The position numbers and the translations under genes are program-made. Shown here piece after piece: positions 1 through 49,015 of a stretch of 49,015 nt of DNA. The notes below the pieces were generated by a model, which did no database searches, was not told the origin of the DNA, and was given only the letters and a program-made list of their open reading frames with translations. Source of the DNA: an uncultured Flavobacteriaceae bacterium (lineage in GTDB: Bacteria; Bacteroidota; Bacteroidia; Flavobacteriales; Flavobacteriaceae); contig CAJXEB010000013.1 of assembly GCA_913052585.1 (NCBI GenBank), positions 1 through 49,015 of the forward strand, read 5' to 3'. Numbering within the stretch: position 1 is the stretch's first letter; every line of letters begins with the position of its first letter.

Positions 1-285
1 CATTCACATTACTTATATCCCAATTTCCAATATCTTGATTAAATGAAGAAGCATTACGAAACGTACTTTCCATATCTTGCAAATTGCTTAAATCCCAATT
101 TCCGATATCTTGGTTAAATGAAGTAGCTTCCTTAAACATATACCTCATAGTATTCACGTTACTTACATCCCAATTTCCAATATATTGGTTAAATGAAGAA
201 GCTCCTTGAAACATCCTATTCATACTATATACATTTGATACATCCCAGGTACTTATGTCTTCATTAAAGCTAGTATTATCTATAA
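1..285 (-). repeat. 75-bp tandem coding repeats, block 2 (at least 4 units, continues off window)
   Basis: Same 75-bp unit as block 1, with phase markers at 39, 114, 189 and 264. The block belongs to the second module of the same protein and continues beyond the left edge. Confidence 0.9.
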
Positions 286-2254
286 ACATCTCAGACATAT
301 TCCAAATCCTACTGGTACAAGTAGTGGACGCATTATTATTTGTTATTTGTTCTACTGTTCTTTTGGTATAATTAATACCATTAACCAAACCAGAACTTCC
401 TATAGTCGCTTCAGGGCACATACAAGTAACTCCATTATTGTGTAGATAAAAATCATTAAGACTTACAATTAATTCAAAACTGCAATTTAAAGTGTTATTG
501 TTGTTGTCTGTACCTGTCCAAGTAATGGTATACGAACCCTCTTCAAACACCGCTCCGTCTAAAGTTGATAAGTTATTATAATCGTTGCTAATGGTATTGC
601 TATTAAAACAATGAGATGTAGTGTCAAACTCATTACCTATTACTGTATAGGTGTCTCCTATAACATCATCAGATCCTCTATAAACGTTCCCCACACAAAT
701 TAATAAGCCAGATTCTGAATAGGTGTCTCCCGTAATAGTCCAACCCTTATTGTTTATTAAACTATTTCTGGCAGTATCATCACAATAATACAAACCCTCT
801 GCTCCCAATGTTTTATTTAAGAGGTCTTGATCGTCAAAGACTTGTAATAATGCTTGATAATTAGACTCGTCTAAACCAGAATAGGGCACAAAACCTTGTA
901 AATTAACATTTGTATGGAATTGCCAATTACTAAGATCTTGGTTAAATGAATTAGTGCTTGATAGCATAAACCCCATATCTGTCACATTAGACACATTCCA
1001 ATTTCCAATATCTCCGTTAAATGAATTAGCATATAGAAACATACGAGACATTGTATTCACATTGCCAACGTTCCAATTTCCGATGTTTTGATTAAATGAG
1101 AAAGCTTCATAAAACATAAACCCCAAATCCGTCACATTAGCTACATTCCAATTTCCAATATCTTGATTAAATGAAGTAGCTCCATAAAACATTTTATTCA
1201 TATTAGTCACATTAGATACATTCCAATTTCCTATATCTTGATTGAATAAATTAGCTTTATAAAACATCAGCTCCATATCATGTACATGACTTACATCCCA
1301 ATTTCCTATATCTTGGTTAAATGAAGTAGCGTAATAAAACATATTACCCATATTATATACATTAGATACATCCCAATTTTCAATATCTCCGTTAAATGAA
1401 TATGCGTTAGCAAACATGGCAAACATATTAGTTACGTTAGCTACATCCCAATTTCCAAGATTCTGATTAAATGAAGAAGCTCCTATAAACATCCTATGCA
1501 TATCCGTCACGTTAACTACATTCCAATTTCCAATAGGTTGATTAAATGAAGAAGCATCCCAAAACATTCGATCCACTTCTATCACATTAGTCATATCCCA
1601 ACTTCCGATAGCTCCATTAAATGAATTGGCACGAGCAAACATTTGCTCCATAGTAGTCACATTAGACACGTCCCAATTTTCAAGGTCTTGGTTAAATGAA
1701 TTAGCATAAGAAAATACCTTCTCCATAATGGTCACATTACCCACATCCCAATTTCCTATATCTTGATTAAATGAAGCAGCATTATGAAACATTGAATGCA
1801 TATCCGTCACATTACTCACATTCCAACTTTCAATTCCTTGATTAAATGTAATAGCGGAATAAAACATTCCACGCAAATCCGTCACGTTACTTAAATCCCA
1901 ATTCCCAATATCTTGATTAAATGAAGAAGCAATCCAAAACATCTGCTTCATATCAGTTACATTACTTACATCCCAAGTGCTTATATCTTCATTGAAATCA
2001 TTTTCATTAAAAAACATTTGCTCCATATCTGTAATACCACTTGTACAAGTAGTAGAAGCATTGGTAGTTGTTATTTGTCCTGCTGTTCTTTTGGTATAGG
2101 TTATCCCATTAATAATTCCTGTATCTCCAATGGCAGCATCTGGGCACATACAGGTTACTCCATTAGCGTTTAGGTAAAAATCTTGTGCAGCAAGTGGATT
2201 AAAACTAGTTATGACTAATAGTAGGCTAAAAAGTAGGATGGTATTTGTTTTCAT
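1..2254 (-). CDS. BspA-like DUF285 repeat surface protein (3' end outside window)
   Basis: Open reading frame from ATG at 2254 to the window edge, about 751 codons, so the C-terminus is missing. It starts with a signal peptide (MKTNTILLFSLLL..., ending near LAAQ). Two modules are visible. Each begins with a DFYL..NGVTCMCP.A.IG motif, continues with NGI.YTKRT..QIT and a TTCTS segment, and then enters tandem 25-residue repeats of the type NWDVSNVT.M..MF..A.SFNQDIG, the DUF285/BspA-like leucine-rich repeat. Module 1 has about 15 repeats, then a non-repeat linker (about 300-920) containing GWTITGD and a SYTITWTGTD segment that recalls HYR/PKD-like domains. Module 2 begins near 470 and runs out of the window. 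DUF285 proteins are secreted or surface adhesin-like proteins in Bacteroidota and Mycoplasma; the ligand is unknown. A T9SS sorting domain would be expected at the missing end. Confidence 0.9.
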   Translation of the reverse strand, partial: MKTNTILLFSLLLVITSFNPLAAQDFYLNANGVTCMCPDAAIGDTGIINGITYTKRTAGQITTTNASTTCTSGITDMEQMFFNENDFNEDISTWDVSNVTDMKQMFWIASSFNQDIGNWDLSNVTDLRGMFYSAITFNQGIESWNVSNVTDMHSMFHNAASFNQDIGNWDVGNVTIMEKVFSYANSFNQDLENWDVSNVTTMEQMFARANSFNGAIGSWDMTNVIEVDRMFWDASSFNQPIGNWNVVNVTDMHRMFIGASSFNQNLGNWDVANVTNMFAMFANAYSFNGDIENWDVSNVYNMGNMFYYATSFNQDIGNWDVSHVHDMELMFYKANLFNQDIGNWNVSNVTNMNKMFYGATSFNQDIGNWNVANVTDLGFMFYEAFSFNQNIGNWNVGNVNTMSRMFLYANSFNGDIGNWNVSNVTDMGFMLSSTNSFNQDLSNWQFHTNVNLQGFVPYSGLDESNYQALLQVFDDQDLLNKTLGAEGLYYCDDTARNSLINNKGWTITGDTYSESGLLICVGNVYRGSDDVIGDTYTVIGNEFDTTSHCFNSNTISNDYNNLSTLDGAVFEEGSYTITWTGTDNNNNTLNCSFELIVSLNDFYLHNNGVTCMCPEATIGSSGLVNGINYTKRTVEQITNNNASTTCTSRIWNMSEMFIDNTSFNEDISTWDVSNVYSMNRMFQGASSFNQYIGNWDVSNVNTMRYMFKEATSFNQDIGNWDLSNLQDMESTFRNASSFNQDIGNWDISNVN
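930..2005 (-). repeat. 75-bp tandem coding repeats, block 1 (about 15 units)
   Basis: The string TTAAATGA or a near variant recurs on the + strand at an exact 75-bp spacing (for example 942, 1017, 1092, 1167, 1317, 1392, 1467). Each unit encodes one 25-residue DUF285 repeat. The units differ from each other, so this is an old, diverged array, but the exact period makes it prone to recombination and copy-number change. Confidence 0.9.
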
Positions 2255-2449
2255 TGTTTTAGATATTATGGGGATAATATATGTTTATCTACTATTAAAA
2301 AAAGGGGTAGATTTTTTTACAAATACTAAGATACTATAAAATAGACAGTTTAACAGCACCTCAAAAGACAACAAACGGTTACAAACAATTGTAAACAACT
2401 ATAAACGAAAGTAAGTACGTAACAACCAACTACCGTTTTGTTGTGGTTA

Positions 2450-2457
2450 TATGTTTG
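2450..2457 (+). promoter_or_regulatory. Bacteroidota -7 box upstream of ssb
   Basis: TATGTTTG matches TAnnTTTG, 49 bp before the ssb ATG. No well-spaced -33 TTG was found. The 252-bp divergent gap (2255-2506) is otherwise low complexity, with repeated ACAAAC/TAAACAA strings at 2375-2405 and nothing else recognisable. Confidence 0.5.
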
Positions 2458-2506
2458 CACTGTTGAATCGAACTAATGACATTCAATATAATTAAAACCT
2501 TATCTT

Positions 2507-2842
2507 ATGAATACGTTAAGAAACAAAGTACAGTTAATTGGAAACTTAGGAAATGACCCAGAAATTATCAATTTAGATTCTGGAAGTAAATTGGCAAAAT
2601 TTAGTATTGCTACTAATGAATCTTATAAAAACGCACAAGGCGAAAAAGTAACAGATACCCAATGGCATAATGTAATTGCTTGGGGAAAAACGGCAGACAT
2701 TATTGAAAGTTATGTAACGAAAGGAAAAGAAGTTGCCATAGAAGGTAAACTAACAACTCGTTCTTGGGAAGATAAAGAAGGCATCAAACGCTATACTACC
2801 GAAGTCGTTTGTAATGAGTTATTGATGTTGGGGAATAAGTAA
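2507..2842 (+). CDS. ssb: Single-stranded DNA-binding protein, short tail-less form
   Basis: 111-residue SSB: one OB-fold domain covering almost the whole protein (NKVQLIGNLGNDPE at the N-terminus, TQWHNVIAWGKTADI, KGKEVAIEGKLTTRSW). It binds single-stranded DNA during replication, repair and recombination. Housekeeping bacterial SSBs end in a flexible linker and an acidic DDDIPF-like tip that recruits partner proteins; this one stops right after the OB fold (ELLMLGNK). It is therefore probably a secondary SSB, for example one used with transformation or recombination, and the main ssb should lie elsewhere. It is a monocistronic gene with its own TAnnTTTG promoter. Confidence 0.93.
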   Translation: MNTLRNKVQLIGNLGNDPEIINLDSGSKLAKFSIATNESYKNAQGEKVTDTQWHNVIAWGKTADIIESYVTKGKEVAIEGKLTTRSWEDKEGIKRYTTEVVCNELLMLGNK

Positions 2843-2862
2843 TATCCCAAATTATATAAAAG

Positions 2863-2942
2863 GAAGACTGTTTAAATAACGCCTTTTTAGCCCAAAATAA
2901 TTTGTGGATAAAAGACAGAGGGTTTATTTTTAAACAGTCTTC
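2863..2942 (+). terminator. Perfect 14-bp inverted repeat after ssb
   Basis: GAAGACTGTTTAAA (2863-2876) pairs perfectly with TTTAAACAGTCTTC (2929-2942), followed by a T-rich run (TTTATTTTACTTTTT). The 52-nt loop is long for an intrinsic terminator, so it could instead be a small structured element. It sits just behind ssb. Confidence 0.45.
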
Positions 2943-3004
2943 TTTATTTTACTTTTTAGCAATTACTTGGTTATTAGTATTACAAATCAATAAAAGAATA
3001 CTTC

Positions 3005-3260
3005 TTATTGATTATTTAAAATAACGTAATCCAATACTTTTTTCATTAGGTGTGCTCGGTCTACACCTCTAACATTATGTGGATGCATAGGATAACTTAA
3101 AAAATCTACTTGCACTTTATTTTTCACAAATTATTGAAGTAAAGTCATCGTGTGTTGAGGTACCACAACAGGATCTTCACTACCTATAATTTCTAATAGT
3201 TTTCCATCTAAATTTTCCGAAAAATCATGAATTATTGCTTTTAGAAGCCTCTCCAACACT
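3005..3260 (-). pseudogene. Decayed 3'-end copy of the dipeptidyl peptidase IV gene
   Basis: The - strand encodes the last ~80 residues of the S9 peptidase found intact at 9846-11972: NLDGKLLEIIGS.DPVVVPQ, then KNKVQVDFLSYPMHPHNVRG and LMKKVLDYVILNNQ, ending at the equivalent stop codon (3005). An in-frame TAA at 3131-3133 replaces the Glu codon of LQEFV. By eye the first ~175 bp differ from the functional copy at about 9 positions and the next ~70 bp at about 20; similarity fades near 3260. The catalytic Asp and His positions are kept but the nucleophile region and everything upstream are absent. It is not expressed as a functional protein. Confidence 0.9.
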
Positions 3261-3351
3261 ATTTTATTTGGTATAAAACAGGATTTAATTGTCTAATAAC
3301 CCAGTTAAAAACTGAGCTTAAAGCTATTATTAAGATTTATTCTAAATAACC

Positions 3352-3382
3352 TTGTGCAATTAAAATTTCTATATTATTTTTG
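3352..3382 (+). promoter_or_regulatory. Promoter of the imelysin/TonB operon
   Basis: A -33 TTG (3352-3354) and a -7 TATTTTTG (3375-3382) are separated by 20 nt, an excellent match to the Bacteroidota consensus. The predicted transcript starts about 30 nt before the ATG at 3421. No Fur box could be recognised by eye. The gap from 2843 to 3420 otherwise holds the inverted repeat and the peptidase pseudogene. Confidence 0.65.
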
Positions 3383-3420
3383 CACTATTCATAATAAGTC
3401 TAAGTAAAAATAAAACAAAA

Positions 3421-4653
3421 ATGAAAAAGATTACATTAAGTATTGCCACATTTTTATCAATATTATTTGTAGGATGTTCATCCGATGATGATAATACAGT
3501 AGATCCTGTAGATCCTATAATAACTGCACCTGCTACCTATTCGTTTTATAGGGGTGTAGAAAATTCGGTATCATATGGCGGACAAACAACAAGAATAGAG
3601 ATGGCAAGTCAAACAGCCTCTGCTATAAAAGATAATTCAAAAACACAAACTCAACTTGATGCTATGTTTACGCATGTAGAGGGTGCTAGTGATTTTGAAG
3701 ATGTGCCTGGATTAGATTTAAATGGTTCTAGTAAAAATGTAAGAAGTAAAACTGCAGCATCAATAGATTATTTTTCTTCTAACACTACAGTTTCAAATGC
3801 GCTAAAAGCAGATTTCGATGGTTACCTAGAAGGTCAGGTTCAAAATGTATTCCCAAATTGGGACACTACTGCAAGCTCAGGAATTTCAGGACAATTACAA
3901 GAAAATGGTGGTGGATCAACACGTTATATTAATGGAAAAGGTTTAGAGTATAACCAGGCTTTTGCTAAAGGGTTAATTGGTGCATTAATAACTGATCAAA
4001 TACTAAATAACTACTTGAGCACGGATGTATTAGATGCAGGTGATAATAGAGAAAATAATAATAACGATGTTCTTGAAGAGGGTAAATACTATACCACAAT
4101 GGAGCATAAATGGGATGAAGCTTTTGGTTATTTATATGGGGCAGAAGAAGACCCTCAGGGACTTGTGCCAGTTTTAGGAGCAGATGATTTTTTAAATAAA
4201 TATTTAGCTAAAGTGGAGGGCGATCCAAGTTTTGAAGGTGTTGCTACAGATATTTATAATGCTTTCAAATTAGGTAGAGCAGCTATAGTTGGAAAAAATT
4301 ACACAGTTCGCGATGAGCAAGTAAGTATTTTACGAGAAAAAATATCTTTGATTATAGCGGTACGATCTGTTTATTACTTACAAGCTGGTAAAGAATATTT
4401 AACTAGTAATCCTGCAAAAGCATTTCACAACCTTTCTGAAGGTTACGGATTTATTTTTAGTTTGCAGTTCACACGCAAACCAAATACTGACTCACCTTAC
4501 TTTAATAAGACAGCGGTAGATGGGTTTATAGCTCAACTGATGGTAGGAAATGGATTTTGGGAATCAACATCAGAAACATTAGATCTAATGTCTGAGCAAA
4601 TTGCTGCAGAATTTGGCTTTACTGTTGAAGCAGCAGCAGATGATAACAATTAA
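3421..4653 (+). CDS. DUF4856 lipoprotein
   Basis: 410 residues. A lipoprotein signal peptide ends in the lipobox FVGC at Cys19, followed by SSDDD, an acidic stretch that in Bacteroidota favours export to the cell surface. The rest (PATYSFYRGVENSVSYGGQTTRIEM..., later TMEHKWDEAFGYLYG) fits the DUF4856 family, whose members are often encoded beside imelysins. The biochemical function is unknown; the genetic context points to iron acquisition at the outer membrane. First gene of the operon, with its own good promoter, and 101 nt before the imelysin gene. Confidence 0.85.
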   Translation: MKKITLSIATFLSILFVGCSSDDDNTVDPVDPIITAPATYSFYRGVENSVSYGGQTTRIEMASQTASAIKDNSKTQTQLDAMFTHVEGASDFEDVPGLDLNGSSKNVRSKTAASIDYFSSNTTVSNALKADFDGYLEGQVQNVFPNWDTTASSGISGQLQENGGGSTRYINGKGLEYNQAFAKGLIGALITDQILNNYLSTDVLDAGDNRENNNNDVLEEGKYYTTMEHKWDEAFGYLYGAEEDPQGLVPVLGADDFLNKYLAKVEGDPSFEGVATDIYNAFKLGRAAIVGKNYTVRDEQVSILREKISLIIAVRSVYYLQAGKEYLTSNPAKAFHNLSEGYGFIFSLQFTRKPNTDSPYFNKTAVDGFIAQLMVGNGFWESTSETLDLMSEQIAAEFGFTVEAAADDNN

Positions 4654-4675
4654 TTTTTTTTTTAATTAACCAAGA

Positions 4676-4713
4676 AAGTAGTTGCCATGTATTTTTTTAT
4701 ATGGTAACTACTT
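4676..4713 (+). promoter_or_regulatory. Intercistronic hairpin between DUF4856 and imelysin genes
   Basis: AAGTAGTTGCCAT (4676-4688) pairs with ATGGTAACTACTT (4701-4713) over 13 bp with one G-U pair and a 12-nt T-rich loop. There is no proper T tract behind it, so it is more likely a processing or attenuation hairpin that sets different expression levels than a full terminator. Confidence 0.5.
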
Positions 4714-4715
4714 AC

Positions 4716-4723
4716 TAATTTTG
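4716..4723 (+). promoter_or_regulatory. Possible internal -7 box before imelysin gene
   Basis: TAATTTTG matches TAnnTTTG immediately after the hairpin and 31 bp before the imelysin ATG. No -33 TTG lies at the right distance, so it may be weak or fortuitous. Confidence 0.35.
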
Positions 4724-4754
4724 CATGCATTTTAAAATATAAAAGAGTATAGAT

Positions 4755-5861
4755 ATGTTAAAAAATATTTCGCTATTAATAATAGTATTAATAATAGTAA
4801 TTTCTTGTAGTAAAGATGATGATACAAGTGGTTCGCAAAATAATGATGATTTTAATAGAGAAGCTATGCTTTCAAATATAGCAGATAACATCATTATCCC
4901 TTCATATCAAGATTTAAACACAAAATTAGGAGTTTTAGTCTCTACAAAAGATGATTTTATTACTGATCCAAACTTAGAAAATTTATCATCCCTAAGAACA
5001 TCTTGGTTAAATGCTTATAAATCTTGGCAATTTGTTGAAATGTTTAATATTGGTAAGGCTGAAGAAATCTCGTATCATTTTCAAATGAATATATATCCTA
5101 CAAATGATGACGACATAAAAAATAATATAGCTTTAGGAGATGCAGACCTAGAACATCCAAATAATAATGACGCGGTTGGCTTTCCTGCTTTAGATTATAT
5201 GTTATATGGAATAGAGAATACAGATTTTGCTATAATTGAAAAGTATACAAGCGATCCCGAAAGTGAAAATCACAAAGCATACCTATCGGACCTAACAATA
5301 CAAATGAAAAGCTTAACTGAAAGTGTTTTGAATGACTGGACATCATCATATAGAAGTATTTTTATTAATAGCACGTCCAATACTGCTACTAGCGGATTTA
5401 ACCAGTTCGTTAACGATTATATTTATTATTATGAAAAAGGTTTGAGAGCTAATAAAATCGGAATCCCTGCTGGAAACTTCTCTTCAAGTCCACTACCAAA
5501 TAAAGTAGAAGCATTTTACAATAAAGAAATTTCTAAAATTTTAGCGTTAGAGGCGCTAAGTGCAGTACAAAATTTATTCAATGGAAAATCTTACAATACT
5601 AATTCTCTGGATAGTAGTTTTAGTGATTATTTAATTTATCTAAATAGATCTGATTTAGTTACTTTAATAAATGATAAATTAGATCTAGCACGAGAAAAAA
5701 TAAACCTCCTTGATGATGATTTCTTTACTCAAATAAATGAAGACAATACAAAAATGACTAATGCTTACGATGCTTTACAAACTGTAGTTGTTTTATTGAA
5801 AGTTGATATGCTGCAAGCTTTTAATATTAGTGTAGATTATGTAGATGCTGATGGTGATTAA
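4755..5861 (+). CDS. Imelysin family (M75-like) lipoprotein
   Basis: 368 residues. Lipoprotein signal with lipobox VISC at Cys18 followed by SKDDD, suggesting a surface or outer-membrane lipoprotein. The body is an all-helical imelysin domain: NFDREAML-like start (FNREAMLSNIADNIIIPSYQDL), LRTSWLNAYKSWQFVEMF, and the family signature region GFPALDYMLYG around residues 136-146, which replaces the classical GxHxxE of IrpA/EfeO. Imelysins are iron-regulated periplasmic or surface proteins thought to bind iron or a chelate; protease activity is doubtful. Encoded between the DUF4856 lipoprotein and the HTTM/TonB receptor genes, consistent with a role in iron capture. Confidence 0.9.
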   Translation: MLKNISLLIIVLIIVISCSKDDDTSGSQNNDDFNREAMLSNIADNIIIPSYQDLNTKLGVLVSTKDDFITDPNLENLSSLRTSWLNAYKSWQFVEMFNIGKAEEISYHFQMNIYPTNDDDIKNNIALGDADLEHPNNNDAVGFPALDYMLYGIENTDFAIIEKYTSDPESENHKAYLSDLTIQMKSLTESVLNDWTSSYRSIFINSTSNTATSGFNQFVNDYIYYYEKGLRANKIGIPAGNFSSSPLPNKVEAFYNKEISKILALEALSAVQNLFNGKSYNTNSLDSSFSDYLIYLNRSDLVTLINDKLDLAREKINLLDDDFFTQINEDNTKMTNAYDALQTVVVLLKVDMLQAFNISVDYVDADGD

Positions 5862-5863
5862 AT

Positions 5864-6028
5864 ATGAAGAAAACACTAAAATATATAGGACTGTTATTAT
5901 TAGCAATGAAATTTATACGTCCTAATAAAAACAACGGAGTATTAGAAGGAATTATAGTTTTTAAAAATATAAGAGCTAAGGATGTTCATCTAAAAAACAA
6001 CTTTTTTGTGCTGTGGTGTTTAATTTAA
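5864..6028 (+). CDS. Small 54-residue hydrophobic-start protein (unrecognised, possibly a remnant)
   Basis: ATG at 5864, two bases after the imelysin stop codon, reading MKKTLKYIGLLLLAMKFIRP and ending at 6028, 16 nt inside the start of the HTTM gene. The N-terminus (one short membrane segment, then FIRPNKNNGV) resembles the start of the Haem_bd cytochrome-like family, whose usual CxxCH haem motif is absent here; instead the ORF ends KDVHLKNNFFVLWCLI. It may be a truncated relic of such a gene, or a small membrane protein whose translation couples imelysin to the HTTM gene. The tight spacing supports translation. The function is not known. Confidence 0.45.
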   Translation: MKKTLKYIGLLLLAMKFIRPNKNNGVLEGIIVFKNIRAKDVHLKNNFFVLWCLI

Positions 6029-7380
6029 AAACATATTTAGATAAAAATTATAGTGCATCACCTCTAATCATTTTTCGGATTGGTTTTGGATTAATGATGC
6101 TGTATAGTATTATCAGGTTTTGGTCTAAAGGTTGGATTGAAACCATATATATACTGCCTGAATTTCATTTTACTTATTATGGTTTTGAGTGGGTAAAGCC
6201 TTTAGGAAACTTAACGTATTTATTGTTTTTTATCTGTGGTTTATCTGCATTATTTGTTGCTTTAGGATTTAAGTATAGAGTGGCTATAATTACTTTTTTT
6301 TTAAGCTTCACTTATATTGAGTTAATGGATAAAACCATGTACTTAAACCATTATTATTTTATAAGTATCCTGAGTTTTCTCTTAATTTTTTTACCTCTAA
6401 ATGTTTCCTTCTCGATAGATTCATATCTTAATAAAAAATCATATCGTTTAGTTCCAAAATGGTCTATTGATACTATTAAACTATTGGTATCCATTGTTTA
6501 TATTTATGCTGGTTTAACTAAAATAAATTCCGATTGGTTATTTAAAGCAATGCCTCTAAAAATATGGCTTCCTTCCAAGTATGACTTACCTTTTATAGGA
6601 GAAACATTAATGCAACAAAATTGGTTTCATTATGCCATGAGTTGGTCAGGAATGCTTTATGATTTAGCAATACCTTTTTTATTATTTTATAGAAAGACAA
6701 GATGGTTTGCTTTTGGTTTGGTTGTGTTTTTTCATGTTTTTACCGGAGTTTTATTCCCGATCGGCATGTTTCCATATGTTATGATTGTAAGTTCTCTAAT
6801 CTTTTTTGAAGCTGGATTTCACCAAAAAATTATTTCATTTTTAAAAGGAATAATAAAGTATCTTTTTAAATTAAAGCAAGAAATTGGAGTCAAAGAAACC
6901 TATAATTTTAAACATCGAAAAATAACAATTGTAGTGCTTTCCTTATTTTTTATTATCCAATTATTTTTCCCTTTTAGATATGCTTTATATCCAAATGAAT
7001 TATTTTGGACAGAGGAAGGCTATCGTTTTTCGTGGCGGGTTATGCTTATGGAAAAAATGGGCTACGCTAATTTTAAAATTACAAACAGTAAAACAGGTGA
7101 TTTCTTTTACGTAGATAACCAAGATTTTTTAACACCTCTACAAGAAAAACAAATGAGTTTTCAACCTGATTTTATTTTAGAGTATGCTCACTTTTTAGGA
7201 GATCATTTCAAAAGTGAAGGTCATAAAAACATACAAGTATTTGTTGAAAGCTATGTAGCTTTAAATGGTCGTTTGAGTCAACCTTTTATTAAAAATAATA
7301 TAGATTTGTACCAACAAAAAGAAACGTTGAAACCTAAAAATTGGATTTTACCATTTAAAGATGAAATTAAAGGATTATAA
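6013..7380 (+). CDS. HTTM (vitamin K-dependent gamma-carboxylase-like) membrane protein
   Basis: 455 residues, GTG start at 6013 overlapping the preceding small ORF by 16 nt; no upstream ATG in frame. The first ~290 residues hold about seven or eight membrane segments and match the HTTM domain: FRIGFGLMMLYSIIRF, MDKTMYLNHYYFIS, YIYAGLTKINSDWLF, FHVFTGVLFPIGMFPYVM. After a further TM (ITIVVLSLFFIIQLFFPF) comes an extracytoplasmic tail with FSWRVMLMEK, a hallmark of the carboxylase family. Human GGCX carboxylates Glu residues, but bacterial relatives have mostly unknown substrates. It overlaps the TonB receptor gene by 20 nt, so the two are probably co-translated. The repeated pairing of such proteins with imelysin and FecA-like receptors suggests a membrane role in iron handling. 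Confidence 0.85.
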   Translation: MVFNLKTYLDKNYSASPLIIFRIGFGLMMLYSIIRFWSKGWIETIYILPEFHFTYYGFEWVKPLGNLTYLLFFICGLSALFVALGFKYRVAIITFFLSFTYIELMDKTMYLNHYYFISILSFLLIFLPLNVSFSIDSYLNKKSYRLVPKWSIDTIKLLVSIVYIYAGLTKINSDWLFKAMPLKIWLPSKYDLPFIGETLMQQNWFHYAMSWSGMLYDLAIPFLLFYRKTRWFAFGLVVFFHVFTGVLFPIGMFPYVMIVSSLIFFEAGFHQKIISFLKGIIKYLFKLKQEIGVKETYNFKHRKITIVVLSLFFIIQLFFPFRYALYPNELFWTEEGYRFSWRVMLMEKMGYANFKITNSKTGDFFYVDNQDFLTPLQEKQMSFQPDFILEYAHFLGDHFKSEGHKNIQVFVESYVALNGRLSQPFIKNNIDLYQQKETLKPKNWILPFKDEIKGL

Positions 7381-9790
7381 TATATTGATTGTAATATGTT
7401 TATTGTTGTCCATGAATTTAATGGCACAAAATAAAGTCTCAGGGATCGTAAATCTTGCTGGAACAAACTTACCTATTAATAATATTGAAATATTTAGTAA
7501 AACATCTGGTATATTAACGACCACAAATCCTGAAGGCTACTTTGAATTTACAACTTATAAGAAAAAAATGACACTTGTTTTTTTTTCCTATACCTATAAG
7601 GTTGCAGAACAAACGATAACTATCTCTAAAGATACCATCATTAACCAAACACTAGAAGTACTCGCGGAAGAACTTTCCGAGGTTGAAATAAAGATACGTA
7701 AAGCAAAAACTTTTGAATTAAAACGACTAAACGATGTTGAAGGAACGGCTATTTATGCTGGAAAAAAAACCGAAGTGGTTTTGGTGGATCAGTCCATGGC
7801 TAATTTAGCCTCTAATAATGCAAGACAAATTTATAGCCAAGTTGCTGGTTTAAATATTTTCCAAAACGATGATGCCGGATTGCAGTTAAATATTGGTGGA
7901 CGAGGCCTAGATCCCAATAGAACAGCAAATTTTAATACTCGCCAAAACGGATACGATATTAGCGCAGACGTATTAGGTTATCCAGAAAGCTATTACTCAC
8001 CTGCTGCAGAATCCTTAAAAGAAATACAAATAATTAGGGGTGCCGCATCTTTACAATACGGGACACAGTTCGGTGGTCTAGTTAATTTTATAATAAAATC
8101 GCCAAATCCAAATAAACCTTTTGAGTTTATTACGAGAAATACCGTTGGTAGTAACCGTCTATATACCAATTTTACAAGTATTAGCGGGACACAAAAAAAA
8201 TGGAGCTATTATTCATATTTTAATTATAAAAAAGGAGATGGATTTAGATCCAACTCTGAGTTTGAATCAAAAAATGTTTACGCTCATATTGGCTATCAAA
8301 TTAAAAAAGACACTAAAATTACCGGAGAAATTACCTATTTGAATTATTTAGCACAACAAGCTGGAGGATTAAGTGATCAAATGTTTAATGCTAATCCTTT
8401 TCAGAGTAATCGAGAGAGAAATTGGTTTCAAGTAGATTGGTTGTTATATAATATAAAGTTTACACATAAATTTTCAGAGAACACCAACTTTACATTTAAT
8501 GCTTTTGGTTTAAATGCTTCAAGATATGCACTTGGCTTTAGGACTAATAGAGTTGACCAAATAGACCCTCTACAAGAAAGAGATCTTATAAAAGGTGATT
8601 TTAATAATTTTGGTTTTGAAGCAAGAATTCTAAATAAGTATGAACTTTTCAATAAAAAAGCTACATTTTTATTAGGTTCTAAATACTACAAGGCAGATAA
8701 TACTGCACAGCAAGGGCCGGGACCTGACGGTACAGATTCAAATTTTGATTTCCAGTTGGAAGCGTATCCTAACTACGGAAATCAATCTAATTATACCTAT
8801 CCAAATATAAACATCGCTGTATTTGGAGAAAATATTTTATATGTAAATGATAAACTATCCATTACTCCTGGATTTCGTTTTGAATATATAAAAACAGAAA
8901 GTAAAGGTTTTTATAAAAACATAAATACGGATGCAGCTGGAAACGTTATTTTAAACGAAACTATAGATAATAGTGAAGTAAGGGAGCGTTCGTTTGTACT
9001 TCTTGGTTTAGGAATAGGTTATAAGCCAGCTGCGGCTTTAGAAATTTACGGCAATATCTCTCAAAATTATCGATCAGTTACCTTTTCAGATATAAGTATT
9101 ATCAATCCTGCTTTTTCAATAAGCCCAACCATTACCGATGAAAAAGGCTTTACTACAGACCTTGGTTTAAGAGGAAATTATAAAAATATAATTTCCTATG
9201 ATGTTGGTGTTTTTGGATTATTTTATAAAAACAGAATTGGTTTTGTACAGCAAGCATTTCCTGATGGGAGTGTGAAAACTGTTCGGGGTAATGTTGGCGA
9301 CGCTGTTATGTATGGTTTGGAATCATTGATTGATTTTAATTTGAATAAATTATTTATTAAAGACAATGATTATAGTTTTAACTATTTTATAAATACATCT
9401 ATAATAGATTCTAAATACACGGAATCTGAAGAAAATGGTGTAGAAGGAAAAAAAGTTGAATTCGTTCCTAATTTAAATTTTAAAACAGGACTAAAGTTTG
9501 GCTATAAAAACTTTTTATCAAATTTTCAATATACTTATTTGTCACAACAGTTTACAGATGCTACCAATGCTTTAGAAGGCAACCTAAGTGGTGTGATTGG
9601 TGAAATCCCTGCTTATGATGTTTTGGATATTTCATTCTCCTATACCTATAAAAAATTTAAATTAGAAGCAGGTATTAATAATGTGTTAGATAATTATTAT
9701 TTCACAAGACGTGCTACTGGTTATCCTGGGCCTGGAATTATTCCTTCAGCTAATAGAAATTTATATATGACACTTCAATTTAAGCTTTAA
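7361..9790 (+). CDS. TonB-dependent receptor, FecA-like
   Basis: 809 residues. Signal peptide (ICLLLSMNLMAQ), then a carboxypeptidase-regulatory-like beta domain (KVSGIVNLAGTNLPINNIEIF..., ~23-100), a plug domain (ARQIYSQVAGLNIFQNDD, LNIGGRGLDPNRTANFNTRQ, IQIIRGAASLQYGTQFGGLVNF) and a 22-stranded-type barrel ending in the aromatic-rich NRNLYMTLQFKL. The plug wording is characteristic of ferric-dicitrate FecA-type receptors in Bacteroidota. It imports an iron chelate or similar ligand across the outer membrane with TonB-ExbBD energy. Last gene of the operon; ends 55 bp before the convergent peptidase gene, with no clear terminator between. Confidence 0.93.
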   Translation: MKLKDYNILIVICLLLSMNLMAQNKVSGIVNLAGTNLPINNIEIFSKTSGILTTTNPEGYFEFTTYKKKMTLVFFSYTYKVAEQTITISKDTIINQTLEVLAEELSEVEIKIRKAKTFELKRLNDVEGTAIYAGKKTEVVLVDQSMANLASNNARQIYSQVAGLNIFQNDDAGLQLNIGGRGLDPNRTANFNTRQNGYDISADVLGYPESYYSPAAESLKEIQIIRGAASLQYGTQFGGLVNFIIKSPNPNKPFEFITRNTVGSNRLYTNFTSISGTQKKWSYYSYFNYKKGDGFRSNSEFESKNVYAHIGYQIKKDTKITGEITYLNYLAQQAGGLSDQMFNANPFQSNRERNWFQVDWLLYNIKFTHKFSENTNFTFNAFGLNASRYALGFRTNRVDQIDPLQERDLIKGDFNNFGFEARILNKYELFNKKATFLLGSKYYKADNTAQQGPGPDGTDSNFDFQLEAYPNYGNQSNYTYPNINIAVFGENILYVNDKLSITPGFRFEYIKTESKGFYKNINTDAAGNVILNETIDNSEVRERSFVLLGLGIGYKPAAALEIYGNISQNYRSVTFSDISIINPAFSISPTITDEKGFTTDLGLRGNYKNIISYDVGVFGLFYKNRIGFVQQAFPDGSVKTVRGNVGDAVMYGLESLIDFNLNKLFIKDNDYSFNYFINTSIIDSKYTESEENGVEGKKVEFVPNLNFKTGLKFGYKNFLSNFQYTYLSQQFTDATNALEGNLSGVIGEIPAYDVLDISFSYTYKKFKLEAGINNVLDNYYFTRRATGYPGPGIIPSANRNLYMTLQFKL

Positions 9791-9845
9791 AACGAGATAA
9801 TACAAAATTTCAACTTAAAATATTTATGCCACTCTGTTGGTTGTT

Positions 9846-11972
9846 TTATTGATTATTTAAAATCACGTAATCCAATACTTTTTTCATTAAATGCGCTCGG
9901 TCTAAACCTCTAACATTATGCGGGTGCATTGGATAACTTAAAAAATCTACTTGCACTTTATTTTTCACAAATTCTTGAAGTAAAGTCATCGTGTGTTGAG
10001 GTACCACAACAGGATCAATACTGCCAATAATTTCTAATAGTTTACCATCAAGATTTTTTACATAGTTATGAATTTTGGCTTTTTCGAACCCTTCCTCATT
10101 GTCTTGCCAACGATCCATATAACGTTCTCCGTACATGATTTCATAGTATTTCCAATCGGTTACCGGACCACCTGCAACAGCAGTTGTAAAAACGCCAGGA
10201 TGTCTTAACATCAGTGAATTTGTCATAAACCCTCCATAACTCCAACCGAAAACAGACAATCTATTTTCGTCTACATAGGCTAAGGATTTTAAATAATCAA
10301 CACCCGTTAGTTGATCTTCCATTTCAGCTTCACCTACTTGTCTGTGTATAATACTTTCGAAAGCAAAGCCTCTATTTGCAGAACCTCGATTGTCTAAGGT
10401 AAAAACTATATAATCTTGCTCAGCTGCCATCCATTGCATCCAAAGATTAGAACCTCCTAACCATGAGTTAGTCACCATTTGCGCATGAGGGCCACCGTAA
10501 ACATAAACTAAAACAGGATATTTTTTAGTTTGATCAAAGTTTGCTGGTTTTAAAATACGGCCGAATAAATCACTGCCGTCTTTAGATTTTAAAGTCACAA
10601 ATTCTGTAGTACCTAATTGAAAGCCTTCAATTGGATTTTTAGAAGTATAAATAGTAACTTCCTTTCCGTTTTTAAGTAATTTTCTTTTAATTACTCTAGG
10701 AATATCCATACTAGAATAACTATCCATTATATATTTTCCGTCAGAACTTAATTGTACAGAATGACTTCCTGCTTCTTCGGTTAAAATGGTGGTTTTTCCG
10801 TTTTTTAGATTTATTTTATAAGCATTTGTTTCTCTTCCATCGGTTCCAGTACCAGAAACAATTATATTTTTTCCACTAGTATCAAAGCCAATAATTTCTT
10901 TTATAACCCAATTAAATTGTGTGAGTTGTTTTTCGTTTTCATTGTTGATGTCATATGTATAAAGGTTCATAAATCCATCACGTTCACTTAGCCATAAAAA
11001 TTCGGTATTGCTATTTGGTAAGAAAACCGCAGTATGTTCTGGCTCTACCCATTTGTCATTTTTCTCTTCAAAAAGTGTTTTCACTTTCTTTCCTGAAGTA
11101 GCATCATACATCGTAAACCACATATGGTTTTGATCTCTGTTTACTTCCGCTAAAAAGACATATTTTTCATCTGGAGACCAAGAAAGATTGGTTAAATAAT
11201 GCTCATCTGAAGTATCTATATCTAAATATATAACGCTTTGAGTTTTCATGGAGAACACACCTGCTTTTGCAATTTCAGAGCCCATTCCATTCATTGGGTA
11301 TTTTATATTATTTAAAGTAGCAGGAGTTGTAGTAATATCTACTAGAGGATAATCTGTCACATTACTTTCGTCTTTTTGATAGAACGCTAAAAAATTCCCT
11401 TTTGGACTCCAAAAAGTACCTTTGGTAATTCCCATTTCAGAACGTGCTATTGCTTGTCCAGAAACGATATTTTTATCTTCGAAAGTAGTTACAGCAATCT
11501 TTGAATTACGTGAAGTTGCTACATACAAATTATTTTCAATCGTATAGGCTATCGCATTTGCTGAAGTGTTGAACTCATTGTTTTCTGCTTCTGAAGGATA
11601 TTTAATATCACCTGAAACCTTTTTGTTAATATAATTGTATTGAGCGATGGCATTATTATGATTAAAAAAGACCTCTTCTGAAGTGATTTTTAAAAACGAA
11701 TTAGGTATTCTTTTTAACTCTGGAAAAGCACTTTGTAGATCTTCTAATGTGAAAATAGCTGGACGTTTTTCAAGATTATAATTCACGTGTACCGAATTAT
11801 TTTCAATAACAATAAAATCATCGGTTCCATCCATCCATTGCATAGATTTTTGCTCAGGATATAGTCCCTTATAATATCCTAAAACAGCATCTTCAAGGTT
11901 TAAATGTTTTACCTCTTGTGCGCTTAAAATAGTTACAAATAAAAGGAATAGAATGCTAATGGATTTTTTCAT
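9846..11972 (-). CDS. Prolyl oligopeptidase family S9, dipeptidyl peptidase IV
   Basis: 708 residues with signal peptide (MKKSISILFLLFVTILSAQ). The N-terminal eight-bladed DPPIV propeller (~40-450) contains WSPKGNFLAFYQ and LSWSPDEKYVFLAEVNRD; the alpha/beta hydrolase domain follows. Catalytic residues: Ser578 in GWSYGGF, Asp653 in SIDPVV, His685 in MHPHNV. It removes X-Pro or X-Ala dipeptides from peptides in the periplasm, as part of protein and peptide scavenging. Monocistronic, convergent with the TonB receptor gene. A degenerate copy of its last ~250 bp lies at 3005-3260. Confidence 0.95.
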   Translation of the reverse strand: MKKSISILFLLFVTILSAQEVKHLNLEDAVLGYYKGLYPEQKSMQWMDGTDDFIVIENNSVHVNYNLEKRPAIFTLEDLQSAFPELKRIPNSFLKITSEEVFFNHNNAIAQYNYINKKVSGDIKYPSEAENNEFNTSANAIAYTIENNLYVATSRNSKIAVTTFEDKNIVSGQAIARSEMGITKGTFWSPKGNFLAFYQKDESNVTDYPLVDITTTPATLNNIKYPMNGMGSEIAKAGVFSMKTQSVIYLDIDTSDEHYLTNLSWSPDEKYVFLAEVNRDQNHMWFTMYDATSGKKVKTLFEEKNDKWVEPEHTAVFLPNSNTEFLWLSERDGFMNLYTYDINNENEKQLTQFNWVIKEIIGFDTSGKNIIVSGTGTDGRETNAYKINLKNGKTTILTEEAGSHSVQLSSDGKYIMDSYSSMDIPRVIKRKLLKNGKEVTIYTSKNPIEGFQLGTTEFVTLKSKDGSDLFGRILKPANFDQTKKYPVLVYVYGGPHAQMVTNSWLGGSNLWMQWMAAEQDYIVFTLDNRGSANRGFAFESIIHRQVGEAEMEDQLTGVDYLKSLAYVDENRLSVFGWSYGGFMTNSLMLRHPGVFTTAVAGGPVTDWKYYEIMYGERYMDRWQDNEEGFEKAKIHNYVKNLDGKLLEIIGSIDPVVVPQHTMTLLQEFVKNKVQVDFLSYPMHPHNVRGLDRAHLMKKVLDYVILNNQ

Positions 11973-11992
11973 GATAATAAATATTTATAGTT

Positions 11993-12000
11993 CAAATTTA
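11993..12000 (-). promoter_or_regulatory. -7 box of the peptidase gene
   Basis: On the - strand TAAATTTG matches TAnnTTTG, 21-28 nt upstream of the ATG at 11972. The 185-bp gap (11973-12157) shows nothing else recognisable. Confidence 0.5.
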
Positions 12001-12157
12001 AGATAAATAATACTAAATCATTCTATGTTTTATTATTGAAGAAATGAAACTTACAGATAGAATACTTTCTCTCAAAAATTTCAACGTGCTAGATCATAAA
12101 TAATTAAGCCATTATGTTATAAGTCCAAAAGAAAATCAAGTTTATGGGTTCAGATGA

Positions 12158-13165
12158 CTAACCTCCAATAGTAATCATGCTTCTGTTTTTAGAATGTAAA
12201 TCGGGTTCTTTAAGTTTTTCCAGCGTGTCCATTCCGCCCCGAATTTTAAATTTACCAAGCACTGCTTTTTGAACAATGGGCTCAATAGATTTTCCTTCCC
12301 TAAAGGAAGTTAGTAAATCTGATTCTGTTGCTGAAAACAAGCAGTTTTTCAATTTTCCATCTGCTGTTAAACGCAGTCGATTGCAAGAGTCACAAAATGG
12401 ATTGGTAACAGAACTAATGATGGCAAAACTACCTTTATAACCTTTTATTCTATAGTTTTTGGAAGTGTCATTTTCGGCATCTTGAATTCGTTCTACATGT
12501 TCAATTGGAAAATGATTATTAACTCGTTCTAAAACTTCAGCATACGAAACCATCTTTTTTAGATCCCATTTATTGCCATCAAAAGGCATAAACTCAATAA
12601 ACCGAAATGAAATAGGAAGGTCTTTGGTTAAATTGATAAAGTCTATAATCTCATCATCATTAAAACCTTTAATTAAAACTGCATTTATCTTTACCTTAAA
12701 TCCGTTTTCAATAAGTAAGAGGATGTTTTTGTAAACTTTATCAAACTGATTTCGACGAGTGATTTCTTTAAATTTACTTTCAGATAAGGTATCTAAACTA
12801 ACATTTATATTATTAATATTATTTTCTTTTAATACATCAATATGCCTATCTAAGGTGATCCCATTTGTGGTAATTGCGAGTTCAACTGGAAGAGAAGCTA
12901 ACTTGCCAAGAATTACATGAATGTCTTTTCTAATCAGTGGTTCGCCACCTGTTAATCTAATTTTTGTAACACCGTTTTCTACAAATGTTTTTGCAATAGC
13001 ATAAATCTCATCATAATCCATGATATGAGATTTGGGAGAAAGAGGGACTCCTTCCGCCGGCATACAATAGGTACATCTTAAATTACACCGCTCGGTTAAT
13101 GAAATGCGTAAGTAGGAATGCTTCCTCTTAAAAGTATCGGTTAATATGTTTTTTTGCTCTTTCAT
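12158..13165 (-). CDS. moaA: GTP 3',8-cyclase MoaA
   Basis: 335 residues, radical SAM enzyme for the first step of Moco synthesis (GTP to 3',8-cyclo-GTP, which MoaC converts to cPMP). N-terminal 4Fe-4S motif CNLRCTYC (Cys27, Cys31, Cys34), TGGEPL SAM-binding motif near 74, C-terminal second cluster in NPFCDSCNRLRLTADGKLKNCLF, and the conserved C-terminal Gly-Gly (MITIGG) needed for activity. Last gene of the Moco operon. Its ATG overlaps (ATGA) the stop codon of a 26-codon micro-ORF, which argues for translational coupling. Confidence 0.97.
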   Translation of the reverse strand: MKEQKNILTDTFKRKHSYLRISLTERCNLRCTYCMPAEGVPLSPKSHIMDYDEIYAIAKTFVENGVTKIRLTGGEPLIRKDIHVILGKLASLPVELAITTNGITLDRHIDVLKENNINNINVSLDTLSESKFKEITRRNQFDKVYKNILLLIENGFKVKINAVLIKGFNDDEIIDFINLTKDLPISFRFIEFMPFDGNKWDLKKMVSYAEVLERVNNHFPIEHVERIQDAENDTSKNYRIKGYKGSFAIISSVTNPFCDSCNRLRLTADGKLKNCLFSATESDLLTSFREGKSIEPIVQKAVLGKFKIRGGMDTLEKLKEPDLHSKNRSMITIGG

Positions 13166-13242
13166 GTGTCTTTAATATTTAAAAATTTGGTCACATGCGG
13201 TTCGCTATTAACCATTCCTTTAGGGATAAAAATTTTTAACAT
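13162..13242 (-). CDS. 26-codon micro-ORF upstream of moaA (copy A)
   Basis: ATG at 13242, stop TGA overlapping the moaA ATG by ATGA. The peptide begins MLKIFIPKGMVNSEPHVT and continues for eight residues (KFLNIKDT). A near-identical peptide (MLKFFIPKGITNSEQHVT) is encoded at 19996-20064 upstream of the ECF-sigma associated genes. Over 18 aligned codons 14 residues agree; five of the nine base differences are at third positions, and four codons differ synonymously, which favours a translated peptide over a chance repeat. An upstream five-codon ORF (MKRAC, 13253-13236) starts in a TAATG overlap with the moaCB stop and overlaps this ORF. The function is unknown: it could be a small protein or a translated leader controlling moaA. 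Confidence 0.6.
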   Translation of the reverse strand: MLKIFIPKGMVNSEPHVTKFLNIKDT

Positions 13243-13253
13243 GCTCGTTTCAT
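13236..13253 (-). other. Five-codon ORF MKRAC overlapping moaCB stop and micro-ORF start
   Basis: ATGAAACGAGCATGTTAA: the ATG shares its A with the moaCB stop (TAATG) and the TAA lies inside the start of the 26-codon ORF. The identical 18 bases recur at 19985-20002, also 11 nt ahead of the MLK micro-ORF. Whether it is translated cannot be told from sequence; its exact conservation suggests a leader peptide or an RNA element. Confidence 0.4.
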
Positions 13254-14164
13254 TAATCGTGACGTGCTCCTTTTAAAATTCTGAAAATATGTAATACAGC
13301 AGGAAAAATAGCATCCATTGATTCTTTTGCGCCATTAGTAGATCCCGGAAGTGCTATAACTAAGGTGTTTCCTATGGTTCCTGCAACACTTCTAGATAAC
13401 ATCGAGTATGGAGTTCGATCTTGACCATACGTACGAATCGCTTCTTCAATTCCTGGGATTCTACGTTCAAGTAATGGCAATAATGCCTCCGGAGTTACAT
13501 CTCTTTTAGAAAGTCCTGTTCCGCCGGTATATATAATTAAATCAAGATCTTGTTTTTGATACTGAATTACTTTTTCCTGAATCACTTTATTTTCATCTGG
13601 GATGATGATATATTCCGCTATTGACACATCACATTCTTCTAATTTTTTGATAATTGCTTTTCCTGCTTTGTCTTCTTTTTGTCCTGCTGAAATCGTATCG
13701 GAACAAACAATTACCGCAGCATTTAAATCTTTTCTAAAACGATCTTTAAAGTCCGATTTGCCTCCTTTTTTTTCTAATAATTTAATTTGATTAATTTCAA
13801 TCCCTTTATCTATTGGCTTCAACATATCGTACATGTTTAACGCCACAACACTGGCTCCATGCATTGCCTCTACTTCAACACCAGTTTTATAAATGGTTTT
13901 AACTGTAAATAAAACGGTAATCTCTAAACCGTTGATTTTATATTCAATTCCTGCAAATTCAATAGGCATAGGATGACAGTCAGGAAGGAGTTCAGGAGTT
14001 TTTTTAACTCCTAATAATCCAGCGGCTTTACTCATAGCAAATACATTTCCTTTAGGAACTGTATCGTTTTTTATAGCCTCGATTGTTTCGGATTTGCTCA
14101 CTTTTACAATTGCTTGTGCGATAGCAATTCTTAAGGTGCTACTTTTATGTGTGATATCTACCAT
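13253..14164 (-). CDS. moaCB: Bifunctional MoaC-MoaB fusion
   Basis: 303 residues. Residues ~1-155 are MoaC, cyclic pyranopterin monophosphate synthase ([56 protein letters not shown] with the catalytic region). Residues ~157-303 are MoaB/MogA-like molybdopterin adenylyltransferase ([47 protein letters not shown]). It therefore makes cPMP and adenylates molybdopterin before MoeA inserts molybdenum. This fusion is common in Bacteroidota. The stop codon overlaps a conserved five-codon ORF (TAATG). An element carrying a four-helix-bundle gene separates it from moaE. Confidence 0.95.
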
Positions 14165-14182
14165 GTAAAAAAATGTTTAATC

Positions 14183-14613
14183 GTTTAATTGTTTAATCGT
14201 TGAACTGTTTAGCTGTTTAATTGTGATTTTCGAAGTACATTAAGTTTGTTGGCTATTTTCTCAATGGATTCTCTTAATATTTTATAGTTTTCATCATTAA
14301 TAAAACTCAATTCCTTTGAAATAATAACCTGATTTAGGACCTCCATTAATGAACTATAAGAAATAGTAGTGAAATGCGCTTTATCTTTATTTGTATTTCT
14401 TGAAGTCCCTTCTGCTAAATTTGATGCAACAGAAACAGAAGCTCTTCTTAATTGATTCGTTAATCCGAATTTTTCTTCCTCTGGAAAACTTCTAGTAATT
14501 AAATAAATTACTTTTATTAATTCCTTAGAATCTACCCAGACTGTTAGTTTTTCAAATGAAAATTTATAGGGCATATTTAAATTTTAACCGGTTCAACAAA
14601 TAAACAATTCAAC
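14183..14613. mobile_element. 431-bp element with terminal inverted repeats carrying a four-helix-bundle gene
   Basis: The left end 14183-14211 and the reverse complement of the right end 14585-14613 agree at 24 of 29 positions (both contain GTTGAAC and TGTTTA blocks). The left end also extends outward as further GTTTAATCG-type units from 14174. The ends enclose exactly one gene, the S23/IVP-like four-helix-bundle protein, whose stop codon lies in the left repeat. The element sits between moaE and moaCB and ends one base from the moaE stop codon. No transposase is present, so mobility, if any, would depend on another enzyme. This is reminiscent of 23S rRNA intervening sequences, where the same protein family is flanked by complementary ends. 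Confidence 0.6.
14209..14574 (-). CDS. Four-helix-bundle protein (S23/IVP family)
   Basis: 121 residues, PF05635-type: FEKLTVWVDSKELIKVIY, a helix, then FPEEEKFGLTNQLRRASVSVASNLAEGTSR, the family signature, and KAHFTTISYSSLMEVLNQV. Relatives are found in intervening sequences of 23S rRNA genes and, more distantly, as the Avd accessory protein of diversity-generating retroelements; the basic pentameric fold suggests nucleic-acid binding. Function in the cell is unknown. It interrupts the otherwise functionally uniform Moco operon and is enclosed by inverted repeats, so it is probably a cargo gene of a small mobile element rather than a Moco gene. Confidence 0.88.
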   Translation of the reverse strand: MPYKFSFEKLTVWVDSKELIKVIYLITRSFPEEEKFGLTNQLRRASVSVASNLAEGTSRNTNKDKAHFTTISYSSLMEVLNQVIISKELSFINDENYKILRESIEKIANKLNVLRKSQLNS

Positions 14614-14614
14614 A

Positions 14615-15058
14615 TTATTTATTCACTTTCCATTGATGAGTTTCGTCTTCAAAGATTTCTTTTCCAAAAACAGGAATTTTTGCTTTAATTTCTTCAACTA
14701 TAAATTCTATTGCTGGAAATACTTCTTTACGTCTTTTTGACGACACAAAAACAAACAAACAAATCTCTCCAGAATTTACCTTTCCTAGACTATGATAAAT
14801 ATGCATACAGCTTAAGTCGAATTTTGAAAAAGCAGCTTCTCTTATTTCATGAAATTTCAGGTTTGCCATTTCTTCGTGGGCAGTATATTCAATTGCAGAA
14901 ACCACTTTATGATTAATTTCGTCTGCTCTTACCTGACCTAAAAAAATGTTGTGGGCACCAATACCAGTTTTTACTTGATGTTTGGCGATAGAATTTGCTA
15001 TAAAATCTGTTGATATAGCACCTTCTTTAAATACATTTTTTGGTTTCTTATCTGTCAT
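14615..15058 (-). CDS. moaE: Molybdopterin synthase catalytic subunit MoaE
   Basis: 147 residues from ATG at 15058. A longer reading frame reaches 15100, but it starts inside moeB, and MTDKKPKNVFKEG gives the usual family length. MoaE with thiocarboxylated MoaD puts two sulfurs into cPMP to form molybdopterin. Family features: IGAHNIFLGQVRADE, AIEYTAHEEMANLKFHEI, SLGKVNSGEICLFVFVSSKRR and KIPVFGKEIFEDETHQW with the catalytic Lys. It overlaps the moeB 3' end by 11 nt, showing tight coupling. Confidence 0.95.
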   Translation of the reverse strand: MTDKKPKNVFKEGAISTDFIANSIAKHQVKTGIGAHNIFLGQVRADEINHKVVSAIEYTAHEEMANLKFHEIREAAFSKFDLSCMHIYHSLGKVNSGEICLFVFVSSKRRKEVFPAIEFIVEEIKAKIPVFGKEIFEDETHQWKVNK

Positions 15059-16133
15059 AATTTTTGTTATTAAAATATTCCAACACTTCAAAAGCTCCAT
15101 TTTTTAAACTGGAACCAGTATGAATTTGATGGCTTTGTAATATGGAAGCTGCTTTTTTGCTTTTAATTCCTGCTTTACAAAAAAACACTTGTTCCTTATT
15201 TAAATCTATTTTGTTTAAATGTTGTTCTAAATTATTTAAAGGAATTTGAAGAACTTCTGAATGATTAATTTCAGGATTTATATTTTGATCACGAACATCA
15301 ATCCACTGGACATTCTTTTTATTAATTGCATCTTGAATTGAAATAACTTGAATTGGCATTTCACAAATTGATTCTTCATCTAGAGTTTTAAAAAAAGTTT
15401 TTGTTTCCATTACTTTTTGAATCTCTTTTTCAGAACGATTCAGTTTAATGAAATTGATTTGATGATTTAAAGAATTATAATAAAGAACTTTGCCAGAAAG
15501 CACTTCTCCAATTCCTAAAATAAGCTTGATAACTTCATTGGCTTGTAGGGTTCCAATAATCCCGGGTAGAACTCCTAAAACACCAATTTCAGAGCAATTT
15601 GGAATGGAACCATTTTCAGGTTCTTTTGGAAATAGACATCGATAACTCGGACCTTTTTTATAATTAAATACGGAAACTTGACCTTCAAACTTATAAATAC
15701 CCGCGTAAACCAATGGTTTATTTGTTATAATAGAAGCATCATTAACTAAATATCGTGTGGAAAAATTATCGGTTCCGTCTATAATAATATCATAATCTTG
15801 AAAGATTGATAACGCATTTTTATGAGTTAACTTTTCTGGATACGCTTTTATTAATATGGTATTATTTAAATCTTCTAACCTAGCTTTTGCTGCAATTGCT
15901 TTATTAATTCCTAGTGTAGAAGCCCCGAATAATATTTGCCTTTGTAGGTTCGATTCTGATACGGTATCAAAATCAATAATTCCAATTTTACCTATTCCTG
16001 CTGCAGTAAGATATTGCAGCACAGGACAACCTAATCCACCAGCGCCAACTACTAAAACTTTGGATTTAGAAAGCCTGTCTTGGCCTTCTTGACCAATTTC
16101 TGATAAAATTATATGTCTGCTATATCTATTCAT
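15048..16133 (-). CDS. moeB: MoeB/ThiF-type adenylyltransferase with rhodanese domain
   Basis: 361 residues. The N-terminal E1-like domain (1-~245) has the nucleotide motif VLVVGAGGLGCPVLQYLTAAG, the RQILF region and DGTDNFSTRYLVND. It adenylates the C-terminal Gly of MoaD. A rhodanese domain (~265-361) follows with active-site loop FFCKAGIKSKKA, able to deliver the sulfur. Of the zinc-binding cysteines typical of E. coli MoeB only a few are evident (YRCLFP, NCSEIGVLG), so zinc may be absent. It sits between moaD and moaE, its substrate and partner. Confidence 0.93.
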   Translation of the reverse strand: MNRYSRHIILSEIGQEGQDRLSKSKVLVVGAGGLGCPVLQYLTAAGIGKIGIIDFDTVSESNLQRQILFGASTLGINKAIAAKARLEDLNNTILIKAYPEKLTHKNALSIFQDYDIIIDGTDNFSTRYLVNDASIITNKPLVYAGIYKFEGQVSVFNYKKGPSYRCLFPKEPENGSIPNCSEIGVLGVLPGIIGTLQANEVIKLILGIGEVLSGKVLYYNSLNHQINFIKLNRSEKEIQKVMETKTFFKTLDEESICEMPIQVISIQDAINKKNVQWIDVRDQNINPEINHSEVLQIPLNNLEQHLNKIDLNKEQVFFCKAGIKSKKAASILQSHQIHTGSSLKNGAFEVLEYFNNKNYDR

Positions 16134-16139
16134 TCTTTT

Positions 16140-16373
16140 TCAACCTCCTGCAAAAGGTGGTAATAATGCAATTTCTGTTGCTGTTACTATTGTTTCATTA
16201 GCTGTTAATTCATTATCCTGAGCGATTTGGAAATCTTTATTTTTTAGCATTTCATATTTCTGAAATAAAACATCTTTTAAATCTGAAATAGATTTTCCTG
16301 AAAATTCAATTTTCTCCTCTGAACGTCCTGTTGCTTCAGCTAGTAATCCAAAATATTTTATTGATAGTATCAT
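16140..16373 (-). CDS. moaD: Molybdopterin synthase sulfur carrier MoaD
   Basis: 77 residues, ubiquitin-like fold, ending in LLPPFAGG, the Gly-Gly tail that is adenylated by MoeB and thiocarboxylated before sulfur transfer in MoaE. The N-terminus MILSIKYFGLLAEATGRSEE is typical. It lies 4 bases after mobA and 6 bases before moeB in the same operon. Confidence 0.93.
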   Translation of the reverse strand: MILSIKYFGLLAEATGRSEEKIEFSGKSISDLKDVLFQKYEMLKNKDFQIAQDNELTANETIVTATEIALLPPFAGG

Positions 16374-16377
16374 TTTT

Positions 16378-16947
16378 TTATTCTAAAAGTTCTAAATCTT
16401 TTTTTGTGTTAATATTGGTGGTATGTTTTTCTAAAACTGAATCGATTAGCACTGTATGTACTTTACATTTTTTAATAGCCTGTTGAACTTTTCTTTGATC
16501 TAGTTTTAATTCTTCTAAAAAAACAACTTCACATTTCTTTTTATAAATAGCGATGAGCGGCATGTTTTTACCATTGCTTTGTAATTGAATTACTTCAGAT
16601 GTATCATTAATTTGTTCTATTAATTTTTGTAAAACTTCTGTATTAATTAAAGGCACATCACAACTTACAACCAAGTTATTTTCTGTCTTAGAATAGTGAA
16701 GCCCTGAATAAATACCTGCCAATGGTCCAGCGTTTTTAATTAAATCATCATATCTTTTTAATTCAAATTGATCATAATTTTCATGGTTACTTATTATTAT
16801 AATTTCACCTACTAAGGGTTGAATTGCTGTTATAATATGTTCAACAAATGTTTTATCCTTAAAAGAAATAAATCCTTTATCGGTACCCATACGAGTGCTT
16901 TTTCCTCCGGCGAGAATAATACCTGTTATGTTTTTATTTTCTTTCAT
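16378..16947 (-). CDS. mobA: Molybdenum cofactor guanylyltransferase MobA
   Basis: 189 residues. N-terminal nucleotidyltransferase motif GIILAGGKSTRMGTDKGF (residues 9-26), AGPLAGIYSGL and VVSCDVPLIN with the metal-binding Asp. MobA joins GMP to molybdenum cofactor, giving the dinucleotide form used by DMSO-reductase-type enzymes such as nitrate and formate oxidoreductases. The start codon is directly adjacent to the TauE gene stop. Its presence suggests that the host has an Mo-bis-MGD enzyme, which is not in this window. Confidence 0.92.
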   Translation of the reverse strand: MKENKNITGIILAGGKSTRMGTDKGFISFKDKTFVEHIITAIQPLVGEIIIISNHENYDQFELKRYDDLIKNAGPLAGIYSGLHYSKTENNLVVSCDVPLINTEVLQKLIEQINDTSEVIQLQSNGKNMPLIAIYKKKCEVVFLEELKLDQRKVQQAIKKCKVHTVLIDSVLEKHTTNINTKKDLELLE

Positions 16948-17691
16948 TTATATGAAAAACAATTTTACAGAAGCCATAATTAAAACAAATGCCAATACAT
17001 ATCTCAAGGTATGATTGTTAACTATTTTACTTCCAAAATAAGCTCCAAAAACCCCGCCAATCAAAGCAATAATCACCATTATAAATGATTCTGAACTTAC
17101 ACTCACACCACTACTTATCTGTCCTGACAGACCAGAAACCGAATTAACCCATATAAATAAAGCAGATACTGCCGCGGCTTCTTTCATTTTCCCCCAATGG
17201 AATAATAGAATTACAGGACTCAAAATAATTCCACCACCAATTCCTATTAGCCCAGAAAAGAAACCAATAGCACTTCCTACAATTATTCCTTGCCAAATTT
17301 TAATTTCTTTAATCTTTGTACTTTCTTTTCCAAATACATTTAGCATTTTTAAAATCGCAAAGATTAATAAGACCGCTAATATTTTTTTATAAAGAGTTGC
17401 ATCGATATTTAAAGTTCCTCCCAAAAAGGACATTGGAATGGAGGCTAAAGCAAAATATAAAAACAACTTTTTATTAAAATACCCTTCCTTATAATAATAG
17501 TAAAAAGCAATTCCTGCAACGAAAATATTAAGTAATAATGCGGTAGGTTTCATTACTAAATGTGGAAAAGAAAATAGACTCATCAAGGCCAAATATCCAC
17601 TAGCACCTCCGTGTCCTACACTAGCATATAAAAAGGATAGTAAGGGCAATATGAGCATGAAAATCCAAATATGTTCAATTTCAAAAATCAA
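16948..17691 (-). CDS. TauE/SafE-family membrane permease
   Basis: 247 residues with about seven or eight hydrophobic segments and the TauE/SafE pattern: SFLYASVGHGGASGYLALMSLF near the N-terminus, GSAIGFFSGLIGIGGGIILSPVIL in the middle and GGVFGAYFGSKIV near the end. Family members export or import small anions (sulfite, sulfoacetate and others). No ModABC molybdate transporter is encoded here, so this permease, embedded between the ModE-like regulator and mobA, may carry molybdate or a sulfur oxyanion connected with Mo enzymes; that is inference from position only. Confidence 0.85.
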   Translation of the reverse strand: MIFEIEHIWIFMLILPLLSFLYASVGHGGASGYLALMSLFSFPHLVMKPTALLLNIFVAGIAFYYYYKEGYFNKKLFLYFALASIPMSFLGGTLNIDATLYKKILAVLLIFAILKMLNVFGKESTKIKEIKIWQGIIVGSAIGFFSGLIGIGGGIILSPVILLFHWGKMKEAAAVSALFIWVNSVSGLSGQISSGVSVSSESFIMVIIALIGGVFGAYFGSKIVNNHTLRYVLAFVLIMASVKLFFI

Positions 17692-17703
17692 TTATTTGAG
17701 CTT

Positions 17704-18042
17704 TTAAAGATTATTTATTTTTTCTATTTGAGTATCTAAATGATTCCAGCAATTTTTATTGATATCATCAAAAGCTAGCATTAATTTTCTTCCATATTCT
17801 GTTAATACTGCGCCACCACCACCTTTTCCGCCAATACTTGTTATGGTAACTGGTTTTTTACTTGATTTATTTACAGCATCAATTAACGTCCAAGCTTTTT
17901 TATAAGACATTTGCATGCTTTTCGCTGCTTTTGAAAGAGATCCTGTTTCGTCTATAGCTTTTAATAAACGAACTCGACCTTCTCCTAACAGGACATTGTC
18001 ATCAGCTTCAATCCAAATTCTGCTTTTAATTTTATAATTCAT
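17704..18042 (-). CDS. ModE-like winged-helix regulator without molybdate-binding domain
   Basis: 112 residues: only the N-terminal LysR-type winged helix of ModE (RIWIEADDNVLLGEGRVRLL, ETGSLSKAAKSMQMSYKKAWTLID, GGKGGGGAVLTEYG). The TOBE domains that bind molybdate in E. coli ModE are missing, so it either senses through another partner or acts as a plain DNA-binding factor. It is 8 nt after moeA and upstream of the permease, and likely controls this operon or an Mo-enzyme operon elsewhere. Confidence 0.88.
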   Translation of the reverse strand: MNYKIKSRIWIEADDNVLLGEGRVRLLKAIDETGSLSKAAKSMQMSYKKAWTLIDAVNKSSKKPVTITSIGGKGGGGAVLTEYGRKLMLAFDDINKNCWNHLDTQIEKINNL

Positions 18043-18050
18043 ATCTATAA

Positions 18051-19229
18051 TTAAACGGGTAAATGGATTACCGTTACCAAATCTCCTTTTGAATATTGAC
18101 TTACTTCCCGAGGGATGTAAACAAATGCATTTGCTATAGCAAAAGTGTGCAACATCGCAGAACTTTGTCCCTCTAAAATGCTTACATATCCATTTTTATG
18201 ATATGCTTTTAAAAATTGAGCACGATCTCCTTTTTTAAAAAATTCACCCCTTAAAATCGCTGTTCCTTTATTAATAGAGAAGTTTAAATTACCGGATAAT
18301 CTTTCTAATGATGGATGGACATATACATAAAAACTGCTTAAAGCTGATGCTGGGTTTCCTGGAAGTGCAAAAACCGGTTTGTTTTTTATTTTCCCAAAGA
18401 ACAGTGGTTTACCCGGTTTCTGTTTTACTTTATAAAATAGTTGTTCGGTTCCTAATTCTAATAACGCTTTCCCTACAAAATCGTAATCTCCAACAGAAAT
18501 TCCTCCAGTTATAAGAACCACATCACTTTCTGAAATTGCTTTATCTAAGGTTGCTACCGTACTTATATAATCGTCCTTAACTTTATAAAGTTTAGCGTCT
18601 GTAAATCCTAAACTTAATAATCCAGCATATAACATCCCAGAGTTACTTTCGTAAATCTTTCCGTAAGTTAAAGGTTTTCCAGCTTTGATTAATTCATTCC
18701 CTGTTGTTACGATTCCTACTTTTGGTTTTTTATAAACACTGATTTCTATGATTCCCAAAGTGAGTAAAAAACCGATAGCTGCTGGAGTTAACTTTGTTCC
18801 TTTTTTTAAAGCAATTTCACCTTTTTTTATTTGTTCTCCTTTAGGACGTATATTTTTATTTAGTATAGCAGGATTATTTAATTGTAACTGATTTTTATTT
18901 TGCTTTACTTTTTCTTGCATGATTACCGTATTTGCTGTGTCAGGAACTGCAGATCCTGTGAAAATACGAACAGCTTCACCCTTTTTCAAAACTGGATGAT
19001 GGCCATCACCTGCCTTTACTTCATCAATAATATTATAGGAGGAATCATCATGAATATTTAATGCATAACCATCCATAGCCGATTGTCTAAAAGGAGGCAT
19101 GTTAATAGACGAAATCACATCTTTCGCCAAAACTAATCCTAAAGCATTAGTCGCTTTACAAAGCATTGAGATTTGAGTCGGAATAACATTTTTTTTTACA
19201 AGTTCAAAGGCTTCTTCTACTGTTATCAT
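18051..19229 (-). CDS. moeA: Molybdopterin molybdotransferase MoeA
   Basis: 392 residues. Inserts molybdate into adenylated molybdopterin. Features: NMPPFRQSAMDGYALN near residue 42, VRIFTGSAVPDTANTVIMQE, KPKVGIVTTGNEL, VLITGGISVGDYDFV (MoCF-domain motif), FGKIKNKPVFALPGNPASALSSF, and a C-terminal beta domain. First gene of the minus-strand Moco operon, followed by the ModE-like gene 8 nt downstream. Confidence 0.95.
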   Translation of the reverse strand: MITVEEAFELVKKNVIPTQISMLCKATNALGLVLAKDVISSINMPPFRQSAMDGYALNIHDDSSYNIIDEVKAGDGHHPVLKKGEAVRIFTGSAVPDTANTVIMQEKVKQNKNQLQLNNPAILNKNIRPKGEQIKKGEIALKKGTKLTPAAIGFLLTLGIIEISVYKKPKVGIVTTGNELIKAGKPLTYGKIYESNSGMLYAGLLSLGFTDAKLYKVKDDYISTVATLDKAISESDVVLITGGISVGDYDFVGKALLELGTEQLFYKVKQKPGKPLFFGKIKNKPVFALPGNPASALSSFYVYVHPSLERLSGNLNFSINKGTAILRGEFFKKGDRAQFLKAYHKNGYVSILEGQSSAMLHTFAIANAFVYIPREVSQYSKGDLVTVIHLPV

Positions 19230-19250
19230 TTGTTGATCGTTATATCCTTA

Positions 19251-19258
19251 CAAATATA
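19251..19258 (-). promoter_or_regulatory. -7 box of the Moco operon
   Basis: TATATTTG on the - strand matches TAnnTTTG, 22-29 nt before the moeA ATG. No clear -33 TTG at the right spacing. It shares the 138-bp divergent gap with the ECF-sigma promoter, so the two could influence each other. Confidence 0.5.
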
Positions 19259-19291
19259 ACGAAAACTTAAGGTTTATAAAAAAAATTAAAC

Positions 19292-19327
19292 TTTGGCGCA
19301 AGATTTTTATAGCAGTTGCATCTAAAA
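19292..19327 (+). promoter_or_regulatory. Putative ECF-sigma promoter P1 (upstream of sigma gene)
   Basis: TTTGGCGCAAGATTTTT, 8-nt spacer, TGCATCTAAAA. The same arrangement occurs at 19942-19977 with 28 of 36 positions identical, the differences being almost confined to the spacer. Two identical-register copies, one before the sigma gene and one before the genes that follow it, are what an autoregulated ECF regulon looks like. No TAnnTTTG box lies here. Confidence 0.6.
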
Positions 19328-19367
19328 GATTTATAAAATTATTATTTTAGACCTATAAGTCACTTTA

Positions 19368-19946
19368 TTGTTAGAAGAAAAATTTATAAACGAATTACGT
19401 CAAGGAACACGAAAAGCTTATAGTCAGTTGATAGATGATTATGAGCAAAAGGTGTTTGCAACCTGTATTTCATTTGTTCCTAACAAAGAAGATGCAGAAG
19501 ATATCGCACAAGAAGTTTTTGTAGAGGTTTTTAAATCCATTAAAAAATTTAAGGCTAAGTCCAAATTATCTACTTGGATCTATAGAATAACGACCAATAA
19601 ATGTTTAGAATTTATTCGTAAAAAGAACGCTAAAAAGCGATTTGCTTATATGCAATCCATTTTTGAAAATGAAATACCTTTCGATAAAACCAATTACTTT
19701 ACTGAGTTTAACCATCCTGGAGTTTTGTTAGAAAATAAAGAAAAAAGTGCCACTATATTTAAGGCTATCAATCAGTTACCGGAATTTCAAAAAGTAGTTT
19801 TTACGCTGCATAAAGTGGATGGGAAAAGTTATAATGAAATTAGTGAAATAACAGAGAAAAGTGTGTCATCTGTTGAATCATTGATGTTTAGAGCAAAAAA
19901 TAATTTACAACAACAATTAGAATATTATTATAAAAATAAAGTTTGA
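19368..19946 (+). CDS. RNA polymerase ECF sigma factor
   Basis: 192 residues from a TTG start at 19368 (MLEEKFINELRQGTRKAYSQ); no ATG upstream in frame fits better. Sigma region 2 (~25-90): YEQKVFATCISFVPNKEDAEDIAQEVFVEVFKSI with the DAEDIAQEVF core, then STWIYRITTNKCLEFIRKKNAKKR. Region 4 (~135-188): INQLPEFQKVVFTLHKVDGKSYNEISEITEKSVSSVESLMFRAKNNL. It directs transcription of a small regulon, probably including itself and the small membrane protein and Spy-like protein downstream. Divergent from the Moco operon. Confidence 0.93.
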   Translation: MLEEKFINELRQGTRKAYSQLIDDYEQKVFATCISFVPNKEDAEDIAQEVFVEVFKSIKKFKAKSKLSTWIYRITTNKCLEFIRKKNAKKRFAYMQSIFENEIPFDKTNYFTEFNHPGVLLENKEKSATIFKAINQLPEFQKVVFTLHKVDGKSYNEISEITEKSVSSVESLMFRAKNNLQQQLEYYYKNKV

Positions 19947-19977
19947 CGCAGGATTTTTCAAAAAAATGCATCTAAAA
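19942..19977 (+). promoter_or_regulatory. Putative ECF-sigma promoter P2 (overlaps sigma stop codon)
   Basis: TTTGACGCAGGATTTTT, 8-nt spacer, TGCATCTAAAA: second copy of the P1 motif. Its 5' part overlaps the sigma gene stop (TGA at 19944-19946). Transcription would start close to 19985, so the conserved MKRAC/MLK micro-ORFs would form the very 5' end of this transcript. Confidence 0.6.
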
Positions 19978-19984
19978 ATATAAT

Positions 19985-20002
19985 ATGAAACGAGCATGTT
20001 AA
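19985..20002 (+). other. Five-codon ORF MKRAC (copy B)
   Basis: ATGAAACGAGCATGTTAA, identical to 13253-13236 on the other strand. It starts 8 nt after the P2 TCTAAAA box and overlaps the MLK micro-ORF start. It could be a leader peptide, or part of a conserved RNA element. Confidence 0.4.
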
Positions 20003-20064
20003 AATTTTTCATACCCAAGGGAATAACTAATAGCGAACAGCATGTGACCGATTTAATAAAATAA
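19996..20064 (+). CDS. 22-codon micro-ORF (copy B), homologue of the one before moaA
   Basis: Begins MLKFFIPKGITNSEQHVT and ends DLIK at stop 20062-20064, 10 nt before the next gene. It matches copy A (13162-13242) at 14 of 18 residues, with synonymous changes in four codons (TTT/TTC, ATC/ATA, CCT/CCC, AAA/AAG). I do not recognise the peptide; it has no membrane segment or cysteine. It is probably co-transcribed with the small membrane protein and the Spy-like protein from P2. Confidence 0.55.
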   Translation: MLKFFIPKGITNSEQHVTDLIK

Positions 20065-20074
20065 TATTGACAAC

Positions 20075-20389
20075 ATGAAAACAAACAGTAACATAGCAGA
20101 AAAGGTTAAAAGCACTTTTGAATCGATAGACCATATTCAGGATATTAAGATATCTCCTTTTTTTAAAGATAAAACAATGCGCAAATTGTTTGATGCTGAA
20201 GTAGAAGAGGAGAAAATTCTTTTTTCTTGGTTTGCACCAAAGCTTCAGTTAGCGACTTTAATTTGTATTATTATATTAAACTCAGTTGCATTTATACAAT
20301 TAAAATCCACGACTTATGATAGCAATATTTCCAATTTTGCTGAAAATTATAGTTTATTTACAAATTCTGAAACTTCAATATTAAATTAA
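20075..20389 (+). CDS. Small one-TM protein of the ECF operon, possible anti-sigma factor
   Basis: 104 residues. The cytoplasmic-type N-terminal half is charged (AEKVKSTFESIDHIQDIKISPFFKDKTMRKLFD), and one membrane segment (LQLATLICIIILNSVAFIQL, ~67-86) is followed by a short periplasmic tail. Not a recognised family, but position directly after an ECF sigma gene and topology (cytoplasmic head, single TM) are those of a minimal anti-sigma factor. It is followed after 6 nt by the Spy/CpxP-like gene, a plausible periplasmic sensor partner. Confidence 0.7.
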   Translation: MKTNSNIAEKVKSTFESIDHIQDIKISPFFKDKTMRKLFDAEVEEEKILFSWFAPKLQLATLICIIILNSVAFIQLKSTTYDSNISNFAENYSLFTNSETSILN

Positions 20390-20395
20390 ATAGCG

Positions 20396-20887
20396 ATGAC
20401 TAAAAACACCATTTTATACGTTTTATTAGCATTTCTAATTATTGCTAATGGCTTTTTTTTATATGACTACCTTGGAAAACCAGACCGAAATGGACCCAGA
20501 AACAACCCAGAACAATTTATTGTAAAAGAATTAAATTTTAATGCAGATCAAATGCAAAAATTTAAAGGTTTAGGAAAAAATCATCGAGAAAGAATGACAC
20601 AACTGCAACAAGAACAGAAACAGTTAAAAGATAAATTATTTAGTAAAATTTCTGAAAAGAATATCAATCCATTAGAAATAGAATCGATAACCTCTTTAAT
20701 TGGAGAAAATAACAAAAATAAAGATTTAGAAGTTTTTAATCATTTTAGAGCGATTCAAGGAATTTGTAATGATCCTCAAAAACAAAAATTTAAAAAAATT
20801 GTGATAGATGCGTTGCATAAAGGCCCACCACCAAGAAATGGAGGAAGTCCAAGAAATAAAAATCATGCCCCAACACCTAAAAATTAA
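20396..20887 (+). CDS. Spy/CpxP-like periplasmic protein (heavy-metal sensor type)
   Basis: 163 residues. N-terminal membrane anchor (ILYVLLAFLIIANGFFLYDYL, 5-26), then a helical LTXXQ-like region: FIVKELNFNADQMQKFKGLGKNHRERMTQLQQEQKQLKDKLF. The tail is rich in Pro, Gly, Asn and His (GPPPRNGGSPRNKNHAP). Spy/CpxP and CnrX-type proteins sense misfolded envelope proteins or metals and feed into sigma/anti-sigma systems. Here it completes a sigma - membrane protein - periplasmic protein set. Which signal is sensed cannot be told from sequence. Confidence 0.8.
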   Translation: MTKNTILYVLLAFLIIANGFFLYDYLGKPDRNGPRNNPEQFIVKELNFNADQMQKFKGLGKNHRERMTQLQQEQKQLKDKLFSKISEKNINPLEIESITSLIGENNKNKDLEVFNHFRAIQGICNDPQKQKFKKIVIDALHKGPPPRNGGSPRNKNHAPTPKN

Positions 20888-20944
20888 AAAGCTTGTGAAA
20901 GTAAAAAAGAATATATTTTAAAACGCTCTTCACAATAAACCTAT

Positions 20945-21976
20945 TTATTTCTTAAAGGCTAATTTTGAGGACCTACCTTTTTTAAAAATTTTATTACTAG
21001 CGTGCGTTCCTTTTCGCAATTCTTTCTGCTCTTCAAAAGGTAATTGGATAATCTCATAACATTCTTTGCTACAGGTAAATTCCATTTTTTCGGAACAAAT
21101 TTCACATTGAATAAAGAGTAAATGACATCCTTCATTAGCACAATTTATATGCATATCGCAAGCTTCACCGCATTGGTGACAATTTGATATTACATCGTCA
21201 CTTATTCGTTCGCTACGTCGGTGATCAAAGACAAAATTTTTCCCTAAAAATTTATTTTCTAATCCTTGACTATTTACTTGACGGGTATACTCAATAATAC
21301 CACCTTCTAATTGAAATACATTTTTAAACCCTTTGTGTTTGTAATAGGCACTCGCTTTTTCACAACGTATTCCTCCCGTACAATACATTACCAATTTTTT
21401 GTCTTCTTTATGATCTTTTAAATCTTCTTCAATAATATCTAGAGAACCTCGAAATGTATCTACATCAGGAGTGACAGCATTTTTAAAGTGCCCAATTTCA
21501 CTTTCATAGTGGTTACGCATATCGACCAAGACTGTATTTGGATCTTCAATCAAATTATTAAATGCTGAAGCATCTACATGAATACCTATATTAGTTACAT
21601 CAAAGGTGTCGTCATTCAATCCATCAGCTACAATTTTGTCACGTACTTTTACTTTTAGTTTTAAAAACGATTTTAAGTCTTGCTCTACAGCAATGTTCAA
21701 ACGGCAATTTTCTAAGAAATAGATCCCATCCAAAAAATCTTTAAAATCATTAAATTTTTTGGCAGGAACAGACAATTGTGCATTGATACCTTCATTTGCT
21801 ACATAAATACGTCCCAAAACTTCAAGGGAGTCCCATGCTACAAATAAATAGTTTCTAAAAAGTTCTGGATTGCCAATTTTGGCATATTGATAAAAAGAAA
21901 GCGTTAAGCGGTCTTCTCCCGCTTCTTCCAATAAGGTTGCTCTCTCTTTCGCGCTTAGGGTATTGTACAGTTGCAT
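20945..21976 (-). CDS. trhO: tRNA uridine(34) hydroxylase TrhO (rhodanese-related)
   Basis: 343 residues. N-terminal acylphosphatase-like domain (LEVLGRIYVANEGINAQLSVP), a rhodanese domain (~130-230) with DMRNHYESEIGHFKNA and active-site loop YCTGGIRCEKASAYY, and a C-terminal cysteine-rich zinc-type region (CHQCGEACDMHINCANEGCH, CEICSEK). TrhO makes 5-hydroxyuridine at the wobble position of some tRNAs. Single gene; ends 57 bp from the convergent Spy-like gene. That short gap contains a weak TTGTGAA/TTCACAA inverted repeat but no convincing terminator. Confidence 0.93.
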   Translation of the reverse strand: MQLYNTLSAKERATLLEEAGEDRLTLSFYQYAKIGNPELFRNYLFVAWDSLEVLGRIYVANEGINAQLSVPAKKFNDFKDFLDGIYFLENCRLNIAVEQDLKSFLKLKVKVRDKIVADGLNDDTFDVTNIGIHVDASAFNNLIEDPNTVLVDMRNHYESEIGHFKNAVTPDVDTFRGSLDIIEEDLKDHKEDKKLVMYCTGGIRCEKASAYYKHKGFKNVFQLEGGIIEYTRQVNSQGLENKFLGKNFVFDHRRSERISDDVISNCHQCGEACDMHINCANEGCHLLFIQCEICSEKMEFTCSKECYEIIQLPFEEQKELRKGTHASNKIFKKGRSSKLAFKK

Positions 21977-22107
21977 GCTATACTAATTATAAGGTTAAAA
22001 AAGAATATTTAAAAAAGCAAAAGTAGTAGATTTTTTATAACTATTAGCTTTAATACTAAAATGTCTGAGTGGGATGAAAAATAGAATTACTTAAAAGCAC
22101 CTACGTT

Positions 22108-24246
22108 CTAGTTTTCACGTTTTTGGTGCATTTTTAATTGAATCCGTTTTCTCGCTACATCAATTTCTAAAACCTTCACAATAATTTGTTGATGTAAATG
22201 AACATGTTCACTTACATCTTTAACAAAAGCATCTGCCAAATTTGAAACATGGATAAGTCCACTTTCTTTAATTCCGATATCCACAAAACAACCGAAATTA
22301 GTGATGTTATTAACGATTCCAGGTAATAATTGACCTTCTTTTACATCATTAATGGTCCTAATATTTTGATTGAATGTAAATACTTTGGCTTCCGATCGAA
22401 TGTCCAATCCGGGTTTTTCTAATTCCTTTATAATGTCTTGCAACGTAGGTAATCCTATTTTATCTGAAATGTATTTTTCTAATGCTATTTTTTGAAGGAC
22501 TTCCTTATTTCCTATTAATTCTGAAATGGTTTTCCGTTCATCTTTAGCCATTTTCGAAATAATCGCATAACTTTCAGGATGAACCGAAGAATCATCTAAT
22601 GGGTTTTTTGCATTTTTTATGCGAAGAAAACCTGCACCTTGTTCAAAGGCTTTAGCTCCTAATCTGGGAACTTTTTTTATTTCAACTCTAGAAGAAAACG
22701 CACCTTGTTCTTTTCTGAAATTAACGATACTTTCTGCTAATTTGGGGCCAATTCCGGATACATAACTCAATAAAGACTTACTCGCCGTATTGACATTAAC
22801 TCCAACAGCATTCACACAATTAGAAACCACTCGATCTAAGGAACTGTTTAATTTAGACTGATCTACATCGTGTTGATATTGACCAACTCCAATAGATTTG
22901 GCATCAATTTTCACCAATTCAGCTAAGGGATCTGCTAAACGACGACCTATAGAAATTGCGCCACGAACAGTAACATCGTAATTAGGAAACTCTTCTCTTG
23001 CAATTTTGGATGCCGAATAAATAGAAGCCCCCGCTTCACTCACTACAAAAACCTGAATATCGTTTTTAAAATGAATCTTTCTAACCAACTGTTCGGTTTC
23101 TCTAGATGCGGTTCCATTACCAATAGCAATGGCTTCAATTTTATGGGCATCCACCAAAGAGCTAATTTTTTTAATAGCCCCTATTTGATCATTTTTGGGT
23201 GCGTGAGGATAAATGGTCTCGTTGTATTTAAAGGCTCCTTGAGCATCCAAACAAACCACTTTACAACCTGATCTAAAGCCAGGGTCTATCGCTAAAATTC
23301 TTTTCTCACCTAAAGGAGAACCTAATAACAACTGTTTTAAGTTTTTTGCAAATACTTGAATGGCAACTTCATCTGCTTTTTCTTTTGCAATTCCTAAAAT
23401 TTCATTGGATAAAGAAGGAAATAATAGACGTTTGTAAGCATCTTTTATGGCTAATTGTATTTGAACAGAACAATCATTTTGAGAACTAATAATTCGCTCT
23501 TCAATTTTTAATAAAGCTTTCTCATCATCAATTTCAATTTTAACACGAATAAAACCTTCTTCTTGCGCTCTTAAAATCGCTAATAAGCGATGTGAAGGAC
23601 AAGACTGTAAAGACTCAGTCCAATTAAAATAGTCTCTAAATTTCTGAGCTTTTTCGTCATTTTCTTTTGCCTTAACTACCTTGGTATTAATAAGGGAAAA
23701 GCGCTCTAATTGACGACGAATATTATTTCGAATATCGCTGCGTTCATTGATCCATTCTGCAATAATAAAACGCGCTCCTTCTAAAGCATCGGCTATATTT
23801 AAAACAGTTTTAGAGGTGTATTTTTTTGCTATCGAATCAATATCATGAGCCTTCTGACTCATAATAATTTTAGCTAAAGGTTCTAAACCATTTAATCGAG
23901 CAGTTTCGGCTTTTGTTTTTCGTTTCTTTTTAAAAGGTAGGTATAAGTCTTCAAGTTGAATTAAATTATCGCTGCGATTAATTTTTTCTTGAAGCTCATT
24001 GCTAAGTACTTCTTGTTCTTGAAGTGCTTTTATGATGGCTTTTTTCCTTTTTTCTAAGGCTTCAAATTCTTCTTTGTACTTTACAATAAGTTCTATTTGA
24101 ACTTCATCTAAATTCCCAGTTCGCTCTTTCCGATACCGAGCGATAAACGGAATGGTACAATCATCATTTAATAATTGAATCGTGTTTTTTACACCACTTT
24201 CAGGAAGCTGTGTTTTTGTTTGTACAAATTTTAATAAAGCGATCAT
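22108..24246 (-). CDS. tex: Tex-family RNA-binding transcription accessory protein
   Basis: 712 residues: Tex N-terminal helical domain (GVKNTIQLLNDDCTIPFIARYRKERTG), YqgF/RNase H-like domain (ILAIDPGFRSGCKVVCLD, ~325), helix-hairpin-helix (SYVSGIGPKLAESIVNFRKE) and a C-terminal S1 RNA-binding domain (VKEGQLLPGIVNNITNFGCFVDIG, ~636-708). Binds RNA and affects transcription and stress tolerance. Its ATG overlaps the metG stop codon (TAATG), so it is translated with metG. Confidence 0.95.
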   Translation of the reverse strand: MIALLKFVQTKTQLPESGVKNTIQLLNDDCTIPFIARYRKERTGNLDEVQIELIVKYKEEFEALEKRKKAIIKALQEQEVLSNELQEKINRSDNLIQLEDLYLPFKKKRKTKAETARLNGLEPLAKIIMSQKAHDIDSIAKKYTSKTVLNIADALEGARFIIAEWINERSDIRNNIRRQLERFSLINTKVVKAKENDEKAQKFRDYFNWTESLQSCPSHRLLAILRAQEEGFIRVKIEIDDEKALLKIEERIISSQNDCSVQIQLAIKDAYKRLLFPSLSNEILGIAKEKADEVAIQVFAKNLKQLLLGSPLGEKRILAIDPGFRSGCKVVCLDAQGAFKYNETIYPHAPKNDQIGAIKKISSLVDAHKIEAIAIGNGTASRETEQLVRKIHFKNDIQVFVVSEAGASIYSASKIAREEFPNYDVTVRGAISIGRRLADPLAELVKIDAKSIGVGQYQHDVDQSKLNSSLDRVVSNCVNAVGVNVNTASKSLLSYVSGIGPKLAESIVNFRKEQGAFSSRVEIKKVPRLGAKAFEQGAGFLRIKNAKNPLDDSSVHPESYAIISKMAKDERKTISELIGNKEVLQKIALEKYISDKIGLPTLQDIIKELEKPGLDIRSEAKVFTFNQNIRTINDVKEGQLLPGIVNNITNFGCFVDIGIKESGLIHVSNLADAFVKDVSEHVHLHQQIIVKVLEIDVARKRIQLKMHQKREN

Positions 24247-26330
24247 TAACTAATCGTCGCTCCATTGATTAGACCCTCTTTATCAGGATTTAGAAATACC
24301 AGTTTACCATCTGGAGTTTCCGTCATTAAAATCATCCCTTGACTTTCCACTCCTCGCAATGCTCTTGGTGCTAAGTTTACCAATACGGTTACTTTTTTCC
24401 CTATAACTTCTTCAGGTGAAAAACTTTCTGCAATACCAGAAACAATGGTGCGAACATCAATTCCAGTATCTACTTTTAAGATGAGTAACTTTTTGGTTTT
24501 AGCCATTTTTTCGGCTTCCAAAATTGTTCCAACTCGCATATCTAATTTGGTAAAATCGTCAAATTGAATCGTGTCTTTTTGAGGTTCTGGACTTGCATTC
24601 ATGACTTCATTTGCTTTTTTAGTAGCTTCTAATTTATCTAATTGTTGCTGTACTTGCTCGTCTTCAATTTTACTGAAAAGCAATTCGCCTTTCCCTATTT
24701 GATGTCCTGAAGAAATTAAAGTTTCTTTAGTTGAAACATCTTTCCATTGAAGAGATTCCTCGTTGTTTTGCTCCTCGTTAAGACAAAGCATATTTTTTAA
24801 TTTACTAGAAGTAAAAGGTAAAAAAGGTTCGCATAAAACTGCTAAAGCTGATGCAATCTGAAGGGAAACAAACATAATAGTTTTGGTTCTTTCTTCATCC
24901 GTTTTAATTTTCTTCCAAGGCTCTTCGTCTGCTAAATATTTATTTCCTAAACGAGCCACATTCATTAATTCTGCCTGCGCTTCTCTAAATCGATAGCGTT
25001 CAATAGAACTTTCAATTACACTAGGATATGCTTTTAATTGGGTTAAGGTTGTTATATCTACTTCAGAAAGTGAAGCTGGTTCTGGAATAATTCCTTCATA
25101 ATATTTATTGGTTAAAACCACCACACGATTGATAAAGTTTCCGAAGATGGCAACTAATTCATTATTATTTCTTGCTTGAAAATCTGACCATGTAAAATCG
25201 TTGTCTTTTGTTTCAGGAGCATTTGCTGTTAATGCGTAACGCAATACATCTTGCTGATTTGGAAAATCTACCAAATACTCGTGTAACCATACTGCCCAGT
25301 TTTTACTGGTAGAAATTTTATTTCCTTCCAGATTTAAAAATTCGTTTGCTGGTACATTGTTGGGTACGATATAACTTCCTTCTGCTTTTAGCATACTCGG
25401 GAAAATAATACAGTGAAATACAATATTATCTTTTCCTATAAAATGAAGCAGTTTGGTGTTTTCGTCTTTCCAATAAGGCTCCCAATCTTTTCCTTCTTTT
25501 TCAGCCCATTCTTTTGTGGCAGAAATATAACCAATTGGAGCATCAAACCAAACGTACAATACTTTTCCATCGGCACCTTCAACAGGTACAGGAATCCCCC
25601 AATCTAAATCTCTAGTGACGGCTCTAGGTCGTAATCCGTCGTCTATCCAAGATTTACATTGCCCATAAACGTTGGTTTTCCAATCTTTTTTATGTCCTTT
25701 TACAATCCACTCTTTTAACCAAGGTTCGTATTGATCTAAAGGTAAAAACCAGTGTTTGGTTTCTTTTAAAGAAGGAGTATTTCCGGTGATAGAAGATTTA
25801 GGGTTGATTAAATCGGTAGCATTATGAGAAGTTCCACAGCTTTCACATTGGTCTCCATAACTTTCTTCAAATCCACATTTTGGACAAGTACCCAGAATAA
25901 AACGATCTGCTAAAAACTGATTCGCTTCTTTATCGTAGAATTGCTCTGTTGTTTGTTCGATAAACTTACCGTCTTCGTATAATTTCTTAAAGAAATCAGA
26001 AGCGGTATCGTGATGTATTTTTGCGGTAGTACGAGAATAGTTATCGAAGGTAATCCCAAAATCCTGAAACGATTGTTTGATAATGGCGTGGTATTTATCC
26101 ACCACTTGTTGAGGTGTGATTCCCTCTTTTTTAGCTTTTATCGTAATAGGAACTCCATGTTCATCACTTCCACAAACAAAAGCAACATCGTTGCCTTGCA
26201 TTCTTTGAAAACGTGAATAAATATCTGCAGGAACATATACCCCTGCTAAATGTCCAATATGTACAGGGCCGTTGGTATAAGGCAAAGCTGCCGTTATAGT
26301 AAACCTTTTTGGTGAATTTTGCATACTCAA
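24246..26330 (-). CDS. metG: Methionyl-tRNA synthetase
   Basis: 694 residues. Class I signature [14 protein letters not shown] (residues ~17-30), zinc knuckle [18 protein letters not shown] (~148-165), KMSKS equivalent KISTSKNW (~340), anticodon-binding helices, and a C-terminal tRNA-binding OB domain ([17 protein letters not shown], ~590-694). Charges tRNA-Met. The first gene of a two-gene operon with tex. Confidence 0.97.
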
Positions 26331-26340
26331 TTTTGAAGAG

Positions 26341-26348
26341 CAAAAATA
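26341..26348 (-). promoter_or_regulatory. -7 box of metG-tex
   Basis: TATTTTTG on the - strand matches TAnnTTTG. It ends 10 bp before the metG ATG (26330), implying a very short 5' leader. Confidence 0.45.
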
Positions 26349-26399
26349 CGGATTTTATTTCTTGGAGTATATTTTAATTAGATAGTAAATCTATTTCAT

Positions 26400-28019
26400 T
26401 TATCTAATTAAAATAGACTTACTATAATACTGTCCTCCTGTGGAAATGCGATAAATATATTGCCCGTAACTTAGTCTTCCTTGTATTTTATCTCTCACAT
26501 TAAATTGGTGTCTTCCTGCAAATAGCATTTCGTTGCAAATGGCACCGATTTCCCTTGCCATCATATCATAAAGCTTAATAGTAACATGGGAAGTATTGGC
26601 TAAGTTAATTTCGATAAAAGTTTGATTATTTTGATAAATAGCCGTGTGTGCAAATCGGTTCGCATTACTAAAGTCTGAAGTAGAAAGTGCTTCACAAGTA
26701 AGTCCTAAATCTAACGTTTCATAAGTTTCATTTAATAAAATCGTACTCACGATGGAAGGGTCTAAACAAAACCATTCGGTTAACACAGTGTTATAAATGT
26801 CTCTAAAATCGGAGGAAGGAATTAAATTATCATTTTCATCCCAGGTGGATAAATCGGGGTGGTTTCCAACAAATCCACTACCATTTAAAGCGGGTCCAAA
26901 AAGCATCACTGGAGAAGCGGCACCATGGTCGGTTCCATTAGAGCCATTTTCGTAGGGACGGCGACCAAATTCTGAAATCGTCATCGCTAATACTTTATCA
27001 TCCATTCCAACAGTCGTTAGATCATCGTAAAAGTTTTTGATGGTAGAAGATAAATCCGATAATAATTCTTGATGTCTTTCAGGTTGTTCGGCGTGGGTAT
27101 CAAAACTTCCTAAAGAAACCATATATACCTTGCTTCCTAATCCACCTTTGATTAAACGAGCTACAATCGCTAATTGTTCAGCTAGCTCTCCATCTCCATA
27201 TTCCACGCTATTGTTGGCTGCTAAATAAGCATCGTTTATAACCCCAGAATAGGTGAAAGTAGTATTGGCGGTAGCTCTCATAAAAAGCAATTTATCGCCA
27301 TACACACAATCTGGAACGTCTAAAACATCGTGTAAAGTTCCATTTTCAGCAACATTTTGAAGTTGTTCTGGGTTAACCACCGAAAAAGCATAGTTGCTAT
27401 TATTTCCTTTAAAAATTAAATTTCCGATACTTCCAATTTGAACTGCTGGTGGAATTTCTGGAGGATTGGTAATATAATCTGGATAAAGATCTTCAAAATA
27501 GCGCCCCCACCAACCCGTTGGTTCTACATAGTTGTCTGCGGTAGACGCCCAAATATCGGTCGATCTAAAATGAGATAGATTTTGGTCTGGATATCCTACA
27601 CCGTGTACTACTTTCATGCTTCCATCACCCCAAACAGATTCTAATTCATTCATATAATTGGGAATACCAAAATCACCGTTCAAGTTGATTAAATCATTTT
27701 GTTGGTGTTTAATGGTAGGGCGTAAATTGGCATAGGTATCGTAATCATAAATAGGAACGATGGTGTTTAATCCATCGTTACCACCTTCCAAACGTATAAT
27801 TACAAGAATATTGTCGTTTTCATTTTCTGCTAAAGCTACCGCTAAAGGGGAAGGGGAAGTTGCAGAAATAGCAGTACCTCCTAAAAGCATGCTTCCACCA
27901 CCTGCGAGACCTAATGCTTGGATAAAGGAACGCCTGTTCCATTGTGTGTGCTCATGATCGTGAATCTTTCTTTCCTCCTTAGATTGCTGATCCTTTTTAT
28001 TTAATTTATTGCTAATCAT
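26400..28019 (-). CDS. DUF1501 protein with Tat-like signal and T9SS sorting domain
   Basis: 539 residues. N-terminal twin-arginine signal (WNRRSFIQALGLAGGGSMLLGG) at about residues 28-50. The DUF1501 body (sulfatase-like fold) has NILVIIRLEGGNDGLNTIVP and later SEFGRRPYENGSNGTDHGAASPVMLFG. The C-terminal ~70 residues (NQTFIEINLANTSHVTIKLYDMMAREIG...YGQYIYRISTGGQYYSKSILIR) form a type A T9SS sorting domain. So it appears to be Tat-exported and then secreted or surface-attached by T9SS. Function is unknown. It follows the DUF1800 gene by 6 nt; these two families nearly always occur together. Confidence 0.9.
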   Translation of the reverse strand: MISNKLNKKDQQSKEERKIHDHEHTQWNRRSFIQALGLAGGGSMLLGGTAISATSPSPLAVALAENENDNILVIIRLEGGNDGLNTIVPIYDYDTYANLRPTIKHQQNDLINLNGDFGIPNYMNELESVWGDGSMKVVHGVGYPDQNLSHFRSTDIWASTADNYVEPTGWWGRYFEDLYPDYITNPPEIPPAVQIGSIGNLIFKGNNSNYAFSVVNPEQLQNVAENGTLHDVLDVPDCVYGDKLLFMRATANTTFTYSGVINDAYLAANNSVEYGDGELAEQLAIVARLIKGGLGSKVYMVSLGSFDTHAEQPERHQELLSDLSSTIKNFYDDLTTVGMDDKVLAMTISEFGRRPYENGSNGTDHGAASPVMLFGPALNGSGFVGNHPDLSTWDENDNLIPSSDFRDIYNTVLTEWFCLDPSIVSTILLNETYETLDLGLTCEALSTSDFSNANRFAHTAIYQNNQTFIEINLANTSHVTIKLYDMMAREIGAICNEMLFAGRHQFNVRDKIQGRLSYGQYIYRISTGGQYYSKSILIR

Positions 28020-28025
28020 GGCTTT

Positions 28026-29495
28026 TTATTTAAGTTGGAATTCAGGAATGGTTGCTAAATGAGATAATAATAAAAACAGTTGATAAGGAGCTTCTTCCCA
28101 ATCTAAGTTCCAAAGACCATCATCATAATAATTTTGAGGTATTTCCCATTTAAAGACATCTGTAGCAATTGTATAATCACTTTCTGTATAGAGTTCTTTA
28201 GACATAAAATGATTAACCAAAACTTCTGTTATGTATTCAGGATCATTACTGTCATTTGTCAACTCTTTTGCAAAATCGACAATAGTGGATTCCAAACCAT
28301 TTTGAAATAAAATACTAAGATATAACTCCGTAAATTGCCAACGTCCCGTAAGGGTTGAGGTACTTATCCAATCTTCATCTCTTTGCCAACCCGCAACATT
28401 AGGGGGTTTAAATAATTTTTGACCATATATGCCTGAAAAATAGATGAGCGCTTCTATTAATTCATCATTATAAAAGAATCCAGATTCGTTTATAAATTGC
28501 ATCGTAATATCAAAAGGGCTTTTTATGATGACTCCCAAAGCTCTTTCGTCAAAAAAGTGTTCACTTTTAAAAAGTTGCTTTAGCATTGGGGCTAATTCAA
28601 AATTGTTGCTCACTAAGGTTTGAGCCAATGGATTAATTACATTATCAGTAATAACAGCATCAATTTCTTGGCTTACAAAGTATCGATATAATTTGGTGCA
28701 AATATGAGTGGCTATTTCTGTTGCTCTTTCCTGAAATAAAATATCGATTACATCATCGTATCTCCAGTTTCCAGTTTGACCAAAGATGGTTTTCTCACCA
28801 TCTACCCAAGTCACTTCATCAAAATAAAGAGGAGCTCCTGGCCCCGTCCAATGGTTATACCCTGTTAATGCCTTTGCAGTTTCAGTTATATCTTGTTCTG
28901 TGTAGTTATTTCCTTCACCCAGGGTAAAAAGCTCGTATAATTCTCGAGCATAATTTTCATTGGGCTCGACATTGGTGTTTTCGTAACCATTTAAATAAAT
29001 CAACATTGCTGAAGAAATTCCTATTTCTCTAACAAATTCCTTTAAATTACCAATAGCGTAGGTTTGTGAAATATTATAATATTGAAATAAATAAGGAGAA
29101 TAATTATAGGTTTCCAAGTCAGTAACAAAATGATTCATCCAAAAGGAAGCCAATCGGCCTCGTAGATTTTCAGTAATTAAGTCATTACCCGTTTGTATTT
29201 TCCAATCTTGAATGTATTGTATATTTTCCTCATCAAAATCGGTAAAATCGGCTATTACATAATTTCCCCAAAATGGTGTGGTAGTTGGTGGTTTATTGAT
29301 TGCTTCTTCAACTAAATTATCTATAAAATCATTAGGCGATAAACTTAAAGCATCATCAATAGCTTCTTGAGAAGCCCCAAAACCAAGCCGACGATACACG
29401 TGATTTATTTTAGTGGTGCTCCAAGGATTTCCTCCAGAAGGAATATAAGGTGTGAGTGTAGATTCGTTACACGAAATTAGGGTAGTTGTTTCCAT
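28026..29495 (-). CDS. DUF1800 protein
   Basis: 489 residues from ATG at 29495; a TTG at 29516 would add seven residues but the ATG (METTTLISCNES) is more likely. DUF1800 features: INHVYRRLGFGASQEAIDDAL, LRGRLASFWMNHFVTD, PNENYARELYELFTLGEGNNYTEQDITETAKALTGY, FLKSPFD-like IIKSPFDITMQF, and KPPNVAGWQRDEDWIS. No evident Sec signal peptide. Partner of the DUF1501 gene directly downstream. Biochemical role unknown; the pair is widespread in Bacteroidota and Planctomycetes. Confidence 0.9.
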   Translation of the reverse strand: METTTLISCNESTLTPYIPSGGNPWSTTKINHVYRRLGFGASQEAIDDALSLSPNDFIDNLVEEAINKPPTTTPFWGNYVIADFTDFDEENIQYIQDWKIQTGNDLITENLRGRLASFWMNHFVTDLETYNYSPYLFQYYNISQTYAIGNLKEFVREIGISSAMLIYLNGYENTNVEPNENYARELYELFTLGEGNNYTEQDITETAKALTGYNHWTGPGAPLYFDEVTWVDGEKTIFGQTGNWRYDDVIDILFQERATEIATHICTKLYRYFVSQEIDAVITDNVINPLAQTLVSNNFELAPMLKQLFKSEHFFDERALGVIIKSPFDITMQFINESGFFYNDELIEALIYFSGIYGQKLFKPPNVAGWQRDEDWISTSTLTGRWQFTELYLSILFQNGLESTIVDFAKELTNDSNDPEYITEVLVNHFMSKELYTESDYTIATDVFKWEIPQNYYDDGLWNLDWEEAPYQLFLLLSHLATIPEFQLK

Positions 29496-29608
29496 AGCAA
29501 AGGAATTTAAGATCAAAAGATACTGAAATTATGCGATTTATTATTTCTATGACTAAATATTAACGTAAAAGTTTAATTTTTTATTACTTTGAACCTATAA
29601 ATAAAAAT

Positions 29609-30508
29609 ATGATTCGTCCAAATTATTTAAAAGAAGGAGCTACTGTTGCCATCGTTTCAACGGCTAGAAAAATTTCTAAAAAGGAATTAATTCCGGCCAT
29701 TACTATTTTAAAAAAATGGGGATTAAAAGTAGTTTTGGGTACATCTATTGAGGCTGAACAGCATCAGTTTGCAGGCAATGATGAATTGCGAACTTCCGAT
29801 TTTCAGACAATGTTAGACCATCCTCAAATCGATGCTATCTGGTGCGCTCGTGGCGGTTATGGTACTGTAAGAATTATTGATCTATTGGATTTTTCTAATT
29901 TTAAAAATCATCCTAAATGGATTATTGGTTATAGCGATGTTACGGTGTTACACGCTCACCTTCATCAATTAGGAATCGAAACCCTTCATGCGCAAATGCC
30001 CTTATCTATTGAAACAAAATCGGATGCAACGATCAACTCTATTAAAGAAACACTTTTTGGGGAGAAGTATGAGATTAGGATTCCTTCAGAAAAAAATAAT
30101 AGTAACGGAAATGCTTCAGGACAATTAATAGGAGGAAATTTATCGATTTTATATTCGCTTTGCGGAAGTCCTTCCGCATTAAACACCAAAGGAAAAATTT
30201 TGTTTATTGAAGATTTAGATGAATATTTATATCATATCGATCGGATGCTTCAAAATTTAAAACGCAATGGAATGTTTGATCAATTAGAAGGGTTGATAGT
30301 TGGAGGGATGACTCAAATGCATGATAATGAAATCCCTTTTGGGAAATCTTCTGAAGAAATCATATTGAGTATTTGTTCGGAATATAACTTCCCAATTGCT
30401 TTTAATTTTCCTGCTGGTCATGTAGATGATAATAGAGTGCTCATTATGGGAAGAATAGTCGATTTAGAAGTTAGTGATAATGAAGTTAATTTATCTTTTA
30501 AAGAATAG
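29609..30508 (+). CDS. S66-family LD-carboxypeptidase
   Basis: 299 residues. N-terminal domain LKEGATVAIVSTARKISKKEL, DAIWCARGGYGTVRIIDLLD, nucleophile Ser in GYSDVTVLHA (~residue 111), then GGNLSILYSLCGSP, the Glu in FIEDLDEYLYHIDRML and the His in FPAGHVDDNR. It trims the terminal D-alanine from muropeptide tetrapeptides during peptidoglycan recycling. It has no signal peptide and is therefore cytoplasmic. Two nucleotides separate it from yraN, so the two form an operon. Confidence 0.93.
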   Translation: MIRPNYLKEGATVAIVSTARKISKKELIPAITILKKWGLKVVLGTSIEAEQHQFAGNDELRTSDFQTMLDHPQIDAIWCARGGYGTVRIIDLLDFSNFKNHPKWIIGYSDVTVLHAHLHQLGIETLHAQMPLSIETKSDATINSIKETLFGEKYEIRIPSEKNNSNGNASGQLIGGNLSILYSLCGSPSALNTKGKILFIEDLDEYLYHIDRMLQNLKRNGMFDQLEGLIVGGMTQMHDNEIPFGKSSEEIILSICSEYNFPIAFNFPAGHVDDNRVLIMGRIVDLEVSDNEVNLSFKE

Positions 30509-30510
30509 TT

Positions 30511-30873
30511 ATGGCACATCACAACGAACTTGGAAAATTAGGAGAGAAAATAGCTTCGGATTATTTATTGAAAAATGGTTATGAAGTTTTAGCGCAAAAT
30601 TTTTATTTTGATAAAGCAGAAATTGATATCATTGCAAAAAAAGACAACAAAACATTGGTTGTTGTTGAGGTAAAAACAAGGAATAGTGACTTTTTTGGGG
30701 ATCCTCAAGAATTTGTTACTCCTTCAAAAATTAAACTATTGGTAAAAGCTGCTAACGAATATGTGATTTCGAATGATTTAGATATGGAAGTCCGATTTGA
30801 TATAATCGCAGTCATCAAAAACAAAACGATTGAAAAGATTGAGCATTTTGAAAATGCTTTTTATCATTTCTAA
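30511..30873 (+). CDS. YraN family (UPF0102) nuclease-fold protein
   Basis: 120 residues. NELGKLGEKIASDYLLKNGYEVLAQNF, then KAEIDIIAKKDNKTLVVVEVKTR with the Glu-Ile-Asp and EVKTR residues of a restriction-endonuclease-like core, ending with RFDIIAV. Enzymatic activity has not been settled in the family. Co-transcribed with the S66 peptidase gene; convergent with the TlpA-like gene with 9 bp between stop codons. Confidence 0.93.
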   Translation: MAHHNELGKLGEKIASDYLLKNGYEVLAQNFYFDKAEIDIIAKKDNKTLVVVEVKTRNSDFFGDPQEFVTPSKIKLLVKAANEYVISNDLDMEVRFDIIAVIKNKTIEKIEHFENAFYHF

Positions 30874-30882
30874 AAACCTTTT

Positions 30883-32196
30883 TTATTTTTTTAAATAAGT
30901 TTTTAGTTCTTCAAAATTTTCAGGTTTTGCTAAAAACTTTTTGTCTTTATCTAGTACAAAATAAGTGGGTGTACTGGTAAGTCCATATTGATTTACAATC
31001 GTGTTGTCCCATTTTTTTAATTTTATGACATTAATAAAATTGGGGTATTTTATAATTTGATTCGTCCATTTAAAAGTGTCTTCTTCCAATCCTATAGCAA
31101 TTACTTTATACTTGGTGCTGTTAAGCTCTTCACTTAATTGGTATAGTTGCGGAATCTCTTTTAAGCAATGAGAACATCCACTACTCCAAAAAATAAGAAT
31201 GTAATTTTCTGCAATATCCAATTCACTTAGTTTTTTGCCACTTCCATCATCCACAATAAAATCGGGTGCTGGATTTCCAATAGATAAATTTTTAAATTGA
31301 GTCAATTTTAAAACAAGAACCGTATCATTTAACTGATTAGCTGTTGGTATTAAATACCGTTCAGCTAAATAATTAGCAGTGCTTAAAAGGTTATCGTTTA
31401 CTAATTTTTGCCATAATGTTTCTAAAAAATATTTTTGAAAATTAAGCTCTAATGACCTAGTTTGAGCTGCAACTTCATCTGCGTTATTGTTAAAGGATTG
31501 TTCTTTAGGTATACCCTCAGTTACCATTCCGGTTATATAGGCTAGAGACTTTTCAATTAAAAAATTAGAACTTTGTAATACTTCGTCATTAAATTTGATG
31601 TTCGTAAAATAGTTGATCGTTAAGTTTTTGATATAGTTGGATGGAGTTTCCAATTTATTAGGAATGTAAGGTTGGTTTGCCTTAATAAAATGCTGAACTA
31701 ATTTACCTTCAGATTTTTCTTCATAAGATTTTTGTAAATTTTTCTGTTTTTCAAAAATGGAATTTATGGTAGCAGCATCTGCATTTTCTTTTAAATACTT
31801 AGCCTCTAAATCCCTTCCTAGCAATGCCATTTCTGTTAAATAAGAGTTTAACATAATGTTCTCATTAGATTTCTGAAAAACAGGACCCTCTTTTAAATTA
31901 AAAGTAAGTTCAATATCTTCTTCACCGTTATAAATAATATCAAAATTATAATCATTTTGCGGAACCGCATACACCAGTTTATAAATTCCTTTTGTGGCTT
32001 TTTTATCGAGTTTAAAAACTAAATTTCCATCAGCAACTCTACTTTGTGCAATGTATTTAGTATTCGTTGGTCCATTTTTATATAAAACAGCCCAAGTAAA
32101 ATCTTTTGCAGGAGAAAAGGTTACTTTAATAGTGTGTTGCGAAAAAATAATGGTTGGAAAGAATAGTATTAAAAAAAGTATCTTATTAATTTTCAT
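30883..32196 (-). CDS. TlpA/thioredoxin-like secreted protein with N-terminal DUF4369-type region
   Basis: 437 residues from ATG at 32196 (MKINKILFLILFFPTIIFSQ, a clean signal peptide); the frame is open to 32223 but the earlier start would spoil the signal. A beta-rich N-terminal part (~20-120) is followed by a helical middle and a thioredoxin-fold domain (~300-437): GNPAPDFIVDDGSGKKLSEL, active site SSGCSHCLKEIPQL (CxxC), GLTSTPTYFVLDKDKK with the cis-Pro. Periplasmic thiol-disulfide reductase, role unknown. It starts 30 bp after the mfd stop and is probably co-transcribed with mfd. Confidence 0.88.
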   Translation of the reverse strand: MKINKILFLILFFPTIIFSQHTIKVTFSPAKDFTWAVLYKNGPTNTKYIAQSRVADGNLVFKLDKKATKGIYKLVYAVPQNDYNFDIIYNGEEDIELTFNLKEGPVFQKSNENIMLNSYLTEMALLGRDLEAKYLKENADAATINSIFEKQKNLQKSYEEKSEGKLVQHFIKANQPYIPNKLETPSNYIKNLTINYFTNIKFNDEVLQSSNFLIEKSLAYITGMVTEGIPKEQSFNNNADEVAAQTRSLELNFQKYFLETLWQKLVNDNLLSTANYLAERYLIPTANQLNDTVLVLKLTQFKNLSIGNPAPDFIVDDGSGKKLSELDIAENYILIFWSSGCSHCLKEIPQLYQLSEELNSTKYKVIAIGLEEDTFKWTNQIIKYPNFINVIKLKKWDNTIVNQYGLTSTPTYFVLDKDKKFLAKPENFEELKTYLKK

Positions 32197-32226
32197 AATT
32201 TCTAATTTACTAAACATTTGCAATAA

Positions 32227-35200
32227 TTAAACCAAAATAGGAGATAAAGACTGTAAAGCTTTGTTGATAGTTGTGATGTTTTCAAAGGTAATAATTAAAC
32301 GCAGCCCGTTTCGAGTGTTTTTTTCTTTCATTTTAACGAAACTAGAATTGGTTTGTGTGTGTTGAATAACTTTTGAAAAGATAGGACTTTGATAAAAAGA
32401 ACTTTCTTTATCAGCTACAAAATAACCAACAAGTTTGCCTTGTTTCATGATAACTCGTTCCATCCCAATAGCAATTGCAATCCATTTAATACGGACACTA
32501 TTAAGTAAATCTACCGCTTGAATAGGAAGCTCTCCAAAACGATCTATTAAGTCTATTTCATATTTCTGAAGATCTTCTTCCGTTTTTAAATCACCTAATT
32601 TGTTGTAAAGATTTAACCTCTCTGTGACATTATTTACATAATCATCCGGGAAAAGCAATTCGAAATCGGTATCAATGACCGTTTCTTTTACAAAGTCTTT
32701 CAGTTCATGTTCAGTACCCGAATAAAGATCTTTAAACTCTTTTTCTTTAAGCTCATCAATTGCTTCAGCAAGAATTTTTTGATACGTTTCAAAGCCTATT
32801 TCATTAATAAAACCACTTTGTTCTCCACCTAATAAATCTCCAGCTCCTCTAATCTCCAAATCTTTCATGGCGATGTTTAAGCCACTTCCTAATTCGCTAA
32901 ATTGTTCTAGGGCTTGGATACGTTTACGAGCATCATCGGTCATCACAGAATAAGGTGGCGTGATAAAATAGCAAAATGCTTTTTTATTGCTTCTACCCAC
33001 ACGTCCACGCATTTGATGTAAATCGGATAAACCAAAATTATTAGCATTATTTATAAAAATGGTGTTGGCGTTTGGAACGTCTAAACCACTTTCAATAATG
33101 GTGGTAGAAACCAATACATCAAACTCATTATTCATAAAAGCCAACATGAGTTGTTCTAATTTTTTACCATCCAATTGCCCATGACCAATACCAATTTTTG
33201 CATCTGGAACTAAACGTTGTATCATTCCGGCAACCTCTTTGATGTTTTCAATGCGATTATGAACAAAAAATACTTGACCATTTCTTGAAATTTCATAGCG
33301 AATAGCATCTCTAATGGTATCTTCAGAAAAACGAACCACATTGGTTTCAACAGGATATCGATTTGGTGGTGGTGTACTAATAATGGACAAATCTCTAGCA
33401 GCCATTAAACTAAACTGAAGGGTTCTAGGTATAGGAGTTGCAGTTAATGTTAGGGTATCTACATTTTGTTTAATGGACTTAAGTTTGTCTTTTACGGCAA
33501 CACCAAATTTTTGTTCTTCATCAACAATCAATAAGCCCAAGTCTTTAAATTCGACTGCTTTACTAACTAATTGATGCGTGCCGATTACAATATCTAAAGT
33601 TCCATTTTTTAACCCTTCTAAAACAGTTGCTCTTTGTTTAGTAGATCTAAATCTGTTGAGGTAATCTACATTTACGGGCATTTCTTGCAAACGTTCAGAA
33701 AACGTTTTAAAATGTTGAAATGCTAAAATAGTGGTAGGAACTAATATCGCAACTTGTTTGCCATTGTCTACCGCTTTAAAAGCGGCTCTGACGGCAACCT
33801 CGGTTTTTCCAAATCCTACATCGCCACAAACCAAACGATCCATAGGACGCTCATTTTCCATGTCACGTTTTACATCTTCTGTAGAAGTAACTTGATCTGG
33901 AGTATCCTCATAAATAAAGGAGGATTCCAATTCATGTTGTAAATAAGAATCGGGGTCGTATGCAAAACCTTTTAAGGTTCTTCTTTTTGCGTATAATTCT
34001 ATTAAGTTAAAGGCAATTTCTTTAACTCGTTTTTTGGTCTTTTGCTTTAATTTTTTCCAAGCACCGCTTCCTAATTTGTATATTTTTGGAGTGGTTCCAT
34101 CTTTACCAGTATACTTAGATATTTTATGAAGTGAATGAATGCTGAGATATAAAATATCACGTTCTCCATAAATTAATTTAATGGCTTCTTGTAATTTTCC
34201 TTCAACATCTATTTTTTGAAGTCCACCAAATTTTCCAATTCCGTGATCGATATGAGTTACATAATCTCCAACTTCTAAATTGGTTAATTCCTTTAAAGTA
34301 ATTGCTTGCTTTTTGGCGTATCCGTTTTTTAATTGAAATTTATGATAACGTTCAAAAATCTGATGATCCGTATAACAAATATTTTTTTGTTCACTATCAA
34401 TAAATCCTTGAAATAATGGAAATACAACAGTTTCAAATTGATCTACATGTTGCTCGGTATCTTCAAAAATGTCATGAAATCTACGTTCTTGTTGTTCGCT
34501 ACTACAGAAAATATAGTTTTTAAATCCTTTTTGAGTATTGGAATTTAAATTCTCAATTAATAAATTAAATTGTTTGTTAAAGGAAGGTTGTGGCTGCGTT
34601 TTGAAGTTAATATCACTTTCGGTTGAAGTATTTATTAACTGAACTTTTGTAAACTCTTCCAGTTCATTTTTTATTAAATCTGAAGAACAGAACAATTGAC
34701 TTGGACTATTTTGTTTTATTTCGCCATCCAATTTTTTAAAGACTTCTTCTGCTTGATGAAAAAGAGTATCGATTCCTTTATAAAACAGCTCTTCATTTTT
34801 ATAAAATATCACCGTTTTTGAAGCGATGTATTTTAAAAAACTAGTCCGTTTTTCTTCCATCATTTTGTTTTCCATATTCGGAATGATGGTAATCTTATTT
34901 ACAGGCTCTGTAGAAAGTTGTGTTTCTACATCAAAACTCCGAATACTTTCCACATCATCACCAAAAAACTCGATGCGGTATGGCATGTCATTGCTAAATG
35001 AAAAGACATCTAAAATTCCACCTCTAACGGAGAATTCTCCAGGTTCAGTTACAAAATCGGTTCGTTTAAAATGGTATTCAAAAAGAACCTCATTTACAAA
35101 ATCGATGGATAAATCGTCACCAATACTAATTTTTAGTGTGTGTTTTTCTAATTCTTTTCTGGTAACAACTTTTTCAAAAAGAGCTTCCGGATAGGAAACG

Positions 35201-35562
35201 ATGATGGCAGGTTTTTTTCGGGAGTTAATTCGGTTTAAAACTTCGGCTCTCAGTAATACATTCGCGTTATCGGTTTCTTCTATTTGATAAGGTCTGCGAT
35301 AAGATCCTGGGTAAAACAGCACATTTTTTTCGCCTAATAAATTTTCTAAATCATTAAGGTGATACGCAGCTTCTTCCTTATTATTTAAAATTATTAAGAA
35401 AGGCTTTTCAGTTTGTTTAAAAACTTCAGAAATAACAAGAGGATAGGAAGACCCTACCAACCCTGAAATTAGGGTCTGTTTTTGAGAATTGGCAATAGCT
35501 TCCCCTAGTTTTCTAGTGGTAGAAGACTTGTTAAAAAGTGAAGAAACCAATGCTTTACTCAT
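32227..35562 (-). CDS. mfd: Transcription-repair coupling factor Mfd
   Basis: 1111 residues. UvrB-homology N-terminal modules (LIISGLVGSSYP-like LISGLVGSSYPLVISEV, EPGEFSVRGGILDVFSF), RNA polymerase-interacting CarD-like domain (LEVGDYVTHIDHGIGKFGGL, ~447-500), translocase motor with Walker A GDVGFGKTEVAVRAAF, DEEQKFGV box, TATPIPRTLQFSL, and MRGRVGRSNKKAFCYF motif VI, and the C-terminal TRCF domain. It removes stalled RNA polymerase at DNA lesions and recruits UvrA. A TACCTTTG box just upstream of the ATG gives it its own promoter. Confidence 0.97.
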   Translation of the reverse strand: MSKALVSSLFNKSSTTRKLGEAIANSQKQTLISGLVGSSYPLVISEVFKQTEKPFLIILNNKEEAAYHLNDLENLLGEKNVLFYPGSYRRPYQIEETDNANVLLRAEVLNRINSRKKPAIIVSYPEALFEKVVTRKELEKHTLKISIGDDLSIDFVNEVLFEYHFKRTDFVTEPGEFSVRGGILDVFSFSNDMPYRIEFFGDDVESIRSFDVETQLSTEPVNKITIIPNMENKMMEEKRTSFLKYIASKTVIFYKNEELFYKGIDTLFHQAEEVFKKLDGEIKQNSPSQLFCSSDLIKNELEEFTKVQLINTSTESDINFKTQPQPSFNKQFNLLIENLNSNTQKGFKNYIFCSSEQQERRFHDIFEDTEQHVDQFETVVFPLFQGFIDSEQKNICYTDHQIFERYHKFQLKNGYAKKQAITLKELTNLEVGDYVTHIDHGIGKFGGLQKIDVEGKLQEAIKLIYGERDILYLSIHSLHKISKYTGKDGTTPKIYKLGSGAWKKLKQKTKKRVKEIAFNLIELYAKRRTLKGFAYDPDSYLQHELESSFIYEDTPDQVTSTEDVKRDMENERPMDRLVCGDVGFGKTEVAVRAAFKAVDNGKQVAILVPTTILAFQHFKTFSERLQEMPVNVDYLNRFRSTKQRATVLEGLKNGTLDIVIGTHQLVSKAVEFKDLGLLIVDEEQKFGVAVKDKLKSIKQNVDTLTLTATPIPRTLQFSLMAARDLSIISTPPPNRYPVETNVVRFSEDTIRDAIRYEISRNGQVFFVHNRIENIKEVAGMIQRLVPDAKIGIGHGQLDGKKLEQLMLAFMNNEFDVLVSTTIIESGLDVPNANTIFINNANNFGLSDLHQMRGRVGRSNKKAFCYFITPPYSVMTDDARKRIQALEQFSELGSGLNIAMKDLEIRGAGDLLGGEQSGFINEIGFETYQKILAEAIDELKEKEFKDLYSGTEHELKDFVKETVIDTDFELLFPDDYVNNVTERLNLYNKLGDLKTEEDLQKYEIDLIDRFGELPIQAVDLLNSVRIKWIAIAIGMERVIMKQGKLVGYFVADKESSFYQSPIFSKVIQHTQTNSSFVKMKEKNTRNGLRLIITFENITTINKALQSLSPILV

Positions 35563-35567
35563 TTGGG

Positions 35568-35575
35568 CAAAGGTA
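35568..35575 (-). promoter_or_regulatory. -7 box of mfd
   Basis: TACCTTTG on the - strand, a textbook TAnnTTTG box, but only 5 bp before the mfd ATG. The transcript would be leaderless or nearly so, or translation may start downstream. Confidence 0.5.
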
Positions 35576-35706
35576 GTATTTCGTGTAAAATATTGAAATA
35601 TAGTTTTGATTTATATTTTTAAAAAAAAACAGGCCTGTTATATATTAATATACACGAGAAACAACCTATAAAGCACACATAAAACAAGATTAATTGTTAA
35701 AATATT

Positions 35707-35738
35707 TTGGTAAGCGTTTTTTTTTTTTTATAACTTTG
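35707..35738 (+). promoter_or_regulatory. Promoter of the first M43-like metalloprotease gene
   Basis: TTG (35707-35709), 21-nt spacer with a T11 run, TAACTTTG (35731-35738). This gives a 5' leader of about 100 nt before the ATG at 35846. The 283-bp gap between mfd and this gene shows no ORF. Confidence 0.55.
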
Positions 35739-35845
35739 AGGTGTTAACACATTAAACGTGTGTTGTAAAACTTAATACTAGTTTCGTTTTATACTCCCCC
35801 TCTACGTTTAAGTACTTTTTATTATTAACTTAAAATTACTTAAAT

Positions 35846-37318
35846 ATGAAAATTAAATTTTTAACTCATTATTGTGCTGTATTTGTTTTACTTTTTACAG
35901 CCACGACTGCTTTTTCTCAATCACCACCTGGAGCACCAAGTGTGCCAGATACATTAAACTGTAATTTTACCTTAGACTCACAATCTAATATTTGTGATGA
36001 AGAATTTACCCAATCTACAGATCAAGTATATCTTGATAGTTTTGAGCCTGTTGTTTTTAATGTGTATTTCTGGGAATTTAGACTAGCAGATGGTAATCTA
36101 GATCCTAATGCAACTCCTATGGATTTTGAAAAAGAAAGCTTGGACGTTGTTGCTGCATTAAATATTTTTTACAATCCATACAATGTATATTTTAAATATT
36201 ATGGTATTAATACCATAGAAGATAATACCTTATACGGTCTATATAACGGTATCTTTAATTATATTAACAATTATCCAACTCCTTCTGAGGTTATTGTTCC
36301 CAACTCGTTTAACATTTATGTGTCTGCTAGTATTAATTATGGAACCGCTCCAAATAGTAACCCTAAAGTAGTTATTAGTAGAGGTAAATTTAAAGGCCAA
36401 GAATATGATACTTTACATGAAGTTGGTCATGCACTCGGTTTATTACATACACACGAATTCTATACGGGTACAATTACAGGAGAAGAATGTGAACATGTAA
36501 CAAGAGACTCTCAAAACAGTGAGTATAACGCAAACGTAGCAGGAGATAGAGTTACCGATACTGCAGCTTCTTCACCATTGGTACAAGAAAGTTTAGGTTT
36601 TGATGATGTAGATTCTGAATGCAATTATATTGGTACCGGTAAAGATTGTGATGATGTAAATCAATATCAAATATTTCCAAACGATGTACACAATGTGATG
36701 GGCTATACTTATTATAATTGTAAAGACAGGATTACGGTTGGACAAGCCATCCGTATGCGAGAAGCCATAGAGATTGATTGTAATGACAAACTAACTCCTG
36801 CTATCCGCACCGATGGTTTTGCATCGCTTTACGAGCCTTATAAAGGTGACTATTTTGAAGTAGGTCCTCAGCCTGCTATTCCACCATTATACCAACCTGG
36901 GTTTAGTTATAATTTTATTTCTTGTGATTGTTTAGCAACCAATGACTGCCCTTTGCCTCTACCTTATTTAGACACAGGTTTTACTTATAATGAGCAAATA
37001 GGAACCTTTATACATAAAGAAGAAACAAATTACGGTATAATTACTCACCCCAACCATACCGCCATACGTATAATGGAGTTAGAAGAGTTGCAGCCTTGGC
37101 GTTGTTACGATAATAATAACCGGAAACCCAATGGTGGTACCATTATAAAATTTAACGATAATGTGCTTAATACCAATGTAACTATTACGGCACAGGATTC
37201 GGTAAGCATCAATAACGAAAACCTAATTAATAATTTAGAACCGGGTTTGTATAATATTATTGAGCAATTTGAAGATGGAGATACTGAAGAACAACTAATT
37301 ATAAAAGAAAATAATTAA
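35846..37318 (+). CDS. Secreted M43-like zinc metalloprotease, copy 1
   Basis: 490 residues. Signal peptide (CAVFVLLFTATTAFSQ). Extended zinc motif HEVGHALGLLH at residues 191-201 (HExxHxxGxxH, metzincin type), the pappalysin/cytophagalysin-like CEHVTRDSQNSEYNANVAGDRVTDTAAS, and a Met-turn region NVMGYTYYNCKDRITVGQAIRMRE. The C-terminal third (residues ~380-490) is strongly similar to that of the paralogue at 44754-46542, including RCYDNNNRKPNGGTIIKFND. Unlike that paralogue it ends right after IIEQFEDGDTEEQ and lacks the terminal sorting strand block, so it may be released rather than processed by T9SS, or may be truncated. Likely digests extracellular proteins. Confidence 0.87.
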   Translation: MKIKFLTHYCAVFVLLFTATTAFSQSPPGAPSVPDTLNCNFTLDSQSNICDEEFTQSTDQVYLDSFEPVVFNVYFWEFRLADGNLDPNATPMDFEKESLDVVAALNIFYNPYNVYFKYYGINTIEDNTLYGLYNGIFNYINNYPTPSEVIVPNSFNIYVSASINYGTAPNSNPKVVISRGKFKGQEYDTLHEVGHALGLLHTHEFYTGTITGEECEHVTRDSQNSEYNANVAGDRVTDTAASSPLVQESLGFDDVDSECNYIGTGKDCDDVNQYQIFPNDVHNVMGYTYYNCKDRITVGQAIRMREAIEIDCNDKLTPAIRTDGFASLYEPYKGDYFEVGPQPAIPPLYQPGFSYNFISCDCLATNDCPLPLPYLDTGFTYNEQIGTFIHKEETNYGIITHPNHTAIRIMELEELQPWRCYDNNNRKPNGGTIIKFNDNVLNTNVTITAQDSVSINNENLINNLEPGLYNIIEQFEDGDTEEQLIIKENN

Positions 37319-37326
37319 TGTAACTT

Positions 37327-37360
37327 ACACCCTCTTACTTACTAGTAAGAGGGTGTTTTT
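37327..37360 (+). terminator. Rho-independent terminator after metalloprotease copy 1
   Basis: Perfect 13-bp stem ACACCCTCTTACT / AGTAAGAGGGTGT with a 4-nt loop (TACT), followed by TTTT. It lies 8 bp after the stop codon. The FG-GAP gene starts only 19 bp later, so that gene either has its own promoter within this stretch or relies on read-through. Confidence 0.92.
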
Positions 37361-37378
37361 ATATATGCTAAATTTATT

Positions 37379-38767
37379 ATGAAAATTAATTTATACTTTC
37401 TTATTGTTTTTTTAAATACGGGCTTGTGTTTTGCACAATTTGGAGAACAACAAATTATAACTTCGGGTGCATCAGGTGCTCACGATGTAATTGCTGCAGA
37501 TTTGAATGGTGATGGAAATAAAGACGTAATCTCTGCTTCAGCTGGAAATAGTAGCAAACTAGCTTGGTATCCAAACAATGGACAAGGAGATTTTGGACCT
37601 CAACAAATTGTAACAGAAGAACTATCTGGAATACGTAAGGTTTTTGCAGCAGATTTGGATGGTGATGGCGATTTAGATTTACTTAGCCAAGATGGAGGAT
37701 TCGATATCGTGGTTTGGTTTGAGAATTTAGATGGATTAGGTAATTTTGGAGCACAAAACCTCATCACCAATAATGCAGATGGGGTTTCTTATGTATATGC
37801 TGCAGATATCGATAATGATGGTGATATGGACGTTCTTTCTTCTTCTTCATTTGACAGTAAAATTGCTTGGTACGAAAATTTAGATGGTTTGGGAGATTTT
37901 GGGCCACAGCTAATTATAAATGGGAATGCTAACGATGTACGCTCTGTTTTTGCTGCAGATATAGATGGCGATGGAGATTTGGACGTACTTTGTCCAAGCT
38001 CTAGTATTGGTATCGGTTATCCTACTTGGTATGAAAATTTAGATGGCTTGGGTAATTTTGGACCAGAAATAGATATAACTTTTGATACTTTAGGTGGTAG
38101 TTTTACTATAGCTGTCGACTTAGATAATGATGATGATATGGATGTCATTAATGTAGAGTATGGTGGCAATACCATTGCTTGGTTTGAGAATACAGACGGC
38201 TTAGGAAATTTTGGTCCCAAAAATATAATAAGCAATATTATACAACCCTTAAAAATTGTTGCTAAAGATTTTGATAACGATGGTGATATAGATATAGCAT
38301 CTATTAATCATGATAATGATGGAACAACCGCTGTTTACTGGCATGAAAATACAGATGGTTTGGGTACTTTTAGCCCAGAACAAATAATCTCTACTAATAT
38401 TTTAGGAGGTCGTGGTATAGATGCCGCAGATTTAGATAATGATGGCGATATGGACGTTTTGTCTGCCTCTATTATAGATTATAAAATTGCTTGGTACGAA
38501 AACCTAACTATTTTAGGTTTGGAGGAGGAAACAAGTGTTAGTGAGATTATATTTTACCCAAATCCAGTAAAAAACGTGTTAAATTTTAATACCAAAAATA
38601 ATATTATTGTCCATAAAGTATCTGTTTATAGTGCATTAGGTAGTTTAGTGTTAGAAAACAATAACCCAACAAATAGTATAAATGTTTCTAAGCTCTTTAG
38701 TGGTTTCTATTTTGTACAACTAAAAACAGAAAATGGAGAGTTAGTTAAAAAAGTGATTAAGGAGTAG
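37379..38767 (+). CDS. Secreted FG-GAP/VCBS repeat protein with T9SS type A sorting domain
   Basis: 462 residues. Signal peptide (LYFLIVFLNTGLCFAQ). About seven FG-GAP/VCBS beta-propeller repeats, each with an Asp-rich calcium loop such as ADLDGDGDLDLL, ADIDNDGDMDVLS, DFDNDGDIDIAS, and an AWYENLDGLG.FG strand. C-terminal T9SS type A domain (IIFYPNPVKNVLNFNTK...GFYFVQLKTENGELVKKVIKE). Probably a propeller-shaped surface or secreted adhesion or binding protein. Its substrate is unknown. Confidence 0.9.
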   Translation: MKINLYFLIVFLNTGLCFAQFGEQQIITSGASGAHDVIAADLNGDGNKDVISASAGNSSKLAWYPNNGQGDFGPQQIVTEELSGIRKVFAADLDGDGDLDLLSQDGGFDIVVWFENLDGLGNFGAQNLITNNADGVSYVYAADIDNDGDMDVLSSSSFDSKIAWYENLDGLGDFGPQLIINGNANDVRSVFAADIDGDGDLDVLCPSSSIGIGYPTWYENLDGLGNFGPEIDITFDTLGGSFTIAVDLDNDDDMDVINVEYGGNTIAWFENTDGLGNFGPKNIISNIIQPLKIVAKDFDNDGDIDIASINHDNDGTTAVYWHENTDGLGTFSPEQIISTNILGGRGIDAADLDNDGDMDVLSASIIDYKIAWYENLTILGLEEETSVSEIIFYPNPVKNVLNFNTKNNIIVHKVSVYSALGSLVLENNNPTNSINVSKLFSGFYFVQLKTENGELVKKVIKE

Positions 38768-38783
38768 GATCTAAATTAAATAT

Positions 38784-39212
38784 TTAATTTTTAAAAAGCT
38801 GATGTCCTTTTATCCAAAATATTTCTGAATCATAGAACCGTAAATGAGTTTTTACTTCTTTGTCAGATTTATCTCTTGGGGATTTTGTGATAAAACGAGC
38901 TTTGGTATTAGTGAAATTTAGTGTGTGCTTTTCATCTAGCTCTGTTTCTTTATTGGTATAAAAATAGATCACATTATTTTTTTCGCTTTTCCAAGTTCCT
39001 TTTCCGTATTGATTTTCTTCAGGATTCTTGGTGCTTATCTTTCGGTAGTTATGAAAAATAAAAGTTCCATTAGGCTTCAAGTCTAAAGTATATTTATTAA
39101 CACCTTCACCATTAATATCGTAATCTCTTTTATAGGTGCCCGTATATTCTTTAGTTTGCGAATTGACAGCAGTAGTAATTACAACTAGAAAGAGTAAAAT
39201 AATAGTTTTCAT
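38784..39212 (-). CDS. Small secreted beta-rich protein, unrecognised
   Basis: 142 residues with a signal peptide (MKTIILLFLVVITTAVNSQ). The body alternates short strands (EYTGTYKRDYD, YTLDLKPNGTFIFHNYR, GKGTWKSEKNNVIYFYTNKE) in the manner of lipocalin-like or DUF4488/NlpE-like small proteins, but no family can be assigned with confidence. No cysteine after the signal, so it is not a lipoprotein. Convergent with the FG-GAP gene (16-bp gap). Confidence 0.75.
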   Translation of the reverse strand: MKTIILLFLVVITTAVNSQTKEYTGTYKRDYDINGEGVNKYTLDLKPNGTFIFHNYRKISTKNPEENQYGKGTWKSEKNNVIYFYTNKETELDEKHTLNFTNTKARFITKSPRDKSDKEVKTHLRFYDSEIFWIKGHQLFKN

Positions 39213-39367
39213 AATTAGGATTTAAATTCCATATTGATTTATCAAATATTATTCCATAAAAATTTAAAAATAGAAGCTAGTTTTTAAGGATTGTTTTAAA
39301 AACATCAGCTATTAGAATTGATAAAGATTTCCTTCCATTTAATTTTAAAAAACCACTTGATTAGCTT

Positions 39368-39375
39368 TATCTTTG
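39368..39375 (+). promoter_or_regulatory. -7 box upstream of TerB-like gene
   Basis: TATCTTTG, a typical TAnnTTTG box, 18 bp before the ATG at 39394. Because the box overlaps 39373, a possible TTG start there can be excluded. Confidence 0.6.
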
Positions 39376-39393
39376 CGACATAAATATAAGATT

Positions 39394-39828
39394 ATGTCAT
39401 TTTACGAATTATTTAAAAAAGGTCATCAAACTAGAAATAAAGCTCATTTTGCATCCATTGCTTCTATTGCAATGTCTGATGGAAAAATATCTGAAGACGA
39501 ACAAGCATTATTACAAACCTTAGCATTTAAACTTGGGGTTCATAGCTCTGATATGGTTGAGATTTTAAATGATCCAGCTCAATATCCTATCATTCCTTCA
39601 AATTCTGTTGAAGAAAGATTGGAACGTATGCATGATTTGTTTGATATGATATTTTCTGACCATAAGATTGACGAAAAAGAATTGGTTTTGATAAAAAAAT
39701 ATGCAATTGGTTTGGGTTATAACGCTATAAATGCAAATGAGTTAATACAGAATTCAATTGATATTTATACTGGAGGCATTAGCTTTAATGAGTATCGATA
39801 TTTAATCAATAACAGATTAAATAAGTAG
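39394..39828 (+). CDS. TerB-like tellurite-resistance-family protein
   Basis: 144 residues from ATG at 39394 (MSFYELFKKGHQTRNKAHF). All-helical TerB fold: ASIASIAMSDGKISEDEQALLQTLAFKLG, and a second such helix pair with SDHKIDEKELVLIKKYAIGLGY. Acidic DGKIxxxE-type motifs may bind metal. The family occurs in tellurite-resistance and stress operons, but stand-alone copies like this have no proven function. Single gene with own promoter. Confidence 0.8.
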   Translation: MSFYELFKKGHQTRNKAHFASIASIAMSDGKISEDEQALLQTLAFKLGVHSSDMVEILNDPAQYPIIPSNSVEERLERMHDLFDMIFSDHKIDEKELVLIKKYAIGLGYNAINANELIQNSIDIYTGGISFNEYRYLINNRLNK

Positions 39829-39910
39829 TTTAATAAGCCGTTTTTCATTTTCATATAATTTTCAGTTTTTACCTCAATCTTAAAGGAAGAACCGAAAACT
39901 AGACTGCTAT

Positions 39911-39953
39911 TCCCTTTAGGGTTAGGGTAAAATCGATAAAAATGCTAAAGGGA
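39911..39953 (-). terminator. Possible terminator after fbp
   Basis: TCCCTTTAG (39911-39919) pairs with CTAAAGGGA (39945-39953), 25-nt loop, immediately beyond the fbp stop codon. There is no T tract on the - strand, so the call is weak. Confidence 0.3.
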
Positions 39954-39954
39954 T

Positions 39955-40962
39955 TTACTTATTATTTTCCATAAAAGATTCTAAGGTCTCTACCATGTCT
40001 TTATTTCCACAGAAAAAAGGCACTCTTTGGTGTAACTCTGTAGGCTTAATATCTAATATTCTATTAAAACCGTCACTTGCTTTACCGCCTGCCCTTTCAG
40101 CTAAAAATGCCATAGGATTACATTCGTAAAGAAGGCGTAGTTTACCCTTAGGATTTTTAGAAGTAGAAGGGTAAAAATAAATTCCTCCTTTAATCATGTT
40201 TCTATGAAAATCAGAAACTAAAGAACCAATATACCTTGAAGTATAAGGTCTGTCACCTTCTTCTTCTTGACAATATTTAATGTATTCTTTTACTCCTTTT
40301 GGGAAATGAACATAATTACCTTCATTAACCGAATAGATATTTCCTTTGTCTGGAAATTGCATATTAGGATGCGAAAGATAATAGGTTCCAATTGCAGGGT
40401 TTAAAGTAAAACCATTTACTCCATGACCTGTAGAATAAACAATCATAGTGGAAGTTCCATAAACAATATATCCAGCTGCAACTTGATTTTTGCCAGGCTG
40501 TAAGAAATCGTCTATGGTTACAGGAGTTCCTACTGGAGTAATCCTTCTATAAATTGAGAAAATTGTCCCAACTGACACATTAACATCGATATTAGAGGAG
40601 CCATCTAAAGGATCCATTAACACCACATATTTATTCTCGTTTTTCTTGTTATTTCCTTGTATGGATATAAAATCATCTTCTTCCTCACTTGCAATACCAC
40701 AAACGATTTCACGATTTACTAAGTTTTTAATAAAAACTTCATTGGCATAAACATCTAATTTTTGCTGGTCTTCACCTTGAATGTTTTCTTCTCCAGCAGT
40801 ACCAAGTATGTCTACAAGTCCTGCTTTATTTACTTCGTGATTTACAATTTTTCCAGCTAATCTAATAGAATTGATAAGCCTTGTAAGTTCTCCAGAAGAA
40901 TATTTAAACTCACTTTGCTTATTAATAATAAATTCCCCGAGCGTTTTGTTTTGTTGTGTCAT
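39955..40962 (-). CDS. fbp: Class 1 fructose-1,6-bisphosphatase
   Basis: 335 residues. Hydrolyses fructose-1,6-bisphosphate in gluconeogenesis. Metal and substrate motifs: [35 protein letters not shown] (~115-140), [22 protein letters not shown] and [24 protein letters not shown]. Cytoplasmic. Divergent from the GNAT/aspartate kinase genes. Confidence 0.97.
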
Positions 40963-40988
40963 TACAGTAGGTTGTCATGAATTTGATG

Positions 40989-41028
40989 CAAATATCGTGA
41001 AATTTTAAAGAAATAGAACCGATATTTG
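40989..41028. promoter_or_regulatory. Symmetric divergent control region between fbp and GNAT genes
   Basis: CAAATATCG (40989-40997) and CGATATTTG (41020-41028) are perfect 9-bp inverted copies, 22 nt apart. Each reads GATATTTG toward its own gene, one base off the TAnnTTTG box, about 20-30 bp before each start codon. They may be paired divergent -7 elements or a palindromic operator. Confidence 0.4.
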
Positions 41029-41047
41029 TGAATTCAAAGTGAAAACT

Positions 41048-41530
41048 ATGAACAACTCGGTAAGATTAAGTACTCCAGCAGATATGCCTCAAGTTTTAAG
41101 GCTTATAAAAGAATTAGCTGCTTTTGAAAAAGAACCCAATGCGGTGGATATTACGGTTGATACTTTAGTAAAAGAAGGTTTTGGAGAAACCCCATCGTTT
41201 ACTTGTTTTGTTGCTGAAGTTGAAGCGGAAATAGTTGGTATGGCATTGGTTTACGATCGTTTTTCAACCTGGAAAGGAAGAAGTATTCATTTGGAAGATT
41301 TAATAGTAAATAAAAAAATGAGGGGTACCGGAGTTGGAAAAGCACTTTATTCCAAAGTAATAGCATATGCAGCAGCGCAAAAAGTAAAACGACTAGAATG
41401 GGTGGTTTTGGATTGGAATGAAGGAGCTATAAAGTTTTACGAAAAGAGTGGAGCAACTATGTTAAAAGACTGGTATCTTGTTCAAATGGATGAGGAAGGG
41501 ATTAAAAGTTATATTGCAACAATAAAATAA
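41048..41530 (+). CDS. GNAT-family N-acetyltransferase
   Basis: 160 residues from ATG at 41048 (MNNSVRLSTPADMPQVLRLIKELAAFEKEPNAV); a GTG at 41039 would add three residues. Acetyl-CoA-binding signature LEDLIVNKKMRGTGVGKALYSKVIAYA (~85-111) and WNEGAIKFYEKSGAT near the end. It resembles spermidine/diamine-type acetyltransferases (SSAT-like), but the substrate is not determined. Followed after 24 nt by the aspartate kinase gene. Confidence 0.9.
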   Translation: MNNSVRLSTPADMPQVLRLIKELAAFEKEPNAVDITVDTLVKEGFGETPSFTCFVAEVEAEIVGMALVYDRFSTWKGRSIHLEDLIVNKKMRGTGVGKALYSKVIAYAAAQKVKRLEWVVLDWNEGAIKFYEKSGATMLKDWYLVQMDEEGIKSYIATIK

Positions 41531-41554
41531 ACTGCTTTCTTAAAAGGCAAAAAA

Positions 41555-42808
41555 ATGAAGGTATTTAAATTTGGTGGAGCATCTGTAAAAAATGCTGAAG
41601 GAGTTAAAAACATATTATCTGTATTAAAAACTACAGAAGAAAAAGACTTGGTGGTTATTGTTTCTGCAATGGGAAAGATGACCAATCAGTTAGAATTAAT
41701 CGTTTCTAATTATTTTTTAAACCCTAATGAAGTAAAGTCTTCCATAGCTGAGGTTTACGATTATCATGTTCAAATTATATCAGATCTTTTTAGCAACACG
41801 TCACATCCAATTTTTAACTTGCTATTAAAGTATAACAATGAGCTTCAGTTTTTATTAGGAAACAATAAATCTAATGACCATTCTTTTGTTTACGATCAAG
41901 TAGTGAGTTTTGGTGAATTGATTTCTACTACCATTATTTCACATTATTTGTCTGATAAAGGACTTGAAAATAAGTTTCTAGATGTAAGGTCGTGTATAAA
42001 AACCGATAACAATTATCGAGATGCAATTGTAGATTGGGAAAAAACTCAAAAAAACATTATAAAAAGTATTCCTAAAAAAGGAATTTGTATCACTCAAGGA
42101 TTTATAGCTTCAGAAAATTCTCATAATTTCACCACTACTTTAGGAAGAGAAGGAAGTGATTATACTGCTGCTATTTTTGCATATTGTTTAAATGCACAGA
42201 GTGTTACTATTTGGAAAGATGTTCCTGGGGTATTGAATGCGGATCCGAGACATTTTAAAAAAACGCAATTACTACATCATATTTCTTATCGAGAAGCTAT
42301 AGAGATGGCTTTTTATGGTGCTTCAGTTATTCATCCAAAAACATTACAGCCATTACAACGAAAAGAAATTCCATTATATGTAAAATCTTTTTTTAACCCT
42401 AAGGATAATGGTACTTGTGTTGGAAAAGGAGTTGCTTTAGACCCTTTGGTTTCTTGTTTTATTTTAAAGAAAAACCAAGTGCTTATATCGCTTTCATCTT
42501 TAGATTTTTCATTTATTATGGAAGATAATATTGGTGATGTTTTTAAACAATTACATCAATATAAAATGAAAGTAAATTTAATTCAAAATTCGGCAATAAG
42601 TTTTTCCGTTTGTGTGGATAATAAATTTAATAAGTTAGAGTTATTGCTAGGAAAGTTAAGAGAAACATTTAGAGTGACTTGGAATGAAGATGTTATACTT
42701 TACACCATACGACATTCTAAAACAAGTGAAATTGAAGAGTTATTAAGTGGAAAAGAAATGCTTTTAAAGCAAGAAAATAGAGAAACAATTCAGATAGTAG
42801 TTAAGTAA
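41555..42808 (+). CDS. lysC: Aspartate kinase, monofunctional
   Basis: 417 residues. N-terminal KFGGASVKNAEGV (ATP-binding Lys and GG), VIVSAMGKMTNQLE, FGELISTTIISHYL, TTTLGREGSDYTAAIFAYCLNAQSVTIWKDVPGVLNADPR (the family's GRGGSD equivalent, here GREGSD), and a C-terminal regulatory region from ~300 with ACT-like folds. Phosphorylates aspartate as the first step to lysine, threonine and methionine. Not fused to homoserine dehydrogenase, so it is probably one of several isoenzymes. Confidence 0.93.
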   Translation: MKVFKFGGASVKNAEGVKNILSVLKTTEEKDLVVIVSAMGKMTNQLELIVSNYFLNPNEVKSSIAEVYDYHVQIISDLFSNTSHPIFNLLLKYNNELQFLLGNNKSNDHSFVYDQVVSFGELISTTIISHYLSDKGLENKFLDVRSCIKTDNNYRDAIVDWEKTQKNIIKSIPKKGICITQGFIASENSHNFTTTLGREGSDYTAAIFAYCLNAQSVTIWKDVPGVLNADPRHFKKTQLLHHISYREAIEMAFYGASVIHPKTLQPLQRKEIPLYVKSFFNPKDNGTCVGKGVALDPLVSCFILKKNQVLISLSSLDFSFIMEDNIGDVFKQLHQYKMKVNLIQNSAISFSVCVDNKFNKLELLLGKLRETFRVTWNEDVILYTIRHSKTSEIEELLSGKEMLLKQENRETIQIVVK

Positions 42809-42829
42809 TAATACAATTTGATTTTTAAC

Positions 42830-42837
42830 TATATTTG
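42830..42837 (+). promoter_or_regulatory. -7 box of the acyltransferase gene
   Basis: TATATTTG matches TAnnTTTG 46 bp before the ATG at 42884. Confidence 0.5.
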
Positions 42838-42883
42838 CTTTATACTGGCAGATCAGGCATCAATCAAAAATTAATTATCATAC

Positions 42884-44698
42884 ATGGGATTAGTCAATGC
42901 AAAAGAAGTAGCACAGACCATTAACCTGCATAAATTTGGGTTTTTAGGTACTACCTTTGGTTGGGCATTGATGAAAATTCTAAACCTCAATACTCTTAAT
43001 AAGATTTATGATAAAAATAAACATTTAAAAGAAATTGAATTTATAAATGCATTGATTGACGACTTTGAAATTAAGTTTGAAATCCCAGAAGAAGATTTAA
43101 AAAGAATCCCAAAAACGGGACCTTTTATTACCATATCTAATCATCCCTTAGGAGGAGTTGATGGAATTTTATTATTGAAATTGTTATTGGATCACCGTCC
43201 CGATTTTAAAATATTAGCCAATTTTTTATTACATCGCATCGAACCTATGAAACCCTATGTGATGCCTGTAAACCCTTTTGAAGGAAAAAAAGAATTACAA
43301 TCTAACTTAGGCGGTTTTAAAGCATCCTTAAAACATTTAGAAGATGGACACCCCTTAGGTATTTTCCCGGCTGGAGAAGTTTCTACTTATAGAGACGGCA
43401 AATTAATAGTAGATAAGCCTTGGGAAGAAACTGCTATGAAATTGATACAAAGAGCGAAAGTTCCTGTAGTACCCATTTATTTTCATGCTAAAAATAGTAA
43501 GTTGTTTTACCGAATGGCTAAAATGAGTGACACCTTACGTACCGCTAAATTACCTTCTGAGGTATTAACTCAAAAAGAACGATTAATAAAGGTTAGAATT
43601 GGAAATGCAATTTCTGTTAATGCTCAAGATGAATATAAATCACTTGAAGATTTCACCAATTTTTTACGTACCAAAACATACCTACTTGCAAACCCTTTTG
43701 AAAAGAAAAAATTAATTAATAGCCTTCCAAAAACATTAAAGTTCCCCAAACCTCCTAAAAATATTGTAAATCCAGTCGCTGTTTCTACTCTTGAAAAAGA
43801 GATATATTCTCTGCAAAAAAATGATAAAAGATTGCTGCAAAGTAAAAACTACGAAATTTACTTAGCAGAAGCACCAATTATCCCAAATATCATTCAAGAA
43901 ATAGGAAGGCTTAGAGAAATAACCTTTAGAGAAATAGGAGAGGGAACTAATAAAGCTATAGACTTAGATAAATTTGATGCATACTATCACCATATGTTTT
44001 TATGGGATAAGGATGAAAAAATGATTGCTGGAGCTTATAGAATGGGTTTAGGTTCTCAAATTTTTTCAAAATACGGAATCGATGGATTCTACTTACAGGA
44101 ACTATTTCGATTCGATCAAGAGCTATTTCCAATGATGAGTAAATCCATTGAAATGGGAAGAGCTTTTATAATTAAGAAATATCAAATGCGACCAATGCCA
44201 TTGTTTTTACTTTGGAAAGGAATAGTACACACAACATTAAGATATCCAGAGCATAAATATTTAATAGGAGGAGTTAGTATTAGTAATCAATTTTCTGAAT
44301 TTTCAAAATCGTTGATGATTGAGTTTATGAAATCTAATTATTACGACCCCTATGTTGCACAATATATTAAGCCCAAAAAAGAATATAAGGTTAAGTTAAA
44401 AGATGCTGATAAGGATTTCATTTTTGATGCCAGTGAAGCAGATTTAAATAAGTTTGATAAGATTATAGATGAAGTAGAACCAGGAAGTTTACGATTACCT
44501 GTTCTAATTAAAAAGTATATCAAGCAAAATGCAAAAGTGGTTGCTTTTAACGTGGATCCATTATTTAATAATGCAGTAGATGGCCTTATGTATATTCGAA
44601 TTTCAGATTTGCCAGAAAGTACTGTAAAACCTGTTATGGAAGAGTTTCAAGCGGAATGGGAAAAGAAGATTAATTCTCAAACAGAAGATAAAAAATAA
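42884..44698 (+). CDS. olsF: OlsF-like bifunctional acyltransferase (ornithine lipid synthesis)
   Basis: 604 residues. N-terminal PlsC/LPLAT domain (~75-270): ISNHPLGGVDGILLLKLL (H-x4-D catalytic type), VNPFEGKKEL and FPAGEVSTYRDG. C-terminal GNAT-type N-acyltransferase domain (~320-590): IGRLREITFREIGEGTN, FLWDKDEKMIAGAYRMG, ELFRFDQELFPMMSKSIEMGRAFI. This domain order is that of OlsF, in which the C-terminal domain makes lyso-ornithine lipid and the N-terminal one adds the second acyl chain. Ornithine lipids are phosphorus-free membrane lipids. Single gene ended by a strong terminator. Confidence 0.85.
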   Translation: MGLVNAKEVAQTINLHKFGFLGTTFGWALMKILNLNTLNKIYDKNKHLKEIEFINALIDDFEIKFEIPEEDLKRIPKTGPFITISNHPLGGVDGILLLKLLLDHRPDFKILANFLLHRIEPMKPYVMPVNPFEGKKELQSNLGGFKASLKHLEDGHPLGIFPAGEVSTYRDGKLIVDKPWEETAMKLIQRAKVPVVPIYFHAKNSKLFYRMAKMSDTLRTAKLPSEVLTQKERLIKVRIGNAISVNAQDEYKSLEDFTNFLRTKTYLLANPFEKKKLINSLPKTLKFPKPPKNIVNPVAVSTLEKEIYSLQKNDKRLLQSKNYEIYLAEAPIIPNIIQEIGRLREITFREIGEGTNKAIDLDKFDAYYHHMFLWDKDEKMIAGAYRMGLGSQIFSKYGIDGFYLQELFRFDQELFPMMSKSIEMGRAFIIKKYQMRPMPLFLLWKGIVHTTLRYPEHKYLIGGVSISNQFSEFSKSLMIEFMKSNYYDPYVAQYIKPKKEYKVKLKDADKDFIFDASEADLNKFDKIIDEVEPGSLRLPVLIKKYIKQNAKVVAFNVDPLFNNAVDGLMYIRISDLPESTVKPVMEEFQAEWEKKINSQTEDKK

Positions 44699-44732
44699 AA
44701 AAAGCCTTTGATTTAAATCAAAGGCTTTTTTT
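44697..44732. terminator. Strong bidirectional terminator
   Basis: A 36-bp perfect palindrome centred at 44714/44715 (AAAGCCTTTGATTT and its complement) with A and T tracts at its ends. It starts within the olsF stop codon region and serves olsF on + and, 22 bp beyond its stop, the metalloprotease gene on -. Confidence 0.93.
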
Positions 44733-44753
44733 TAGGACGACTCATAGGGAAAT

Positions 44754-46542
44754 TTATATTTTAATAATCTTTTTCACCACCATCCCATCATTGGTTTCAA
44801 TTTTCACCAACAATAAACCTTTAGCGATTCCAGAGAGATTAATATATTTTTGGTTGCCTGTTTTTTCTATTACTTTTTCCTCGGTATTACCGTCGTCGTA
44901 TTGTTCTATAATATTATAGAGACCTGGTTGTAAATTGTTAATTAAATTTTCGTTATTGATAGCTGTAGAGTCTTGTGGTGTAATGGTTACATTGGTATTT
45001 AATACATTATCATTAAACTTAATAATTGTACCTCCATTGGGTTTTCTGTTATAGTTGTCATAGCAACGCCAAGGCTGAGAATTATCTAATTGAATGATTT
45101 TAATAGCTGTATGGTTTGGGTGCGTAATATTTCCATAATGAGTATCGTTTTTTGAAATAAAAGTTCCTATTTGCTCATTATAGGTAAAATCAGTATTCTC
45201 ATAATCTAAAGGCAAATCGCAATCTACTTCTGCAAAACAATCGCAATCTATAAAATTATAATCGAATCCAGGTTGTAATAAAGGTGGATTTGGGTCACCA
45301 TTAATATCTACAGGTACGGTACCGTTAACATAGTATTCACCTTTATACGGTTCATAAAGCGATGCCACTCCTAGTGTATTTAGGGCAGGAGTCATAGCAC
45401 TCTCACAATCCAAAGCAATGGTTTCACGCATTCTAATGGCTTGTCCTGTTGTTAAAACAAATTCAGTACAATCCTTTGTATATGCCATTAAATTATTAAT
45501 GTCCTGGGAATAAAGCTGATAGTTATCCAGTCTGTTACAATCTTTATTAGTACCTGTATAGGTGCAATTTTGAGCATATAAATATGCGTCAGCTATAGGA
45601 TCGTAATTGGCTGTTGCATAGCTTTGTGCATCTTCAAAATCATCAAATGTTGCATCTCCTTCTAAAAAAGGTGCTTCAAACTGACTCCAAAAGAGTTCGT
45701 ACCAACGCTCAACTTGAAAGTTGGGAGCTGCAGCAGTATCTAGTATTCTGTCCCCGTGGTTTGCCACGTTAAAATTTGGATTGCTAGAATCTCTAGGTAC
45801 ACGTTCACAACCTTCGGTTAAAACGTTTGGAACTGGATTGTATGGATATCGAAATCCATCCCAAGTATGGTTTAAACCTAAACTATGTCGAATCTCATGT
45901 GTGGCATGACTTGTTCTGCCAATAAAAGACCCTCTACTTTGTGCATGTAATGGGTAACCTTTTCCATGAGCCGCACCTCCCTTTGAATCACCATTGCCAG
46001 AAACATAGACATTATAAGCATTTGCATTTCTAAGCAAATCAAGATCTGATGGTAAGTTAGGATCTGGAGTATCATAAATATGCTGGCCTAGCTTAAAGAT
46101 TAGTTGTGAAGTACTTACGTCAGTGTCATTAGGGCTATTAGTCCCTACTAAATAGGTATCATGAATTTGCCCATGCCCTAGGTATTTAAAAAAAATGTTA
46201 AAGGGATTGTACATGATATTAGCCGCTGCAACCACATCTAATGCCTCTTTTTCAAAATCTCCAAAAGGAGGAGCATTGTTAATTGGAAATCCTGCATCAT
46301 TTAATACATCCCAGAAAAAAATATTGATAATAACGGGCTCAAAAGTTGCTAAATAATCAGGATCAATAGATAGGGCAGGATTTGTGTAGATTGTGTAATC
46401 TGAATCATCACATGCTTGTGATGTTTGGGAATCAACAAATTTACAAAATTCACTTTCTTGCGATTGCCCAAGCTTATTAAAAGTGAATAGAAAAGCCGTA
46501 AAAAGGGCTAAAACATTGATGGGGGGTAATCTTGTAATTCAT
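44754..46542 (-). pseudogene. Secreted M43-like metalloprotease, copy 2, out of frame at a C6 tract (broken or phase-variable)
   Basis: The only fitting ATG (46542) reads MNYKITP and then shifts frame at six C residues (46526-46521). With five C the frame would continue into INVLALFTAFLFTFNKLGQSQ, a good signal peptide, and give an intact 595-residue protein. As read, translation from that ATG stops after 19 codons; the main frame has no ATG and opens only at an internal GTG (46235) without a signal. The rest is intact: zinc motif HEIRHSLGLNH, CERVPRDSSNPNFNVANHGDRILDTAA, Met-turn region NNLMAYTKDCTEF, the C-terminal region shared with copy 1 (RCYDNYNRKPNGGTIIKFND), and a terminal T9SS-like stretch (GLLLVKIETNDGMVVKKIIKI) missing from copy 1. 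The upkeep of the whole reading frame suggests recent or reversible inactivation, or a sequencing error. Confidence 0.8.
46521..46526 (-). repeat. C6 homopolymer within codons 6-7 of metalloprotease copy 2
   Basis: Six G on the + strand (C6 in the gene), in otherwise AT-rich DNA. It lies exactly where the start-codon frame and the main frame part, so a one-base slip switches the gene on or off. Confidence 0.7.
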
Positions 46543-46652
46543 AATATAGTGTTTTAAAGTTAATTAAAAACCTAAACTATGCGGGGGAGATATACAATAA
46601 GTATATCACATTTGGGTTTACGTAACGCTAAGGTATAAAATAAATGCTTGTA

Positions 46653-46698
46653 AAAACAAAAGAACCATTCTATTTATTTAGAATGGTTCTTTTGTTTT
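46653..46698. terminator. Strong terminator after the OmpA-family gene
   Basis: Perfect 20-bp stem (AAAACAAAAGAACCATTCTA and its complement) with a 6-nt loop, T-rich on both strands. It lies 12 bp beyond the OmpA gene stop codon (46710) on the - strand. Confidence 0.92.
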
Positions 46699-46709
46699 AT
46701 TTACTGGTA

Positions 46710-48350
46710 TTATCTTTTCGTTATAACAAATTCTGATCGTCTATTATTATCGTTTTGTTCTTTGGTACAGTTGGCGCCACAATTAACAAGTGGTTTAGTT
46801 TCACCAAACCCTTGGCTAGTTAATCTAGCTTTATCGATATCTTTAGAGATAATGTATTGCATCGTAGAGGCTGCTCTTCTGTTAGAGAGTCCCATATTAT
46901 ATTCTGGCGTACCACTATGATCGGTATGACTTTCAACTTTAATTTCCATTGCTGGATATTTTTTCATGATTGCCACTAATTTGTCAAGTTCAAAAGCCGC
47001 AATCGGTTTGATATTGTGTTTATCATAATCAAACTGAATAGGGTTTAAAACCACTTTATCATCTGCAATGATTTCTTCGATAGGACGAAGCATTAGCGTT
47101 CTACTCACCGGTCCTTGATTGGTTGGAGTTATTGTTAGGCTATTACTTTCGTAACCTTGCAAAAATCCTAATACTTCATTTTGCTTATCACACTCTACAA
47201 CAAGTGCTACAAAACCATTGTTATCTGCTGTTTTAGTAGCTAATTTATTTTCAGTATTATCATAAAGGTCTACACGTGCACCTGGTAATGCTTTTTTAGT
47301 ATACTCATCTACTACTTGAACATTAAGTTCGTAATCACATAATGGAGCGATTAATTTAGCAGCATAAATATCATCACTACCAACACCACCTTTTCTATTA
47401 GAAGAAACATATCCTTCTTTAGTTTTAGGGTCGTATTTAAAAGCGAAATCATCACTTGAGCTATTAACATCGCTTCCAATATTTCTAACACTACCAAAGC
47501 CTGAACCATTAGCTTCTGCATAGAAAACATCTAATTCTCCTACTCCCATATGTCCATCACTAGAGAAGTAAAGGGTACCGTTTGAGTCCATAAAAGGGAA
47601 TACCTCTTTTCCTTCGGTATTAACTTTATCACCTAAGTTTTCTGGTTTACCAAGAGAACCGTCTTTGTTTACAGCTACCTTATAAATGTCAGACATTCCT
47701 TTTCCACCAGGCATATCACTTACAAAATAAAGCGTATTTCCATCAGGGCTTAAAGCAGGTTGTCCAACAGAGTTTTGGCTGTTATTAAAACTTACTGGCT
47801 GAATGTCTTTCCAAACACCATTTTCTTTTACGGCCGTAAATAAGTTAATCTGGCTAATACCTTCTTCACTTTTTTTGTATTTACCTTTAAAGTAATCGTT
47901 TCTGTCAAAATACATCCTTTTACCATCTGCAGTTATGGCTACATTACCTTCGTGGTATTTGGTGTTTACATCTCCAGCAATTAGGTCTGCATTTTTAACG
48001 GTTCCGCCAATAATTTCTGCAGCATATACATCTAAAAATGGTTCTTCGTTCCAGCTGTATTTTTTTCTAGCGGTATTTCTAGCCGAAGAGAAGTAAAAAG
48101 ATTTATCGATAACGGTACCACCAAACTCGGAGTATTCGGTATTGATTTCTTTCATATTGGTAAGCGAAAACTTTTTAGCATTTTCTAAATACCTCGGTAG
48201 GTAATTAGGGTCTTTCATAAAAGCAACTGCTCTAGAGTCTGCTGGTTTCATTTCAGCAAATTTCTTCATCCAGGTATTATAATTACCATTTTTACCATTG
48301 GCTTTTAAAACTTGAGCATAATTATAAACTGTTGGCCCACATGTATACAT
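46710..48350 (-). CDS. OmpA-family PD40 protein, N-terminally truncated and fused to a cysS start
   Basis: 546 residues from ATG 48350. From about residue 10 on this is a Bacteroidota OmpA-family protein: end of a TPR-like region ([34 protein letters not shown]), WD40-like PD40 repeats ([47 protein letters not shown]), a carboxypeptidase-regulatory-like domain (~355-430) and a peptidoglycan-binding OmpA domain (~440-546; [40 protein letters not shown]). Full-length relatives carry about 100 more N-terminal residues: a signal peptide and TPR units. Here these are replaced by [10 protein letters not shown], the class I signature start of cysteinyl-tRNA synthetase, in frame. The product lacks an export signal and should not reach the periplasm. 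Confidence 0.88.
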
Positions 48351-48449
48351 CCTTACATGACTTGAATCTATAGGAATAAATTCTTCTTTTTTTCGACTTA
48401 AAGTATTATGAATGAATAATTTAGATATAATGACACTTATCCTTGATGA
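48313..48449 (-). pseudogene. cysS: cysS N-terminal fragment joined to the OmpA-family gene
   Basis: In frame with the OmpA gene and directly downstream of the folE stop codon, the - strand reads [18 protein letters not shown], then [19 protein letters not shown]: the N-terminus of cysteinyl-tRNA synthetase, including the CGPTVY zinc and HIGH-region lead-in. Normally this continues as YAHIGNAR; here it becomes YAQVLKA of the OmpA gene. Both parents plausibly share TATGCTCA at the join (about 48320-48313). No ATG or GTG precedes 48350 in this frame, so the native cysS start is either non-standard or lost. The rest of cysS (more than 400 codons) is absent. Confidence 0.85.
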
Positions 48450-49015
48450 TTACTTATCAATATTAATTAATGATAAAAATTTCTTCCATTGTTTATCATC
48501 TTCAAATTTTCCACCTGCCTCAATTGTAACTGTACTGCTCGTAATATCTTTTATACCACGCGATGAAACACAAAGATGATCTGCATCGATTAAAAGTGCT
48601 ATGTCATCTGTATTTAAAACAGATTTTAATTCATTAAAAATTTGAACTGTCATACGTTCTTGAACTTGAGGTCTTTTAGAAAAATAATTAACAATTCTAT
48701 GAATCTTAGATAGACCAATGACTTTTCCTGATGATATATATCCAATATGAGCTTTTCCAATAATTGGTAGAAAATGATGCTCACAATTAGAGTAAAAAGT
48801 GATATTTTTTTCAATTAACATTTTTTCATATTGATATTTATTATTAAATAAAGAAGCTTTTGGTTTCTTGTCAGGATTTAATCCAGAGCATAGCTCTTTT
48901 ACATACATCTTAGCAACTCTAAAAGGGGTCCCTTTTAAACTATCATCACTTAAATCCAAACCAAGTATTAACATAATTTGTCTGAAATGTTCCTCAATAC
49001 GTTCAATTTTTTCCT
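48450..49015 (-). CDS. folE: GTP cyclohydrolase I FolE (5' end outside window)
   Basis: About 188 codons visible; the frame is open to the right edge (EKIERIEEHFRQIMLILGLDL), so the true start lies outside. It converts GTP to dihydroneopterin triphosphate for folate or related pterins. Motifs: DDSLKGTPFRVAKMYVKELC, zinc ligand Cys and His in FYSNCEHHFLPIIGKAHIGYI, GLSKIHRIVNYFSKRPQVQERMT, and second zinc Cys in ADHLCVSSRGIKD. The sequence is of the type seen in Bacteroidota. It is followed after the stop codon directly by the cysS fragment; from memory folE and cysS are neighbours in many flavobacterial genomes. Confidence 0.93.
   Translation of the reverse strand, partial: EKIERIEEHFRQIMLILGLDLSDDSLKGTPFRVAKMYVKELCSGLNPDKKPKASLFNNKYQYEKMLIEKNITFYSNCEHHFLPIIGKAHIGYISSGKVIGLSKIHRIVNYFSKRPQVQERMTVQIFNELKSVLNTDDIALLIDADHLCVSSRGIKDITSSTVTIEAGGKFEDDKQWKKFLSLINIDK

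Follow-up and report, generated by a model that had tools for sequence, protein, structure and literature searches.

The open reading frame at the right end of contig C13, which appears to fuse a cysteinyl-tRNA synthetase (CysS) start to an OmpA-family protein, is in all likelihood the end of a chimeric contig rather than a gene fusion. An assembly error almost certainly joined roughly 700 bases of an unrelated bacterium to one end of a contig that is otherwise flavobacterial. The window analysed was the whole of this contig (49,015 bases), which belongs to a draft bin of 117 contigs that is 83.54% complete and 5.12% contaminated. The join lies 682-703 bases from the contig end. Sequence comparison gave the two halves of the frame different closest relatives, found the right half to be colinear with the folE-cysS locus of another clade, and traced the match of each parent to the join, where it stops. 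We infer that the join was made in assembly rather than in a living genome, as well as which step of assembly would be responsible for it. The features concerned are collected in Table 1.

Table 1. Features at the right end of contig C13, with the evidence used to assign them.
Feature	Position	Strand	Evidence
3' part of the host OmpA-family gene, without the signal peptide and about 90-95 residues	46710..48312	-	62-87% protein identity to full-length same-genus genes
Join, given as the longest word both parents could share (21 bases)	48313..48333	-	Base matches in OmpA and TMED6-clade cysS relatives
5' end of a foreign cysS (about 33 codons)	48334..48431	-	cysS model, TMED6 alignment, start-codon scan
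Foreign folE (GTP cyclohydrolase I), truncated at its 5' end where the contig stops	48450..49013	-	80% protein identity to bacterium TMED6

Translation across the site confirmed that a single open minus-strand frame, with no stop, carries the CysS start into the middle of the OmpA-family protein, as the preliminary description of this DNA had reported. On the minus strand, the CysS start spans 48431 to 48313, and from there to 46710 the frame encodes the rest of the OmpA-family protein. Of the 466 positions of the NCBIfam cysS model (TIGR00435), only 1-36 are matched, at 48312-48419 (-) with E 5.5e-9, in fair agreement with the ~40 CysS residues originally estimated, and the alignments of close OmpA relatives begin at residue 5-7 of the 546-aa ORF and run to its end. 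Since the cysS model stops where the OmpA relatives begin to align, the end of CysS and the beginning of OmpA coincide. The OmpA part had been said to lack its signal peptide and about 100 residues; such a loss is present, and a count against the 630-aa protein of L010 puts the figure slightly lower, at about 90-95 residues. The G+C content of the last piece of the contig (0.279) is low, yet it falls within the contig range of 0.267-0.389, and composition therefore does not decide the origin of the right end.

At the DNA level, the right-hand 703 bases match the folE-gap-cysS stretch of bacterium TMED6 (G059) and of two relatives (G060 and G061) over nearly their whole length, with 80, 77 and 77% identity. 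These matches run from query positions 3, 18 and 27, respectively, through to the join, and in two further genomes, G067 and G069, folE alone was matched (504 and 460 bases; 74 and 72%). The search covered 120 genomes, comprising TMED6 and relatives, and gave some match in 52 of them; at most four candidates per genome were scored, so that the misses are not firm. The TMED6 alignment covers folE, the short gap and cysS as far as TATAATTATGCTCA, where it ends, and beyond this point TMED6 continues as an ordinary CysS (YAHIGNARP). The right end is colinear with a TMED6-type genome. The earlier doubt over how the CysS start is worded was justified. No near-identical genome, and hence no donor species, was found among those searched, the best reaching 80% DNA identity. 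Around the host, the right end found matches in 44 of 59 genomes, the bin's own contig included (at most nine candidates per genome scored). Outside C13, the long host-side matches (300 bases or more) were 65-75% identical and lay in folE and just behind it, and the cysS part gave only short ones, of 74-102 bases at 71-75%, in G023, G040, G050 and G055. Phage were also considered as a source of folE and rejected: 14 of 50,697 phage records matched, in no case did a single place cover 80% of the query, and the best had 22% coverage and 69.4% identity.

Among the best 80 of 577 FolE relatives, TMED6 stands first with 80% protein identity to the right-end FolE, and the other 79 reach at most 71%. 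A tree of 32 rows, made up of the C13 FolE and 31 chosen relatives and with a bootstrap that is not fully settled, grouped the C13 protein with TMED6, G060, G061, G067 and G069 in a set of six rows (support 95/89), its position inside this set being weakly supported (81/67). The FolE copies on the bin's contigs C4 and C2 stand elsewhere in the tree, apart from the six-row set, and the copy on C54 sits on a very long branch. Because the TMED6 clade lies among Bacteroidota FolE in this tree, FolE does not tell the phylum of that clade. TMED6 is entered in NCBI as unclassified Bacteria; it may be a member of Marinimicrobia, and a full-text literature search returned nothing that names the two together. 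The colinearity with a TMED6-type locus and the separation of this FolE from the bin's own copies lend strong support to the suggestion that the right end is a false join and comes from a different genome.

Could the fragment nevertheless derive from the host itself? The bin holds a second folE-cysS locus, with a complete cysS at C4:2901-4349 and its own folE just before it at C4:2258-2812, which would be available for an internal rearrangement between the host's own cysS and OmpA genes. A complete cysS elsewhere had indeed been predicted, but the fragment does not derive from the C4 copy, which at the junction position reads CGPTVYSNVHLGN instead of CGPTVYNYA. On this difference, a rearrangement with the host's own cysS was rejected. 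The right-end FolE is, moreover, only 63% identical to the C4 FolE (67% to that on C2 and 40% to that on C54) and groups with another clade in the FolE tree, and we give an internal rearrangement practically no chance. The microhomology-mediated rearrangement proposed at the outset likewise found no support. The cysS family search of the bin yielded four matches, namely the complete gene, that of C13 itself and two partial ones at later model positions, with no further host cysS near-identical to 48334-48431. A CysS start was present near folE in five of the six relatives' loci checked (four same-genus, one same-family), the sixth, L031, showing none within the stretch examined. The bin's further FolE on C54 (L008; G000:C54:2907-3443), which shares 40% identity with the right end and has the very long branch, could be a paralogue or belong to another contaminating contig.

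The left part of the frame is the host's own OmpA gene. In a search of 59 genomes including the bin, 18 of which were other genomes of the same genus, 14 of these 18 yielded a full-length relative, with an open frame of 609-653 codons and 62-87% identity. In G004 the gene is split between two contigs, its two pieces being 66 and 64% identical, G008 has a C-terminal piece only (64%) besides a 38% paralogue, and no close copy was found in G011 or G018. The 14 full-length genomes and G004 were informative for the junction, with G008, G011 and G018 uninformative, and the CysS-OmpA junction was absent from all 15 same-genus genomes in which the N-terminal side of the gene was recovered. In the closest relative, L010, the gene directly upstream is one that we take to be porP/sprF-like. 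Neither the OmpA 5' end nor this upstream gene was found in the bin at the DNA level, the sole match being 58 bases at the junction itself, and the upstream protein gave two matches in the bin, the better only 29% identical. With the bin 83.54% complete, the missing 5' end is weak evidence alone; it fits a contig whose proper continuation stayed unbinned.

The longest word that both parents could have in common is 21 bases, 48313-48333 (AACAGTTTATAATTATGCTCA), and it occurs once in C13. The shared word first put forward, TATGCTCA, was thus correct as far as it went and too short. The figure of 21 bases is an estimate from relatives of the two parents: 11 OmpA loci (L010-L020) match 15-20 of the 21 bases and three cysS loci (L116-L118) match 17-19, the closest being L017 on the OmpA side (20/21) and L116 (TMED6) and L118 on the cysS side (19/21). 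At one position C13 has GTT where all three cysS relatives have GTA, so the word truly common to the parents may be shorter than 21 bases. In ungapped blocks of ten bases, TMED6 agrees with C13 at 5-10 positions per block on the cysS side, falling to 1-4 past the join, and L010 agrees at 1-6 before the word, 8 inside it and 7-10 past it. Where assembly starts from k = 21, a shared word of about 21 bases would suffice to open a false path.

Such a word would also serve a real, recent transfer, in which a TMED6-type folE-cysS piece entered by microhomology-mediated recombination, truncating the host OmpA gene and creating a CysS-OmpA hybrid frame; with a complete cysS already in the host bin, the fragment would be dispensable. 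We consider this very improbable. The fragment continues without interruption until the contig ends. Where the N-terminal side was recovered, in 15 of 18 same-genus genomes, the match begins at residue 5-7 and none carries the CysS part; the failure to find the displaced OmpA 5' end in the bin points the same way, if weakly given that the bin is incomplete. Nothing calls for a natural insertion from the same donor.

Under the preferred reading of a chimeric contig, an assembler or a later contig-merging step would have passed from the host OmpA gene into the TMED6-type folE-cysS locus of a bacterium present in the same sample as the host flavobacterium, crossing through the short word common to both genes at the codons for TVYNYA, and no cell would carry the fusion gene. 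We favour this picture because the join lies 0.7 kb from the contig end, the contamination is ~5%, the two sides come from different lineages and a short shared word is possible. In its two lineages, its join near the end, its possible short shared word and its contaminated draft bin, C13 is like the chimeric contigs of metagenome-assembled genomes; the sole difference seen is that its junction happens to be in frame and mimics a gene fusion.

The other end of the contig was also compared. Its left end (2-2254, -) lies within an open 751-aa protein built of repeated FNQDIGNWDVSNVT-like units. Akin repeats are present on bin contigs C45 and C27 and in three of ten same-genus genomes, and this may explain the contig's ending at that point. 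Eighteen genomes were searched at the DNA level (the bin, 10 of the same genus and 7 of the same order), with matches in the bin, in three of the ten and in one of the seven, long stretches reaching an identity of about 72%; as the gene is made of repeats, these matches neither show nor exclude a second foreign end.

A further observation concerns the cysS start codon. The stretch from the upstream stop to the conserved HNTL motif holds no ATG, GTG or TTG in the C13 piece, in TMED6 (L034/L116), in L117 or in L118, and the first such codon of the foreign piece is an internal ATG at 48350. All four have an in-frame ATT at the same aligned place, a few bases after AGG (48431-48429 (-) in C13). 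These alignments suggest ATT as a possible start of cysS in the TMED6 clade; the alternative would be the internal ATG that precedes YTCGPT. Ten further loci were scanned (L121-L130); three show the CysS motif, and all three have TTG or ATG there.

The finding matters for data quality only. The last ~0.7 kb of C13 are unsuitable as a basis for statements on the host's gene content, or on transfer or fusion in it. Automatic annotation that called the frame a 546-aa OmpA-family protein with a CysS start would be wrong.
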